A stretch of DNA of 64,000 nt, taken from NCBI RefSeq assembly GCF_900638335.1, contig NZ_LR134508.1, positions 310,001 to 374,000 of the forward strand, given 5' to 3'. The notes under the pieces are model-generated. The model was given only the letters and a program-made list of their open reading frames with translations, did no database searches and was not told where the DNA came from. This document shows, one piece after another, positions 1 to 64,000 of this stretch (position 1 is the first letter of the stretch; the number at the start of each line of letters is the position of its first letter). The stretch is from Campylobacter lari (lineage in GTDB: Bacteria; Campylobacterota; Campylobacteria; Campylobacterales; Campylobacteraceae). The position numbers and the translations under genes were made by a program.

Positions 1-543
1 GCTATTTTTAGAACAGGCCAAGGTCTTGAAGAAGCGGTTAAAGAGCTTGAAGAGTTATATCATAAATCACTTGATTTAAAAGTACATGATAAAGAATTAA
101 AATGTGCAAATCCAGAGCTTGAAGAAGCTTACAGGGTTCCAAGAATGTTAAAAATTGCTTTATGTGTTGCTTATGGTGCACTTTTAAGAACAGAAAGCCG
201 CGGGGCTCACTATAGAGAAGATTATCCAAAAAGAGATGATTTAAATTGGATGAAAAGAACAAATACTTACTGGGTAGAAGGCGAAAGTATGCCTAGAGTT
301 GAGTATGAAGATCTTGACATTATGAAAATGGAAATTCCACCTGCATTTAGAGGTTATGGTGCTAAAGGAAATATCATTGAAAATCCATTAAGTGAAAAAC
401 GTCAAGCTGAAGTTGATGCGATCCGTGAAAAAATGGAAGCAGAAGGCAAAGGTAGATATGAAATTCAACATGCTCTAATGCCTTATGAATTACAAGCTAA
501 ATTTAAAGCACCAAATCAAAGAATAGGAGTTGATTATGAGTAG
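1..543 (+). CDS. frdA: Fumarate reductase flavoprotein subunit, C-terminal part
   Basis: The frame is open from base 1 and runs 180 codons to TAG, so only the C-terminal end of the protein is present. It is the FAD subunit of quinol:fumarate reductase (also able to oxidise succinate), which lies on the cytoplasmic face of the membrane. The visible stretch includes the family's C-terminal signature [15 protein letters not shown] followed by the TYW..G strand. The gene overlaps frdB by 8 bases, which fits translational coupling. The next two genes, an Fe-S subunit and dynamin-like GTPases, reproduce the C. jejuni frdCAB-Cj0411-Cj0412 order, so frdC and the rest of frdA should lie just before this window. 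Confidence 0.95.
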
Positions 544-1261
544 AAAATTAACAATAAGAGCATTTAAATATAATCCATTAAGTAAAATTTCTAAGCCTCA
601 TTTTGTTACTTATGAGCTTGAAGAAACTCCATTTATGACGATTTTTGTGTGCTTAACTCAAATCAGAGAAAAAATGGATGCAGATTTGAGTTTTGACTTT
701 GTATGTAGAGCAGGGATTTGCGGAAGCTGTGCTATGATGATCAATGGTAAGCCAAAACTTGCTTGTAAAACATTGACAAAAGACTATCCAGATGGCGTTA
801 TAGAGCTTATGCCTTTACCTGCATTTAGACATATAAAAGACTTAAGTGTTAATACAGGTGAGTGGTTTGATGGTATGTGCAAACGTGTTGAAAGCTGGGT
901 GCATAATGAAAAAGAAACAGATATTTCTAAACTTGAAGAACGTATTGAGCCAGAAGTTGCTGATGAGACTTTTGAACTTGATCGTTGTATAGAGTGTGGA
1001 ATTTGTGTTGCTTCTTGTGCGACTAAGCTAATGAGACCTGATTTTATCGCAGCTACTGGACTTTTAAGAACAGCTAGATATTTACAAGATCCACATGATC
1101 ACAGAACCATAGAAGATTTTTATGAATTAGTGGGCGATGATGATGGTGTATTTGGATGTATGTCTTTACTTGCATGTGAAGATAATTGTCCAAAAGAACT
1201 ACCTTTACAAAGTAAAATCGCTTACATGAGAAGACAGCTTGTCGCTCAAAGAAACAAATAA
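536..1261 (+). CDS. frdB: Fumarate reductase iron-sulfur subunit
   Basis: This is a 241-residue electron-transfer subunit linking the FrdC haem/quinol site to the FrdA flavin. Cysteines C57, C62, C65 and C77 ([10 protein letters not shown]...LAC) are the plant-ferredoxin [2Fe-2S] site. [11 protein letters not shown] at 151-161 and [12 protein letters not shown] at 208-219 supply the ligands of the [4Fe-4S] and [3Fe-4S] clusters. I chose the ATG at 536, inside the end of frdA; a TTG six bases upstream would add only two residues. The second Fe-S motif keeps cysteine at every ligand position. A strong hairpin starts 5 bases after the stop, so the frd operon probably ends here. Confidence 0.96.
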
Positions 1262-3464
1262 TCCTAGCCCCCAAGAAAAGGGGGCTCTTAAAACCTTACT
1301 AAAACAAATTTGGCAAAATCATAGTGTTTATCTTGACACAAATACACTTTTTGATGAAAGTTTAATTGATGCTCAAAAAGCAGCAATTATTTTAAGTACT
1401 AATCTTGATAATTATGAAAGATTTAGTGCGTTGAGTGAATTTAAAAGTTTGATGAAAAGTTTAAATTTACGCTTAGATCTTTATGGCATTCAGTATGCAC
1501 AGGTTTGCTTTATTAACGCTTTAAATTTAGGAATTTTAGACAAAAACGAGCTTTTAAAAGCCTTAGAAAAACTTCAAAAAATCACTGATAATACTTTAAT
1601 ACATGCTTTTGTATCTAAACAAAAAGTTATTCAAAAAGATTACAAGCAAGAAGTTCAAAACTCACATCAAACACTAGATCTCATTAACCAAAACTTACAA
1701 GAGCTTTGCGAGGATGAAAAAGCTCAAAAACTCTTACAAGAAGCTTTAGTTAAATTTAGCAATATTGATTTTTCTATCGCGGTAACGGGTGTGGTAAATG
1801 CAGGTAAATCAAGTATGCTAAATGCACTTTTAAAAAAAGATTTTTTAGGTGTATCTAATGTACCTGAAACTGCAAATTTGAGTGTTTTAAAATATGGCAA
1901 AAACCAAAAAGCTAAGATATATTTTTGGAGTGAAGAAGAATGGCAAGATATTTTAAAAAGCTCTAAAGATAATCAAGATATGCAAGAACTTATAAAACAA
2001 CTTGAACAAAATTTTAATCTAAATGAGTATATTGAAAAAGAAAATAAAAATATAGAAATAAAAATTGAAGAATTAAAAAATTACACTAGTGCAAAAAACA
2101 AAATTTCAGCACTTATTAAAAAAATAGAGCTTTTTGCATCGCTTGATTTTTTAAAAGATAATGTTTGTATAGTTGATACTCCAGGACTTGATGATGTGAT
2201 CATCCAAAGAGAACTTTTAACAAAAGCTTATATAAGCAAAGCTGACTTTTTAATCCACCTTATGAATGCTTCTCAAAGTCTTAGTCAAAAAGATTGTGAT
2301 TTTATTATAGAATGTTTGCTAACTTCAAGAGTAAGTAAGCTTTTGATTGTGCTTACTAAAGCTGATTTACTTAGTCAAAAAGACTTGCAAGAGGTGATTA
2401 GTTATACTAAAAATAAACTCAAAGAAAATTTAGCACAAAAGCAGCTTAGCCAAGAATTATTAGATAATGTAGATTTTGTGTGTATCTCTTCAAAACTAGC
2501 CAATGATTTTTATCAAAAAAAAGGTGGAAATTTAGAACAAAGTAATATTTTAACACTAGAAGAACTTATAGCTAAAAGCTTATATGATAAAAACAAAATT
2601 GCTCTAAGTGCTTATAAAAAAGAATTATTATTACATTTAGAAAAAATAGAAGAAAAAATTAAATTTTCTAATAAAATGCTAAATTATGAAAGCTTTGAGC
2701 TTGATAAGCAAAATCAAACTATTATCAATGATTTTAAAGCAAAAAAAGAAAAATTAACGCAAGTAAAAGCAGAGCTAAGCGCTATTTTTAACACAAAAGA
2801 TGAAAATACTCAAGAAATTTTAACACTTTTGCATTTACTAGCTAAGAAATTAAAAGAAAAACTCATAGATGAGCTAAAATATAATCAAAATAATAAAATC
2901 AAAAACAACACTCAAAGATTAAATACTATCATTGATACGACTTTAAAAGATGGAATTTTTGATCTTTTAAGAGAGTTAAAACAGCAAAGTGAGTATAAAA
3001 TTAATGAGCTTAAAAACACTCTAAGTGTGAAATATGATTTTTTAAAAGCTATTTTAGAACAAAATTGTGATGATTTTAAAAGTAAGGTTGAAGCAAAAAT
3101 AGAAAGCATTTTCACTAATGATCTTTTTATGGCATTAAAAACAGAGCTTTTAAAAAATTTAGAATCTACGCAAGATATTTATAAATTAGAAAGCTCTTTA
3201 GAAAATCAAATTTTAGAAAAATTACAAACATTTAATATAGAAAAAATTGCCCTAGATTTAAAAAATAATCAAGAATTTTTTGCTAATTTGGAGCTTAGTT
3301 TAAATTTATACGAAAAAGAGCAAGAAGAGCAAATCAAAGACTTAAAAGACTTGATTTTACAAATAGAGCAAAATGAACAAAACTCCAAAGAGCTTTTAGA
3401 AAAAAACAATACAAAATTACAAAGTTTAAAGACTTTAAAAACGGAGCTTTTAAATGCAAAATGA
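1239..3464 (+). CDS. Dynamin-like GTPase, first of a pair
   Basis: This is a bacterial dynamin-like protein of about 740 residues, the counterpart of C. jejuni Cj0411 (DLP1). The GTPase motifs are clear: P-loop [11 protein letters not shown] at about 184-194, DTPGLDD at about 312, and TKAD at about 373. A long helical, coiled-coil-rich C-terminal half follows, as expected for the neck and trunk. C. jejuni Cj0411 and Cj0412 are known to form a heterotetramer that tethers membranes. The start is uncertain. TTG at 1239 lies inside frdB and upstream of the frd terminator hairpin, while the first in-frame ATG is residue 72. A start between 1287 and about 1340 at a non-ATG codon is also possible. 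The last 11 bases overlap the next gene. Confidence 0.88.
1266..1286 (+). terminator. Hairpin terminator after frdB
   Basis: AGCCCCC and GGGGGCT form a perfect 7-bp G+C-rich stem with a 7-base A-rich loop, beginning 5 bases after the frdB stop. The following bases (CTCTTAAAAC) are only weakly T-rich, so termination may be partial. The hairpin lies inside the extended reading frame of the next gene, which matters for where that gene starts. Confidence 0.7.
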
Positions 3465-5271
3465 TTTGATTAATGATTTTTTAAAAGCTTATGAAAATGC
3501 TTATTGTAAAAGCTTTGATGATAGTTTTGAAGGAAAGATTTTAGCAATAAAAAATGCATTTTTAGAGCCAAGTTTGCATTTAAATGATGTGTTTTTAAAA
3601 GATCTTGAGATGATTATAGCTAGCTATAAAAGAGCCATTAATGTGGCCATTATAGGGCAATTTTCTAGCGGTAAATCCACGCTTTTAAATTTGATTTTAC
3701 AAAAAGAATGCCTGCCAACAGGCGTGGTGCCAGTGACTTTTAAGCCTACTTTTTTACGCTATGCTAAGGAGTATTTTTTAAGAGTTGAATATGAAGATGG
3801 CAGTGATGAGATTGTTGATATAGATGAGCTTTCTAAATTTAGCGATCAAAGAAATGAGCTAAAAGAAACTAAAAGTTTGCACCTTTTTGCACCTATTGAG
3901 CTTTTAAAAGATATCACGCTTATAGATACCCCGGGTTTAAATGCAAATACAACTGATACGCTAACTACTTTTAAAGAGCTTTCTTTTATGCATAGTGCTA
4001 TTTGGCTTAGTTTGATTGATAATACAGGCAAAAAAAGTGAAGAAGATGCTATAAAAGCAAATGCCAAGCTTTTAGAGCGTGGTGGGATTTGCGTGCTAAA
4101 TCAAAAAGATAAGTTAAGCCAAGATGAGCTAGAAAATGTTTTAAATTATGCACATTTAGTCTTTGATAAGTATTTTGAAAAAATCATCGCAATTTCATGC
4201 AAAGAAGCAAAATTTGATTTACAAAAGTCAAATTTACCTTTACTTTATGAGTATTTAAAAGGGCTTGATTATGAGCATATTAAAAAAGATTTTGTTAAAG
4301 AAAAACTTAGTAATTTATGCGAACTTTTGTCAAATCAATATGATTTATTTCAAAATGCGCTAGAACAATTAGAGCTTAAATTTAATACTATTTTGCAAAC
4401 TTTTGAAGTAAGTAATCTAGAGCAAAAAATCAAAATTTTAAATCATAATTGTTTAGATAAATTAAAACTTGTTGGAGAAAAAATCGCCCAAGAAATTTTA
4501 AAATTTATCAAAGAAAAAGATAGTAGTTATTATAAAGAAGCTAAGGGTTTGTTTAAGAAAAATCTTTATGAAAAAGTTGCTTATAAAGCACCGTATCTTT
4601 CAAGTGATGATGCATTTTTGGCTATGTTTTACAACTCTGAAGCAATGAATAAGGAATTTAAAAGATTAAAAAATGAAATCACTTTAGAATTTAGTCAAAT
4701 CAAAGATGATTTTTCCTTATTTTTTACTCATTTAGAAGAGCAAATTTTGCTTTTTAAAGCTCAATTTTCAAATTTACAAAAAGAAAATGTCTTAGAAAGT
4801 GAAAAAGAATTTGCTAGCTTTAGAAGCTTTGCTAGTGCTAGCGAGGAGCTTTTTTTAAAAGATTTTAAGCAATTATTGTTTAAAAGCCAACTTGAACTTG
4901 ATTTATTTTTAGAAAAGCTTAATCTAAAAGCTTTAGCAAATTATGAAAGTGCTACTAAACTTACTTTGGGATTTTTTAGCACTAAAATGAATGCGAGTAA
5001 AGAATTTTATGAGCTTGATAGCACTGAGTTTAGCTTGTATCATCCAAAAGCAAGTGAAGTACATCAAAGGGTATTAACCGAGCTTAATGTCTATGAATTT
5101 GAAGATTTGCTTTTAAATAAGCCTGTAGTTTTAAAAATTTATAAAAATTATATGCAAAGCTTTGTTGATTTTGCAGAAGCTAAAAGGCAGATTATTTTGA
5201 ATTTAAAAAGTGAATTTGAGGCTAAAAAATCAATGATTTCTAGCATCAAATCCCAAATTTCTAAGCTTTAA
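3454..5271 (+). CDS. Dynamin-like GTPase, second of a pair
   Basis: This 605-residue partner of the preceding protein corresponds to C. jejuni Cj0412 (DLP2). The P-loop GQFSSGKSTLL is at about 68-78, the G3 motif DTPGLN at about 157, and NQKD at about 216 takes the place of the usual N/TKxD. The rest is predicted helical with long amphipathic stretches typical of dynamin neck and trunk domains. The ATG overlaps the end of the upstream gene by 11 bases, so the two are translated together, as expected for subunits of one complex. Its 3' end converges on and overlaps the end of mdaB by 11 bases. Confidence 0.9.
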   Translation: MQNDLINDFLKAYENAYCKSFDDSFEGKILAIKNAFLEPSLHLNDVFLKDLEMIIASYKRAINVAIIGQFSSGKSTLLNLILQKECLPTGVVPVTFKPTFLRYAKEYFLRVEYEDGSDEIVDIDELSKFSDQRNELKETKSLHLFAPIELLKDITLIDTPGLNANTTDTLTTFKELSFMHSAIWLSLIDNTGKKSEEDAIKANAKLLERGGICVLNQKDKLSQDELENVLNYAHLVFDKYFEKIIAISCKEAKFDLQKSNLPLLYEYLKGLDYEHIKKDFVKEKLSNLCELLSNQYDLFQNALEQLELKFNTILQTFEVSNLEQKIKILNHNCLDKLKLVGEKIAQEILKFIKEKDSSYYKEAKGLFKKNLYEKVAYKAPYLSSDDAFLAMFYNSEAMNKEFKRLKNEITLEFSQIKDDFSLFFTHLEEQILLFKAQFSNLQKENVLESEKEFASFRSFASASEELFLKDFKQLLFKSQLELDLFLEKLNLKALANYESATKLTLGFFSTKMNASKEFYELDSTEFSLYHPKASEVHQRVLTELNVYEFEDLLLNKPVVLKIYKNYMQSFVDFAEAKRQIILNLKSEFEAKKSMISSIKSQISKL

Positions 5272-5845
5272 AAATTTTTTCTAAGTGTGCTTTATAGTTT
5301 GTGAAATATTCTTGCACTTGAGGATTTTTGATTACATCATTAGCTATGAAAGTAGGTAAAGCACTCATACCTAAGAACTCATGTGCTTTGTGAAAGTGTA
5401 AATACACTCCATCAACCCCAGCTCCATTAAAAAATTCATTCTTATCATCAAAGGCTTGCATTGGAGCATTCCAAGTTAGTGAAAGCATGTATTTTTTATT
5501 TTTTAAAAGCCCGCCTGTGCCATAATTTTTAGTAGGTTCGTTATGACTTCTACCATCGTTTTTATAAAATACTCCATGTCCAGCTGTAAAAACATCATCA
5601 ATGTATTTTTTCACTATCCAAGGTTCTCCCATCCACCAACCAGGCATTTGCCAAATCAAAACATCAGCGTTTAGAATTTTTTCTACTTCATCGTTTGTGT
5701 TATAGCCTTGATCTATATGTGTTTGCTGGATTTGCAAACCAAGATCTTTTAAGGTTTTAAGTGCAAGCTCATGTAAGCTTGTGTTTAATCTTCCTTTAGA
5801 GTGTCCAAAGTCTTTTGCACCGTTTAATAGTAATATTTTTTGCAT
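5261..5845 (-). CDS. mdaB: NAD(P)H:quinone oxidoreductase, MdaB type
   Basis: This is a 194-residue flavodoxin-fold quinone reductase of the MdaB/NQO family. It reduces quinones by two electrons without making semiquinones and so protects against oxidative and electrophile stress. The N-terminal strand-loop (KILLLNGAKDFGHSKGRLN) fits the flavin phosphate loop, and the WQMPGWWMGEPWIVKKYIDDVF block is the family's conserved core. In C. jejuni 11168 the homologue Cj1545c sits beside an HxlR regulator; here the gluconate dehydrogenase genes lie between them. Its promoter region carries the same 15-base motif, at the same distance, as the alcohol dehydrogenase gene at 9534-10616. Confidence 0.9.
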   Translation of the reverse strand: MQKILLLNGAKDFGHSKGRLNTSLHELALKTLKDLGLQIQQTHIDQGYNTNDEVEKILNADVLIWQMPGWWMGEPWIVKKYIDDVFTAGHGVFYKNDGRSHNEPTKNYGTGGLLKNKKYMLSLTWNAPMQAFDDKNEFFNGAGVDGVYLHFHKAHEFLGMSALPTFIANDVIKNPQVQEYFTNYKAHLEKIFKA

Positions 5846-5868
5846 ATTTATCCTTTTGCGTTTTTTGA

Positions 5869-5926
5869 AATTATAATTTAACTATAATTTTATTTCAATA
5901 CTGAAATTTATGTAAGATACTATACT
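5869..5926 (-). promoter_or_regulatory. mdaB promoter region with putative HxlR-family operator
   Basis: Reading the minus strand, a TATAAT -10 box lies near 5870-5875. The motif GTAAGATACTATACT (plus-strand reading) is at 5912-5926, 67 bases upstream of the ATG. The same 15 bases occur 67 bases upstream of the alcohol dehydrogenase ATG, and the intervening promoter sequence is also clearly similar. The motif lies upstream of the expected -35, a position that suits an activator, though repression is not excluded. Confidence 0.6.
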
Positions 5927-6079
5927 ATAAGAAAGTGTAAAACAAATATGTTACTTTTTATGATTTATTTTTTAAAAAATAATACAAAAATTATATTATT
6001 TTTTTTATTTAAGACTAGATTAAAAAAGCAAGGAATAGAATGAATATAAGTTGATATTGTCAACAAAAAGGAGGAAAAT

Positions 6080-6808
6080 ATGCAAGATAATGTCATCGAT
6101 CGTAGAAATTTTTTTAAATTAAGTCTTTTGGGTGGCGGTGTGGTTGCTGCTAGTACTATGAGTGGTGGAGCTATATTGCATGCTGCAGAATTAACTCATG
6201 CACACAAGAAAGCACAAGGAAGTTCAAATAAAATAAGAGGAAAAATGTTTTTTCAAGTGCAGACCGATTTTGATAATCTAAGTGCAGCATGTGAGAGAAT
6301 TTATCCAAAAGATGAGCAAGGTGATGGTGCTATAGGCTTAGGTGTGCCTTATTTTATTGACAATCAATTAGCTTCAGCTTATGGTTATAATGATAGAGAA
6401 TATCTACAAGGACCATTTATAGAAGGAATTGCCGAGCAAGGTTATCAAACCCCAATGAAACGCAATGAGATTTTCTTAGAAGGTGTTAAAGCTTTGGAAA
6501 TAATATCTCAAAAGCGCTATAAAAAAACTTTTTCATCTTTAAAAGGAGTTGATCAAGATAAAATTTTAGTTGATTTAGAAAAAAATAAAATCGATTTCAT
6601 AGGATTTAAATCTTCTGAATTTTTTACTCTTTTAAGAGATATGACAATAGCTGGAGTTTTGTCTGATCCAATTTATGGTGGTAATGATAATAAAAATGGT
6701 TGGAGAATGATGCAATATCCTGGTGCTCAAATGAGTTATATTGACAAGATTACAAGCGATGAGTTTTTTGACATAGAGCCTATGAGCTTAGCTGATATGG
6801 AAGGATAA
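6080..6808 (+). CDS. Gluconate dehydrogenase small (Tat-exported) subunit
   Basis: This 242-residue protein begins with a twin-arginine signal (RRNFFKLSLLGGG, residues 9-21) followed by a hydrophobic stretch and an Ala-rich cleavage region. The mature part matches the gluconate 2-dehydrogenase subunit 3 family. Its C. jejuni counterpart Cj0414, with Cj0415, forms a periplasm-facing gluconate dehydrogenase reported to be temperature-regulated and important for chicken colonisation. The subunit is thought to carry the cofactor-free partner across the membrane by a hitch-hiker mechanism. AAGGAGG is well placed before the ATG. Three bases separate its stop from the next gene. Confidence 0.88.
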   Translation: MQDNVIDRRNFFKLSLLGGGVVAASTMSGGAILHAAELTHAHKKAQGSSNKIRGKMFFQVQTDFDNLSAACERIYPKDEQGDGAIGLGVPYFIDNQLASAYGYNDREYLQGPFIEGIAEQGYQTPMKRNEIFLEGVKALEIISQKRYKKTFSSLKGVDQDKILVDLEKNKIDFIGFKSSEFFTLLRDMTIAGVLSDPIYGGNDNKNGWRMMQYPGAQMSYIDKITSDEFFDIEPMSLADMEG

Positions 6809-6811
6809 ATT

Positions 6812-8533
6812 ATGGCAGAAGTATTAAAAAAAGTAGATGTGGTAACAGTAGGGGCTGGTTGGACAGGTGGTATAGTTGCAGCAGAACTTACCAAGGCTGG
6901 CTTGACTGTCTTGAGCTTAGAGCGTGGTATGATGCAAACTACGGAAAATTTTGCAATGATTCATGATGAGTGGAGATATGGTATTAACTATGGTTTAATG
7001 CAAGATTGTTCAAAAGATACAGTAACTTTTCGCCATAATGTTAATGGTTTGGCCTTGCCATATAGAAAAATGGGATCTTTTTTACTTGGAAGTAATGTTG
7101 GTGGTGCAGGGGTTCATTGGAATGGTTGGACCTTTAGATTTTTACCTTATGATTTTGAGATTAAAACAAAAAGTTTTGAAAGATATGGCAATAAATTAGG
7201 CGATGATTATACTTTGCAAGATTGGGGTTTAACCTATAAAGATATGGAACCTTATTATGATAAGTTTGAAAAAACCTGTGGAATTTGTGGAGAAGAAAAC
7301 CCACTTGCTGAAAAAATGGGTTTGTTTAGATCAAGTCCTTATCCACAAAAACCTTTAGAAAACACTAAAATGCTTAAACGCTTCGAAAAAGCTGCAAAAG
7401 AAATGAAATTACACCCATTTAGATTACCTGCGGCTAATTCAAAAGGCGGTTATACTAATCCAGATGGTCAAGATCTAGCCCCGTGTCAATATTGTGCTTA
7501 TTGTGAGCGTTTTGGTTGTGAGTATGGTGCTAAGGCTAGTCCTATTAATACTGTTATACCTAAAGCTATGAGCACAGGAAAATATACTATAAGAACTCAT
7601 AGCAATGTCGTAGAAATACTAAAAAAAGATGGCAAAGCTACAGGAGTTAGGTTTGTAGACACAAGGACTATGAAAGAGTATATTCAGCCAGCAGATATTG
7701 TAGTGCTTACAAGCTATATGTTTAATAATGCCAAGCTTTTAATGGTAAGTGATATAGGTGAGCAATATGATCCAAATACAGGCAAAGGAACTTTAGGTAA
7801 AAACTATTGTTATCAAATCAATATGGGAACAACAGCGTTTTTTGATGAGCAATTTAATACATATATGGGTTCAGGCGCTTTGGGTACAACTTGTGATGAT
7901 TATAATGGGGATAATTTTGACCACTCAAAAGAGAAGTTTTTGCACGGAGCTATGATTTATAGCGTGCAACTTGGAAATCGCCCTATCCAATCAGCTCCGT
8001 TGCCAAAAGGAACTCCAAGTTGGGGAGCTGAATTTAAAAAAGCTTTAAATTATAATTTTACAAGAGCTATTACAGTAGGAGGACAAGGTGCATCTTTACC
8101 ACACAAAAGCAATTATTTGAGTTTGGATCCAACCTATAAAGATGCTTTTGGAATGCCACTGGTAAGACTTACTTATAATTTTACAGATCAAGATCGTGCT
8201 TTGCATAAATTTATAACAGATAAAACAGCTGAAGTAGCTAAAAAAATGCAAGGAGTGAGATCGATTAAAAAAGGAGTTTATTTAAAAGATTATAGTATAG
8301 TGCCTTATCAATCTACACATAATACGGGTGGAACTACTATGGGTGCTGATCCTCAAACAAGTGTTGTTAATACTTATTTGCAACATTGGGATATGGATAA
8401 TCTTTTTGTTGTGGGTGCGGGAAATTTTCAGCACAATAGTGGATATAATCCTACTGATACAGTTGGAGCTTTGGCTTATCGTTGTGCAGAGGGTATTTTA
8501 AAATATCATAAAAATGATAGACAATTAGTATAG
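6812..8533 (+). CDS. Gluconate dehydrogenase large subunit, GMC oxidoreductase
   Basis: This 573-residue FAD enzyme of the glucose-methanol-choline family corresponds to C. jejuni Cj0415. The Rossmann FAD motif GAGWTGGIVAAEL is near residue 13, GSNVGGAGVHWNGW is the GMC signature around residue 94, and the C-terminal domain contains STHNTGGTTMG and a late FAD contact (GAGNFQHNSGYNPT). A cysteine-rich insert (CQYCAYCERFGCEYG, around 227-241) is typical of the membrane-bound sugar-acid dehydrogenases. It has no signal of its own and is probably exported with the Tat-bearing small subunit. It oxidises gluconate to 2-ketogluconate and passes electrons to the respiratory chain. No cytochrome c subunit gene follows. 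Confidence 0.9.
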   Translation: MAEVLKKVDVVTVGAGWTGGIVAAELTKAGLTVLSLERGMMQTTENFAMIHDEWRYGINYGLMQDCSKDTVTFRHNVNGLALPYRKMGSFLLGSNVGGAGVHWNGWTFRFLPYDFEIKTKSFERYGNKLGDDYTLQDWGLTYKDMEPYYDKFEKTCGICGEENPLAEKMGLFRSSPYPQKPLENTKMLKRFEKAAKEMKLHPFRLPAANSKGGYTNPDGQDLAPCQYCAYCERFGCEYGAKASPINTVIPKAMSTGKYTIRTHSNVVEILKKDGKATGVRFVDTRTMKEYIQPADIVVLTSYMFNNAKLLMVSDIGEQYDPNTGKGTLGKNYCYQINMGTTAFFDEQFNTYMGSGALGTTCDDYNGDNFDHSKEKFLHGAMIYSVQLGNRPIQSAPLPKGTPSWGAEFKKALNYNFTRAITVGGQGASLPHKSNYLSLDPTYKDAFGMPLVRLTYNFTDQDRALHKFITDKTAEVAKKMQGVRSIKKGVYLKDYSIVPYQSTHNTGGTTMGADPQTSVVNTYLQHWDMDNLFVVGAGNFQHNSGYNPTDTVGALAYRCAEGILKYHKNDRQLV

Positions 8534-8535
8534 AT

Positions 8536-8567
8536 ATACATGAAGCATTTTGCTTCATGTATTATTT
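8536..8567 (+). terminator. Strong terminator after the gluconate dehydrogenase operon
   Basis: ATACATGAAGCA and TGCTTCATGTAT form a perfect 12-bp stem around a 3-base loop, starting 3 bases after the stop codon and followed by TATTTTT. It is a textbook intrinsic terminator for the plus strand. It sits exactly at the 3' end of the small minus-strand gene and may serve both directions. Confidence 0.88.
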
Positions 8568-8669
8568 TTCGCTACTATCTTTTTCTTTTTTCTTTTTCCA
8601 TAAATGAAGTGCAGCACCACATGCACCACCAACAATAGCAGCAATAATAAGATTTGTGATGAAATCCAT
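8562..8669 (-). CDS. 35-residue single-span membrane peptide
   Basis: This minus-strand ORF is too short for most gene finders. It encodes an N-terminal hydrophobic Gly/Ala-rich helix (residues 3-24, NLIIAAIVGGACGAALHL) followed by a strongly basic and then acidic tail (WKKKKEKDSSEK). AAGGA precedes the ATG at a good distance, and the stop abuts the strong terminator hairpin. The predicted topology is N-out or membrane-inserted with a cytoplasmic Lys-rich tail. Its function is unknown. It sits between gluconate dehydrogenase and the HxlR gene and could be a small stress or membrane-protein modulator, but nothing in the sequence shows which. Confidence 0.6.
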   Translation of the reverse strand: MDFITNLIIAAIVGGACGAALHLWKKKKEKDSSEK

Positions 8670-8717
8670 CGAAATCCTTTTTAATGTGTTTCATTTTGAT
8701 AAAAAATGATTTTGGAT

Positions 8718-8744
8718 TATAATATAAAAAAGCATAATACTATA
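8718..8744 (+). promoter_or_regulatory. HxlR gene promoter with putative autoregulatory site
   Basis: A TATAAT box at 8718-8723 would start RNA near 8730. ATACTATA at 8737-8744 lies just inside the transcript, before the ribosome site. The same 8 bases form the core of the 15-base motif upstream of mdaB and of the alcohol dehydrogenase. A regulator bound here would block its own transcription. Confidence 0.55.
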
Positions 8745-8758
8745 TTAAAGGAAAGTAT

Positions 8759-9088
8759 ATGGAAGAAAAGTGCAATTTTACAGAATGTGGGTTTAACTAT
8801 ACCTTGTCTTTGATTTCGGGAAAGTATAAGATGAGTGTTTTGTACTGTTTATTTCGCTATGAAGTAGTAAGATATAATGAACTTAAAAGATATCTTGGTG
8901 GTATTTCTTTTAAGACTTTAACGCATACTTTAAGAGAGCTTGAAAATGATGATTTAATCACACGTAAAGAATACCCGCAAATCCCTCCAAAAGTAGAATA
9001 CCGCCTTGCTAAAAAAGGACAAAGTTTAATTCCTATTTTACAAGCAATGTGTGATTGGGGTGAGGTAAATCAAAAGGAAGAAAAATGA
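8759..9088 (+). CDS. HxlR/DUF24-family redox-sensing regulator
   Basis: This is a 109-residue winged-helix regulator of the HxlR (DUF24, MarR-like) family, relatives of which include B. subtilis YodB and HypR and C. jejuni RrpA (Cj1546) and RrpB (Cj1556). The core YNELKRYLGGISFKTLTHTLRELENDDLITRKEYPQIPPKVEYRL is the recognition helix and wing. Cys5 and Cys10 near the N terminus fit thiol sensing of quinones, aldehydes or hypochlorite. The downstream lipocalin gene overlaps it by 4 bases (ATGA). By position it is the RrpA counterpart. Likely targets are mdaB and the alcohol dehydrogenase, which share a promoter motif with this gene. Confidence 0.88.
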   Translation: MEEKCNFTECGFNYTLSLISGKYKMSVLYCLFRYEVVRYNELKRYLGGISFKTLTHTLRELENDDLITRKEYPQIPPKVEYRLAKKGQSLIPILQAMCDWGEVNQKEEK

Positions 9089-9537
9089 TAGAATTATTAG
9101 ATGGTATAAATTTAGAAAAATACATGGGTACATGGCTAGAAATGGCTAGAAAACCTGCCTTTTTTCAAAAAACCTGTAAAAGTGCTAAAGCAGAATATGA
9201 GCTAGAGTACAAAGGCTCTACACCTATAATTAAAGTTAAAAATATATGCACAAAAGAAAATGGAGAAATCTCTCAAGCAAATGGCAAAGCCAGGGTAAAA
9301 TCTCCAAGAGCTTTAGCGGTTAAATTTAGTATTTTTATGAATGTTTTTAACAAGCCAAATTATGAGATTATTTACATTGATACAAATTATCAAGTTTCTA
9401 TCGTAGGTAGTCCTGATAAAAAATATTTATGGATTTTATCAAGAGAGATTTTAGTAAAAGAGCAAATAAACTCTTTGCTTGAAATAGCCAAGCAAAGAGG
9501 TTTTGATACTAGCGATGTGATTTTTGATGAGTATTAA
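9085..9537 (+). CDS. Lipocalin family protein (Blc-like)
   Basis: This 150-residue protein has the bacterial lipocalin signature near its N terminus: YMGTWLEMARKPAFFQK matches the GTWYEIAR consensus, and YEIIYIDTNYQVSIVGSPDKKYLWILSR is the conserved second half of the barrel. E. coli Blc is an outer-membrane lipoprotein, but this protein starts straight into the domain without signal peptide or lipobox and should be cytoplasmic unless the start is wrong. It overlaps the regulator gene by ATGA and is co-transcribed with it. It may bind a hydrophobic or oxidised lipid ligand. It corresponds in position to C. jejuni Cj1547. Its end overlaps the convergent alcohol dehydrogenase end by 4 bases. 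Confidence 0.82.
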   Translation: MIELLDGINLEKYMGTWLEMARKPAFFQKTCKSAKAEYELEYKGSTPIIKVKNICTKENGEISQANGKARVKSPRALAVKFSIFMNVFNKPNYEIIYIDTNYQVSIVGSPDKKYLWILSREILVKEQINSLLEIAKQRGFDTSDVIFDEY

Positions 9538-10616
9538 TTTTCTGCACTCATATCGATTACATAGCGGAATTTGGCTTTTCCTGAAGTGAGATTTTCATAA
9601 GCTTTGTCAATCTCACTTGGTTTGATGAGTTCAATTTCAGGATAAATTCCATGTTCTAAAGAAAAATCAAGCATTTCTTGAGTTTCTTTAATGCCCCCAA
9701 TAAGCGAACCATATACTTTTTTGCCTGCTTTAAATACAAAATTGATAATATTTATATTAGGGCTTATTTCATATGGAGGTACACCTACTATGGCCATTTC
9801 ACCGCCAAATTTTAGTAAATCCATATAAGCAAGTGGATCATAAGAGGTTGGTATGGTGGAGATGATGAGATCAAATTTTTCTTTTACCACACTTTTATCT
9901 GTACTAGTATAAAAATTACTCACACCCATAGCTAGAGCTTCTGCTTTTTTGTTTTCATTTCTTGCAAAAACACTTACTTTTGCTCCCATTTTTACAGCGT
10001 ATTTAACTGCCATCATACCAAGCCCACCAAATCCTGCTATGGCTACGCTTGAACCTTCTTTGATATTTGAAAATTTAAGCGGTGAATAGGTAGTAATGCC
10101 TGCACAAAGTAAAGGCGCTACTTTGTCAAGTGGTGCATTTTTTGGCACATTGATAGCAAATTTTTCACTTACTACGATGTTGTTTGAGTAGCCTCCATAG
10201 GTGTTTTCATTATCATGAAATACATCTTTGCAGTTATAAGTGTAGACGGTTTTACCATTTTCACAAAATTGCTCTTGAGATTTTTTGCATGCTTCGCACT
10301 CTCCGCATGAGTTTACCATGCACCCAACCCCAGCAAAATCACCTACTTTAAATTTACTCACATTTTCTCCCACTGCGATAACTTCTCCTGCTATCTCGTG
10401 GCCAGGCACGCAAGGGTAGGTTGCTTCGCCCCATTCGCTTCTTGCGGTATGAATATCACTATGGCAAATTCCTGCGTATTTGATAGCGATTAAGATATCG
10501 TTTTTACCTACTTTATGACGTGTAAATTCAAAAGGCGTGAATTTAGAATCCTTGCTAAGCATGGCATAACCTTTACTTTTAACACGACCATTTTCTAAAA
10601 AGATTTTTGAGTCCAT
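9534..10616 (-). CDS. Zinc-dependent NADP alcohol/aldehyde dehydrogenase
   Basis: This 360-residue medium-chain dehydrogenase belongs to the cinnamyl alcohol dehydrogenase/YahK group and is the counterpart of C. jejuni Cj1548c. Catalytic zinc ligands are in GICHSDIHTARSEWG (Cys then His) and the PCVPGHEIAGEV Glu region. The structural zinc site is the cysteine cluster CMVNSCGECEACKKSQEQFC. The nucleotide-binding turn is IAGFGGLGMMAVKYA. It probably reduces reactive aldehydes with NADPH. Its promoter shares a motif and about 70 bases of similarity with the mdaB promoter, which supports a role in carbonyl or electrophile stress. Confidence 0.9.
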   Translation of the reverse strand: MDSKIFLENGRVKSKGYAMLSKDSKFTPFEFTRHKVGKNDILIAIKYAGICHSDIHTARSEWGEATYPCVPGHEIAGEVIAVGENVSKFKVGDFAGVGCMVNSCGECEACKKSQEQFCENGKTVYTYNCKDVFHDNENTYGGYSNNIVVSEKFAINVPKNAPLDKVAPLLCAGITTYSPLKFSNIKEGSSVAIAGFGGLGMMAVKYAVKMGAKVSVFARNENKKAEALAMGVSNFYTSTDKSVVKEKFDLIISTIPTSYDPLAYMDLLKFGGEMAIVGVPPYEISPNINIINFVFKAGKKVYGSLIGGIKETQEMLDFSLEHGIYPEIELIKPSEIDKAYENLTSGKAKFRYVIDMSAEN

Positions 10617-10639
10617 TTTCTCTCCTTTGTGGTTTTTGA

Positions 10640-10697
10640 AATTATATTAAAGCTAGGTTTTTATTGCAATAGGGAAAATAAAGTAAGATACTATACT
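10640..10697 (-). promoter_or_regulatory. Alcohol dehydrogenase promoter with putative HxlR-family operator
   Basis: On the minus strand a TATAAT -10 box lies near 10640-10645. GTAAGATACTATACT (plus-strand reading) is at 10683-10697, again 67 bases upstream of the ATG, exactly as at mdaB. GTTTTTGAAATTATA near the -10 and CAATA further up are also shared between the two promoters. Confidence 0.6.
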
Positions 10698-10740
10698 TAA
10701 GGTACGTTTATAAGATGGAATAGCTTATATAATTTTGTTT

Positions 10741-10776
10741 TTACTACTTTTATATATGTAGATATAAAAGTAGTAA
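10741..10776. repeat. 15-bp inverted repeat between adh and hsdR
   Basis: TTACTACTTTTATAT is followed after 6 bases by its perfect complement. It lies 27 bases beyond the hsdR stop on the minus strand and could end the hsd transcript, but no U-tract follows in that direction, so termination would be inefficient or the element has another role. Confidence 0.6.
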
Positions 10777-10803
10777 TATAAATTTTCATATTTTTAGTAT
10801 TAT

Positions 10804-13800
10804 TTAATGTTCGCTAGCTAATTCTTGAGTTAAAATCTCAGCTTGAGCTAAAACTCCATCAATTGCGAGTTGTTGCATATCAGGTGGATAGCCGTATTTT
10901 TTGAGTACCTTTTTTACGGCTACTCTTAATCTTGCTCTTACATTTTCTTTTATCATCCAATCTATACTCGCATTGTTTTTAATGATTTGTAGTATTTCGC
11001 TAACAAGTGCTAATAATTTTTCATTTCCTAAAATCTTTTCATACTCATCATTACAAGCAAGTGCTGAGTAAAAGGCGTATTCATAGTCTTTTAGCCCTAG
11101 TCTTTTAGCCTCATCATCCATACTTGCTATGTTTTTACTCATATTTATTAGCTCATCTAACGCCTCGCTTGATGAGATTAATTTGTTATTGTATTTTTTG
11201 ATAGTTTCATTTAGCATTTGCGCTAATTTTTTAGTCCTTGTTAGGCTTAGCTTTTGCCTTGATTTTATCTCATCATTTAGTATCTTTTTTAGCATTTCAA
11301 AGGCTAAATTTTTACGCTTCATGTTTTTTACTTCTAGTAAAAACTCATCAGAAAGTATAGATATATCAGGTTTTTTTATCCCACTAGCATCAAAAATATC
11401 CACCACATTAGATGATATGATAGCCTTATCTACCACTTGTTTTATGATTGTTTGATTAATTGTATTTTTACTCTCATTTGCTCTAGTAAACTTTAAAAAT
11501 CTAGCTTTTATTGTATACATAAAGGCAATTTTATCTTTTATACCTAAAGCTTTTTCGTGCGGAATAGCTATTGTGTAGGCTTTATCAAGTGCTGTAAATT
11601 CTCTCATAAACCTATCTTTGCCATCTTCATTTGATAATATATGCTCTTCTACATCAAGTATATATTCAAGTTTAGCCCCAGTATCAAGCTCAAAATATCT
11701 TTCATAGTCATTTGGTAGCATTTGCTCTACGATTTCAAGCTTTTCTATCATCACTTTTACAGCATCTTCTTGAGTAGCGACCATATCGCTCTTGCCACCA
11801 CTTTCGCTATAAAACGATAAAGCCTTTTTCAAATCACTTGCAATCCCAAGATAATCCACCACAAGCCCACTAGGTTTATCCTTATAAACCCTATTTACCC
11901 TAGCTATGGCTTGCATTAGGTTATGTCCTTTCATAGGCTTATCTATATAAAGAGTATGAAGCGATGGTGCATCAAAGCCAGTTAGCCACATATCCACCAC
12001 GATAACAAGCTTTAGTTCATCGTTTATATCTCTCATACGATTTGCCAAAAACTGCTTTTGAGCCTTGCTTGTATGATGTTTGCTAAATTCTGCTCCATCG
12101 CTAGAGCTTGAAGTCATCACTACTTTTATAGCTCCGCTATTTAGCTCATCACTATGCCAGTTTGGTCTTATTCTTATGATTTCATCATATAGCTTTATAG
12201 CTACACTTCGACTTATGCTTACTATCATACCTTTTCCGCCGAGCTTACTAGACCTTGCCTCAAAGTGCTCTACTATATCTTTAGCGATTTGTTGTAATCT
12301 GCTTGTGCTACCTACTACCGCTTCTAGTTTAGTAGCTTTTGCTTTTTCGTTTTCTTGGTTTTCAAGCTTTTCATCTAGTTCATCTATGAGCTTTTTTCCT
12401 TCTTCGCTTAGCTCTATTTTGGCAAGCCTGCTTTCATAATATATGCTCACAGTAGCACCATCTTCAACAGCTCTTGATATATCATATATGTCTATATAGT
12501 TTCCAAAAACTGCAAGGGTATTTACATCATGGCTTTCAATTGGCGTTCCTGTAAATCCTATATAAGTAGCATTTGGCAAAGCATCACGCAAATATTTTGC
12601 AAAACCATAAACTATCTTTTGCCCTAACACATCGCCACTTTTTGACTTTTCTTCTACTACTTTTGCATCAAAGCCGTATTGGGTTCTGTGTGCTTCATCT
12701 GCAATTACGATGATATTATTTCTAAGTGATAAGCACTCAAATACATTATCATTTTCTGGACTAAATTTTTGAATAGTAGTAAATACCACTCCACCACTAG
12801 CTACCTTTAAAAGCTCTTTTAAATGCTCTTTATCGTTTGCTTGTTTTGGCTCTTGTCTTAAAAGGTTTACACAACTTGCAAAAGTACCAAAAAGCTGATC
12901 ATCTAAGTCATTTCTATCCGTGATAACCAAAATCGTAGGATTATTTAAAGCCTTTATCGCTTTAGCGCTATAAAACACCATAGACAAAGACTTCCCACTA
13001 CCTTGCGTATGCCATACCACGCCACCTTTTTTATCTCCATCTTTACTACTTGCTGTGATTGTCCTTGATATAGCTTTATTTACTGCGTAGTATTGATGAT
13101 AGGCTGCGATTTTTTTGGTAGTTTTTATACTCAAAATATTATTTATATCTTTTATCTGCTCTTTTTCAAAAACTATAAAATTGCAGATGATGTCTAGCAA
13201 GGTTTTTGGATTTAGCATACCATCTATTAGGGTTTTTATCTCCAAAGACTTGTTTGGAGCGTAGTTTATCCCATCGCTACTTTTCCACGCCATAAACCTT
13301 GAAAAATCAGCCGAAATACTCCCCGCCCTAGCAAAATACCCATCGCTTATCACGCAAAAAGCATTGTAGACAAAAATGCTTGGGATTGCTTGTTTATAAG
13401 TATTTATTTGATTATAGGCTGAGCTTATCGTGACGTTTTCATCGCTTGGGCTTTTTAGCTCCATTAAAACAAGTGGAATTCCATTTATGTATAGCACCAC
13501 ATCGGGGATTTTGTTTTCTTTAGCTTCTGTGATGCTTAGCTGGTTTGTTACTATGAATTCATTGTTGCTTACATTGTCAAAATCAATTAGATTTATGATA
13601 TTGGCTCTGCTTTCGCCGTCTTTTGTAGCGCTTATATTTACCCCATTTACAAGCTTATAATGAAAGTTTTCGTTACTATCTAAAAGGCTAAGGTGATTTG
13701 TGCTTTTTAGCTCTTTATAAATCTCATTAGCCTTTGATAAATCAAGCTGTGGATTTAGCCTACAAAGTGCATTTACAAGGCTAGTTTCTAGCAAGACTTC

Positions 13801-13902
13801 ATCAGTGGCTCTTACAGGCTTTTTATAGCACCACCCAAGCTTTTTAAGTGATAATATGACAAACTGTTCCAAATCAAACTCACTAGTCTTAGCCTTGCTC
13901 AT
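10804..13902 (-). CDS. hsdR: Type I restriction enzyme R subunit
   Basis: This 1032-residue motor and nuclease subunit of a type I restriction system cleaves DNA far from the recognition site after ATP-driven translocation. The N-terminal nuclease signature IPDVVLYINGIPLVLMELKS (about 130-150) holds the D...ExK active site. The helicase has TQGSGKS (about 297), DEAH in VIADEAHRTQYG (about 402), and GFTGTPIE as motif III. QAIARVNRVYKDKPSGLVVDY is motif VI. It is last in the hsdM-hsdS-rloC-hsdR operon, and its ATG overlaps the rloC stop by 4 bases. By gene order it corresponds to C. jejuni Cj1549c. Confidence 0.95.
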   Translation of the reverse strand: MSKAKTSEFDLEQFVILSLKKLGWCYKKPVRATDEVLLETSLVNALCRLNPQLDLSKANEIYKELKSTNHLSLLDSNENFHYKLVNGVNISATKDGESRANIINLIDFDNVSNNEFIVTNQLSITEAKENKIPDVVLYINGIPLVLMELKSPSDENVTISSAYNQINTYKQAIPSIFVYNAFCVISDGYFARAGSISADFSRFMAWKSSDGINYAPNKSLEIKTLIDGMLNPKTLLDIICNFIVFEKEQIKDINNILSIKTTKKIAAYHQYYAVNKAISRTITASSKDGDKKGGVVWHTQGSGKSLSMVFYSAKAIKALNNPTILVITDRNDLDDQLFGTFASCVNLLRQEPKQANDKEHLKELLKVASGGVVFTTIQKFSPENDNVFECLSLRNNIIVIADEAHRTQYGFDAKVVEEKSKSGDVLGQKIVYGFAKYLRDALPNATYIGFTGTPIESHDVNTLAVFGNYIDIYDISRAVEDGATVSIYYESRLAKIELSEEGKKLIDELDEKLENQENEKAKATKLEAVVGSTSRLQQIAKDIVEHFEARSSKLGGKGMIVSISRSVAIKLYDEIIRIRPNWHSDELNSGAIKVVMTSSSSDGAEFSKHHTSKAQKQFLANRMRDINDELKLVIVVDMWLTGFDAPSLHTLYIDKPMKGHNLMQAIARVNRVYKDKPSGLVVDYLGIASDLKKALSFYSESGGKSDMVATQEDAVKVMIEKLEIVEQMLPNDYERYFELDTGAKLEYILDVEEHILSNEDGKDRFMREFTALDKAYTIAIPHEKALGIKDKIAFMYTIKARFLKFTRANESKNTINQTIIKQVVDKAIISSNVVDIFDASGIKKPDISILSDEFLLEVKNMKRKNLAFEMLKKILNDEIKSRQKLSLTRTKKLAQMLNETIKKYNNKLISSSEALDELINMSKNIASMDDEAKRLGLKDYEYAFYSALACNDEYEKILGNEKLLALVSEILQIIKNNASIDWMIKENVRARLRVAVKKVLKKYGYPPDMQQLAIDGVLAQAEILTQELASEH

Positions 13903-16184
13903 TTTTTGTTCACGCCTATTTCATTTTCTATCATTTTAATTTGCCCTGGAATTTTCTCTTTCAAAACTTCTATCAGTTTCTCACAATAGCCTTTAATATT
14001 TGTATCTGTTATCGGTTTTTGACTTGCACATCCACCATGAGAGCCGTCATTTATAAAACTATATAAATCCATAAGTCCTAATTTTTGCATAACATCATGC
14101 AAATCATCTGTCGGATAAAAAAATCTTCCGACAGACTCTAAAACGTTTCTAATAGAATTTGCTGTATGATATTTTGGTTTCTCTTGACCTATATATATTT
14201 TATATATCTCTTTTAATTGTTCGATATATGGTAATATATATTTGTTTTCATTAATTTTTTTTATTTTTCCATTTTCTAAAATAAAATTATCTTTTGTGAT
14301 TTTATTTCTTATCAACATATTATAAAAATCTACATTATGTGTTAATATCAAAAATCTAATCTTCTTAATATCTGAAATATAATTTTGCAAATCCCTTATT
14401 ACCTTAGAAACAGAATAAACATAATGATAATCCATGCTAGATATAGGGTCATCTATTATAAAAAATATTTTTTCATATTCATCAGCTTGAGAGATTTTCA
14501 CATGACTTTCTGCTATATAATGACAAAATGCTATTATGCTTTTTTCTCCATCGCTTAATACTTTAGCTATCTTATTTTTAAGTTTATGCTCGTTGTTTAA
14601 TGTTAAACAAAAATCACTCTTACTAAAAGAATATTTACCTTGAAAAAATACATCCAATAACAGCTTGAATGTTTTGATAAATTCTTCTTTTTTACTTTTT
14701 TTAACTTTTTCTTGTTTTACCAATATACTTTCATTTAATTCTTTTAAGGAAACAATATTATTTTTATAATCTTTTATTTCTTCTTTTGCTATATTTTTAA
14801 TTTCTAGCATTTTAGCTTGGCAAATCTTTGTTTTTAAGTTTTTTACATAATCCTTACTATTATTTTTTAAACTATTTACACTAGCAATCAATTTATTGTT
14901 ATATTGTGTAACTTCAATAGCTATATTAATATATTTTTTAATACTTTCTATATTGTCATTTATATTAATCACTTGTGTTATGTCTTTAGATTTATTTTCT
15001 AATGCTAAAGATATTGTATTAATCCCATTTTCTAATAATTTAAACTCTTCAGTCTTAATATTTTTTAAATTACCCAATTCTTTTTGTTTAAATAAATCCT
15101 TTAATCTGTTATAGTCAGCTTGAATATTTTTCGATTTTTCAATATCACTTTTGATTTGATTAGAAAAATTATCTAAATTACTTCTACTGCGTTCAATAAA
15201 CTTTAAAAGTTTTGTCTCTTCTGTATCTAAAAATTCATTATATTTATTTATTAAATCCCTAGCATTATCATCTAATTTTTGCTCACAAAAAGGACAACTA
15301 GAATTGTCTTTTTTGATATTATTCATACCTAATTCTATAAAATCCTTTTTGCTTTTCATTTTTTCTAAAAAATCTTCAGTGAAATTAGACTTTGAATACT
15401 CTTTTTCTAATTTAGTTTGTATTTCATTAAGAAAACTAACATCATCAATACCAACACAATCTATATTTTCAATATCTTTATATTCTTCAATATCACTTGA
15501 TATATTTTTATATTCGTTAGCTAAATTAGAAAAATTTAAGCTTTTATCAAATCCTTGCTCTATATCTTCAACAATATTATCAAATGTAATGTTTTGATAT
15601 TCTTTTAAGCGAGGACTTATTTTTAAGTCAGTTAATTCTTTTAACCCTTCTTGAATTTTATCACTTATTTTTTTCTTTAAATCTTTTTCTTTATCTTCTA
15701 ATTTTAATTTTTTAGCTTTCTCATCATTTAAATCTATATTTTCTTTCCCTATAATATATCCATCTATATTACCATTTACTTCATATTGCCTAGATTGTAT
15801 ATTCTCCAAAATATAATCACTATTAAAAACATGAAATATATACGATATTTTTTGATTAAAATGCGGAAACTTATCCTTTGTAAGTTCTACATCTAAGTCA
15901 AACTGGTCTTTATTTTTTAAATTTTTAATATGTAGTTGAATTTTAGCATTGTTGCTATCAAAAGAAATAATATTATTAACCTTATCAATCATGCTATTTT
16001 GTTCAGTTATATTTTGCATTTCTACTAAACGAAAAGCCCTACTTATAAATGTTTTGCCACTACCATTCATTGCATACAAAGCAATTCTAAAAGAATTTAT
16101 TTTTTCCTTAAAATCTAATGATTGATGCTTTCCAATATTTTTTAAAGTTAAAGAAAAATCTATTATTTTATTACTCTTTGCCAT
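13899..16184 (-). CDS. rloC: RloC/PrrC-type anticodon nuclease with zinc hook
   Basis: This 761-residue ABC-type ATPase is split by a long coiled coil. The P-loop AMNGSGKT is at 38-45. A Rad50-like zinc-hook CPFC is at 297-300, midway through the coils (about 150-500). The ABC signature LSDGEK is at 543-548, Walker B FFIIDDP at 574-580, and the H-loop LTHN at about 614-617. The C-terminal domain has R679-N-V-L-E683 and H716 in a NDGSHGG turn. This Arg/+4 Glu/+33 His arrangement matches the catalytic triad reported for the tRNA anticodon nuclease PrrC. RloC proteins are kept silent by the partner restriction system and cut tRNA when phage disable it. The coding strand is very A-rich compared with hsdM and hsdR, suggesting separate acquisition. 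Confidence 0.85.
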   Translation of the reverse strand: MAKSNKIIDFSLTLKNIGKHQSLDFKEKINSFRIALYAMNGSGKTFISRAFRLVEMQNITEQNSMIDKVNNIISFDSNNAKIQLHIKNLKNKDQFDLDVELTKDKFPHFNQKISYIFHVFNSDYILENIQSRQYEVNGNIDGYIIGKENIDLNDEKAKKLKLEDKEKDLKKKISDKIQEGLKELTDLKISPRLKEYQNITFDNIVEDIEQGFDKSLNFSNLANEYKNISSDIEEYKDIENIDCVGIDDVSFLNEIQTKLEKEYSKSNFTEDFLEKMKSKKDFIELGMNNIKKDNSSCPFCEQKLDDNARDLINKYNEFLDTEETKLLKFIERSRSNLDNFSNQIKSDIEKSKNIQADYNRLKDLFKQKELGNLKNIKTEEFKLLENGINTISLALENKSKDITQVININDNIESIKKYINIAIEVTQYNNKLIASVNSLKNNSKDYVKNLKTKICQAKMLEIKNIAKEEIKDYKNNIVSLKELNESILVKQEKVKKSKKEEFIKTFKLLLDVFFQGKYSFSKSDFCLTLNNEHKLKNKIAKVLSDGEKSIIAFCHYIAESHVKISQADEYEKIFFIIDDPISSMDYHYVYSVSKVIRDLQNYISDIKKIRFLILTHNVDFYNMLIRNKITKDNFILENGKIKKINENKYILPYIEQLKEIYKIYIGQEKPKYHTANSIRNVLESVGRFFYPTDDLHDVMQKLGLMDLYSFINDGSHGGCASQKPITDTNIKGYCEKLIEVLKEKIPGQIKMIENEIGVNKK

Positions 16185-16194
16185 CTCGTCTCCT

Positions 16195-17379
16195 TTAGTT
16201 GTTTATTTTTATTTCTCCGTTTAGAAGTTTTGGGATAAGTATATCACGCATATTTTCTAGGGTTTGGATTTGCTCTAAATTTTCATTTAATTTATCATAA
16301 AACCCACTAATTTCTTCTTCAAATTTATTCATTATTTCAAAACTAGGGACTAATATGTTTTTTTCATAAAATTGATTTTTTTGAAAAAATTCCCTTGCAC
16401 TTCCTGAAGCACCATAGACACTTTCTTTTATAATGTCCCTTAAAGCATAGTTTAAATAATGTTGAGAAACACCTTCTAACGCTCTAAAATTCCACATATT
16501 TTGATTTTGCAAAGCTGGTAAAACATTACTTGTAACCACTACATAATTTCCTAAACTTGCACCAACCATAACTAATAAAAAATCATTTTTTCTTAACAAG
16601 TATTTATCATATTGATTTTCTAAATTATCAATATAAATAACATCTTTATTGTCAATAAAACCATTTTTAAAATTTGTTGTTCTTACGATTTTTGTTCCAT
16701 TTTGAGAATATTCCTTACTTTTGAACGCATATCCATTTAAAATCACGCATACATCTTTCAATGGTTTTTCTTGCCAAGATGGGTTTGGGTTTTCTATGAA
16801 ATAGTGTCTAAAAAGAGTTTGGGCGAGTTTTTCTAGGGTTTTGTTTTGCTCGTGTAGTAGCTCTATCTTGTCGTCAATACTACTTAAAATAGCAGCGATT
16901 TGTCTTTGCTCTTCTAGTGGTGGTAGTGTAATTTCAATTTCTTTAAAATCCCTTAACACTATTCTAGGTATAACAGCACCAGTAACATAATTCGCTTCAA
17001 TTTCTTCTATAAATCTTTTATTTTTAAATACATAAGTTAAAAATTGAGGACACACCTGCTCCAATATCGGTCTAATAATAGCTATTGAAGATAGCAATAC
17101 TAATTCTTCTTTTTTTCTAACACGAAAAACATGTTTTAAATAACTACCATCTTTAGCAATTAAAATATCATTTATTTCTGGTTGACACCCACTTGCTACC
17201 AACTTCAGATAATCTTCTTTAGAAATTTTTCTACAAGTGTTTAAATTTATTTGATTATATTCCATATCTTTTACAGATGCCATAGGAAAACCGCTAGTCT
17301 GACTTGGTGGGCTTTTGTGAGAACCATCGGTTATCTTACTACAAATATCCCCAAGCTTACATTTTTTCCAATTATTCAT
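16195..17379 (-). CDS. hsdS: Type I restriction-modification specificity subunit
   Basis: This 394-residue DNA-recognition subunit sets the target of both methylation and cleavage. It has two target-recognition domains (about 1-150 and 205-350). Each is followed by a conserved helical spacer: LPPLEEQRQIAAILSSIDDKIELLHEQNKTLEKL at about 152-186 and the C-terminal EISGFYDKLNENLEQIQTLENMRD. The N terminus (WKKCKLGDICSKITDGSHKSP) is typical of recognition domain 1. The domains diverge quickly between strains, so no target can be predicted. It lies 10 bases before rloC and 210 bases after hsdM; that gap holds an imperfect direct repeat. Confidence 0.93.
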   Translation of the reverse strand: MNNWKKCKLGDICSKITDGSHKSPPSQTSGFPMASVKDMEYNQINLNTCRKISKEDYLKLVASGCQPEINDILIAKDGSYLKHVFRVRKKEELVLLSSIAIIRPILEQVCPQFLTYVFKNKRFIEEIEANYVTGAVIPRIVLRDFKEIEITLPPLEEQRQIAAILSSIDDKIELLHEQNKTLEKLAQTLFRHYFIENPNPSWQEKPLKDVCVILNGYAFKSKEYSQNGTKIVRTTNFKNGFIDNKDVIYIDNLENQYDKYLLRKNDFLLVMVGASLGNYVVVTSNVLPALQNQNMWNFRALEGVSQHYLNYALRDIIKESVYGASGSAREFFQKNQFYEKNILVPSFEIMNKFEEEISGFYDKLNENLEQIQTLENMRDILIPKLLNGEIKINN

Positions 17380-17456
17380 ATCTTAATCCCTTGGAATTTA
17401 TTTCCGTAAAAAATACACGAAATAAATTCAAGAATTTAAATTTGGAATTTCGTTTG

Positions 17457-17586
17457 TTTAAGCTTAGTTTAAAAGATAATGACGAAAGCATAACAGAAGA
17501 AAAAATGCTAAAAGCTCGTATTTTCAAGCTGTGGGCTGTATAAATTAAGCTAGATTTAAGTGATTTTGACGAGAGCATAACACAAA
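17457..17586. repeat. Imperfect direct repeat of about 42 bases between hsdM and hsdS
   Basis: Copy A (17457-17498) and copy B (17544-17586) share blocks TTAAGC, TAG, TTTAA, TGACGA and AGCATAACA, about 80 percent identity with one gap. Read on the plus strand they encode near-identical peptides (KLSLKDNDESIT and KLDLSDFDESIT), separated by a stop. The stretch looks like the remnant of a small repeated coding unit. The rest of the 210-base gap holds no gene I can support. Confidence 0.55.
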
Positions 17587-17589
17587 ACA

Positions 17590-19092
17590 TCATTTAATCT
17601 TCTCTAAGTTTTTTAAGATAGTTTCGCTTAGCTCTTGCTCGGTTTTGATTTGGGATTTTAGCTTGGTTAAAAGCTCGATAAATCTAGTATCAAAATCAAA
17701 CTCATCATCACTATCAGCAAGCCCCACATAACGCCCTGGAGTAAGCACATAAGAAAGCTCTCTTATCTCATCTATGCTAGTGCTTTTACAAAAGCCTTTT
17801 ATGTCTTCATAATCGGTGCCGTTTTTCCATGCTTTATAAGTGTTTGCGATTTGGTTTATGTCGTCTTTGTTTAGGGTTTTGTTGCGTCTATTTATCATAG
17901 TTCCTAAATCTCTTGCATCTATAAAAAGCGTCTTTTTAGCTGTGTTTGGTAGCTTTTGGCGTCTTATAAACCAAAGTGATGCAGGGATACCTGTGTTTAA
18001 AAACAGCTTTGCGGGTAGATTTACTATACAATCTATCAAATCATCTTCAATGAGAGCTTTTCTAATGGCTGCTTCATTTGTGGTATTACTTGTAAGTGCA
18101 CCTTTAGCTAGGACAAATCCCGCTACACCGCCGTTTGGCGATAGATGATATAAAAAGTGTTGTATCCAAGCGTAGTTGGCGTTGCTTGCTGGTGGGACGC
18201 CGTATTTCCATCTGCCGTCTTTTTCTAGTAGTTCGCCACTCCAATCTGAGTCATTAAATGGCGGGTTAGCTATGATAAAATCAGCTTTTAGGTCTTTGTG
18301 GGCGTCGTTTAAAAATGAGCCTTCGTTGTTCCATATCACTTGCGAGCTTTCAATTTTTCTTATGGCTAGGTTCATTTTGGCGAGTTTATAGGTGGTCTGG
18401 TTTGACTCTTGACCATAGATTGAGATATCATCTAGTCTGCCTTGGCGAGATTTTACGAACTCTTCGCTTTGGACAAACATACCGCCACTTCCACAACAAG
18501 GGTCAAACACCCTGCCTTTGTATGGCTCAAGCATGGCTACTAAAAGCTCTACGACGCATTTTGGAGTGTAGAATTGTCCGCCTTGTTTGCCTTCAGCTAG
18601 GGCAAACTCACCTAAAAAATACTCAAATACATGACCTAAAACATCAGCGCTTTTACCGGTATCAAAAGCGATATTGCCTATTAGGTCTATAAGTTCGCCT
18701 AAGCATTTGCTATCTAGGTTGTCTTTAGCATAGACTTTTGGCAAAACTCCTTTTAGAGTATCATTGTGTGTTTCTATCTCGTCCATTGCTTCATCTAGCA
18801 TTTTGCCTATTTTGGGATTTTTGGCGTTGTTTCTTAGGTAGGTGTAGCGGGATTTTTCTGGAACAAAGAAGATATTGTCAGCTAGGTATTCGTCTTCATC
18901 TTCTGGGTCAGCTCCTTCGGATTGTTCTTCGAGTAATTCTTCGTATTTTTGCATAAAACTATCACTAATGTAGCGTAAAAATATAAGCCCTAGAACTATG
19001 TGTTTATACTCTGCTGCATCGATGTTTTTGCGTAGTTTATCGGCACTTTTCCATAATACATCTTCTAGTTTTACCTCTATTTTCTTTGCCAT
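17590..19092 (-). CDS. hsdM: Type I restriction-modification DNA methyltransferase subunit
   Basis: This 500-residue N6-adenine methyltransferase carries SAM motif I as VFDPCCGSGGMFVQ (about 200) and catalytic motif IV as IANPPFND (about 274), after the helical HsdM N-terminal domain (EDVLWKSADKLRKNIDAAEYKHIVLGLIFLRYIS). I start it at the ATG at 19092 (MAKKIEVKLED), which has AAGGA at the right spacing; an upstream ATG would add eight Lys/Arg-rich residues without an obvious ribosome site. It is first in the operon with hsdS, rloC and hsdR. Like hsdR it looks slightly richer in G+C than rloC and hsdS. Confidence 0.95.
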   Translation of the reverse strand: MAKKIEVKLEDVLWKSADKLRKNIDAAEYKHIVLGLIFLRYISDSFMQKYEELLEEQSEGADPEDEDEYLADNIFFVPEKSRYTYLRNNAKNPKIGKMLDEAMDEIETHNDTLKGVLPKVYAKDNLDSKCLGELIDLIGNIAFDTGKSADVLGHVFEYFLGEFALAEGKQGGQFYTPKCVVELLVAMLEPYKGRVFDPCCGSGGMFVQSEEFVKSRQGRLDDISIYGQESNQTTYKLAKMNLAIRKIESSQVIWNNEGSFLNDAHKDLKADFIIANPPFNDSDWSGELLEKDGRWKYGVPPASNANYAWIQHFLYHLSPNGGVAGFVLAKGALTSNTTNEAAIRKALIEDDLIDCIVNLPAKLFLNTGIPASLWFIRRQKLPNTAKKTLFIDARDLGTMINRRNKTLNKDDINQIANTYKAWKNGTDYEDIKGFCKSTSIDEIRELSYVLTPGRYVGLADSDDEFDFDTRFIELLTKLKSQIKTEQELSETILKNLEKIK

Positions 19093-19276
19093 TTTTTTCC
19101 TTGATTTTGTCTTCAAAAATTTTTAATTAAGTATAACAAAAAAGCCTTATATTTACCTATTTTTAAATAAATTTGTAAATAGTTTAAATTTTATTAAGTT
19201 ATTTAATTTCTTGATTAGAATATTTTGTTTTTATAAAATATTTTTTTGAGCTATTGTAAATATTAGTTACCAACAT

Positions 19277-19308
19277 AAGTGCTTTTTGAAAAAATTCAAA
19301 AAGCACTT
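19277..19308 (-). terminator. Hairpin after moeA
   Basis: AAGTGCTTTTTGAA and TTCAAAAAGCACTT form a perfect 14-bp stem with an AAAA loop, 2 bases beyond the moeA stop. No U-run follows on the minus strand beyond the T-rich arm, so strength is uncertain. It separates the cueO-moa operon from hsdM. Confidence 0.65.
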
Positions 19309-19310
19309 GT

Positions 19311-20492
19311 TTAAGGCGTAAAAATTATATCAACCAAATCATTTTCTCTTATATCATCATGTGCTATCATTAATGCAGCTTTGTGGTTAAGGTTGTTGAT
19401 GATGGCACTTGAACCTTGTTTTTTGCCTTTTAAATTGGCATAAATTTTTCCATCTTTAAATTCTACATTACAAGCTACAAATTCTAAATGCGGACTTTTT
19501 TTCTTATAATCAGTATTTGCAAATGCCTTAAATACATAGTCTTTTTCTTGTAAAAGCCAAGCATTTAAAAGTTCTCTTACATATAAATTAAACATCACCA
19601 TAGCCGAGTATGGAAAACCCGGTAGAGCAAAGATGAATTTATCTTCAAATTTGGCTATTTTGATGTGTTTACCAGGCTTTACATCGACTTTGTCTATGAT
19701 GACTTCATACTCTTTAACAGCTTGCTTTAAAAAGTCAAAATCCCCCATGGAAACTCCACCAGTGGTAACTAAAATATCACACGCATTAAGTGCTTGTTTT
19801 AAAACACTTGGAGTTTTTTGCATATCATCTTTTAAAAGTGGAAAAATTCTAGCTTCAGCACCAAGTTTTTTTGCCATATTAGCTATAGCTACATGGTTTG
19901 ATGAGCGAATTTGTGCAGGGTGTTCTAAGCTTTCGCCTAAGTCTTTGATCTCACTTCCACTACTTAGCACGCCTATGATAGGTTTAGCAAAAACGCAAAT
20001 ATGAAAGTATCCAAGCTCGGCTAAAAGTGCTATCTCGCTATAGCCTAGCTTTGTACCTTTAGTGAGTAAAATTTCACCTTTAGTGTAGCTCTCGCCCACC
20101 TTTCTTACAGCAAAGCCTTGTGGAACTTTTTCTTTTACATAAACTATACCTTCTTTAACTTCAACTTTTTCCACAGGTACTAAGGTATCACAACCCTCAC
20201 TCATTAAAGAGCCTGTAAAGGTTTTAACACATTCTTTATTTTGTATTTTAAAGCTTGGAAAAACTCCTGCAGGCACTTCGCCTATGATAGACAAAGGCTC
20301 ATCTTGCTCGCTAAATTTGATCGCATAGCCATCCATAGAGGCTGTGGGAAATTGAGGGTTGTTAGTAGAAGCTTTGATGTCTATGGCTAAAATTCTATCT
20401 AAGCACTGTGTTAAGGCGATGTTTTCTATTTTTTCATATGTTTGTATGTGTGAATGAAGTATGTCTAAACTTTGGCTATAAGAAGTTAGCAT
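19311..20492 (-). CDS. moeA: Molybdopterin molybdenumtransferase
   Basis: This 393-residue MoeA inserts molybdenum (or tungsten) into adenylated molybdopterin, the last step before the cofactor is used by enzymes such as the FdhA encoded 6 kb away. Visible family features are FPTASMDGYAIKF near residue 46, FTGSLMSEGCDTLVPVE near 91, VLSSGSEIKDLGE near 174, VTTGGVSMGDFDFLK near 243 and ALPGFPYSAMVMF near 293. It follows moaE after one base and ends the cueO-moaD-moaE-moeA operon. In C. jejuni the neighbouring genes on this side are the cas genes and CRISPR; here it is the restriction cassette. Confidence 0.93.
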   Translation of the reverse strand: MLTSYSQSLDILHSHIQTYEKIENIALTQCLDRILAIDIKASTNNPQFPTASMDGYAIKFSEQDEPLSIIGEVPAGVFPSFKIQNKECVKTFTGSLMSEGCDTLVPVEKVEVKEGIVYVKEKVPQGFAVRKVGESYTKGEILLTKGTKLGYSEIALLAELGYFHICVFAKPIIGVLSSGSEIKDLGESLEHPAQIRSSNHVAIANMAKKLGAEARIFPLLKDDMQKTPSVLKQALNACDILVTTGGVSMGDFDFLKQAVKEYEVIIDKVDVKPGKHIKIAKFEDKFIFALPGFPYSAMVMFNLYVRELLNAWLLQEKDYVFKAFANTDYKKKSPHLEFVACNVEFKDGKIYANLKGKKQGSSAIINNLNHKAALMIAHDDIRENDLVDIIFTP

Positions 20493-20493
20493 T

Positions 20494-20940
20494 TTAGTCC
20501 TTAGCGCTTAAAATTCCTGCTCCTTGAAGTTTCAAAGAGCGTTCTTTGGCATAAATTTTTTCGCCATTAATGATATCATATTTCCATATAGGCGCACTTG
20601 CTTTAAAATCTTCTACAAAATCATTAATTAGCTTAAGTCCTAATTTTCTTTGCTTGCTTAAAACCCCAGCAAAATAAGAACTCTCATGCACCTTAACCTC
20701 ACCAATAGAGTGAGCAAACATCAAACTTACATTTTCATTCGCAAGTTTTTGACACCATTTTTCAAACCAAGTTTTTAACAAAGGTTCATATATATCAAAA
20801 CTCAAAGCCTCAATCTCATCTTCAGCCCTCACTATACCACAAAATGTGATCAAAGCTCCGCAGTTTTTATCTTTAGCATATTTATACCATCTAGCATAAA
20901 TGCTAGGAATTTCTAAGGCTCCTTGGTATAATTCAAACAT
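20494..20940 (-). CDS. moaE: Molybdopterin synthase catalytic subunit
   Basis: This 148-residue large subunit of molybdopterin synthase takes sulfur from the MoaD C-terminal thiocarboxylate and adds it to precursor Z (cPMP). Typical features are the early GALITFCGIVRAEDE block, the central YEPLLKTWFEKWCQKL helix, the HSIGEVKVHESSYFAGVLSKQRK active-site region with a catalytic lysine, and the C-terminal APIWKYDIINGEKIYA strand. It sits 3 bases after moaD, as expected for subunits needed in equal amount. Confidence 0.92.
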   Translation of the reverse strand: MFELYQGALEIPSIYARWYKYAKDKNCGALITFCGIVRAEDEIEALSFDIYEPLLKTWFEKWCQKLANENVSLMFAHSIGEVKVHESSYFAGVLSKQRKLGLKLINDFVEDFKASAPIWKYDIINGEKIYAKERSLKLQGAGILSAKD

Positions 20941-20943
20941 AAC

Positions 20944-21165
20944 TCATCCTCCACAAACCGGTGGAAGTAGGCAGATTTTATCCCCATCTTTTAAGGTGGT
21001 TTCATCATCAAAAACCATTTCATCATTTAAAGCAACCGCACAAAGCTCAAGCCATTCTTTTAAGCTTTCATCTTGCCCTAAAATTGCTTTTAATTCTTTA
21101 AGATTGCTTATGTTTAGTTCTAAGCTTTCTTTGTCAATTGGCCCTAGAAATTCGACTTTTACCAT
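20944..21165 (-). CDS. moaD: Molybdopterin synthase sulfur-carrier subunit
   Basis: This 73-residue ubiquitin-fold protein ends in Gly-Gly (PPVCGG), the hallmark of MoaD, whose last glycine is adenylated and converted to a thiocarboxylate. The DETTLKDGDKICLLPPV stretch is the last strand pair of the fold. It lies 10 bases after cueO and 3 bases before moaE. Confidence 0.92.
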   Translation of the reverse strand: MVKVEFLGPIDKESLELNISNLKELKAILGQDESLKEWLELCAVALNDEMVFDDETTLKDGDKICLLPPVCGG

Positions 21166-21175
21166 TTTTTTACCT

Positions 21176-22726
21176 TTATTCTTTGATTTCTAAAATTCCC
21201 ATCATTCCAAGATCTTCATGCTCTAAAATATGGCAGTGAAACATTCTAATACCGGTAAATTTCTGACTCATTCTAAGTCTTAATTCTTCCCCAGGTCTTA
21301 CATTAATCGTATCTTGCAATGCTCTGAATTTTGCTTTTGTTATTTTACCCTTAAATTTAGAAGAAATGAGTTCAAATTGTGTTCCGTGTATATGGAAAGG
21401 ATGATCCATGTGCGATTTGTTTTTTACTACCCATTCTTCTACCTCATTTAATTTTGAGGTTAAATCCGTTCTATTCATATCAAATGTTTTACCATTGATT
21501 AAAAACATAGAGGCAAGGCTTTTTTTGATTTCTTCTTCACTTTTTTTACTAATACCATGCATTTGCATATGATCTTCACTCATAATCACTTCTTTAAAGT
21601 TTGTAGCTTCTTTTAAAGGTGGAAATTCGCGTAATTTCTCCGGTATGTTTTCTATAGTTTTTTCTACTTTAAGATCAGCTAACATAAGAGTGTAAGGTTC
21701 TTCTTTAACAAGCATTTTATCGCGGTCGTAATAAATACTCTCAAGTTTAAAATCACCTTTATTTGCTTTGATTAATACTTCTACTCTTGAAGCAGGACTT
21801 AAAAATAACTCATCTAATTCAACACCTTTTTCTATAAGCCCTCCATCAGTTCCTACTAAAATAAATTTAGCACCTTTAATGCGTAAATTTAAATATCTTG
21901 CCGCACAAAAATTATAAATACGAATTCTTTGAGCTTTGTCAAGTGTTATTTTTGGCTTTAATTGTCCATTGATAAGAACTAAATTTCCTTCTCTGCCATT
22001 GAGCCAATCAAATAAATTATTATCAGGAATTTGTGCATTTTCATCTAAACGCAAATCACTAATCACCCAATCTTGCTCTTGTAAATGCGACAACGCATCT
22101 TTTTTAGCTTTTACTACAAATACCCCTGCTAAGCCTTTATAAACTTGCTTTGCTGTGGTGTAGTGTGGATGTGGATGTGGATGATACCAGTAAGTTCCTG
22201 CTGAATTTTCTCCAAGTTTAAAGCGATAAATTCTTTCTCTACCAGGCATGATAGGATCGTGTGGGTTGCCATCTTGTTCAGGTGGTATGTCAAGTCCATG
22301 CCAGTGGATTGTAGTTGGCTCTTTTAAACTATTTTTTACTAAAATTTCAACTGTATCACCTTCATAAACTTCTATTTTAGGTCCAGGTATAGAGCCATTG
22401 TAAGTAAAGCATTTTGTTTTTTTACCTTTAACAAATTCTATTTGACTTTCTTTGATTTCTATACTTGATCTAAAGAAATTTTTCTTTGTACTTGTGTTTT
22501 TTAGAAGTTTTAAATTTGTTAATGTTTGTCCGCTAGGAAAGTTTTTTTCATCGAGTAGTTTAATGTTTGGATTTTCTAGTTTGATAAAAGAAGTATCGAT
22601 TTCTTTTACTTCTTTTTGTGTATGTTTTGAGTGCATATTGTGATGAGAATGATCTCCCATTGCATAAGCACTGCTAATACTTGCTAAACCTAAAGCATTA
22701 AATTTTAAAAATAACCTTCTATCCAT
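21176..22726 (-). CDS. cueO: Periplasmic multicopper oxidase, CueO type
   Basis: This 516-residue multicopper oxidase carries a Tat signal (MDRRLFLKFNALGLASISSAYA). The four copper-binding motifs are HWHG (about 142), HPHPH (about 182), HPFHIHG (about 443) and HCHILEHEDLGMMG (about 496), giving the type 1 copper and trinuclear cluster ligands. It oxidises Cu(I) in the periplasm and protects against copper, as shown for C. jejuni Cj1516. It has a His/Met-containing stretch after the signal (GDHSHHNMHSKH) and another near 377 (MSEDHMQMHG) that may bind copper. It heads an operon with moaD, moaE and moeA; molybdopterin enzymes and copper detoxification have no obvious functional link. Confidence 0.93.
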   Translation of the reverse strand: MDRRLFLKFNALGLASISSAYAMGDHSHHNMHSKHTQKEVKEIDTSFIKLENPNIKLLDEKNFPSGQTLTNLKLLKNTSTKKNFFRSSIEIKESQIEFVKGKKTKCFTYNGSIPGPKIEVYEGDTVEILVKNSLKEPTTIHWHGLDIPPEQDGNPHDPIMPGRERIYRFKLGENSAGTYWYHPHPHPHYTTAKQVYKGLAGVFVVKAKKDALSHLQEQDWVISDLRLDENAQIPDNNLFDWLNGREGNLVLINGQLKPKITLDKAQRIRIYNFCAARYLNLRIKGAKFILVGTDGGLIEKGVELDELFLSPASRVEVLIKANKGDFKLESIYYDRDKMLVKEEPYTLMLADLKVEKTIENIPEKLREFPPLKEATNFKEVIMSEDHMQMHGISKKSEEEIKKSLASMFLINGKTFDMNRTDLTSKLNEVEEWVVKNKSHMDHPFHIHGTQFELISSKFKGKITKAKFRALQDTINVRPGEELRLRMSQKFTGIRMFHCHILEHEDLGMMGILEIKE

Positions 22727-22765
22727 TAAATTTTTACTCCTAAATTAATTTTGATTTAGATTTTG

Positions 22766-22771
22766 ATTATA
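22766..22771 (-). promoter_or_regulatory. cueO operon -10 box
   Basis: On the minus strand TATAAT at this position lies 39 bases before the cueO ATG, giving a predicted RNA start near 22758. A TTTGATT direct repeat follows in the leader. No copper-regulator site could be recognised by eye. Confidence 0.5.
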
Positions 22772-22811
22772 GCTATTATTTGATTAATGATTGTAAATTA
22801 TAAAAACAAGA

Positions 22812-22817
22812 TATAAT
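22812..22817 (+). promoter_or_regulatory. nspC -10 box
   Basis: GATATAATTTT contains a perfect TATAAT 53 bases before the nspC ATG, with T-rich periodic sequence upstream in place of a -35, as is usual for the Campylobacter housekeeping sigma factor. It is divergent from the cueO promoter. Confidence 0.5.
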
Positions 22818-22870
22818 TTTAATATGATTTGTTATACAAGTGGTTTTAAATCAAAAATTAAGGATAAATA

Positions 22871-24034
22871 ATGCTAATTAAAAATCATTTAGATAAAGAC
22901 TTTCAAACCCCTGCTTATATTTTAGAAGAAGATAAACTTAGAAAAAATTGTGAGCTTTTGGCTAAAGTGAGCGAGCAAAGTGGAGCAAAAGTTTTGCTTG
23001 CGCTAAAGGGTTTTGCTTTTTCAGGTGCTATGGATATAGTTGGTGAGTATTTATCAGGCTGTACTTGTAGCGGGCTTTGGGAAGCTAAATTTGCAAAAGA
23101 ATATATGGATAAAGAAATTCATACTTTTTCACCTGCTTTTAAAGAGGATGAAATAGATGAAATCATAGATCTTTCACATCATATAGTATTTAACTCTTTT
23201 AATCAGTTTAAAAAATTTAAAGATAAAGCAAGTAAAAAGTCTCTTGGTTTGCGTTGTAATCCAGAGCTTTCAGTAGCTCCAAAAGAACTTTATAATCCTT
23301 GTGGTAGATTTTCAAGACTAGGAATTCGTGCGATTGATTTTGAAAATGAAGATTTAAGTGTCTTAAGTGGGCTTCATTTTCATGCTTTATGTGAAGAAAG
23401 TGCGCATTCTTTAGAGCTTGTGTTAAATGCTTTTGAGGCTAAATTTTCAAAATTTATTAAAAGTATGAAATGGGTTAATTTTGGCGGGGGCCATCACATT
23501 ACAAAAGAAGGTTATGACACGCAAAAACTAATTGATCTTTGTAAAAAATTTAGCGATAAATACGGCGTACAAGTGTATCTTGAGCCAGGTGAGGCTGTGG
23601 GTTGGCAGTGCGGGACTTTAGTTGCAAGTGTGATAGACATAGTAGAAAATGAGAAAAAAATAGCTATTTTAGATACTTCAAGTGAAGCTCATATGCCAGA
23701 TACTATCATAATGCCTTACACAAGTGAGGTTTTAAATGCTAGAATTTTATCAAGTCGTGATGGGGAAAAATATAGCGAGTTAAAAGAAGATGAATTTGCT
23801 TATTTACTTGGTGGTAATACTTGCTTAGCAGGGGATATCATGGGTGAGTATGCTTTTAATCAAGAATTAAAAATAGGACAAAAAATAGTATTTTTAGATC
23901 AAATTCATTATTCTATAGTCAAAAATACTACTTTTAATGGAGTAAGACTTCCAAATTTAATGTTCTTGGATAAGGATGAAAATCTATCTATGGTTAGAGA
24001 ATTTGGTTATGAAAATTATTCAAAAAGAAACTAA
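22871..24034 (+). CDS. nspC: Carboxynorspermidine/carboxyspermidine decarboxylase
   Basis: This 387-residue PLP enzyme of the fold III (alanine-racemase/DAPDC-like) group performs the last step of spermidine synthesis in Campylobacter, which lacks S-adenosylmethionine decarboxylase. The PLP lysine is K46 in LLALKGFA. Other landmarks are CGRFSRLG, HFHALCEES, FGGGHHITKEGYD, LEPGEAVGW and the active-site Cys/Asp loop CLAGDIMGEY. Its C. jejuni homologue is Cj1515c, and the following FDH genes keep it in the expected neighbourhood. Confidence 0.93.
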   Translation: MLIKNHLDKDFQTPAYILEEDKLRKNCELLAKVSEQSGAKVLLALKGFAFSGAMDIVGEYLSGCTCSGLWEAKFAKEYMDKEIHTFSPAFKEDEIDEIIDLSHHIVFNSFNQFKKFKDKASKKSLGLRCNPELSVAPKELYNPCGRFSRLGIRAIDFENEDLSVLSGLHFHALCEESAHSLELVLNAFEAKFSKFIKSMKWVNFGGGHHITKEGYDTQKLIDLCKKFSDKYGVQVYLEPGEAVGWQCGTLVASVIDIVENEKKIAILDTSSEAHMPDTIIMPYTSEVLNARILSSRDGEKYSELKEDEFAYLLGGNTCLAGDIMGEYAFNQELKIGQKIVFLDQIHYSIVKNTTFNGVRLPNLMFLDKDENLSMVREFGYENYSKRN

Positions 24035-24129
24035 AAATTGAGTTTTTTTGTAGTTTTTTGCAAATTTATGTTTTTTAAATAAAACTTTTTTTAAAATAAA
24101 AATGGAAACTGAAAATTAACAAAACTACA

Positions 24130-24149
24130 ACGCTAAGCTTTTCTAGCGT
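24130..24149 (+). promoter_or_regulatory. Small hairpin in the fdhC leader
   Basis: ACGCTA and TAGCGT pair across 8 bases, ending 20 bases before the fdhC ATG. The stem is short, so this is either a weak terminator after nspC or a leader element of fdhC. A ribosome site (AGGAG) follows. Confidence 0.35.
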
Positions 24150-24169
24150 GTAATGTTTAGGAGTAATTT

Positions 24170-25099
24170 ATGCATAGAGTTATACTAGCTTTTTTAGCCT
24201 GTCTTAACTTTCTATTTGCTCAAGAAAATTTTGAAGTTAAAAATACTCAAATTTGGGATGTGCAAAGAGTGATGAATATAGAAAGTTATCAAAATTTTGG
24301 TGCTTTGTGGACTAAACTACAAGGTGAGTATATTGCAAGTGCTGTTTTGATTATACTTATAGTGGTTATTTCAGCTTTTGCTTTGCATTATATGGTTATA
24401 GGTCCAAAGAAATTTTCTCATGATGGTAAGAAAATTTATGCTTTTTCGGTATTTGAAAGATTGTTTCATTTTGTAGCGGCAATTTCTTGGATTATCCTTG
24501 TACCGACCGGACTTATTATGATTTTTGGATCATACTTTGGTGGTGGATTCTTTGTAAGAATGTGTAAAAACTTACATGGTATTGCTACTATTTTATTTAT
24601 CATTTCTATTATTCCTATGCTTTTGTGTTGGATTAAAAGAATGCTTCCTGCAAGCTATGATTTAAGATGGATGATGATAGTAGGTGGATATTTAAGCAAA
24701 GAGAAAAAGCCTGTGCCTGCGGGTAAGTTTAACTTTGGTCAAAAATCTTGGTATTATATAGCTGTTTTTGGTGGATTTTTGATGATAATCACCGGAGCGT
24801 TTATGTTTTTCCTTGATTTTAATTCTACTTCTTTACAGTCTATTTTTGGAATTTCTCATATAGATATTTTAAGAGCTTCAGCTATCATCCATAATATTTT
24901 GGGTATTTTATGTGCAGTATTTTTTGCTATTCATATTTATATGGCTGTATTTGCTATTAAAGGAAGTATCCATTCTATGATTAGTGGTTATAAAGAAGAA
25001 GAGGAAGTTTATATTTTACATTCTTATTGGTATAAAGAATTAAGCGATAAAAAACAAATCAATCCATCATTTACTTATGATTCTAAAACAAAATTTTAA
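24170..25099 (+). CDS. fdhC: Formate dehydrogenase cytochrome b subunit
   Basis: This 309-residue membrane di-haem cytochrome b (gamma) subunit takes electrons from FdhAB and reduces menaquinone. It has a cleavable-looking signal (LAFLACLNFLFAQ), then hydrophobic spans near 58-80, 102-125, 140-165, 200-220 and 240-265. Candidate haem histidines are in FERLFHFVAAISW, KNLHGIATILF and ASAIIHNILG...AIHIYM. In C. jejuni fdhC follows fdhB; here it lies upstream of the chaperone and fdhA, split from the catalytic subunits. Confidence 0.9.
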   Translation: MHRVILAFLACLNFLFAQENFEVKNTQIWDVQRVMNIESYQNFGALWTKLQGEYIASAVLIILIVVISAFALHYMVIGPKKFSHDGKKIYAFSVFERLFHFVAAISWIILVPTGLIMIFGSYFGGGFFVRMCKNLHGIATILFIISIIPMLLCWIKRMLPASYDLRWMMIVGGYLSKEKKPVPAGKFNFGQKSWYYIAVFGGFLMIITGAFMFFLDFNSTSLQSIFGISHIDILRASAIIHNILGILCAVFFAIHIYMAVFAIKGSIHSMISGYKEEEEVYILHSYWYKELSDKKQINPSFTYDSKTKF

Positions 25100-25121
25100 A
25101 ATCTCACTTGATTTTTTTAAA

Positions 25122-25159
25122 TTTTCCTTGTTATAATCAAATAAAAATAACAAGGAAAA
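25122..25159 (+). promoter_or_regulatory. RBS-sequestering hairpin overlapping the chaperone promoter
   Basis: TTTTCCTTGTTAT (25122-25134) and its perfect complement (25147-25159) form a 13-bp stem with a 12-base loop. The second arm contains the AAGGA ribosome site of the gene starting at 25163. A TATAAT box at 25132-25137 would start RNA near 25144, after the first arm. RNA from this promoter therefore leaves the ribosome site free, while read-through RNA from fdhC would hide it. Confidence 0.6.
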
Positions 25160-25162
25160 CTA

Positions 25163-25843
25163 ATGATACAAGATATTGATCTTTCGCGTAAATATTTTTA
25201 TGAATTTTTTTCAAAAGCTTTTAATTTTATTGATGAAAAAGAGTTTAAAATTTGGCATGAACAAGTTTTAGTTTTAGCTCAAAGCCCTTTAGATGATAGC
25301 CTAAAACCTGATTTTGAAAAACTTAGTGCATGTGATTTTGCAAGTTTTAAAGAAGAGCAAAATGCTGTATTTTTTGATTTTTCTTATGTGAATGTACCTA
25401 TTAGCGCTTCTTTTTATGATGAGGGTAGAGATGATGGTAAAATGAAACTTCAAGCTTGTGAAATCATTAGAAAAACCAAATTTAGAAAAAAAGAAGATTG
25501 TAGACAAAGCGAAGATGAATTTGGCTTTTTGTTTGCTTTTATGGCAAGTATTATTGAACATGATTTAAAAATCGCACAACAATTATTTCGTTTTGTGATA
25601 AACCCTGTAGTAGATGAGTTTATAGAAAAATTACAAATCCATAAAAACTCAAATTTTTACATTGCTATAGCTAATATTATGAAAGTATTTTTTGCAAATG
25701 AAAGGGCTTATTTAGAAGTACAAGCACCTATAAAAAAAGAAGGTAAAAGTATTGCAGATGAGGCTTTACAAAGACTTCCTTATGAACCAAGACTTCCTAC
25801 CAAATTTAGTAAAACAAATATAGAAGAGCTTAGCAAATTATAA
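25163..25843 (+). CDS. TorD-family chaperone for formate dehydrogenase
   Basis: This 226-residue, mostly helical, soluble protein matches the TorD/DmsD chaperone family in length and in position next to a Tat-exported molybdoenzyme. The second half (QSEDEFGFLFAFMASIIEHDL...FVINPVVDEFIEKLQ...NFYIAIANIMKVFFANERAYL) shows the family pattern of an acidic/hydrophobic EF.F...M..L block followed by a helix bundle. Such chaperones hold the apo-enzyme, bind its Tat signal and delay export until the cofactor is in place. It corresponds to C. jejuni Cj1514c. Its ribosome site is inside a hairpin described separately. Confidence 0.78.
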   Translation: MIQDIDLSRKYFYEFFSKAFNFIDEKEFKIWHEQVLVLAQSPLDDSLKPDFEKLSACDFASFKEEQNAVFFDFSYVNVPISASFYDEGRDDGKMKLQACEIIRKTKFRKKEDCRQSEDEFGFLFAFMASIIEHDLKIAQQLFRFVINPVVDEFIEKLQIHKNSNFYIAIANIMKVFFANERAYLEVQAPIKKEGKSIADEALQRLPYEPRLPTKFSKTNIEELSKL

Positions 25844-25848
25844 AAATT

Positions 25849-25878
25849 AATATGTATTTTGTTACCAAAATACATATT
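25849..25878. repeat. 12-bp inverted repeat after the chaperone gene
   Basis: AATATGTATTTT and AAAATACATATT form a perfect 12-bp stem around GTTACC, starting 5 bases after the stop. No T-run follows, so it is either a weak terminator or an operator for the fdh promoter 65 bases downstream. Confidence 0.55.
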
Positions 25879-25942
25879 ATCAAAATCATCTTTTTATGAA
25901 AATAGAAATTAAATAAAATCTTAAGTGAAAATATGCAAAAGT

Positions 25943-25983
25943 TATAATGTTTAAGTGTGTAAATACTTTAAAAATAAGTATTT
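25943..25983 (+). promoter_or_regulatory. fdh operon promoter and leader inverted repeat
   Basis: GTTATAATG holds a TATAAT box (25943-25948), predicting an RNA start near 25955. The leader then contains AAATACTT and AAGTATTT (25961-25983), an 8-bp inverted repeat with a 7-base spacer, a possible operator or leader hairpin. Confidence 0.5.
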
Positions 25984-26019
25984 ATAGTTATTCTTTACTT
26001 TTATTTCAAAGGAGAGAAC

Positions 26020-26223
26020 ATGGAGGCCAATCAAAGAAGGGATTTTTTAAAAAAATCTTTGAAAATTGGTGCTTTAGGGGTGGTAGCTGGGGCAAGTGTT
26101 AATGCTTTAGCTAAAGATGATTACCAAGAGCAAAATACCGTAGTTTTGGGAAAAAGCACTAAAAAAGAAGTGCTTTATAAAAAAACTATGCATTGGGAAA
26201 AATACTACAAAATAGCTTACTAA
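26020..26223 (+). CDS. Small Tat-signal protein of the formate dehydrogenase operon
   Basis: This 67-residue protein is almost entirely a twin-arginine signal (NQRRDFLKKSLKIGALGVVAGASVNALA) followed by about 35 polar residues ending YKKTMHWEKYYKIAY. It is the counterpart of C. jejuni Cj1513c and lies 16 bases before fdhA. Similar mini-proteins precede formate dehydrogenase genes in other Campylobacterota. Whether it is a structural subunit, a decoy for the chaperone or an export helper is unknown. A strong GGAGAG site precedes its ATG. Confidence 0.8.
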   Translation: MEANQRRDFLKKSLKIGALGVVAGASVNALAKDDYQEQNTVVLGKSTKKEVLYKKTMHWEKYYKIAY

Positions 26224-26239
26224 TTAAGAAAGGAAGAAG

Positions 26240-29062
26240 ATGGCATTAGCAAGAAGAAATTTTCTTAAGCTTGCTGGTATTGCTGGTCTTGGAAGCGCGG
26301 CTTTTGGTAGTGAAAATAAAGCCATTAGAGCTGCAAGTGAACAAGAAGTAGCAAATCCTTATCCAGATTCTAAGATTGTTAGAACAATCTGTAGTATCTG
26401 TAGTGCAGGCTGTGGAATTAAAGCAGAAGTGCAAGATGGAGTTTGGGTGCGTCAAGAAAACGCTATAGAACATCCTATTTCTCAAGGATCACACTGCTGT
26501 AAAGGGATAGATCAAATCGATCTTACTAAATCAAAACAGCGTATTAAATATCCTATGAAAAAAGAAAATGGCAAATGGGTGCGTTTAACTTGGGAACAAG
26601 CTATTAACGAAATTGGCGATAAAATGCTTGAAATCCGTAAGGAAAATGGACCTGATAGCGTTATGTTTTTAGGTTCGGCTAAATTTAATAACCAACAAGC
26701 TTATTATTTTAGAAAATTTGCAGCATTTTGGGGTACTAATAATATAGACCACGTTGCTAGAATTTGACACAGCGCAACAGTCGCCGGTGTGGCGAATACA
26801 TGGGGTTATGGCGCTATGACAAATCATTTTGGTGATGTGACTAAACACTCAAAAATGATGATTATTTTTGGTGCAAATACTGCTGTGGCAAATCCTATTG
26901 GATTTAAACACTTATTGCAAGCAAAAGATCGTAATAATGCTAAATTAGTAGTTGTAGATCCTGTATTTACAAAAACTGCAGTGCATGCTGATGAATATGT
27001 GAGAATTCGTCCAGGTACAGATATAGCTTTAGTTTATGGTATGCTTCATTTAATCTTCAAAAACGGTTGGGAAGATAAAGAATTAATCAAAACTAGAACC
27101 TATGGAGTTGAAGAAATAAAAGCAGAGGCTGCTAAATGGACTCCTGAAGTTGTAGAAGATGTAACAGGTGTTCCGGCTACTCAACTTGAAAAAATTACAA
27201 GAATGCTAGCTACAATTAAACCTGCTACGCTATTTTGGGCTTTAGGTATTACTCAGCACTCAGTAGGTAGTTCTAATACAAGAATTCTAGCTATCTTACA
27301 ACTCGTTCTTGGTAATATAGGCAAACCAGGCGCAGGAACAAACATCATCAGAGGTCATGATAATGTTCAAGGTGCTACTGATATGGGTTGTTTGGCTGAT
27401 ACTTTACCAGCTTATTATGGACTTGATGATAATGCTTGGAATCATTTTTCTAATGTATGGAATGTTGAAAGAGAGTATTTAAATTCAAGATTTTATTCTA
27501 AAGAATGGATGCATGAAAAAGGCTTTTCACTAGCAAAATGGTGGCAAGGTGTTTTACATGAAGAAAAAACTTATTCAAACTCACCTATCCGTGTACTTTG
27601 GGTGCAAGGAACGGGTATTACTTCTATGGCACATACGGTAAAAATTCAAGAAGCACTTAAAAAACTTGATATGATCGTAATTGCTGAGCCTTTTGTAAAT
27701 GAAGTAGCAGTTTTAGCAGATCGTCCAGATGGTATTTATATTATTCCTGCTTCAACCCAATTTGAAACAGAAGGTTATGTAACAGCGACTAATCGTGCTA
27801 TGCAATGGCGTTCTCAAGTAGTAAAACCAATTTATGAAAGTAAAGAAGACCAAGAGATTATGTTTGCTTTTGCTAAAAAATTTGGTTTTTATAAAGAATA
27901 CACTCGTGGTATGAAAATGGAATTAAAAGATCATAAACTTGTACAAACAAGAGATGATAATGATGATAATTTCATATGGCCTGATGATGCCACAAGAGAA
28001 ATGAGTAATGGTCTTTTAAGTATAGGCTTAAGAGGTATTTCAGCTGAGCGTCTAAGAAAACACCAGCAAAATTGGGAACATTTTGATCCTGATACTCAAA
28101 GAGGTATTGGTGGTGAAGTTAAAGGCGAATATTATGGCTTACCTTGGCCTTGTTGGGATAAACAACACCCAGGCACTTCTATCATGTGGAACACAGATAT
28201 TCCTTATGAAGAAGGTGGTATGGGCTTTAGAAATCGCTTTGGTTTAGAACATAATGGACATTCTCAATTAGCAGATGAAACTTTTACTCCAAAAGGATGT
28301 AAAGTTAAAGGTGGCTACCCACAAATTACTAAAGAAAATATCGAAAAAGTGTTTAATATCAAACTAAGCGATAAAGAAAAAGAATTAATGGGCGCTAGCT
28401 GGAGCACAGATATTTCAGGTATTATCTTAGAAAAATGTAGAGAAAAAAGTGCTTGTTGTTTAGGTAATGCAAGAGCTAGAATGAAAGTTTGGGAATTTGC
28501 TGATCCTATTCCACTACATAGAGAGCCTATTCACTCGCCTCGTTGGGATTTGGTTAAAAAATATCCTACTTGGGGCGATCAAGAGAAAAACTTTAGGGTT
28601 GAGAGTAAATTTATTAGCGAGCAACAAAAAACAGATTGGAGTAAAGAGTTTCCAACTATTATTTCAAGTATGCGTTTAGTAAATTTAAGCGGTGCGGGTA
28701 TGCTTGAGAGAACTAGTAAATATCTTGCAGCTATTACACCTGAGATGTTTGCTAATGTGCACCCTGAACTTGCTTTAAAATATGGTATAAATGATGGCGA
28801 TATGATGTGGATTCATTCACCACAAGGCACCAAGATTAAAGTAAAATGTGTGCATAATCATTCAGTTACACCAGATAGAATTTGCTTGCCTTATAACTTT
28901 GCGGGTATTATGCAAGGTGTGGATTTAAGTTATAATTATCCTGAAGGTACTAAACCTTATACTATAGGGGAAAGTTCTAATACGGTTACTAACTATGGTT
29001 TTGATATAAATACGCAAATTTCTGAGTTTAATGCAGGACTTTGCAGACTTGAAAAGGCTTAA
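26240..29062 (+). CDS. fdhA: Formate dehydrogenase catalytic subunit, selenoprotein
   Basis: This periplasmic molybdopterin (bis-MGD) enzyme has 940 residues including selenocysteine. The UGA at 26765-26767 is codon 176 and lies in frame between ...DHVARI and HSATVAGVANTWG, the exact Sec/Cys position of the family, with the conserved His just after it. A Tat signal (RRNFLKLAGIAG) is at 5-16. A [4Fe-4S] site follows at C51, C54, C58 and C86/C87. It oxidises formate to CO2, with electrons going through FdhB and FdhC to menaquinone. Without Sec recoding the gene looks like two ORFs, and the second would be wrongly started at GTG 26789. Confidence 0.97.
26765..26795 (+). promoter_or_regulatory. 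Selenocysteine UGA and SECIS hairpin of fdhA
   Basis: The UGA (26765-26767) is followed 13 bases later by TCGCC-GGTGT-GGCGA (26781-26795), a 5-bp G+C-rich stem with a GU-containing loop. This is the size, spacing and loop type that bacterial SelB recognises. Confidence 0.85.
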
Positions 29063-29072
29063 GGGGTAAGTT

Positions 29073-29642
29073 ATGGCTAGAATGAAATTTTATGTAGATA
29101 ATAATCGCTGTATTTCTTGCTTTGCTTGTCAAGTAGCTTGTTCAAGTGCGCATGAAGTGCCAGTAGGAATTAACAGAAGAAAAGTAATCACTTTAAATGA
29201 AGGTATAGAAGGCAAAGAGTTTTCAACAACTCTTGCTTGCCAACACTGTACAGATGCTCCATGTGAGCAAGTTTGTCCTGTAAAATGCTTTTATATTAGA
29301 GCTGATGGTATTGTTTTACATGATAAAAAAACTTGTATAGGTTGCGGGTATTGTCTTTATGCATGTCCTTTTGGTGCTCCACAATTTCCAAGAGACGGTG
29401 CTTTTGGTATTAAGGGTGAAATGGACAAATGTACTATGTGTGCAGGTGGTCCTGAGCCTACCAACTCTCATGAAGAAAGAGAACTTTATGGACAAAATCG
29501 TATCGCAGAAGGCAAAGTGCCTATGTGTGCTGCGGTTTGTTCTACAAATGCACTTTTGGTTGGCGATGCAGCTGAAGTTAGTGCAATGTATAGAAAAAGA
29601 GTTTTACTCAAGGGTCAAAATTTAGGACTTGATGTAAAATAA
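29073..29642 (+). CDS. fdhB: Formate dehydrogenase iron-sulfur subunit
   Basis: This 189-residue protein has four ferredoxin-type cysteine groups: CISCFACQVAC, CQHCTDAPCEQVCP, CIGCGYCLYACPFG and CTMCAGG...CAAVC. Together they bind four [4Fe-4S] clusters that wire FdhA to the FdhC haems. It lacks the C-terminal membrane helix of E. coli FdnH, so contact with FdhC must be by the soluble domain. It starts 10 bases after fdhA and is followed by a strong terminator. Confidence 0.93.
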   Translation: MARMKFYVDNNRCISCFACQVACSSAHEVPVGINRRKVITLNEGIEGKEFSTTLACQHCTDAPCEQVCPVKCFYIRADGIVLHDKKTCIGCGYCLYACPFGAPQFPRDGAFGIKGEMDKCTMCAGGPEPTNSHEERELYGQNRIAEGKVPMCAAVCSTNALLVGDAAEVSAMYRKRVLLKGQNLGLDVK

Positions 29643-29645
29643 TTC

Positions 29646-29672
29646 AAAGGGTGTTTGCAAGCACCCTTTTTT
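29646..29672 (+). terminator. Intrinsic terminator of the fdhAB operon
   Basis: AAAGGGTGT pairs with GCACCCTTT (one G-U) around a 6-base loop and is followed by further Ts (TTTTTT across the stem end). It starts 4 bases after the fdhB stop. Confidence 0.9.
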
Positions 29673-29678
29673 ACTACT

Positions 29679-29684
29679 TATAAT
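29679..29684 (+). promoter_or_regulatory. -10 box of the ModE-like regulator gene
   Basis: ACTTATAATCC contains TATAAT 14 bases before the ATG, right after the fdhB terminator. RNA would begin about 8 bases before the start codon, giving a very short leader. Confidence 0.5.
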
Positions 29685-29697
29685 CCAAGGTTAATTC

Positions 29698-30426
29698 ATG
29701 GAAGAGCTAATTTTACAAATTCAAAAAAGTCTTGATGAAAATAATAAACTTACTTGTAAAAAAGCACTAGAATTTTTAAAACAATATTCTAAAGAAGATT
29801 TTCAAACTGCTATAAAAGAATTAGGTGTAAAAATTTCAGATTGTGAGTTAGGTCAATTTGGCAAGTTAAATAAAAATATAGCAAAAAGTGAAATTTTAGA
29901 AAAATTAGAAGCAAAATTAGATTCTAAGCGTCGTATATCATGTAAAGATACTTTAGAATGTACCAAAGACTTTAATATGGCTGATATTAGAGCCACACTT
30001 AAAACCTATAAAATTGATGTTAAATACTGTGAACTTGGTTGTTTTGAAGAAAAAAAAGGTAAAAAATTTCATATAAAAAGTAAAATTTGGATAGAAAATT
30101 CTGATGGAAAATTGCTTTTTGGTAAGGGTAAAACAGATATTTTAGAATTAGTAGGAGAATGTGGAAGTATTTCCCAAGCAGCTAAACAACTAGGGATTAA
30201 TTATAAAAAAGCATGGCTTTATATACAAGATTTAGAAAAAAATATGAAAGAAGAACTGCTCATTGCTAAAAAAGGAAGAGGAAGTGAAGCTGGTAGCAAA
30301 CTTACTCCAAGAGCTTATGAATTAATTCAAAATTTTAAAATTTTACAACAAGATGTAGAAGAGTATACCAATAAACGCTTTAAAGAATTATTTTTTAAGA
30401 AAAATCAAGAAAAAAACAAAACTTAA
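29698..30426 (+). CDS. modE: ModE-like regulator with a duplicated cysteine domain
   Basis: This 242-residue protein has its ModE-type winged helix near 125-225 (WIENSDGKLLFGKGKTDILELV...SISQAAKQLGINYKKAWLYIQDLE), the LysR-like HTH of molybdate regulators. There is no C-terminal molybdate-binding (MOP) domain, as known for C. jejuni Cj1507c. In front of the HTH sit two copies of a module of about 40 residues. C20 and C49 in copy 1 and C82 and C111 in copy 2 have the same 29-residue spacing, and each module ends in CELGxF. These cysteines may sense metal, selenium or redox state. It follows the fdhAB terminator and has its own promoter. Confidence 0.85.
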   Translation: MEELILQIQKSLDENNKLTCKKALEFLKQYSKEDFQTAIKELGVKISDCELGQFGKLNKNIAKSEILEKLEAKLDSKRRISCKDTLECTKDFNMADIRATLKTYKIDVKYCELGCFEEKKGKKFHIKSKIWIENSDGKLLFGKGKTDILELVGECGSISQAAKQLGINYKKAWLYIQDLEKNMKEELLIAKKGRGSEAGSKLTPRAYELIQNFKILQQDVEEYTNKRFKELFFKKNQEKNKT

Positions 30427-30474
30427 TTTGAATACAAGTTATAACAATATATCATTAAATAAAAAAGGTAAAAA

Positions 30475-31053
30475 ATGAAAATTGATTGCAGAGATTTAGC
30501 TTGTCCACGTCCTGTGATAGAAACAAAAAAAGCCTTAGAAGAGTTAAAAGAAAATGAAAATTTAGAAATTCTTTTAAATTCTCAAGCTTCTAAAGAAAAT
30601 GTAATGAGATTTTTAAAATCTTTAAATTTGGAATTTAGCGTTAAAGATTTAGATGATGAGAGTATTATTAGCATTGTAAAAGATGGCAATATAGCTCAAA
30701 CTCAAGAAAAAAATTTACAAGAATACAATGTGTTATTTTTAAAAAGCGATAGAGTGGGCGAGGGAGAACTTGGAAAAAATTTAATGCTAGGTTTTTTAAA
30801 AACTCTAAAAGATTTACCTAATAAACCTGTAAAAATCCTTTGTGTTAATGATAGTGTTTTGATGAATACTGATTGCTCTCATATTGCTTTTGAAGCTATG
30901 AAAGAACTTGAAAATTTAGGAGTTGAAATTTATAGTTGCGGGGCATGTTTGGAATTTTTTGGCAAAAGCAAAGAACTTAAAATAGGTAAAATAGGCAATG
31001 CTTATGAAATTTTAAATGAACTTTTTGGAAAGGCAAAGATTATTTCTTTATGA
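30475..31053 (+). CDS. yedF: YedF-family selenium metabolism protein (TusA + DsrE-like)
   Basis: This 192-residue protein has an N-terminal TusA/SirA domain with the CPxP motif (CRDLACPRPVIETKKALEEL, Cys10), followed by a DsrE-like C-terminal domain with a conserved late cysteine cluster (YSCGACLEFFG). Fusion proteins of this type next to selD are classed as selenium metabolism YedF proteins and probably carry persulfide or selenide. Its stop overlaps the selD ATG (ATGA), so it is translationally coupled to SelD. It is the counterpart of C. jejuni Cj1505c. Confidence 0.88.
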   Translation: MKIDCRDLACPRPVIETKKALEELKENENLEILLNSQASKENVMRFLKSLNLEFSVKDLDDESIISIVKDGNIAQTQEKNLQEYNVLFLKSDRVGEGELGKNLMLGFLKTLKDLPNKPVKILCVNDSVLMNTDCSHIAFEAMKELENLGVEIYSCGACLEFFGKSKELKIGKIGNAYEILNELFGKAKIISL

Positions 31054-32081
31054 TATATAAAGATCAAAAACTAACCCAATATGTAAAAGCTGCGGGTTGA
31101 GCTGCCAAATTAGACTCGGTGGGTCTTGACAAAATTCTTGGCATTTTAAAACCGCATGAAAACATTTTAAGTGGTATTAATAATAATGAAGATGCGAGTG
31201 TTTATAAGCTAAATGAAGATTTAGCTTTGGTGCAAACTCTTGATTTTATTACACCCGTGGTTGATAGTGCGTATCATTTTGGCGCTATAGCTGCTGCAAA
31301 TGCTTTAAGTGATGTATTTGCTATGGGTGCTGAGGTGATTAATGCTTTAAATATTGTAGGTTTTGATACTTGTCATTTTAATAATGAAATTTTACTTGAA
31401 GTGTTAGAAGGTGCTAGAGTTAAGGTTGAAGAAGCTGGCGCTGTGCTAGTAGGTGGGCATACTATAGAAAATGATGAATTTATTTTTGGACTTAGTGTAA
31501 CAGGAGTAGTTCATCCTAAGAAATTTATAGCTAATAATAGCGCAAAAGATGGTGATGTGATTTTACTTACTAAGCCTATAGGTAGTGGTATTGTTAGCAC
31601 TGCTATTAAGGCTGGTTTGCTAGAAAAAGAAAAGATTTTAAAAGCAGTAGAGCAAATGAGTTTTTTAAATTTATATGCAAGTCGTATTTTAAAGAGATTT
31701 AAAAGTCTTAGCGCCTTAAGTGATGTGACAGGTTTTGGTCTTTTGGGACATTTAAAAGAAATGTTAAATAAAGAGATTACGATAGAAGTATATAAAAATG
31801 AAATTCCTTTAATGGATGGAGTTTTATCAATGGCTAATATGGGGATAATCCCTGCGGGAGCTTATAAAAATAAAGATAGCCTAAAAATTTGGGTTGAAAA
31901 TTTAAACGAAAAAGATGAGGATATAGTGTATTTTGATCCTCAAACTTCAGGTGGACTTTTAGCTAGTATGAGTGAAAATGAAGCAAATGAAGCTTTAAAA
32001 ATACTTAAAGAATATAATATTGAAGCAAAGATTATTGCTAGATGTGTAAAAAATACTCATAATTATTTATTATTACGCTAA
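31050..32081 (+). CDS. selD: Selenophosphate synthetase, itself a selenoprotein
   Basis: This 343-residue SelD makes selenophosphate from selenide and ATP for selenocysteyl-tRNA synthesis. It starts at ATG 31050, overlapping yedF. Codon 17 is an in-frame UGA (31098-31100) in the context KAAG-Sec-AAKLDS, the position of the catalytic Cys/Sec of the family. The rest shows the ATP-grasp-like AIR-synthase features (NEDASVYKL, DFITPVVDS, GGHTIENDE, SDVTGFGLLGHL, DPQTSGGLL). Starting at the GTG at 31119 would remove the active-site Sec and the adjacent lysine. Confidence 0.96.
31098..31142 (+). promoter_or_regulatory. Selenocysteine UGA and SECIS hairpin of selD
   Basis: After the UGA, AGAC (31112-31115) pairs with GTCT (31123-31126) around TCGGTGG, and an outer helix GCCAA (31104-31108) can pair with TTGGC (31138-31142). 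The GG-containing apical loop and spacing fit a bacterial SECIS element. Confidence 0.75.
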
Positions 32082-32221
32082 TATTTTATTTACAATTAAA
32101 AATATATGTTTATATTTGTTACTTTTTTACATAAAAAAATAAATTATAAATAAATATATGTTGATTTTCGTTGCATTTTTTGTATCATAAATACATATTA
32201 ACTATTAAAGTGGAGGAAAAA

Positions 32222-35200
32222 ATGATACAAAAAGCTTTGCAATTAGCTGAAGAATTACAAAGAAAGATAGAAAGTAATATCTCTCAAAGCGAAAAAGAAT
32301 TTCATGCCAAAATGCAAAAACTTTTAAACAACCCTAAAAATAAAGTAATGTTAATTGAGCTTTTAGATCGCTCTTTTAGATGTAAAGATAAAAGTGCTAG
32401 TTTTGAGCTAATAGAACATACTTTAAATAAATATGGTATAGCAGATTTTTTTAGTGCTTTTGAAAAATTTTTACTTTTTTCATTTTTAAATTTTGGAAAA
32501 TTTGCGCCAACTCTTAGTGTGCCATTTTTCATTAAGCATTTAAGAGAAGATACTAAAGCTATGGTTTTAGATGCAAATCCTAGTGTTTTAGAGCCTCATA
32601 TGCGCAAAAGAAAAGATGAAGATAAAATTACCTTAAATGTAAATTTAATCGGCGAAGAGGTTTTAGGTGAAGCTGAGAGTGCTTATAGGATGAAAAAATA
32701 TGAAGAAGCATTAAAAACAAGCTATATTACTTATATTTCTATTAAAATTACTACCATTTTTTCCCAAATCAATATTATTGATTTTGAATACTCTAAAGAT
32801 GAGGTGGTAAAAAGATTAGATAAATTATATGCTCTTGCTTTAGAGGAAGAAAAAAAGCAGGGTGTGTCTAAATTTATCAATCTTGACATGGAAGAATTTA
32901 GGGATTTAGAATTAACTGTTGAAGCTTTTATGGAAAGTGTTGCAAAATATGATATTAAAGCAGGTATTGTTTTGCAAGCTTATTTACCTGATTCTTATGA
33001 GTATTTGAAAAAACTTTTTGCTTTTTCAAAAGAAAGAGTTCTAAAAGGTATGAAGCCTATAAAAATTCGCTTTGTTAAAGGAGCGAATATGGAAAGTGAA
33101 GAAACTATAGCTTCACAAAGAGGTTGGGCTCTACCTACTTTTTATAAAAAAATTGACACTGATAGTAACTATAAAAAAATGCTTGATTTTGTCTTAGAGG
33201 GAGATAATCATAAATATATTAATGTAGGTATTGCAAGCCATAATTTATTTGAAATTGCTTATGCTTATACTAGAATTTCACAAGCAGGAGCTTTATCATC
33301 TTTTACCTTTGAAATGCTTGAAGGTATGAGTTTGCAATGCTCTTATGAGCTTTCTAAAATGCATGATCTTATACTTTATGCACCAGTTTGCGATGAAGCA
33401 CATTTTAACAATGCTATTGCATACTTAGTAAGAAGACTTGATGAAAATACTAGTGAAGATAATTTCATGAGATATTTTTTCAATCTTAAAATTAATGATA
33501 AAAATTGGCAAATGCAAAAAGAATTATTTATAAAATCTTTAGAAGGCGTTGCTAGTTTGGATAATTCTACTCATAGAACTCAAGATAGAAATAATGAAAC
33601 AAAGGCTATTAGTTCTTATGAGAGTAAAGAATTTAAAAACGAACCTGATACAGATTTTATCTTAAAAGCAAATAGAGAGTGGGCTAAAAATATAAGAACT
33701 AAATATGAAAATTTAGAAAATTATGATGTGTATCCGGTTGCAAAAGAAGAAATTAAAAATGAAAATTTACAAGTAGTAGAAGTTAAAGATAAAATCAAAA
33801 ATCGCACTATAGGTAAAGCACATTTAGCAGGCCAAGCAGAGATTAAATACGCTTTAGATGTAGCTAAGAGCTCAAATTTTAGTGATTTAAGTCACGATGA
33901 AATTTATGAAATTTTAGCAAAAACTGCTCAACTTGTTAGAGATCGTAGGGGGGATTTAATAGGTATAGCAGCTTTAGAAGTAGGAAAAACTTTCTTAGAA
34001 ATTGATCCTGAAGTGAGTGAGGCTATAGACTTTTTAGAATTTTATCCACATTCTTTGGAAAAACTAAAAGAGCAAAATCCAAATACTGTTTTTAAAGCAA
34101 AAGGTATAGGTGTGGTGATTGCGCCATGGAATTTCCCAGTGGGTATTTCAGTAGGAACCATAGCAGCACCTTTGGCTGCAGGAAATAAAGTGATATACAA
34201 ACCTTCATCTTTATCGATGTTAACAGGTTATATGCTTTGTAAATGTTTTTGGGATGCAGGAATTCCTAAAGATGCTTTGATTTTCTTACCTGCTAAAGGT
34301 AGTGATATATCAAAATACTTACTTGTTGATCAAAGTGTGAAATTTTCAGTATTAACCGGTGGGGAAGAAACTGCTTATGCAATGCTCAAAGCTAATCCAA
34401 CCTTGCTTTTAAGTGCTGAAACAGGCGGTAAAAACGCAACTATTGTTTCTAAATTTGCTGATCGTGATAGTGCGATTAAAAATATCATTCATTCAGCTTT
34501 TTCAAATTCAGGTCAAAAATGCTCTGCTACTTCTTTACTAGTTTTAGAAGAAGAAGTTTATAATGATGAAGAGTTTAAAAAGACTTTGGTAGATGCTGCT
34601 AGTTCTATGGCGGTTGGAAATCCATTTGTGTTTAAAAATAAACTTGGAGCTTTAGCAGATAAACCAGATGTGAAATTACAAAAAGCTTTAGATGAGCTAG
34701 CTCCGTATGAAAGTTGGGCTTTAAAACCTAAATTTGTAGATGATAATCCTTATCTTCTAACTCCAGGGATTAAATATGGTACTAAAAAAGGTGATTTTAC
34801 GCATATGAATGAGCTTTTTGCGCCAATTTTAACTGTAATGAAAGCAAAAGATTTAAAAGAAGCTATTGATATAGTAAATTCAACAGGCTATGGACTTACA
34901 GCAGGATTTGAAAGTTTAGATGAGAGAGAATGGGAGTATTTTCACACTCACATAGAAGCAGGAAATATTTATATTAATAAACCAACAACAGGAGCTATAG
35001 TTCTTAGACAACCTTTCGGTGGTATTAAAAAATCAGCCATTGGTTTTGGTAGAAAAGTTGGAATTTATAATTACATTACCCAATTTTTAGATATAGAGCA
35101 AAGTCAAGCTGATCAAAATGTTTTGGACAATGAATTAGTATCAAATTTAAATGCTTTAAGCTTAGATTTAAATGAAAAAGATAAAGCCGATTTTGAAGTC

Positions 35201-35719
35201 GTTAAAGCTATGGCAAGAAGCTATGCTTACCATGCAAAACATGAATTTGCAAGTGCGAAAGATTATGTCAATATAAGAGGCGAGGATAATCTTTTCTCTT
35301 ATACAAAGGTTAAAAATATCGCTTATAGAGTGCATAAAGATGATAGTTTAAAAGATATTTTAGGAGTTATTTTAGCAGCTAGTGTATTAAATATTGATCT
35401 TGTTTTAAGTTATGATGAGCATGAAAAAATAGATCTTGTGCAAAAGATTAATCAAAAAATTAGTTCAAAAACTTTATTCCTTAAAGAAAGCAAAGAAAAT
35501 TTCATTAGCAAAATAGTTGATTATGAGAGAATTCGTTATTTTGCTCCATTAGATGTTAATGATGAAATTTTCATAAAAGCAGCAAGTTGTGCAAAAATCA
35601 TCGCTAATGCTAAACCTTTAATAAATGGGCGTTTTGAGTTGCTTTTATATCATAATGAAAAAGCTTTAAGTATATCTTTCCATCGTTATGGAAATCTAGG
35701 CATTCGTGCTTTAAAATAA
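32222..35719 (+). CDS. putA: Bifunctional proline dehydrogenase / P5C dehydrogenase
   Basis: This 1165-residue enzyme oxidises proline to glutamate in two steps. The FAD-binding proline dehydrogenase barrel covers roughly 70-430, including the LEGMSLQCSYEL region and SITYAYTR-type substrate contacts. The aldehyde dehydrogenase half covers about 520-985 with VIAPWNFPVGI, the general base ETGGKN and the catalytic Cys in NSGQKCSATS. A further 170-residue helical tail follows. The start at 32222 has GGAGG; an upstream in-frame extension lacks one. Proline is a main carbon source for these asaccharolytic bacteria, and putP follows after 15 bases. Confidence 0.95.
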   Translation: MIQKALQLAEELQRKIESNISQSEKEFHAKMQKLLNNPKNKVMLIELLDRSFRCKDKSASFELIEHTLNKYGIADFFSAFEKFLLFSFLNFGKFAPTLSVPFFIKHLREDTKAMVLDANPSVLEPHMRKRKDEDKITLNVNLIGEEVLGEAESAYRMKKYEEALKTSYITYISIKITTIFSQINIIDFEYSKDEVVKRLDKLYALALEEEKKQGVSKFINLDMEEFRDLELTVEAFMESVAKYDIKAGIVLQAYLPDSYEYLKKLFAFSKERVLKGMKPIKIRFVKGANMESEETIASQRGWALPTFYKKIDTDSNYKKMLDFVLEGDNHKYINVGIASHNLFEIAYAYTRISQAGALSSFTFEMLEGMSLQCSYELSKMHDLILYAPVCDEAHFNNAIAYLVRRLDENTSEDNFMRYFFNLKINDKNWQMQKELFIKSLEGVASLDNSTHRTQDRNNETKAISSYESKEFKNEPDTDFILKANREWAKNIRTKYENLENYDVYPVAKEEIKNENLQVVEVKDKIKNRTIGKAHLAGQAEIKYALDVAKSSNFSDLSHDEIYEILAKTAQLVRDRRGDLIGIAALEVGKTFLEIDPEVSEAIDFLEFYPHSLEKLKEQNPNTVFKAKGIGVVIAPWNFPVGISVGTIAAPLAAGNKVIYKPSSLSMLTGYMLCKCFWDAGIPKDALIFLPAKGSDISKYLLVDQSVKFSVLTGGEETAYAMLKANPTLLLSAETGGKNATIVSKFADRDSAIKNIIHSAFSNSGQKCSATSLLVLEEEVYNDEEFKKTLVDAASSMAVGNPFVFKNKLGALADKPDVKLQKALDELAPYESWALKPKFVDDNPYLLTPGIKYGTKKGDFTHMNELFAPILTVMKAKDLKEAIDIVNSTGYGLTAGFESLDEREWEYFHTHIEAGNIYINKPTTGAIVLRQPFGGIKKSAIGFGRKVGIYNYITQFLDIEQSQADQNVLDNELVSNLNALSLDLNEKDKADFEVVKAMARSYAYHAKHEFASAKDYVNIRGEDNLFSYTKVKNIAYRVHKDDSLKDILGVILAASVLNIDLVLSYDEHEKIDLVQKINQKISSKTLFLKESKENFISKIVDYERIRYFAPLDVNDEIFIKAASCAKIIANAKPLINGRFELLLYHNEKALSISFHRYGNLGIRALK

Positions 35720-35734
35720 TATAAAGGAGATAAA

Positions 35735-37216
35735 ATGGAGGTTGTTCAAATTAATACTCAAATTGCGATAATGTTTGTCGCATATTCAGCACTAATGCTT
35801 TTTATCGGATTTTATTTTTATAAACAAAATAAAAATTCAGAGGACTATTTTTTAGGTGGTCGTTCTATGGGACCAGTGGTTTCAGCACTTAGTGCTGGAG
35901 CTTCTGATATGAGCGGTTGGCTTTTAATGGGTTTGCCAGGAGCATTATATGTAAGTGGTTTGGCTGAAAGTTATATTGCAATAGGTCTTAGTATAGGAGC
36001 GTTTTTAAACTGGGCTTTTGTAGCAAAAAGACTTAGAATTTATACTAGTGTGATTGCAAATTCTATTACAATTCCAGATTATTTTGAAACAAGGTTTGAT
36101 GACGATAAGCATATATTAAGAGTGGTTTGTGCTATTGTTATTTTAATTTTCTTTACTTTTTATGTTTCATCAGGGCTTGTAGGTGGAGCAAAACTTTTTG
36201 AAGCAACTTTTGGAATTCAATATGATTATGCTTTAACTACAGGAACTGTTATTATAGTTGCTTATACATTTTTAGGTGGATATAAGGCAGTTTGTTGGAC
36301 GGATTTGATTCAAGGTTTATTAATGATGAGTGCTTTGATTGTTGTGCCTATAGTGATGATTTATCATTTAGGTGGCTTTAGTGAAGCTGTTAATATAGTC
36401 AAAGAAATTAAGCCAAATACTTTTTCTATGGGAGAAGGATTAAGCTTTTTAGGTATAGTTTCAGCGCTTTCATGGGGACTTGGATATTTTGGTCAGCCAC
36501 ATATTTTGGTGCGTTTTATGTCTATAAGATCAACTAAAGACATCCCAATTGCTACTTTTGTAGGAATTTCTTGGATGGTTATATCTTTAATAGGTGCTTG
36601 TTTGATAGGTATTTTAGGTATAGCCTATGTGAGTAAATTTGAGCTTAGTTTGCAAGATCCTGAAAAAATTTTTATTGTAATGTCACAATTACTTTTTAAT
36701 CCTTGGATAGCAGGCATTTTACTTAGTGCTATTTTAGCAGCTATTATGAGTACAGCAAGTTCGCAATTACTTGTTTCAAGTTCAACTATAGCAGAAGATT
36801 TTTATAAAAGAATTTTCAATAAAGAAGCATCTAATAAAACAGTGATGACTTTGGGTAGATTTGGTGTTTTAGCGGTAGCTGTGATAGCTTTTATTATTTC
36901 TACTGATAAAAACTCAAGTGTGTTAAGTATAGTAGCTTATGCTTGGGCGGGATTTGGAGCAAGTTTTGGTTCTGTAATGCTCTTTTCGTTATTTTGGTCA
37001 AAAATGACAAGATACGCTGCTATTGCAGGTATGATTACTGGTGCAGTTGTAGTTGTAGTATATAAAAATTTCTTAGCCGAGTGGCTTAATTTTCCTATTT
37101 ATGAAATCATTCCAGGATTTTTAGCTGCTTCTGTTGTGATTGTTTTAGTGAGCTTGGTTACAAAAGTGCGCCCAGGAACTAAAGCAGCTTATGAAACAAT
37201 GTTAAAACATCTTTAA
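35735..37216 (+). CDS. putP: Sodium/proline symporter
   Basis: This 493-residue sodium:solute symporter has about 13 hydrophobic spans. Signature stretches are [36 protein letters not shown] near the N terminus (Na+ and proline site) and [14 protein letters not shown] in the middle, typical of PutP. It imports the substrate of PutA and shares its transcript. A symmetrical terminator follows. Confidence 0.95.
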
Positions 37217-37220
37217 TATA

Positions 37221-37245
37221 TTCAAAAGCCTTTAAGGCTTTTGAA
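37221..37245. terminator. Bidirectional terminator between putP and fdhU
   Basis: TTCAAAAGCC and GGCTTTTGAA form a perfect 10-bp stem with a TTTAA loop. It starts 4 bases after the putP stop and overlaps the last codons of fdhU, so it can end both convergent transcripts. Confidence 0.85.
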
Positions 37246-37459
37246 TTAAAAATCTAAGCGTTGGGCCATCTTGATTTATTTCTAGAATTTCAAAACCACG
37301 ATTTTTAGCATCTTGAGGTATAGAATTGATACTTTGCGGACAGTCGCATAAAATTTCTAAAACTTCACCTGATTTTAGTTCTTTTAAGGCATCAATAGTA
37401 GCTATAGCAGGGTATGGGCAAACTTCACCTTCTAAATTTAAACTATAATGAATAATCAT
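37232..37459 (-). CDS. fdhU: TusA-like sulfur/selenium carrier FdhU
   Basis: This 75-residue TusA/SirA-family protein has the CPxP motif in GEVCPYPAIATIDALKEL. In C. jejuni the equivalent Cj1501 (FdhU), with FdhT, is required for selenium-dependent formate dehydrogenase activity. It overlaps fdhT by 4 bases (ATGA). It probably accepts selenium or sulfur delivered by the membrane partner and hands it toward SelD. Confidence 0.88.
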   Translation of the reverse strand: MIIHYSLNLEGEVCPYPAIATIDALKELKSGEVLEILCDCPQSINSIPQDAKNRGFEILEINQDGPTLRFLIQKP

Positions 37460-38682
37460 ATTTTTCCTTTTTTATTTTGTTTGAAAAAGAATGATTTTTT
37501 AAACTTTAATATAAATAAAAATAAAATTGCAAATAAAGTTAAATTGATTACTAAACCATTAAAATAACCAAATTCATTTAAAAGATGAATCTTTACTCCA
37601 TCTGTTAAGAAATTTGGAAAATAATCGTAGCTTAAAGCTAATATCATAGTGCCAATAATATTTGCAATACCCACTATAATAAAATGACTTTGTCCTTCAC
37701 AAGCTCGATACATCCAGCCACACTCGCATCCTCCGGCAAAAACTATCCCAAAGCCAAATAAAAAAGCGCCTAAAGCAATATTTGGTGATATTTCTATTAT
37801 TTTGCTAGTGTGTCCTTGCAAAATAAAAGCAAAAGCTATTAAACAAGCTATAATCATACCTATTAAAGCACCTTTTATAGCATTGTCTCTACCAAATAAA
37901 AATAAATCTCTAAAACAAGAAGTAAAGCAAATTTGAGCTCTAGATGTGATAAAACCAAAAACAAAGCCAAATATTAACGCTAAAGGAAGAATACTTTCTT
38001 TGTTGTTGATATTTAAAGGTTGTTTTTGTAGTATAAATACAACATAAGTTATAAAAATTATAAATACACCAAATCCTATATAAAAATATATCTTTGCGGT
38101 TTTATTGTGTGTTTTTAATGGTCGGTTTTCTTTACAAACACGTTGTAATTTGGCTTTTGGTTTAAAAGGTGATAGATTGCAAACTTTAACAGCTAAATAA
38201 ATCCCTAAAATCATAAATAAAGTAAAAACCCAAGTATGTAAAGAAAAATAAGGCAAGCCTGTAAAAAAATTTGCCAAGTTACATCCAAAGGCAAGTCTTG
38301 CACCAAAACCAGATAAAATTCCACCTATAATAGCTTGAAAAATTCGAATTTTGCTAGCAGGTAAGCGCCATTTGAATTTATTTGCTAAAAACGCAGCGCT
38401 TAAACACCCTATAAACATACCTACAAGCATAATACCATCAATTCTTGTTAAGAGAGTACCGTTTAAATTTTGCTTTTGATAATAAGAATAAGAGCTTAAG
38501 TCCATACCAAAAAATTCTAACAACTCTCCACCCCAGCGCGTCATTTCGCCAGTGACTGCCCAAACACTACCAAAAATTCCAAAATAAATAGCACTTAAAA
38601 TTCCAAGCATAATCATGCCTTTGGAATTATCCCAAAAATTTATAAAAAAAGATTGTTTGAAAGAATGCATTGTTGTATCCAA
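37456..38682 (-). CDS. fdhT: YedE/YeeE-type selenium (sulfur) transporter FdhT
   Basis: This 408-residue protein has about 10 membrane spans. Both halves carry YeeE/YedE motifs: GARLAFGCNLANFFTGLPYFSLHTWVF in the first and GGCECGWMYRACEGQSHFIIVG in the second, with cysteines facing the expected central pathway. C. jejuni Cj1500 (FdhT) is needed for selenium use in FDH biogenesis. It is transcribed divergently from selC and is coupled to fdhU. Confidence 0.88.
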   Translation of the reverse strand: MDTTMHSFKQSFFINFWDNSKGMIMLGILSAIYFGIFGSVWAVTGEMTRWGGELLEFFGMDLSSYSYYQKQNLNGTLLTRIDGIMLVGMFIGCLSAAFLANKFKWRLPASKIRIFQAIIGGILSGFGARLAFGCNLANFFTGLPYFSLHTWVFTLFMILGIYLAVKVCNLSPFKPKAKLQRVCKENRPLKTHNKTAKIYFYIGFGVFIIFITYVVFILQKQPLNINNKESILPLALIFGFVFGFITSRAQICFTSCFRDLFLFGRDNAIKGALIGMIIACLIAFAFILQGHTSKIIEISPNIALGAFLFGFGIVFAGGCECGWMYRACEGQSHFIIVGIANIIGTMILALSYDYFPNFLTDGVKIHLLNEFGYFNGLVINLTLFAILFLFILKFKKSFFFKQNKKGKI

Positions 38683-38692
38683 AAATTGTGAT

Positions 38693-38730
38693 TGTCAAAA
38701 CTTGACACTAAAATAAAAACTACTATTATA
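38693..38730 (-). promoter_or_regulatory. fdhTU promoter with palindromic operator candidate
   Basis: On the minus strand TATAAT lies at 38725-38730, predicting an RNA start near 38717. TGTCAA-AAC-TTGACA (38693-38707), a perfect 6-bp dyad, sits in the leader just upstream of the coding start, where a bound repressor would stop transcription. Confidence 0.5.
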
Positions 38731-38813
38731 ACTAAGAATTTTGATAATAAAATAAAACAAAACCGCTTATAACTTTAGGTATTTAATTTTTGTTTTAGTT
38801 AAAAATATTAAGA

Positions 38814-38819
38814 TATAAT
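38814..38819 (+). promoter_or_regulatory. selC promoter -10 box
   Basis: AGATATAATAT contains TATAAT 10 bases before the first base of tRNA-Sec, the right distance for transcription to begin at or just before the mature 5' end. Confidence 0.55.
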
Positions 38820-38828
38820 ATATTTTTT

Positions 38829-40616
<1,788 letters not shown>

Positions 40617-40617
<1 letters not shown>

Positions 40618-41132
40618 TGAAAAAAATAATATATTTATTGATTTTTTTAAATTTTGTAAATGCACAGCAAAATTGTGAGCAATATTTTGAAGCAAGAAAA
40701 GAACAAATGCAAGAACAAATTAGAGAATATGATGAAGCAAAACAGAGCTTGGAAGCTTATAGAGCATCTTTTGAAGCTTTACAAAAAGAAAAAATGCAAG
40801 CTTTAATACAAAAAGAAGCTGATATTAATGCAAGTTTAGAACAAATTAAAAGCCTAAAAGAACAAAATGAGCGTATATTAGAAGCGACTAGGCAAAATCT
40901 TCAAGCGATTAATGATAAAACCATGGGGCGTATTACAGAAATCTATGCAAAAATGAAAGATGTGGCTGTTGCAGGTATATTAAGTGAAATGGAACCTGAT
41001 GAAGCTTCAAAAATTCTACTTTCATTAGATCCTAGAAAAATTTCATCTATTATGGCAAAAATGGAACCTAAAAAAGCTTCGGATTTAACACTGCTTTTGA
41101 AAAATTTAGATCAAAATGCAAGTTCGCAGTAA
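40617..41132 (+). CDS. MotE-like periplasmic protein with two N-glycosylation sequons
   Basis: This 171-residue protein has a signal peptide (MKKIIYLLIFLNFVNA), a long coiled coil (about 25-110) and a C-terminal MgtE-N-like bundle (ILSEMEPDEASKILLSLDPRKISSIMAKMEPKKASDLTLLL). It corresponds to C. jejuni Cj1496c, a known glycoprotein affecting invasion and chick colonisation. Two PglB sequons of the D/E-x-N-x-S/T type are visible: DINAS (N71) and DQNAS (N167). The MotE fold and the preceding FliJ-like gene point to a flagellar motor role. Confidence 0.82.
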
Positions 41133-41193
41133 GTTTTAAGCAGTTTTTACCTTTTTTTTAGTATTATTTCAATAAAAATAAAAAGGTGAATAA

Positions 41194-41745
41194 ATGCGTA
41201 TCAAACCAGCTCACATACCTTATATAGCAAATAAAATAATACTTGATTTAATGCACTCTTCTTTTGTAAAAATTAAAGATGATAGTCAAAAGCTTTTAAA
41301 AATAGCAAAAGAAATTATAGAAATAGATGTTTTAAATGAACGTAAGCTTGATGAAAAAGCAAAAGAGCTTTTAGAAAGTCAAGAAGATGAAATTGAGTTT
41401 ATGCAAATAGATAGAAAAAGTATGTTTTGGATGATTAAGAAAAAATTGGCAAATGAGTTTAAATTTATGCTTGATAGTGAAGATAGATACAATAACCTTT
41501 CTCACAAAATTTTAGAAAATTTAGTAGAAGAAGATTTGATAAATTACAATGTATCAGAAAATCGTGTGAAAAATCTCATTTTCTCAAGTATTATGTCTTA
41601 TTTAAAAGAGTATGAAAATTTAGAAGATTTGGTTTATGAAAAAATTTCAAATTATAAAAGAAAGCTTATCCCAGGTTCTGAGGAATATGAATTAGTATTT
41701 GAAAAGCTTTACCAAGAAGAGCTTAGAAAAAAGGGACTTTTATGA
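41194..41745 (+). CDS. DUF507 family protein
   Basis: This 183-residue soluble, helical, highly charged protein matches DUF507 throughout (start RIKPAHIPYIANKIILDLMHSSFV and end LVFEKLYQEELRKKGLL are typical). No catalytic motif is visible and no function is established. It corresponds to C. jejuni Cj1495c. It overlaps the carA start by 4 bases, so it is probably co-translated with carA, although a link to carbamoyl phosphate synthesis is not known. Confidence 0.85.
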   Translation: MRIKPAHIPYIANKIILDLMHSSFVKIKDDSQKLLKIAKEIIEIDVLNERKLDEKAKELLESQEDEIEFMQIDRKSMFWMIKKKLANEFKFMLDSEDRYNNLSHKILENLVEEDLINYNVSENRVKNLIFSSIMSYLKEYENLEDLVYEKISNYKRKLIPGSEEYELVFEKLYQEELRKKGLL

Positions 41746-42860
41746 AAGCATATATTTATATAGAAAACGATGTTTTTTTAAGCGCAAAAGCTTTTGGAGA
41801 AGGTGGAACTTTTTTTGGCGAACTTGTCTTTAATACTTCTTTGACAGGATATCAAGAAATTATTTCCGATCCTTCATATGCAGGTCAATTTGTGGTTTTT
41901 TCAATGCCAGAAATTGGTATAGTTGGTGTTAATGATGAGGATAATGAAAGCAAAGAAGTTTTTGCTAGTGGCATGATTATAAGAGAGCTAAATGAAGATT
42001 ATTCAAATTTTAGAGCCAATGATTCTTTAAGTGTTTATTTAAAAAAACATGGAAAAATAGGTCTTTGTGAAGTTGATACAAGATTTTTAGTTAAAATGAT
42101 TAGAGATCAAGGTAATTTAAGAGCTGTTATTTCTACTGAAATCAAAGATAAAGAAGAACTTAAAAAAATACTTCTTTCTAGTGCTAAAATTGATGAGGTA
42201 AATTATGTAGCTCAAGTTAGCACTAAAAGCTCTTATAAGCATAGTAAAGGTGCTTGGGATCATAGTAAAAAAGCTTATGAGAATGTAAAAGCAAGTGGTA
42301 AAAAAGTAGCTGTGATTGATTATGGTGTAAAAGAAAATATTTTAAATGAGCTTGTAAGCGTAGGACTTGAAGTAGAAGTTTTTCCTTATAATACCAAGGC
42401 AAAAGATTTGATTGATTTATATCAAAAAGGTGTAATTCATGGGGTGTTTTTATCCAATGGGCCAGGCGAGCCAAGAATTTTAAAAGATGAAATCGCAGAG
42501 ATTAAAAAATTAGCAGAAGCAAAAATTCCCATGTTAGGTATTTGTTTGGGGCACCAACTTTTAAGTAATGCTTTTGGTTATGAAACTTATAAGATGAAAT
42601 TTGGTCAACACGGTGCAAATCATCCAGTAATCAATCTTACAAATAATACAGTAGAAATTACAGCACAAAATCACAACTATAATGTTCCTGAAGAAATAGC
42701 AGAGGTTGCAACAATTACTCATAGAAATTTATTTGGTGACAATGTAGAGGGTGTAAGATATAAAAATTATCCTATTATATCAGTACAGCACCATCCAGAA
42801 AGCTCATCAGGGCCACATGAGAGCAAGTATATTTTTAAAGAATTTTTAGAGCTTTTGTGA
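41742..42860 (+). CDS. carA: Carbamoyl-phosphate synthase small subunit
   Basis: This 372-residue glutaminase subunit provides ammonia to CarB for arginine and pyrimidine synthesis. The N-terminal CPSase small domain includes FNTSLTGYQEIISDPSYAGQ. The class I amidotransferase domain has the nucleophile Cys in MLGICLGHQLL (about 266) and the His-Glu pair in SVQHHPESSSGPHE (about 349). The last bases overlap the GTG of the next gene. carB is not in this window. Confidence 0.95.
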   Translation: MKAYIYIENDVFLSAKAFGEGGTFFGELVFNTSLTGYQEIISDPSYAGQFVVFSMPEIGIVGVNDEDNESKEVFASGMIIRELNEDYSNFRANDSLSVYLKKHGKIGLCEVDTRFLVKMIRDQGNLRAVISTEIKDKEELKKILLSSAKIDEVNYVAQVSTKSSYKHSKGAWDHSKKAYENVKASGKKVAVIDYGVKENILNELVSVGLEVEVFPYNTKAKDLIDLYQKGVIHGVFLSNGPGEPRILKDEIAEIKKLAEAKIPMLGICLGHQLLSNAFGYETYKMKFGQHGANHPVINLTNNTVEITAQNHNYNVPEEIAEVATITHRNLFGDNVEGVRYKNYPIISVQHHPESSSGPHESKYIFKEFLELL

Positions 42861-43519
42861 ATTTAGATTTTATTGCTTTAGTGAGTATAGCTTTTCTTTC
42901 AAGCTTTGGACATTGCTATGGAATGTGTGGAGGCTTTGTTTTAGCTTATACTCAGCTTTCAAAGCAAATCAAACTTCCTTTTTCTCTTTTGATTTTCTCT
43001 TATCATTTATCTCGAATTTTTGCTTATGTTTGCTTAGGTGTATTTTTTGGAATTTTTGGAAATTTATTTTCTTTTAATGAATTTGCAAAAGGTGTAATGT
43101 TTTTTATTATTGGGCTTTTTATGATGATTTTAGCTTGTGCTTTAATTTTTAAAGGAAAATTGTTAGCTTTTTTTGAAAATTCTTTAATTTTTGATTGTGT
43201 TATCAAAAAAAGCATTTCAAGATTAATTCAAAACAAGTCTTTAAAAAGTACTATTTTTTTAGGCTTTTTAAATGGTTTTGTGCCTTGTGGCTTAGTATAT
43301 TTTTATATAGCTTTTGGAATGAGTGTGCAAAATGTTTATTTAGCAGCATTAATTATGCTTGTTTTTGGACTTTCAACACTGCCTGCTTTGGTATTTTTTG
43401 CTTATTTTTCTAAAACACTAAATGAAAAATTTCAAAAAACGGCTAGTTCGATTTCTTACTTATTAATCTTTTTATATGGAGTGTATTTTTCATATACAGG
43501 CTTTATACTTACAAAGTAA
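42857..43519 (+). CDS. DsbD_2/TauE-like membrane protein upstream of cbb3 oxidase
   Basis: This 220-residue protein has six hydrophobic spans. It starts at GTG inside the carA stop (GTGA). SFGHCYGMCGGFVLAY at 15-30 and NGFVPCGLVYFYIAFG at about 146-161 are the paired motifs of the cytochrome c biogenesis/sulfite exporter-like family (DsbD_2), with two cysteines in the first and one in the second. Relatives are often beside ccoNOQP genes and are suspected to handle copper or thiols for oxidase assembly. The exact role here is inferred from position only. Confidence 0.72.
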   Translation: MNLDFIALVSIAFLSSFGHCYGMCGGFVLAYTQLSKQIKLPFSLLIFSYHLSRIFAYVCLGVFFGIFGNLFSFNEFAKGVMFFIIGLFMMILACALIFKGKLLAFFENSLIFDCVIKKSISRLIQNKSLKSTIFLGFLNGFVPCGLVYFYIAFGMSVQNVYLAALIMLVFGLSTLPALVFFAYFSKTLNEKFQKTASSISYLLIFLYGVYFSYTGFILTK

Positions 43520-43577
43520 TTTATTAACAGATAATTAATAAACATAATTTTTAAGCTAAAAAAGATATTAGTTATCA

Positions 43578-43583
43578 TATAAT
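43578..43583 (+). promoter_or_regulatory. cco operon -10 box
   Basis: CATATAATATAAAG contains TATAAT 43 bases before the ccoN ATG, predicting an RNA start near 43590. AAGGAG follows at 43615-43620. The 106-base gap holds nothing else I recognise. Confidence 0.5.
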
Positions 43584-43625
43584 ATAAAGATTGCATAATT
43601 GCAGAAAAAAAATTAAGGAGAGGAA

Positions 43626-45092
43626 ATGCACCCAGGAAATGCATTAAACTATGACTATACGGTCGCTAAATATTTTATGTTTGCTACCTTATTGTTTGGT
43701 GTTATTGGTATGGCTATTGGAACGCTTATTGCCTTTCAAATGGCTTATCCGGATTTAAACTATTTGGCTGGCGAGTATGGTACTTTTTCAAGACTTAGAC
43801 CATTACACACTTCAGGTGTAATTTTTGGTTTTATGCTCTCAGGAATTTGGGCTACTTGGTATTATATTGGTCAACGCGTGCTAAAAGTTAGTATGGCAGA
43901 ATCAAGCTTTTTAATGTTTATTGGTAAATTGCATTTTTGGCTTTATATGATCACTATGATTATAGCTGTTATCACTTTATTTGCAGGTGTTAGTACTTCA
44001 AAAGAATACGCAGAACTTGAATGGCCACTTGATATATTGGTAGTTTTAGTTTGGGTTTTATGGGGTGTAAGTATTTTTGGGCTTATCGGAATTCGCCGTG
44101 AAAAAACATTATATGTTTCACTTTGGTATTATATAGCTACCTTTTTAGGTATAGCAATGCTTTATCTATTTAATAATATGGCCGTACCAACATATTTTGT
44201 AAGTGGAATGGGTGATTGGTGGCATAGTGTTTCTATGTATGCAGGAACAAATGATGCGTTAGTTCAATGGTGGTATGGACACAATGCTGTTGCATTTGTA
44301 TTCACTGTTGGTATTATCGCACAAATTTATTATTTTTTACCAAAAGAAAGCGGTCAACCAATTTTCTCTTATAAATTATCTTTATTTGCGTTTTGGGGCT
44401 TAATGTTTGTTTATCTATGGGCAGGTGGACACCATTTAATTTATTCAACTGTGCCTGATTGGATGCAAACTATGGGATCAGTTTTCTCAATTGTTCTTAT
44501 TTTGCCTTCTTGGGGTTCAGCAATTAATATCTTGCTTACTATGAAAGGTGAGTGGAGTCAATTAAGAGAAAGTCCATTGATTAAATTTATGATTTTAGCT
44601 TCAACTTTCTACATGTTCTCAACTTTAGAAGGTCCTATTCTTTCTATTAAATCAGTTAATGCGTTGGCGCACTTTACAGATTGGATTCCAGGTCACGTTC
44701 ATGATGGTACTTTAGGTTGGGTTGGCTTTATGACTATGGCTGCGCTTTATCACATGGTACCTAGAATGTTTAAAAGAGAGCTATATAGCAAATCATTAAT
44801 GGAGGCTCAATTTTGGATTCAAACTACAGGTATAGTACTATATTTTAGTTCTATGTGGATAGCAGGTATTACTCAAGGTATGATGTGGAGAGCTACAGAT
44901 GAGTATGGTAACTTACTTTATACTTTCATCGATACTGTTGAAGCTATTATTCCTTATTATTGGATTAGAGCTGTAGGTGGCTTGTTATACTTAGTAGGAT
45001 TTTTCATGTTTGTTTATAATATTTATAAATCAATTTCAGTGGGTAGAGTGCTTGATAAAGAACCAAAAAGTGCTTCACCTATGGCAGCATAA
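43626..45092 (+). CDS. ccoN: cbb3-type cytochrome c oxidase subunit I
   Basis: This 488-residue protein has 12 membrane spans and is the catalytic haem-copper subunit. Conserved histidines occur in RPLHTSGVIFGF (low-spin haem), WWYGHNAVAFVFT (CuB), WAGGHHLIYSTVPDW (CuB) and LAHFTDWIPGHVHDGTLGW (haem ligands). It is the high-affinity terminal oxidase of microaerophiles and the only aerobic oxidase seen in this window. ccoO follows after 11 bases. Confidence 0.96.
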   Translation: MHPGNALNYDYTVAKYFMFATLLFGVIGMAIGTLIAFQMAYPDLNYLAGEYGTFSRLRPLHTSGVIFGFMLSGIWATWYYIGQRVLKVSMAESSFLMFIGKLHFWLYMITMIIAVITLFAGVSTSKEYAELEWPLDILVVLVWVLWGVSIFGLIGIRREKTLYVSLWYYIATFLGIAMLYLFNNMAVPTYFVSGMGDWWHSVSMYAGTNDALVQWWYGHNAVAFVFTVGIIAQIYYFLPKESGQPIFSYKLSLFAFWGLMFVYLWAGGHHLIYSTVPDWMQTMGSVFSIVLILPSWGSAINILLTMKGEWSQLRESPLIKFMILASTFYMFSTLEGPILSIKSVNALAHFTDWIPGHVHDGTLGWVGFMTMAALYHMVPRMFKRELYSKSLMEAQFWIQTTGIVLYFSSMWIAGITQGMMWRATDEYGNLLYTFIDTVEAIIPYYWIRAVGGLLYLVGFFMFVYNIYKSISVGRVLDKEPKSASPMAA

Positions 45093-45103
45093 GGAGGAAA
45101 AAT

Positions 45104-45769
45104 ATGTTTAGTTGGTTAGAAAAAAATCCATTCTTTTTTGCTGTAGCAGTATTTATTGTAATTGCATATGCAGGTATTGTGGAGGTTTTACCTGATTTTG
45201 CACAAAATGCAAGACCAATTGAAGGTAAAAAACCTTACACTGTTTTACAACTTGCAGGACGTCATGCTTATATTAAAGAAAGTTGCAATGCATGCCATTC
45301 GCAACTTATTCGTCCTTTTAAATCAGAAACAGATCGTTATGGTATGTATTCAGTTAGCGGTGAATATGCTTATGATAGACCATTTTTATGGGGTTCAAAA
45401 AGAACAGGACCTGATTTATTGCGCGTAGGAAATTTTAGAACCACTGATTGGCATGAAAATCATATGTGGGATCCAGTATCTGTAGTACCTGGTTCTATTA
45501 TGCCAGCCTATAAGCATATGTTTAGTAATAATGCAAACATAGAAACAGCTTATGCGGAAGCACTAACTGTAAAAAAAGTTTTCAATGTACCTTATGATGC
45601 TGAAAATGGTACAAAACTTGGCACTTGGGAAGAAGCTCAAGCAGAAGTTAAGGCAGAAGCTCAAGCTATAGTAGATCAAATGAAAAACCAAGATGTTAAA
45701 GATGCGTTTGCTAGAGGTGAAATTAGAGAAATTGTAGCTATAATCGCGTATCTTAATAGCTTAAAATAG
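45104..45769 (+). CDS. ccoO: cbb3-type oxidase mono-haem cytochrome c subunit
   Basis: This 221-residue protein has one N-terminal membrane anchor (FFFAVAVFIVIAYAGIVEV) and one c-type haem site, CNACH at about 62-66, in the typical AYIKESCNACHSQLIRPFKSE context; the axial Met lies in the PGSIMPAYKHMF segment. It accepts electrons from CcoP and passes them to CcoN. Confidence 0.96.
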   Translation: MFSWLEKNPFFFAVAVFIVIAYAGIVEVLPDFAQNARPIEGKKPYTVLQLAGRHAYIKESCNACHSQLIRPFKSETDRYGMYSVSGEYAYDRPFLWGSKRTGPDLLRVGNFRTTDWHENHMWDPVSVVPGSIMPAYKHMFSNNANIETAYAEALTVKKVFNVPYDAENGTKLGTWEEAQAEVKAEAQAIVDQMKNQDVKDAFARGEIREIVAIIAYLNSLK

Positions 45770-45777
45770 GAAAAACT

Positions 45778-45981
45778 ATGGATTTAGAACTAATAAGAGA
45801 GCTACAGGCTTACGGTTTTTTTGCTCTTGTAGTATTTTTAGTGGTGGTTTTGTATTCTTATTGGTTTCATTTGTATAGATCTGAAAAGACAGGTAGAAGA
45901 AACTATGAAAAATACGCTGATTTAGCACTGCATGATGAAATCAGCGATCGTGTTTTAGAGCAAAATAAAAGGAGTGCTTAA
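45778..45981 (+). CDS. ccoQ: cbb3-type oxidase subunit CcoQ
   Basis: This 67-residue protein has a single span (AYGFFALVVFLVVVLYSYWFHLYRSEKTGRRNYEKYA), typical of CcoQ, which stabilises CcoP in the complex. The stop overlaps the ccoP ATG by one base. Confidence 0.92.
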   Translation: MDLELIRELQAYGFFALVVFLVVVLYSYWFHLYRSEKTGRRNYEKYADLALHDEISDRVLEQNKRSA

Positions 45982-46859
45982 TGCAATGGTTGAATTTACA
46001 AGATAATGTTAATTTGTTATCTTTTATTGGAGCAATTCTTATCATCTTGATTACACTGGTTGTGGTAGGAAAATTGTTTAAAAGTATGAAAGAAGAAAAA
46101 AGCCAAGGCGAACTAAGTGAGCATAGTTGGGATGGTATAGGCGAGTTTAAAAATCCTATACCACTTGGCTGGGCTGTTGTATTTTTCTTGGCTATAGTGT
46201 GGTGTATATGGTATTTTCTTTGGGGATATCCTTTAAATAGCTATTCTCAAATTGGTGAGTATAACAAAGAAGTGCAAGCACATAATGAGAAATTTGCGCA
46301 GAAATTTGCAAATTTAAGTGCACAAGATAAACAAGAAATGGGTAAAAATATTTTCTTGGTTCAATGTTCTTCTTGTCATGGAATTACCGGTGATGGTATT
46401 AATGGAAAAGCACAAAATCTTAATATTTGGGGCTCAGAAGAAGGACTTATAGAAGTAATTACTAAAGGTTCTAAAGGTATGAATTATCCTATGGGCGAGA
46501 TGTTAAGCGCAGCGGATAATGGTATAGATGAAGCTGATATTCCTGCAATTGCAGCTTATGTTGCTTCTGAAATTTCAGCGATTAAAAAAACTGAAAATCC
46601 TCAACTTATAGCAAAAGGAAAAGAACTTTTTGTAACTTGTACAGTATGTCATGGTGAAGATGGAAAAGGAACTATTGATGGTCAGTTAGTAGCTCCAGAT
46701 TTAACAAAATATGGCAGTGCTGAATTTGTAGTAGATGTTTTAAATCGTGGTAAAGCAGGAAGTATAGGGGTAATGCCTCATTTTAACAATGGGTTGTTAA
46801 ATGAGCTTCAAAAAGAAGCAGTTAGTGAATATGTGATTTCTCTTTCAAGGGGTGAATAA
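45981..46859 (+). CDS. ccoP: cbb3-type oxidase di-haem cytochrome c subunit
   Basis: This 292-residue protein has two N-terminal spans and two c-haem motifs: CSSCH at about 131 and CTVCH at about 220. It is the electron entry point of the oxidase from periplasmic cytochrome c. The DUF4006 gene that follows overlaps its last base. Confidence 0.95.
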   Translation: MQWLNLQDNVNLLSFIGAILIILITLVVVGKLFKSMKEEKSQGELSEHSWDGIGEFKNPIPLGWAVVFFLAIVWCIWYFLWGYPLNSYSQIGEYNKEVQAHNEKFAQKFANLSAQDKQEMGKNIFLVQCSSCHGITGDGINGKAQNLNIWGSEEGLIEVITKGSKGMNYPMGEMLSAADNGIDEADIPAIAAYVASEISAIKKTENPQLIAKGKELFVTCTVCHGEDGKGTIDGQLVAPDLTKYGSAEFVVDVLNRGKAGSIGVMPHFNNGLLNELQKEAVSEYVISLSRGE

Positions 46860-47071
46860 TGGAAAATTCAAATAGATGTGTATTTTCACTTTCAGGCGTT
46901 AGTGGAATGTTAATAGCAACTGTTTTATTGTTATCGATTTTAGCTGGACTTACTGTTTGGGGTCTTAAAACTCAGCAAGATGTTATGCAAAAACCTTATA
47001 AAATAGAAAATGCAGAGCAAATTAAAATGTTTGACTCTAAAAGAGAAGAACATATCATCATAAAGGAATGA
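46859..47071 (+). CDS. DUF4006 small membrane protein
   Basis: This 70-residue protein has one hydrophobic span (GVSGMLIATVLLLSILAGLTVWGL) and a polar tail. It is the DUF4006 family found directly after ccoP in Campylobacterota. Function is not established, but the one-base overlap with ccoP and conserved position suggest an oxidase assembly or stability role. Confidence 0.8.
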   Translation: MENSNRCVFSLSGVSGMLIATVLLLSILAGLTVWGLKTQQDVMQKPYKIENAEQIKMFDSKREEHIIIKE

Positions 47072-47073
47072 TT

Positions 47074-47175
47074 ATGGCAAAAGTTCTTGAATACTTAATC
47101 ATAGCTGGCTTAGTTGTTGCAGCAGGAATTACTGCTTGGTCGGTTTTAACTGTAAATCATCTTTTTATAGGATGA
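47074..47175 (+). CDS. 33-residue single-span membrane peptide of the cco operon
   Basis: This is too short for most gene finders. It encodes MAKVLEYLIIAGLVVAAGITAWSVLTVNHLFIG, a single hydrophobic helix with one N-terminal lysine. AAGGA lies at the right spacing. The ORF fits exactly between the DUF4006 stop (2 bases before) and the next gene, whose ATG overlaps its stop (ATGA). Such tight packing argues that it is translated. It may be a further small subunit or assembly helper of the cbb3 oxidase. Confidence 0.72.
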   Translation: MAKVLEYLIIAGLVVAAGITAWSVLTVNHLFIG

Positions 47176-47747
47176 AAAATATATTTAAAGGCGGTTTTTT
47201 AACCGCCATTTTTATTTGTTTTACTAATTTCTTACATGCTGAAATATTATTAAATGATAACATCTTAAACACTGCAATAGAACAAAACATCACTTTAAGT
47301 TCGAAACAAATTCATGAGTTAACTGGTGTAAATATCGCTTTAGTCTTAAGTGATAAGAAAGATTTTGAAAGTTTAAAAAGCTATGAAGCTAATTTGAGTA
47401 AACCATATATTTTACTTGTTTTTTCTAAAGCTTCGCATAAGGTAGATATACTTGCAAGTGATGATGCTATGAAGTATTTTGATAAAGAAGGTGTTTTAAG
47501 TCCTTATCCTGAAAAAGGAACGATTTTACCTATACTTGCAAATCCTAAACAAAAAGATATTTATAATGCAGCTATTTTAAATGGTTATGCAGATATTGCC
47601 GATCAAGTGGCAAATCATTTTAATATAAAACCTTTTTATGGAAACTCAAACCGTGATACTTTAAATATCATGAGAATTTTAATTTATGGTTTTTTATGCG
47701 TTGCAATTTTAATGCTAGTTCAAAGAAAAATCAAAAGGAGAAAATAA
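47172..47747 (+). CDS. Exported TPM-like protein downstream of cco
   Basis: This 191-residue protein starts at ATG 47172, overlapping the small peptide gene. It has a signal peptide (FLTAIFICFTNFLHA), a periplasmic domain of about 135 residues resembling the TPM fold (LSSKQIHELTGVNIALVLSDKKDF... and ADIADQVANHF), and a C-terminal membrane anchor followed by KIKRRK. Two PglB sequons are visible: EQNIT and EANLS. Its cco-operon position points to respiratory complex assembly or repair. It is probably the C. jejuni Cj1485c counterpart. Confidence 0.7.
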   Translation: MKNIFKGGFLTAIFICFTNFLHAEILLNDNILNTAIEQNITLSSKQIHELTGVNIALVLSDKKDFESLKSYEANLSKPYILLVFSKASHKVDILASDDAMKYFDKEGVLSPYPEKGTILPILANPKQKDIYNAAILNGYADIADQVANHFNIKPFYGNSNRDTLNIMRILIYGFLCVAILMLVQRKIKRRK

Positions 47748-47749
47748 AA

Positions 47750-48262
47750 ATGGAAAATAAGAAAACATTTTGGCCTTATGGTATTTTGATTTCTTTGGGG
47801 CTTATTGTTATAGCTTGTATTGTTACGATTTTTATTGCAAGCAAGGCACCTGTGTATGAAGATAATTTTTATTTTGATTCTTATCAAAATGTAGAGTTAA
47901 ATTATAATGAAATTCAAAACAGACAAAAGACTTTTGATGAAAATTTTAAACTAGGCATTAAAGATAAAGAAAGCTTTGTGCATAAGAAAAATAAAGTTTA
48001 TTATATCAATGAAGGGCAAAATGAGCTGAGAATTGCTATTGAAAATTTAAAAGATTATGACTTAAGTAAGCTTCAAATTCAAACTTTACTTTCACGCCCA
48101 CATACAAATATAAACGATGAGAATTTACAAGCTAGATTAGAAGGAAGTGATTTGATATTTGATTTTAATATCAAAGAAAAAGGCGTTTGGCAAATACTTT
48201 TAAAAATCACTCAAGATGAAAATAGTGTAGGATTTTTTAAATTCTTTTTACAAACTAAATAA
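47750..48262 (+). CDS. FixH-family protein
   Basis: This 170-residue protein starts with FWPYGILISLGLIVIACIVTIFIASKAPVYEDNFYFDSYQN, the membrane anchor and the WP...YE.NYY-type entry of FixH/CcoH proteins. A beta-rich periplasmic domain follows. I chose ATG 47750 because AAAAGGAG lies 10 bases upstream; a longer in-frame start lies inside the previous gene. CcoH is needed for cbb3 oxidase assembly, which agrees with the operon. Confidence 0.8.
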   Translation: MENKKTFWPYGILISLGLIVIACIVTIFIASKAPVYEDNFYFDSYQNVELNYNEIQNRQKTFDENFKLGIKDKESFVHKKNKVYYINEGQNELRIAIENLKDYDLSKLQIQTLLSRPHTNINDENLQARLEGSDLIFDFNIKEKGVWQILLKITQDENSVGFFKFFLQTK

Positions 48263-50649
48263 TGAAGCTTTTTGTATTTAGCTCACTAAGAGCTTTAAGA
48301 AAGTATTATGAGAAAAAACTACAGATTGATAGTTTAGTAGAACCAGCTATGAGTATAGCTGAATTTATGCAAAAATTAGTTTTTTCTCCATATTTTCAAG
48401 CAACGCATTATGAATGCTTGCTTTTGATGAAAAAGGCTTGTGAGCAAACTAAAAATTTAGAGCAAAGTTTAAAAATACCGAGTAACTTTTTTGCTTTCTT
48501 AAAAAACAATGCTTATTTATTTAGTTTCTTTAAAGAGCTTAGTTTAGAAAAAAAAGATATCAACTCATTAAAATTTCATGATGCTTATGCACAGTATGAT
48601 GAACATTTGCAAATTTTAGAAGAGCTTTTTAAAAATTATCTTGTCTTGTTAAAAGAACAAAATTTATATGATGATATTTCTTTGCCACTAGATTATGAAA
48701 TTAATAGTGGTTTTTTAAAAAATTATGATGAGATTATTTTTGATTTTCAAGGTTTTTTAAATGCTTTTGAAGTAGAGCTTTTGTTAAAAGTTAAGGAAAT
48801 ACTTCCTCTTAAAGTACAGTTTAATTGCACTAAATTTAATAAAGATTTTTTAAATACTCTTAGCTTTTTACAAGGACTTTCTCTTAAAGAAAATCATGCT
48901 TATTTGTTTGATGTAAATCAAAAAACAATTTTAAAAGAAGAGTGCTTTTTTAAAGAAAGTAAAATTAGTTATAAAAGTTTTCACTTAAGATCTTTACAAG
49001 CTGCTTTTGTTTTTGAAAAAATTAATTCTTTTTTAAAATCCGGTATAAATGCAAAAGATATTGTAGTGATTACTCCTGATGAGAATTTTGTAGATATTTT
49101 AAGACTTTATGATAAAAATAATGTTTTAAACTATGCAAGTGGAGAGAGTATTAAAAACACACTTTTTTATCATAGATTAAAGTCTTTGTATGAAAGTGCT
49201 AAAGATGATGAGTTTGAGTATGAAGAAAATGAAGATTTTTATGAAAGGTGTAATTTAAACAAACATTTGTGCAATTTACACTTTTTTTCTTCTAATGTTG
49301 ATTTTGCAGAGTTTAAAAAGCTTTTTGATGAAAATATTTCTTATGATTTCTTTGAGAATTTTATTTTTAATTTGCTAGAAGATAGTGAAGAGGAATTAAA
49401 AAATTATATACATCAAGAGCTTATTTTTATCAAAGAGCTTATAAAAACACACAAGTTAAGCTTTGTGCAAATTTTAGAATTATTTTTTATGCAAATTGAT
49501 GGTATAAAATTAAGCAGTGTTGGTGGTGGTGAAGTTACTGTAATGGGACTTTTAGAAAGTAGGGGACTTAGATATGATGGGGTAATTATAGTTGATTTTA
49601 ATGATGAGTTTATCCCAAAAAGAGTTTCAAGCGAATTATTTTTAAACAATGAAATTCGCAAAAAAGCAGGACTTATCACTCATGCTCAAAGAGAAAATTT
49701 ACAAAGACATTATTATTATACTTTAATAGCCAAGGCAAAATTAGTTGGAATTTCTTATGTGGAAAATGAAGAAAAAATCAAATCAAGATTTTTAAATGAA
49801 CTTGAACTTCCACTTTATGAAGATAAAACTTATAGCAATAATGCTTATGTGAAATATTTTCAAACTTATCCATGTACTTTTAATCTTGAACCTATTGTAA
49901 GTATTAAAGCAAAACATGATTATTTTCAAAATGATCTTTCTTTTTCAAGATTTCATCTTCTTGTGTATTATGGTTTGGATTATTATTATAAGTATGTTTT
50001 AAGATTAAAAGAGCCAAAGACTTTAGATGATACACTTAGAGCAAATGAGTTGGGGAGTTTTATCCATAAGGCTTTAGAGCTTTATTATACACAAAAATCT
50101 AAAAATCATTTTGATTATGAAGTTTTTATGCAAGTGGTAAAAAGCATTAAACAATACCGAGTTGATGTGCTAAATTTAGCTTTAATACAAACTATATTTA
50201 AAGAATTTCAAACACTTGAAAATGAGCATTTTAAGCAAGGTTATGTGGTAGAAAAATGTGAATTTAATCCACCAAGAAAAGAATTTATTGCAGAAAATGG
50301 AGTGAAAATTCACGCCATAGGCTTTTTAGATAGAGTAGATAATAATGGCAATGAAAGATTGATTATAGATTATAAAAGCGGTAAGGCAGATGAAAAGTCT
50401 TATCAACTTGCTTTTTATAAGTTTTTATTAGAAAGTCAAAATACCTTATTAAATACAAAAGCTTGTTTTTATGATCTTAAAAATATCAAAATCATACATG
50501 AAAATACTAAAAGTAAGAGCGTACAAGAACTTAAAGATTTACTTAATGAGCTTGCTAAAGAACCTTTGGAGAAAGAATTTTTTAATCAAAAAAATGACAA
50601 TACCTATAGCCCTTATACCATGCTTTATAAAAAGGAGTTTAAGCTTTGA
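48262..50649 (+). CDS. addB: AddB-type helicase/nuclease subunit
   Basis: This 795-residue subunit of the AddAB recombination nuclease has a degenerate UvrD-like N-terminal region. The C-terminal RecB-family nuclease carries IIDYKSGKADEKSYQLAFYKF (Asp, then the DxK motif, then QLxxY), at about 698-718. Together with AddA it resects double-strand breaks for RecA. It corresponds to C. jejuni Cj1482c. Its first base is the last base of the FixH-like gene, and the stop overlaps the TTG of addA. Confidence 0.88.
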   Translation: MKLFVFSSLRALRKYYEKKLQIDSLVEPAMSIAEFMQKLVFSPYFQATHYECLLLMKKACEQTKNLEQSLKIPSNFFAFLKNNAYLFSFFKELSLEKKDINSLKFHDAYAQYDEHLQILEELFKNYLVLLKEQNLYDDISLPLDYEINSGFLKNYDEIIFDFQGFLNAFEVELLLKVKEILPLKVQFNCTKFNKDFLNTLSFLQGLSLKENHAYLFDVNQKTILKEECFFKESKISYKSFHLRSLQAAFVFEKINSFLKSGINAKDIVVITPDENFVDILRLYDKNNVLNYASGESIKNTLFYHRLKSLYESAKDDEFEYEENEDFYERCNLNKHLCNLHFFSSNVDFAEFKKLFDENISYDFFENFIFNLLEDSEEELKNYIHQELIFIKELIKTHKLSFVQILELFFMQIDGIKLSSVGGGEVTVMGLLESRGLRYDGVIIVDFNDEFIPKRVSSELFLNNEIRKKAGLITHAQRENLQRHYYYTLIAKAKLVGISYVENEEKIKSRFLNELELPLYEDKTYSNNAYVKYFQTYPCTFNLEPIVSIKAKHDYFQNDLSFSRFHLLVYYGLDYYYKYVLRLKEPKTLDDTLRANELGSFIHKALELYYTQKSKNHFDYEVFMQVVKSIKQYRVDVLNLALIQTIFKEFQTLENEHFKQGYVVEKCEFNPPRKEFIAENGVKIHAIGFLDRVDNNGNERLIIDYKSGKADEKSYQLAFYKFLLESQNTLLNTKACFYDLKNIKIIHENTKSKSVQELKDLLNELAKEPLEKEFFNQKNDNTYSPYTMLYKKEFKL

Positions 50650-53390
50650 GTTATCATTTTGAGCCTTTTTTAGCTTTGGAAGCTAGTGCAGGAAGTGGAA
50701 AAACTTTTGCATTAAGTGTGCGTTTTGTAGCTTTGGTTTTAATGGGAGCTAAGATTAATGAAATTTTAGCCCTTACTTTTACTAATAAAGCTACAAGTGA
50801 AATGAAAGAAAGAGTTTTTAAAACCTTTTTAGAATTTGATGTACTTGAAAATGGAGAGAATAAAGCAGAGTGTGATGAGCTTATGAAAATGCTAGGTAAA
50901 AGCAAAGATGAGCTTATAGCTTTAAGAGAAAAATATAAAGAGGAATTTTTAAGATCCAAGCTTAATATCTACACTTTTGACAGCTTTTTTTCGCAAATCA
51001 TTCGTTCTTTTGCTTTAAATTTAGGTCTTATGAGTGATTTTGACATTATAGAAAGTCAGGATAGTTATAAAAATTTCATCGCTAAATTAAACGAAGAAGA
51101 ATTAAGGGCTTTGGCTTATTATATTGTTCAGACAAAAAACAAGAGTGACTTTTTGCAAAATCTTGAAAGCTTGTATGAAAGATCTTGTGAGATAAATTCT
51201 ATACAAAATGCACATTTTCCAAATAAAACTTTTTTAGAAAAAAGCTTAAGTGCGTTTATAACTTATGCAAGAAATTTAAGCGCAGATAAAAACTATCAAA
51301 AAAATTTCGAATTTGAGAACATAGAAGATTTCTTTACTAAACCTATTATTTGTGATTTAGATAAAAAATATTTTGTAAAAGTCATCGATAGTGAATTTTT
51401 GCAAAAAAGAGCAGAGTTTTTACAAAGTGCAAAAGAGTATTTTACTCAAATGGAAAATTACCGCATAAGTATACTTGCAAAGCTTTTGGCGCATTTTAAA
51501 GAAGCAAGAAATGAAAACAATGTCAAGCAAAATGCATTGACTTTTTCAGATATAGCTTTAAAAACTTATGAGTTAATTAGTGATGAAACTAACAAAGATT
51601 TGATTTATTTTAGGCTTGATGGTTATATTTCTCATTTATTAATCGATGAATTTCAAGATACTAATGTCTTGCAGTATCAAATTTTAAAACCCATCATTGC
51701 TGAGCTTGTTTCAGGCGAGGGAGTGAAAAAAAATAGAAGCTTTTTTTATGTGGGGGATAAAAAGCAAAGTATATATGGTTTTAGAGGGGGTAAAAAAGAG
51801 CTTTTTGATAAGCTTTTAAAAGACTTTCCGCAAATTAAATTAGAGCATTTAGATACTAATTATCGTAGTAAAAAAATCATTGTTGATTATGTAAATGAAG
51901 TTTTTAAAGATAAATTTTTTGATAGCTTTTTAAATCCTAGCTTTACTTTGCAAAAAAGCATTAAAGAAGGTGGATATGTGGAAGTTTTGCAAAATCATAT
52001 CCCGCCAAAAAGTTCTTTGCATGAAGCAAGTGGTAAAGAAGTTTTAAAGATCATTCAAAAGCTTTTAGAAAAAGGCGTAAAGCTCAGTGAAATTTGCATT
52101 TTGGTATGGATTAATAAAGATGCTACTTTAATGAAAGAATTTCTTGAAGAAAATGACATTAAAGCTTATACGCAAAGCAATGTAGCTTTGATGGATTGTA
52201 TTAGTGTAAGAGTGCTTTTTGAGTATGCAAAGGCTTGTGTGCTTAAAGATGAGTTTAGTTTGTACTTTGCAAGTAGTATTTTAGAAAAAGAACTTGAGTT
52301 TGCAACGCTTGATTTAAACCGTAGTGTAGGTGAGATTTTAAAATACTTGGTACATGTTTTAAAACTTGACTTAAGTGATGTTAATCTCATCGCATATTTA
52401 GAGTATGCAAGTACTTTTGATAATTTTTTTGATTTTTTATTTGCTCCATGTGAGCTAAAGTCTTTGCAAGCTCAAGATGATGGAGTAAGTATTATGACTG
52501 TGCATAAATCTAAGGGGCTTGAATTTGAAAATTTAATCGTACTTGATAGACTTAGTAAAAAAGCTCCGGATAATGAAACTTTAATGTTTGAGTATGATTT
52601 AGAGCAAGGTTGGGAAATAAAATACCGACACAGTGCTAGAAAATATCTTGAAGATCAAAATTACAATACCTTTTTAGCTAAAAGAGAAAAACTTCAAGCA
52701 GAAGATGAGATAAATTGTCTATATGTAGCCCTTACTAGAGCTAAAAATTCTCTTTTTATCATAAAAAATGATGAAAGCTTTAAAACCTTTAAGAGTTATT
52801 TTCAAGACTATGAAGAAAAGCAAATAGGCATTATAGAAGAACAGCTTGTTAAAACAAAAGAGCCTTTAGAAAATTTAGAACAAATAGAAAACTTTGAAGA
52901 ATTTCAAAAGGTAAATTTGCAAGAAGTTAAAGTAAAAAGCCATCTTTCAAGCGCACAAATACATTTTGGTTTGGCTTTGCATGAGTTTTTGCAATATTTT
53001 GATTTTAACACCAAGAGTAATTTTGAATTTTGCAAACAAATGGTGTATAAAAAATACCGTTTTTACTTAGATGATGAAGGTTTTAATGAGCTTTTTAAAA
53101 GACTTACTATGCTTTTAAAAGATGAGAGCTTTAACGCGCTTTTAGTGGGTAAAAAGCTACTAAAAGAGCAAATCATTACTTATAAAGGCGAACAAAAACA
53201 ACTTGATATGCTTGCATTTGATGATAATGAAGCTATCATTATAGACTATAAAACGGGTTTAAATTTAAACGAGCATAAAAAGCAAGTTTTATTTTACAAA
53301 GAAGCCATAGAAAAAATCTTAGCCAAGACTTCCACTAAGGCTTTTTTGGTATATGTTTTAAAGGATAAAGTGGAGATAATATATGTGTAG
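50646..53390 (+). CDS. addA: AddA helicase-nuclease
   Basis: This 914-residue UvrD-type helicase with C-terminal nuclease has Walker A in EASAGSGKTFAL (12-23), motif II in LLIDEFQDTNVLQYQ (about 334), DTNYRSKKII, TVHKSKGLEFENLIVLD, and motif VI VALTRAKNSLFII. The nuclease motif is IIDYKTG near 878. The start is TTG at 50646, inside the addB stop (TTGA), with GGAG nine bases upstream. It forms the break-resection complex with AddB and is C. jejuni Cj1481c in order. Confidence 0.93.
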   Translation: MSYHFEPFLALEASAGSGKTFALSVRFVALVLMGAKINEILALTFTNKATSEMKERVFKTFLEFDVLENGENKAECDELMKMLGKSKDELIALREKYKEEFLRSKLNIYTFDSFFSQIIRSFALNLGLMSDFDIIESQDSYKNFIAKLNEEELRALAYYIVQTKNKSDFLQNLESLYERSCEINSIQNAHFPNKTFLEKSLSAFITYARNLSADKNYQKNFEFENIEDFFTKPIICDLDKKYFVKVIDSEFLQKRAEFLQSAKEYFTQMENYRISILAKLLAHFKEARNENNVKQNALTFSDIALKTYELISDETNKDLIYFRLDGYISHLLIDEFQDTNVLQYQILKPIIAELVSGEGVKKNRSFFYVGDKKQSIYGFRGGKKELFDKLLKDFPQIKLEHLDTNYRSKKIIVDYVNEVFKDKFFDSFLNPSFTLQKSIKEGGYVEVLQNHIPPKSSLHEASGKEVLKIIQKLLEKGVKLSEICILVWINKDATLMKEFLEENDIKAYTQSNVALMDCISVRVLFEYAKACVLKDEFSLYFASSILEKELEFATLDLNRSVGEILKYLVHVLKLDLSDVNLIAYLEYASTFDNFFDFLFAPCELKSLQAQDDGVSIMTVHKSKGLEFENLIVLDRLSKKAPDNETLMFEYDLEQGWEIKYRHSARKYLEDQNYNTFLAKREKLQAEDEINCLYVALTRAKNSLFIIKNDESFKTFKSYFQDYEEKQIGIIEEQLVKTKEPLENLEQIENFEEFQKVNLQEVKVKSHLSSAQIHFGLALHEFLQYFDFNTKSNFEFCKQMVYKKYRFYLDDEGFNELFKRLTMLLKDESFNALLVGKKLLKEQIITYKGEQKQLDMLAFDDNEAIIIDYKTGLNLNEHKKQVLFYKEAIEKILAKTSTKAFLVYVLKDKVEIIYV

Positions 53391-54044
53391 CATAGATAAA
53401 GAACAATTTTATGGTAATATTTCTCTTTTTCACGGTAAAATAAAAAATGCAGACAATGATTGATATTTATCTTGGGAGCATTGTTATGAGTATTTTTATA
53501 TCAATAGGAGAAATGTAGATTATAATCATGCTTCCTTGATGTTATCTTTTTATTTAGCTAGTTGGGGTATGTATAGGGGTTCTTCTTTTTTATTGCGCTA
53601 TGATTATAAAATATATAAAACAATATTAGAAGAGTTGTTGGCTATCGATTTATGGGATAAGCATGATTGGAATCAAATAACCAAAGCAAATGAAATTATA
53701 GAAAAAAATTATTATTCTATAGAAATAATAAAGAAGATAAAAATAATAAAAATAAAATTAGCAATACGCTGATCGCAAAAATTTTGTTAGGAATTTTTGG
53801 CTGCACCCCTGCTTATGATAGATTTTTTACAAATGGCCTAAGACAATACAATAGTAAAAATAGCAATAAGATATCGATAAGTTATAGTGAAAATAGCTAT
53901 AATGGAATTGTAGACTTGATAGATAGATGTAAAAGTAGCTTTGAATTTCCAAAAATAAAATTAAAATTCAATGAAAATATATGTTATCCGGATATGAAAA
54001 TTATGGATATGTATTTTTGGATTTTAGGACAACAAAAACTTTAA
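53383..54044 (+). pseudogene. Broken hypothetical gene after addA
   Basis: A reading frame begins at ATG 53383, inside the last codons of addA, and gives MCSIDKEQFYGNISLFHG... until an in-frame TGA at 53461. It continues in the same frame (YLSWEHCYEYFYINRRN...LASWGMYRGSSFLLRYDYKIYK) to 53772. There the homology moves to another frame (ILLGIFGCTPAYDRFFTNGLRQY...) up to 54044. The gene therefore has at least one nonsense mutation and one frameshift in an A-rich run near 53735-53765. The pieces resemble a family of roughly 210-residue hypothetical proteins seen in several bacterial phyla, with no function known to me. Confidence 0.8.
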
Positions 54045-54123
54045 ATATTCTTAAATTAAGTATTAATTAAGCTAAAATAATTATAATCTCATTTTTAAAA
54101 AAATTTTTGGCAAAGGTAAGATG

Positions 54124-54549
54124 ATGACAAAGATAACAAAGCCAAACGAAGTAAAACGCGAATGGATCGTTTTAGACGCTGAAGGAAAGCGTTTTGGTCG
54201 TCTTTTAACAGAAGTAGCGACTATTTTAAGAGGTAAAAATAAACCTTGCTATACTCCAAATGTTGATTGTGGAGATTATGTAATCATTATCAATGCTTCT
54301 AAAGCAGTTTTCACAGGTGCAAATAAAGCAGAAGATAAACTATATCACAGACATTCAGGGTATTTTGGAAGCGTAAAAAGTGAAAAATTTGGTGATTTAT
54401 TAGAAAAAAATCCAGTTAAATTATATAAATTAGCAGTTCGTGGTATGCTACCTAAAACAAACCTAGGTAGAGCTATGCTTAAAAAATTAAAAATTTATGC
54501 AGGTAGCGAACACCCTCATACTGCTCAAATTGCTAATAAAGGAAAATAA
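54124..54549 (+). CDS. rplM: Ribosomal protein uL13
   Basis: This 141-residue large-subunit protein shows [38 protein letters not shown] and the [27 protein letters not shown] signature. Two ATGs are adjacent; the second (54124) has better spacing from AAAGG and gives the usual [14 protein letters not shown]. rpsI follows after two bases, the standard pair. Confidence 0.97.
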
Positions 54550-54551
54550 TC

Positions 54552-54941
54552 ATGGCAACAACATACGCAACAGGTAAAAGAAAAACCGCTGTAGCTAAAG
54601 TTTGGGTAAAAGCTGGTAGTGGTAAAATCATCGTTAATGGTATGGATTTAAACACTTGGCTTGGCGGACATGAAGCTATAAAATTAAAAGTAGTTCAGCC
54701 TTTATTAGTAACTAAACAAGAAACTTCTATGGATATTAAAGCAACAACTTTAGGCGGTGGATACAGCGCTCAAGCTGAAGCTTTAAGACATGGTATTTCA
54801 AGAGCTTTAGCTGCTATGGATGCAGATTTTAGAGCATTATTAAAACCAAAAGGACTTCTTACTAGAGATAGTAGAACTGTTGAGCGTAAAAAATACGGTC
54901 GCAGAAAAGCAAGAAGAAGCCCACAATTCTCTAAACGTTAA
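54552..54941 (+). CDS. rpsI: Ribosomal protein uS9
   Basis: This 129-residue small-subunit protein shows [26 protein letters not shown] at the start, [19 protein letters not shown] in the middle and the C-terminal [26 protein letters not shown] tail that reaches the P-site tRNA. Confidence 0.98.
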
Positions 54942-54949
54942 TCTTTTTT

Positions 54950-54969
54950 TGGATCCATTTTTGGATCCA
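54950..54969 (+). terminator. Hairpin after rpsI
   Basis: Two copies of the palindrome TGGATCCA flank TTTT, so they can pair as an 8-bp stem 8 bases after the rpsI stop. A pyrimidine-rich tract (TTCTCTCTTTTATTTTC) follows. Probable terminator of the ribosomal-protein operon. Confidence 0.65.
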
Positions 54970-55055
54970 TTCTCTCTTTTATTTTCAAAATCACATTTTT
55001 TCATATATTTTTGTTTTGTTTAAAATCAAAGGATTTTTTGTTTAGAATAAACTTT

Positions 55056-55137
55056 TATAATTTCAAAGTCCGATCAGGGAAACCTCCTTTTTGTAGTAAA
55101 TTTAAGCCCCTTTCCCAAAAAGGGGCTTATTTTATTT
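55056..55137 (+). ncRNA. Candidate small RNA between rpsI and cadF
   Basis: A strong TATAAT box (55056-55061, ACTTTTATAATTTC) predicts RNA starting near 55067. About 70 bases later a clear intrinsic terminator ends it: AAGCCCCTTT and AAAGGGGCTT (55104-55128) around CCCAA, followed by ATTTTATTTT. No ORF lies inside. The 5' part contains AGGGAAACCTCC, which can form a small stem or pair with C/U-rich or ribosome-site sequences. The cadF promoter lies downstream of this terminator, so the unit is independent. Alternatively it is a second terminator for rpsI. Confidence 0.5.
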
Positions 55138-55138
55138 T
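55104..55138 (+). terminator. Intrinsic terminator upstream of cadF
   Basis: A 10-bp stem (AAGCCCCTTT/AAAGGGGCTT) with a CCCAA loop is followed by ATTTTATTTT. It insulates cadF from upstream transcription. Confidence 0.88.
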
Positions 55139-55151
55139 AATCTTCTTTTTA

Positions 55152-55157
55152 TATAAT
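55152..55157 (+). promoter_or_regulatory. cadF -10 box
   Basis: TTTATATAATATC contains TATAAT 33 bases before the cadF ATG, with an RNA start expected near 55163 and a good AAGGA ribosome site at 55180-55184. Confidence 0.55.
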
Positions 55158-55190
55158 ATCCCATTTATTTTCATTATTTAAGGATAGTTT

Positions 55191-56177
55191 ATGAAAAAAA
55201 TTATAGGATTAGTTAGTTTAGCTAGTGTTTTGTTTGCTTTTGATGCTAGTAAAATAGAAATCACTCCAACCTTTAATTATACAACCCCAGAAGGAAATTT
55301 AAATCTTAAAAATTACGGTGGAGTGGGTTTAAGATTTGGTTATCATTATGATGATTTATGGATAGATCAAGCTGAGCTTGGCTTAGAGTATTATGATAAT
55401 GCAAAATATAACAATCCAAACGATAATACACATACAGATACTAGTGTTTCAAGATTTTATGTAAATGCTATTAAAGGAATTGATCTAGCTAATCATGTAT
55501 ATTTATATGGTTTGTTAGGAACCGGTTATGAGTATTTAAGCCATGGAGCTTATGAAAATAAAAGCGGTATGTTTGCTCAATATGGTGCGGGTTTTAAATT
55601 TGCACTTGGCGAAGACTTAGCTTTAAGACTTGAGGCAAGAGATCAAATTAAATTCAATAATGGTGAACATAATTTGATTTCTAGTGTTGGCTTGAGTTTT
55701 TATTTTGGCAATAAAGCTCCAAAAACCCCTCAAACTACAACTAAACAAATCGAAGAAAAACCGCAAGCAAAACAAATTGATAAATCGTGTCCAGAGCCAA
55801 GAAAGGGTGCTTTGCTTGATCATATAGGTTGTGAAAAAACAATAGCACTTGAAGGACATTTTGGTTTTGATCAAATTAGTATAAATCCTGAATTTGCACA
55901 AAAAATTCAAGAAGTAGGTAAGGTTTTAGAAGAAAACCCACAATATTATACTATTTTAGAAGGTCACACAGATAGTACAGGCTCTAAAGTTTATAATCAA
56001 AAATTATCATTAGAGCGTGCTAAGGCAGTTGCAAAAGAACTTGAAAAATCAGGTGTTGCTAAAGAAAAAATTGCAACTAAAGGCTATGGTTTTGACAAGC
56101 CAAAAGCAAGCAATGATACTAAAGAAGGCCGTGCGCAAAATAGACGTGTGGAAGCAAAATTTTTCATTAAAGAGTAA
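55191..56177 (+). CDS. cadF: Fibronectin-binding outer-membrane protein CadF
   Basis: This 328-residue protein has a signal peptide ([19 protein letters not shown]), an eight-strand OmpA-like barrel (about 20-180) and a C-terminal OmpA domain that binds peptidoglycan ([12 protein letters not shown]... and [30 protein letters not shown]). The barrel-periplasm linker is [18 protein letters not shown] followed by a short cysteine-containing loop. CadF binds host fibronectin. C. jejuni CadF is 319 residues, while 328 is the length I recall for C. lari, which supports the species guess. Confidence 0.95.
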
Positions 56178-56180
56178 GCT

Positions 56181-56825
56181 TTGTTAAAAAAGACAATTTT
56201 ATTTGACTTAGATGGCACTTTGATAGACTCTACAAGTGCCATTTTAGATGGTTTTGATGCTGCTTTTAAAGCTTTTGGTGAGCCTTTAAGAGATCATGAA
56301 GCCATTAAAGCTTTAATAGGATTTCCTTTAGATGTGGCTTTTGAAAAACTTGGAGTGCCAAAAGAAAAAACAAGTGAGTATATTAATGCTTACAGAAGCG
56401 TATATCAAAAAATCTATATAGAGCAAACTTCTTTGCTTTCTTTGGCAAAAGAAAGTGTATATGAGGCTAGTTTGTTTGCTGATTTAGCTGTTGTAACGAC
56501 TAAAAGTTCTAAATTTTCCAAACCTTTACTTGATCATTTAGGTATAGGAGAGTATTTTAAAGTTATCATAGGTAGAGATGATGTAACTTACCCAAAACCA
56601 AATGCTGAGCCTATTTTATTAGCTTTAGAAAAATTATCTAAAAGCAAAGAAAATGCATTTATGATAGGAGATACTCATTTAGATATCCAAGCAGCTTGTA
56701 ATGCAGGTATCAAACCCATAGCAGTAAGTAGTGGTTATGAAAGTAAGGAAAGTTTAGCTAAATTTAAAATTCCACTTTTTGAAAATACTTATGAAGCTGT
56801 AAAACATATAAAAAATATCCGATAA
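56181..56825 (+). CDS. HAD-superfamily hydrolase, phosphoglycolate phosphatase-like
   Basis: This 214-residue protein starts at TTG three bases after cadF. HAD motif I is LFDLDGTLIDSTSAI (8-22), motif II TTKSS near 106, motif III lysine in YPKPNAEP near 137, and motif IV MIGDTHLDIQAACNAG near 159. The helical cap is of the phosphoglycolate phosphatase/beta-phosphoglucomutase type. The true substrate cannot be read from sequence. It is in the C. jejuni Cj1477c position and probably shares the cadF transcript. Confidence 0.85.
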   Translation: MLKKTILFDLDGTLIDSTSAILDGFDAAFKAFGEPLRDHEAIKALIGFPLDVAFEKLGVPKEKTSEYINAYRSVYQKIYIEQTSLLSLAKESVYEASLFADLAVVTTKSSKFSKPLLDHLGIGEYFKVIIGRDDVTYPKPNAEPILLALEKLSKSKENAFMIGDTHLDIQAACNAGIKPIAVSSGYESKESLAKFKIPLFENTYEAVKHIKNIR

Positions 56826-56942
56826 TTTCACATTCAAAGCCTATACATATAAATAATAAAAATTTTTTATCATTGTTTAAGACAATTAAAGATAAAGTAG
56901 CTATTGATTTTAAGTAATTATTTTAATTATAAGGATAATTAA

Positions 56943-59900
56943 ATGAGTAAAATAATGAAAACAATGGATGGTAACGAAGCAGCAGCTTATGCTGCCTATG
57001 CATTCACAGAGGTTGCTGGAATTTATCCTATTACCCCAAGCTCTCCTATGGCAGATTATACTGATATATGGGCTTCTCAAGGTAAAAAAAATCTTTTTGG
57101 AGTACCGGTTAAAGTTGTAGAAATGCAAAGTGAAGCAGGAGCGGCAGGGACAGTTCATGGTTCTTTACAAGCAGGTGCTTTAACTACTACCTATACAGCA
57201 TCTCAAGGACTTTTATTAAAAATACCAAATATGTATAAAATCGCAGGTCAGCTTTTACCTGGGGTTATCCATGTGGCAGCTAGGGCTTTAGCTTCTCAAG
57301 CATTGTCTATTTTTGGAGATCATCAAGATGTTTATGCTGCAAGACAAACAGGTTTTGCTATGCTTTGCTCACATTCTGTGCAAGAAAGTATGGATTTAGC
57401 AGGTGTTGCACACCTAGCAGCTATTAAAGGTAGAGTGCCTTTTATGCATTTTTTTGATGGTTTTAGAACGAGCCATGAAATTCAAAAAATCGAAGTAATG
57501 GATTATGCGCATTTTGATCGCTTATTAGATCGTGAGGCTTTGTTAGAATTTAGAAATTCCTGTCTAAATCCAGAAAATCCAAAAACAAGAGGTACGGCTC
57601 AAAATGATGATATTTATTTTCAAACAAGAGAGTTAGCAAATAAATATTATGAAGCTATTCCTGATATTGTTAATGAATATATGCAAGAAATTTCAAAAAT
57701 TACAGGAAGAGAATATAAGCCTTTTGTATATTATGGGGATAAAAATGCAACACGCATTGTAGTAGCAATGGGTTCAGTGACTGAAGCTTTAAAAGAAGTT
57801 GTAGATCATCTAAACAGCAAAGGCGAAAAAGTAGGGGTTTTGAAAGTTCATTTATATAGACCATTTAGTTTAAAATATCTATTTGATGTAATGCCTCAAA
57901 GTGTTGAAAAAATAGCTGTTTTAGATAGAACTAAAGAGCCAGGAAGTTTAGGAGAGCCACTTTATTTAGATTTAAAAAGTGCTTATTATGGAAAAGAAAA
58001 AGCACCTTTAATCGTTGGTGGCAGATATGGACTTTCTTCAAAAGATGTTGATCCTGCTCAACTTTTAGCGGTTTTTGAAAACCTAAATCAAGCTAATCCA
58101 AAAGATGGTTTCACTATAGGAATTAATGATGATGTGACTTTTACTTCATTGCCTGTGGGAGAAAAAATTTCTTTAGGTGATGAGAGTACCATAGAGTGTT
58201 TATTCTATGGACTTGGTGCTGATGGTACTGTAGGGGCGAATAAAAACTCTATTAAAATTATAGGGGATAAAACAGACTTTTATGCGCAAGCTTATTTTGC
58301 TTATGATTCTAAAAAATCAGGTGGTTATACAAGAAGCCATTTAAGATTTTCTAAAAAACCTATTACTTCAACCTATCTAGTTTCTACACCGCATTTTGTA
58401 GCGTGTTCAGTTGCTGCTTATTTAGAAATTTATGATGTTTTAGCAGGTATTAGAAAAGGCGGAACTTTCCTTTTAAATAGTATTTGGAGTGCGCAAGAAA
58501 CTATTAAAAAAATTCCTAACGCAGTTAAGAGAGTTTTAGCGCAAAAAGAAATTAATTTTTATATCATTAATGCTACAAAACTTGCTAGGGAAATAGGACT
58601 AGGTAGTAGAACAAATACAATCATGCAATCAGCATTTTTCAAACTTGCTAATATCATTCCTTTTGAAGATGCACAAAAATATATGAAAGAATTAGCTTAT
58701 AAATCATATAGCAAAAAAGGTGATGCTATAGTTGAGATGAATTATAAAGCTATTGATGTAGGTGCAGATGGACTTGTAAAAGTTGATATTGATCCTTCTT
58801 GGGCAAATTTGGCTGATGAAGCAAAAGAAGAAACTATAGCTTATAAAGGTACTGAGTTTGTTGAAAAAATCGCAAAACCTATGAATGCGGCTAAGGGTGA
58901 TGATTTATCAGTTTCGGCATTTTTGGGCTATGAAGATGGTAGTTTTGAGCATGGTACTACTGAGTATGAAAAAAGAGGCATTGGTGTTATGGTGCCAAGA
59001 TGGATAGAAACTAATTGTATTCAGTGTAACCAATGTGCCTCAGTATGTCCACATGCGGTTATTAGACCATTTTTAATAGATGAAAAAGAATTAGAAAATG
59101 CTCCAGCAGGCGTGAAAGAACATAGCTTAAATGCAAAAGGCGTAAAAGAGCAAAAATTAAATTTCAAAATTCAAGTTTCACCGCTTGATTGTACAGGTTG
59201 TGAGCTTTGTGTGCATGAGTGTCCTACTAAAGAAAAATCTTTAGTAATGGTACCACTAGGTGAAGAGCTTGATCATGGTGAGCAAGAAAATGCAGATTAT
59301 TTATTCAAAAAAGTAAGTTATAAAGATAATATCTTAAATAGAGAAAATGCAAAAGGTATTCAATTTGCTCAACCTTTATTTGAATTCCATGGTGCGTGTC
59401 CAGGTTGTGGGGAAACTCCTTATATCACTTTAATCACTAGATTATTTGGTGAAAGAATGATTATTGCTAATGCAACAGGTTGTAGTTCTATTTATGGTGG
59501 TTCAGCTCCTTCAACTCCATATAGAAAAAGCAATAAAAATGGTCATGGGCCTGCTTGGGGTAATTCTTTATTTGAAGATAATGCTGAATTTGGTCTTGGT
59601 ATGAAAATAGCAACTGAAACAACAAGACATAAAATAGAGCAAATTATGAATGAAAGTATGCAAGAAGTTCCTAACGCACTTTCTGCATTATATAAAGAAT
59701 GGATTGCAAATAAAGAAGATTCTAAAGCTTCTTTAGAGTTAAGAGATAAGTTAGTGCCATTGCTAGAAGAAAATAAACAGATTAAGGCTGTAAATGATAT
59801 TTTAGAACTTAAAAGCTATTTGAGTAAAAAATCACATTGGATTTTTGGTGGTGATGGTTGGGCTTATGATATAGGTTATGGTGGGCTTGATCATGTTTTA

Positions 59901-60497
59901 GCAAGTGGTGAAAATGTAAATATTTTAGTGCTTGATACTGAAGTTTATTCAAATACTGGAGGTCAAAGCTCAAAATCTTCAAGAACAGGCTCAGTAGCCC
60001 AGTTTGCTGCAGCAGGTAAGCCAGTGCAGAAAAAAGATCTAGGCCAAATTGCTATGACTTATGGCTATATTTTTGTAGCTCAGGTAAATTCTAATGCAAA
60101 CTATGCACAGTTGTTAAAAGCTGTAATGGCGGCAGAAGCTTATGATGGACCTTCTTTGATTATTGCTTATTCTCCTTGTATAGCTCATGGTATTAAAGGT
60201 GGGCTTGGAAATTCAGGAAATCAAGCAGAACTTGCTACAAAATGTGGATATTGGCCAACTTACATTTATGATCCACGTTTGGAAGCTGAAGGTAAAAACC
60301 CTTTAACAATTTCTTCCAAAGAGCCTGATTGGGATTTATATGAAAGCTTTTTGATGAATGAAGTGCGTTATAGCTCACTTAAAAAATCAAATCCTGAGCA
60401 AGCAAAAGAATTGTTTGAAAAAAATAAAGCAGAAGCACAGCGCCGTTATAGACAACTTAAACGTCTAGCAAGTGCTGATTTTAGTAATGAAAATTAA
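56943..60497 (+). CDS. por: Pyruvate:ferredoxin/flavodoxin oxidoreductase, single chain
   Basis: This 1184-residue fusion of all domains (NifJ type) converts pyruvate and CoA to acetyl-CoA and CO2, reducing flavodoxin. The N-terminal domain has GNEAAAYAAYAFTEVAGIYPITPSSPMA. Two [4Fe-4S] motifs are CIQCNQCASVCPHA and CTGCELCVHECPT (about 695-760). A further cysteine pair is in HGACPGCGETPY, and the thiamine diphosphate site is GGDGWAYDIGYGGLDH...LVLDTEVYSNTGGQ. It replaces pyruvate dehydrogenase in Campylobacter and matches Cj1476c. Confidence 0.96.
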   Translation: MSKIMKTMDGNEAAAYAAYAFTEVAGIYPITPSSPMADYTDIWASQGKKNLFGVPVKVVEMQSEAGAAGTVHGSLQAGALTTTYTASQGLLLKIPNMYKIAGQLLPGVIHVAARALASQALSIFGDHQDVYAARQTGFAMLCSHSVQESMDLAGVAHLAAIKGRVPFMHFFDGFRTSHEIQKIEVMDYAHFDRLLDREALLEFRNSCLNPENPKTRGTAQNDDIYFQTRELANKYYEAIPDIVNEYMQEISKITGREYKPFVYYGDKNATRIVVAMGSVTEALKEVVDHLNSKGEKVGVLKVHLYRPFSLKYLFDVMPQSVEKIAVLDRTKEPGSLGEPLYLDLKSAYYGKEKAPLIVGGRYGLSSKDVDPAQLLAVFENLNQANPKDGFTIGINDDVTFTSLPVGEKISLGDESTIECLFYGLGADGTVGANKNSIKIIGDKTDFYAQAYFAYDSKKSGGYTRSHLRFSKKPITSTYLVSTPHFVACSVAAYLEIYDVLAGIRKGGTFLLNSIWSAQETIKKIPNAVKRVLAQKEINFYIINATKLAREIGLGSRTNTIMQSAFFKLANIIPFEDAQKYMKELAYKSYSKKGDAIVEMNYKAIDVGADGLVKVDIDPSWANLADEAKEETIAYKGTEFVEKIAKPMNAAKGDDLSVSAFLGYEDGSFEHGTTEYEKRGIGVMVPRWIETNCIQCNQCASVCPHAVIRPFLIDEKELENAPAGVKEHSLNAKGVKEQKLNFKIQVSPLDCTGCELCVHECPTKEKSLVMVPLGEELDHGEQENADYLFKKVSYKDNILNRENAKGIQFAQPLFEFHGACPGCGETPYITLITRLFGERMIIANATGCSSIYGGSAPSTPYRKSNKNGHGPAWGNSLFEDNAEFGLGMKIATETTRHKIEQIMNESMQEVPNALSALYKEWIANKEDSKASLELRDKLVPLLEENKQIKAVNDILELKSYLSKKSHWIFGGDGWAYDIGYGGLDHVLASGENVNILVLDTEVYSNTGGQSSKSSRTGSVAQFAAAGKPVQKKDLGQIAMTYGYIFVAQVNSNANYAQLLKAVMAAEAYDGPSLIIAYSPCIAHGIKGGLGNSGNQAELATKCGYWPTYIYDPRLEAEGKNPLTISSKEPDWDLYESFLMNEVRYSSLKKSNPEQAKELFEKNKAEAQRRYRQLKRLASADFSNEN

Positions 60498-60500
60498 AAT

Positions 60501-60824
60501 TTGCTTCGATTTTTACTTGTGAGTTTATGGGTACTTGGTGCTTTTGGTGCTAAGTACCCATTTTTGAATCAAAGTTGCAATGATATTGATTTTTCTTTGA
60601 TTCAAGATCCCTTTTTTCAAAAAACTACAAATATAAAATCTGATTTTTCCTTGCAAGCTATCGTTTCTAATAAAGTTAAGATTAATGATAAATGGTATGC
60701 TTTGAATGATGATATTGAAGGTTTTAAGATTGTCGAGATTAAAAATTCTCAAGTTATATTGATAAAGGAAGAAAAAATCATGGTTTTAAAATTGTATGAA
60801 AAAAATAATATTTTTATTTATTAG
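60501..60824 (+). CDS. ctsR: CtsR-like transformation protein (GspC/PilP-type)
   Basis: This 107-residue protein starts at TTG three bases after por, with a signal or anchor (FLLVSLWVLGAFGA). The C-terminal half (LQAIVSNKVKINDKWYALNDDIEGFKIVEIKNSQVILIKEEKIMVLKLY) has the short beta-sandwich pattern of PilP/GspC homology-region domains that contact secretins. It overlaps ctsD by 29 bases. In C. jejuni the equivalent Cj1475c (ctsR) is needed for natural transformation. Confidence 0.75.
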   Translation: MLRFLLVSLWVLGAFGAKYPFLNQSCNDIDFSLIQDPFFQKTTNIKSDFSLQAIVSNKVKINDKWYALNDDIEGFKIVEIKNSQVILIKEEKIMVLKLYEKNNIFIY

Positions 60825-62187
60825 TGTTTTAACTTTTACAAATGTTTTTGCTTCACAGTGTCATCAGCGCTTTTTTGATATAAGCGTAGAAAATAAAACT
60901 TCTTTGATTGAAATTTTAAATGAACTTGGTAGAGAATGTGGTTTTAGCATTATAATAAAAGATTCATTAGCTAGAGAAAAGTTAAATCATACTCAAAATT
61001 ATTTACACATAAGAAAAATGTCTTTAAGAGAAATTTTTAAACTTTTATTGATGGAAAATAATCTTGCTTATGAATATGAAAAAAATATTTTAAAAATTTA
61101 TGGAAGACAAGTTAAAACTTTTAAAGTGCATTATATAAGTTCTATTAGAGAAGGGCAAAGTATCACCAAAGCTTCGGTTGATTCAAGACCTAAACAAGGT
61201 GATTATGATAGTACTAAAGAAGCAGATAATCTAGTCATTAGCACAGATAAATTTGATTTTTGGGAAAAAATTTCAGAAGAAATACAAGCTTTATTAGATG
61301 AAAATACAACTAAGCCTATTATTAATACTAATGCAGGAATTATCACTTTAAATGCTACTTTATATGAGCTTACAAGAGTTGAAAAATATCTAAAAGATTT
61401 AAATAAAAGACTTAAAAAGCAAGTTTTAATTGATGTAAGTATAGTTGCTGTACATTTAAATAAAAGTCATTCAAGTGGGATTAACTGGCAAGAGCTTGCT
61501 TTTAAACTCAATGGAGATGATAGTGATTTTATAATCAATAAAGGTGGTGTTAGAAATATCAATCTTAAAGCCAATGTTGAAACTAAAGCTATTTTAAATT
61601 TATTACAAGAAAATGGCAAAACCACTGTGCTTTCTAACCCAAAACTCATGGCGCTTAATAATCAACAAGCTATTATTTCCATAGGTGATACGATTAATTA
61701 TCAAGTAAAAGAAAGTTCCAAGGGCACTGAAAATGGTACGACCATTAGTGAAGCTTATAATAATTATTCTATTTTTGTAGGAATTTTACTAAATATTTTA
61801 CCTGAAATTTCAGATGATCATAAAATCATGCTTAGAATTAATCCTAGTTTGAGTGATTTTAAATATAGTGTTGATAATCATAGACAAAATAAGCCAAGAA
61901 ATATAGCACCTGATACCATACAAAAAAAGCTTTCTACTGTAGTTGAAGTTGATGATGGGCAAACTTTAATTTTGGGTGGATTAATTAGTAAAAATACGAT
62001 TAGTAATCATAACGAAGTAAGTGCTTTATCTAAAATACCACTTTTTGGAGCTTTATTTCAAGGAAAGCAAAATTTAGAAGATATTAGCGAAATAGTTTTT
62101 ATCATCAAGCCAAGTTTAATAAGAGCTGATAAAAAAGTATTAAGCTTAAAAGAATTAGGTTTTGAACATGAAGATAATATGTTTTAA
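60796..62187 (+). CDS. ctsD: Secretin for DNA uptake
   Basis: This 463-residue outer-membrane secretin has a signal peptide (MKKIIFLFISVLTFTNVFA), an N-terminal STN-like domain (ISVENKTSLIEILNELGRECGFSIII), a KVHYI/N-type domain and the C-terminal secretin core (TVLSNPKLMALNNQQAIISIGDTINYQ; VVEVDDGQTLILGGLI; SALSKIPLFGALF). It forms the channel through which transforming DNA is drawn. It overlaps both neighbours. Confidence 0.92.
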   Translation: MKKIIFLFISVLTFTNVFASQCHQRFFDISVENKTSLIEILNELGRECGFSIIIKDSLAREKLNHTQNYLHIRKMSLREIFKLLLMENNLAYEYEKNILKIYGRQVKTFKVHYISSIREGQSITKASVDSRPKQGDYDSTKEADNLVISTDKFDFWEKISEEIQALLDENTTKPIINTNAGIITLNATLYELTRVEKYLKDLNKRLKKQVLIDVSIVAVHLNKSHSSGINWQELAFKLNGDDSDFIINKGGVRNINLKANVETKAILNLLQENGKTTVLSNPKLMALNNQQAIISIGDTINYQVKESSKGTENGTTISEAYNNYSIFVGILLNILPEISDDHKIMLRINPSLSDFKYSVDNHRQNKPRNIAPDTIQKKLSTVVEVDDGQTLILGGLISKNTISNHNEVSALSKIPLFGALFQGKQNLEDISEIVFIIKPSLIRADKKVLSLKELGFEHEDNMF

Positions 62188-62497
62188 TTTTTTAATTTGT
62201 TTGTCTTTTTTAAATGCAATGAATATTCAAAATGAAAGTTTTGAGCAAAATGTATTCTATGAAAAATTTATTAATCATCCAAGTTATGAAAATGCCCTAA
62301 ATTTAGCTAAATATTTTTATCAAATAAAAGATTATCAAAAAGCTATCTTTTGGGCTGTTGAGGCAAATGAATTTGAGTTGTTAGAAAAAGAGGCATGGTT
62401 AGTTTTTATCAATGCTAAATTAAAACTTGGAAAGCATGAAGATGCTTTAAAAGCTAAAGAAGAGTATGAAAAACTTTTAGGAAATTATTTTGAATGA
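62168..62497 (+). CDS. Small exported TPR-like protein of the cts operon
   Basis: This 109-residue protein starts at ATG 62168, with a signal peptide (MKIICFNFLICLSFLNA). One or two TPR-like helical hairpins follow (ENALNLAKYFYQIKDYQKAIFWAVEANEFELLEKEAWLVFINAKLKLGKHEDALKAKEEYEKLL). It resembles the small TPR proteins that help secretins or type II/IV systems assemble. It lies between ctsD and ctsE, where I recall C. jejuni having two larger genes (ctsP, ctsX), so I leave the symbol blank. It overlaps both neighbours by a few bases. Confidence 0.72.
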   Translation: MKIICFNFLICLSFLNAMNIQNESFEQNVFYEKFINHPSYENALNLAKYFYQIKDYQKAIFWAVEANEFELLEKEAWLVFINAKLKLGKHEDALKAKEEYEKLLGNYFE

Positions 62498-64000
62498 TAT
62501 AAAAGCAATAAAAACTTTAGATGAATTTACTTTGCAAGAATTGGCTTTAGAGTATAAATTAGAAATTTTAGACTTAAATCAAACTCTCAAGATAGAAAAG
62601 TATCTTCATGTTTTACCTTTTTCTTTAATAGAACAATATAATATTTTTTGTTTTTATGAAGATGATGAAAATATTCATATAGCTTCTTTAAAGCCTTTAG
62701 ATGAGAGTATTTTAGAAAAAATACAAAATTTATATCGCTTAAAGGTTGTTAAAATTTTTCTTTGTGAATTTACACAATTTAAATTTTTGCTAGAAAGGAT
62801 TAAATTTTTAATTTGCTTTCAAAACTATCTTGATAAATTAGAACTTAATTTAAAAAGTGATGAAAATAAAGATGAGTTTTTATTAGAGCAGTTTTTGAAT
62901 TTAATTTTAACTTATGCTTGTTTTTTAAGAGCAAGTGATATTCATTTGGAGCCTTTAGAAAATGAAGTTTTGATAAGATTTAGAATAGATGGAGAATTAA
63001 AATATATCCATAGTTTTGATATGAATTCTTATCAGGCTTTATTAATGCATATAAAAATCATTGCCTTGCTTAATGTAGCAGAGCAAAGACAAGCCCAAGA
63101 TGGGAGTTTTTCTAAGGTTATTTTAGAGCAAAAATATGATTTTAGAATTTCAATTATGCCTTTGTTGTTTGGACAAAGTGTAGTGTTTAGAATTTTAAAA
63201 CAAGATGAGCATGTTTTAAAACTTGATAGACTTTTTATTAAAGAAGAAAATTTAACCTCGTTAAAAAAATGTATGAATGCCCCCTATGGCTTGATTTTGT
63301 TTTGTGGGCCAACAGGGAGTGGTAAAAGTACTTTCATGCATGCTATTTTAAATGAGCTTGACCAAAATAAAAAAATCGTTACTCTAGAAGATCCTATAGA
63401 ATATAAACTTAAACATGCTCAGCAAATTTTGTTAAATTCTAAAAACGGCTTTGATTTTCATAAAGCTTTGAGAGCGGTTTTAAGGCAAGATCCTGATGTG
63501 ATTATGGTGGGCGAAATTAGAGATGATGAGAGTTTGGATATAGTTTTAAAAGCTTCTTTAAGCGGACATTTGGTTTTAAGTACCTTGCATACCAATGGTG
63601 CTATAGAAGCTATTTTTAGAATGAAGCATATGGGTGCAAAAGAATATTTAATAGCTTATGCGCTTAATTTGATCATAGCTCAACGTTTGGTGAGAAAATT
63701 ATGTGAATGTAAAGAGCTTAGCGATGAAAAATTTCATTTTCAAAATCAAGTTTTTGAAGGAAAATTTTATAAAGCAAAAGGTTGTGCTAAGTGTATGTAT
63801 AGTGGATATAAAGGGCGTTTAATGGTGGCTGAGTTTTTATTTTTAGACCATAATTTAAAAAGTATGATAGAAAATAATGTAAATTATGAAAATATTTTAA
63901 CTTATGCTTTAAAAAAAGGCTTTTTGACTTTAGGTGTGGATGTTTTGGAAAAAGTAAAGCTTGGTTTGACAAGTGTAGATGAGCTAAGAAAGATTGGTTT
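62490..64000 (+). CDS. ctsE: Type II/IV secretion ATPase for transformation (cut by window end)
   Basis: The frame starts at TTG 62490, overlapping the previous stop, and is open to the end of the window (503 codons), so the last few residues are missing. It is a GspE/PilB-family hexameric ATPase: AEQRQAQDGSF box near 191, Walker A FCGPTGSGKST near 270, Asp box TLEDPIEYK near 297, Walker B/His box VLRQDPDVIMVGEIRDDES near 330-348, then HLVLSTLHTNGA. A zinc site is formed by CEC near 405 and CAKC near 432. It powers the Cts DNA-uptake machine, as Cj1471c does in C. jejuni. Confidence 0.93.
   Translation, partial: MNDIKAIKTLDEFTLQELALEYKLEILDLNQTLKIEKYLHVLPFSLIEQYNIFCFYEDDENIHIASLKPLDESILEKIQNLYRLKVVKIFLCEFTQFKFLLERIKFLICFQNYLDKLELNLKSDENKDEFLLEQFLNLILTYACFLRASDIHLEPLENEVLIRFRIDGELKYIHSFDMNSYQALLMHIKIIALLNVAEQRQAQDGSFSKVILEQKYDFRISIMPLLFGQSVVFRILKQDEHVLKLDRLFIKEENLTSLKKCMNAPYGLILFCGPTGSGKSTFMHAILNELDQNKKIVTLEDPIEYKLKHAQQILLNSKNGFDFHKALRAVLRQDPDVIMVGEIRDDESLDIVLKASLSGHLVLSTLHTNGAIEAIFRMKHMGAKEYLIAYALNLIIAQRLVRKLCECKELSDEKFHFQNQVFEGKFYKAKGCAKCMYSGYKGRLMVAEFLFLDHNLKSMIENNVNYENILTYALKKGFLTLGVDVLEKVKLGLTSVDELRKIG

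Follow-up and report, generated by a model that had tools for sequence, protein, structure and literature searches.

Read-through RNA of the IS10/Tn10 transposase gene contains an inverted repeat which masks the ribosome site and so protects the gene from outside transcription. A similar arrangement is described in bacteriophage T4, where the ribosome site of gene e (lysozyme), soc, 49 and I-TevI is caught in a helix in long RNAs from upstream promoters, while a promoter near the 5' strand of this helix yields short RNAs that lack the strand and are translated; for gene e, the lysozyme obtained from the long RNA is reduced 100-fold (PMC3014915). The mechanism itself is thus already known from these four genes. 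We searched the open-licence literature for an earlier report of such a leader in Campylobacter and found none.

The gap between fdhC and the chaperone gene fdhM of Campylobacter lari resembles T4 gene e in two respects: the Shine-Dalgarno AAGGA stands in the second arm of a helix predicted to be stable in the long RNA (10.15 kcal/mol), and a promoter, recognised by its sequence consensus, is placed in such a way that its RNA would lack the 5' strand. It differs in that T4 relies on a phage late promoter, for timing, whereas a sigma70-type promoter precedes a chromosomal metabolic gene here, and in that the effect was measured in T4 but is predicted here. Like IS10/Tn10, the locus has an inverted repeat which would hide the ribosome site in read-through RNA; however, the IS10/Tn10 repeat is part of the end of a mobile element, and no mobile element was seen here. 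We consider it likely that the hairpin is a silencer of read-through RNA and that fdhM is expressed from its own promoter. Sequence, predicted energies and comparison between genomes support a gene e-type silencer at a chromosomal metabolic gene as the most economical account.

The fdhC-fdhM gap

The window, i.e., the whole stretch of 64,000 nucleotides that was analysed, corresponds to positions 310001-374000 of a 1.54-Mb single-contig genome; positions are those of the window unless given as genome positions. The cluster reads, in order, nspC-like, fdhC, TorD-like chaperone gene, small twin-arginine gene (from 26020), fdhA, fdhB, modE-like, yedF and selD-like, the names nspC, fdhA, fdhB and selD being assigned from sequence and position without a profile. 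The first gene of interest, fdhC (24170-25099, + strand), encodes the cytochrome b (gamma) subunit of formate dehydrogenase (TIGR01583, 266.6 bits for a cutoff of 115.85, and PF01292) and is the presumed source of the read-through RNA. The TorD/DmsD-like chaperone gene (25163-25843, + strand) is of the FdhM type, since its product matches the PF02613 (Nitrate_red_del) profile at 25.3 bits (cutoff 22.2) and its neighbours fdhC, the twin-arginine gene and fdhA place it in an fdh neighbourhood. In a named genome collection, the chaperone is closest to an entry labelled 'C. jejuni isolate_S4' (98%) and to C. volucris (87%). In C. jejuni, fdhM is cj1514c and is needed for formate dehydrogenase (PMC4148689); it is likewise a TorD-family chaperone gene of an fdh cluster. 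Unlike the present locus, the more distant species (fdhM 26-30% identical) have nspC upstream in place of fdhC, and the hairpin was not seen there.

Two further features of the cluster deserve mention. An in-frame TGA (26765-26767) splits fdhA, and the stretch 26762-26820 matches SECIS_3 with 30.9 bits, short of the gathering score (63). This is what a selenocysteine formate dehydrogenase followed by yedF and a selD-like gene would be expected to show. Just 3' of the fdhM stop, a perfect 14-bp inverted repeat, ATGTATTTTGTTACCAAAATACAT (25848-25879), which is the sole intergenic copy in the genome, precedes the twin-arginine gene and fdhA; it is operator-like or a 3'-end hairpin, and is retained in C. 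volucris with its centre changed from GTTACC to GGTAAC.

Both genes lie on the same strand, 63 nt apart (25099 to 25163), and the terminator scan returned nothing terminator-like between them. Twenty-two nucleotides separate the fdhC stop from the first arm of the hairpin, so that a terminating ribosome is unlikely to melt the stem. Arm 1, TTTTCCTTGTTAT (25122-25134, + strand), is the complement of the ribosome site and would be present in read-through RNA only; it is followed by a 12-nt loop (25135-25146, + strand) and by arm 2, ATAACAAGGAAAA (25147-25159, + strand). The inverted-repeat scan gave arms of 13 nt each with 100% complementarity and with AAGGA (around 25152-25156) inside arm 2, exactly as the original prediction had it; AAGGA stands six bases 5' of the ATG (25163). 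Upstream of the TATAAT at 25132-25137, and separated from it by a single base, stands TG, which makes an extended -10, TGTTATAAT (25129-25137, + strand), straddling the junction of arm 1 with the loop: the first three bases of the TATAAT are paired, and the loop contains its remainder together with the predicted transcription start (about 25144, from spacing). By position, RNA begun there would contain nothing of arm 1; the placement that had been proposed for this promoter is therefore correct, and the -10 proves to be of the extended type. The possibility that the repeat is an intrinsic terminator of fdhC was rejected, as arm 2 is followed by CTAATG without a U-run and the repeat is absent from the terminator scan.

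In C. jejuni, dRNA-seq found the extended -10 consensus at about 89% of promoters, with no clear -35 box (PMC3656092). TGTTATAAT is an exact match to this sigma70 consensus, and it is from its sequence that the promoter is predicted here. Within the present genome, 35 genes have TGNTATAAT between -45 and -13, versus 2.0 expected from its density, i.e., an enrichment of about 17-fold.

Polymerase coming from fdhC would copy both arms, the stem would cover the Shine-Dalgarno and the chaperone would be poorly translated from the long RNA. Polymerase starting at the extended -10 within the hairpin would produce a leader of about 19 nt devoid of arm 1 and accessible to ribosomes. With the short RNA open and the long RNA shut, the level of fdhM would be set by its own promoter regardless of upstream events. 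In this silencer model we infer where transcription starts, that it runs in from fdhC, that the long RNA is poorly translated and what the physiological use is.

The folding energies point in the same direction. Opening AAGGA at 37 °C is predicted to cost 10.15 kcal/mol in RNA from fdhC versus 0.65 in RNA from 25144 (at 42 °C, 9.52 versus 0.55), and shifting the start by 2 nt leaves the predicted cost nearly unchanged. The predicted fold of the 101-nt region reaches -15.7 kcal/mol (z = -2.76), and the short RNA shows no more tendency to fold than shuffled sequence does (z +1.24). A plain 13-bp repeat is not rare, other perfect repeats of 13-15 bp having been found by the scan in this AT-rich window; the unusual feature is the match to the ribosome site combined with a -10, rather than the repeat itself. 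In a chance model covering the 1066 genes whose Shine-Dalgarno could be recognised, the ribosome-site region of each was combined with upstream sequence from a different gene; perfect ribosome-site stems of at least 10 bp were expected about 1.0 time and observed 10 times, and those of at least 13 bp were expected about 0.1 time per genome and observed 4 times. Among the stems observed, that of fdhM shares third place in length.

Ribosome-site hairpins across the genome

We then scored stems at ribosome sites permitting G-U pairs and mismatches, with a threshold score of 26. Where a same-strand neighbour ends 35-129 nt upstream, 15 stems reach this score versus 3.75 expected (0/200 shuffles), and the enrichment is restricted to this setting: gaps below 35 nt contain none for 1.5 expected, and genes with a divergent or other neighbour have 7 versus 3.5 (fraction 0.075), falling to 2 versus 1.7 at score 28. 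When the target was slid along the gap, the excess was greatest at and just before the Shine-Dalgarno. The 35-129 nt class was picked once the highest-scoring stems of this genome were known; its bins were then left as they were for 800 kb (half) of a second genome (G007), which gave 4 stems versus 0.92 at score 26 (0/200) and 6 versus 1.78 at score 24 (1/200). Genes were called by a simple script and some starts are wrong, e.g., at genome position 1291182. The enrichment in same-strand gaps suggests that the fdhM hairpin may be one of a class.

We had predicted that promoters would concentrate inside strong ribosome-site hairpins. This prediction failed and counts against the silencer reading: promoters are not commoner there (6 of 23) than in other same-strand gaps (23 of 56 and 26 of 87), and some of these hairpins must thus have another role or act on genes that are co-transcribed. 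Outside the window, other genes that follow a same-strand neighbour and have a strong ribosome-site hairpin are located at genome positions 1035719, 82108, 806074, 1042413, 877535 and 1034186; the loop contains a -10-like element at 82108, 806074, 877535 and 1042413. The hairpins at 743266, 257459, 236925, 115903 and 1464459 have loops of 4-5 nt with no promoter inside, and would have another way of gating translation in co-transcribed genes.

For four of the hairpins other than that of fdhM, the pairing of cognate arms was compared by permutation with that of arms swapped between species. Cognate arms pair better in the gene family at 806074, which may be DUF2920 and which has TATAAT in the loop (0.0008), at 1035719, an FAD-type protein (0.007), and at 1042413, a membrane protein whose hairpin loop contains TGCTATGAT (0.007); the value is 0.058 for the DNA glycosylase at 82108. 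These results are signs of pairing maintained through sequence change. It is tempting to hypothesize that ribosome-site hairpins in same-strand gaps of about 35-130 nt widely silence read-through RNA at chromosomal genes of Campylobacter, as a translational insulator replacing terminators in a compact genome, and that fdhM is one of perhaps ten such cases; we advance this broader idea tentatively and regard it as somewhat less likely than not.

The hairpin in related genomes

None of the 26 arm positions varies across 13 genomes of the lari group, against 29 of the 38 fourfold sites of fdhM, and the structure is kept in 14 lari-group loci, L002 included. Base-by-base compensation is absent at this locus within the group, the arms being invariant. 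Three species (L016-L018) have a 2-nt insertion between the -10 and arm 2, which results in a 14-bp stem with a loop still of 12 nt. In L015 a different same-strand cytochrome operon replaces fdhC upstream, and the sequence departs from that of the other genomes until roughly the edge of arm 1; the hairpin stays intact behind this operon, which argues that the module belongs to fdhM and not to fdhC. As the module can thus sit behind cytochrome genes unrelated to fdhC, the earlier suggestion that it uncouples chaperone synthesis from that of cytochrome b is too specific.

Campylobacter sp. TTU_617 (L004), whose fdhM is 60% identical, has TGCTATAAT overlapping AATTTCCTAAA-ATTAG-TTTAGGAAATT, an unrelated sequence of the same geometry. 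This hairpin (z -5.46) has predicted opening costs of 13.0 kcal/mol in the long RNA versus 2.6 in the short one, and RNA from its promoter would again be devoid of most of arm 1. Since arm 1 of TTU_617 is on the opposite side of the -10 hexamer, the two hairpins are probably not the same by descent, and exchanging arms between the lari-group and TTU_617 lineages halves the stem score. TTU_617 seemingly has two formate dehydrogenase clusters (L004 1-1523 and 4118-5677) with fdhC-fdhM between them. In C. volucris (L003, L019, L020), L021 and L023, the fdhC-fdhM gap is short and both the hairpin and a clear promoter of such kind are absent.

Altogether, the consensus promoter, the folding energies, the conservation, the insertion that keeps the stem, the persistence in L015 and the independent hairpin of TTU_617 support the silencer, and with it the structural part of the gating interpretation in the original prediction. 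On the other side, close relatives manage without the hairpin, and constraint on the promoter and on the Shine-Dalgarno could account for much of the arm invariance.

Other explanations and implications

This last point leads to the foremost alternative, improbable in our view, namely that an extended -10 and a Shine-Dalgarno are complementary by accident and that ordinary constraint has frozen the coincidence, each being conserved for its own sake. The overlap of the -10 with arm 1, the invariance of the arms without compensating substitutions in the lari group and the lack of promoter enrichment in hairpin loops genome-wide are all compatible with it; however, perfect stems of such length are hardly expected by chance even once per genome, the TTTTCC of arm 1 is invariant without being part of the -10, the insertion retains and even lengthens the stem, TTU_617 has a non-homologous hairpin of identical geometry, and the enrichment of the class depends on the same-strand setting. 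The hairpin could also serve the upstream message, as an RNase cut site or 3'-end stabiliser that parts the fdhC and fdhM RNAs, the masking of the ribosome site being incidental. We find this unlikely: the concentration of such hairpins in same-strand gaps would be in line with it, but the enrichment peaks on the Shine-Dalgarno and not elsewhere in the gap, the module stays with fdhM despite the change of upstream gene, and no U-run follows arm 2.

A DNA operator bound by a protein and overlapping the promoter is very unlikely. The palindrome does span the -10, and CTTGTTAT...ATAACAAG (window 25127-25154, spacing 12) recurs at genome positions 115872-115891 with a spacing of 4; but these two copies are the only ones, their spacing differs and both lie at a Shine-Dalgarno, the TTU_617 arms keep the geometry with another sequence, and a symmetric operator need not match a ribosome site. 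With one other similar palindrome in the genome, a shared operator was rejected. Finally, although the structure hides the Shine-Dalgarno, a conditional switch (thermometer, sRNA or ligand) opening the hairpin in read-through RNA is highly improbable, since the internal promoter makes opening unnecessary, the opening cost barely drops from 37 to 42 °C, which led us to reject a thermometer, and no Rfam family matches the hairpin (the SECIS_3-like match in fdhA being the only one), on which ground a known RNA family or riboswitch was rejected too.

Should the read-through silencer hold true, genes adjoining on one strand would need no terminator to be expressed independently, and calling operons from RNA continuity alone would be misleading. 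Recurring use at bacterial chromosomal genes would turn into a general insulation device an arrangement established so far in phage T4. As regards formate respiration, the supply of the chaperone would be set by its own promoter and not by fdhC.
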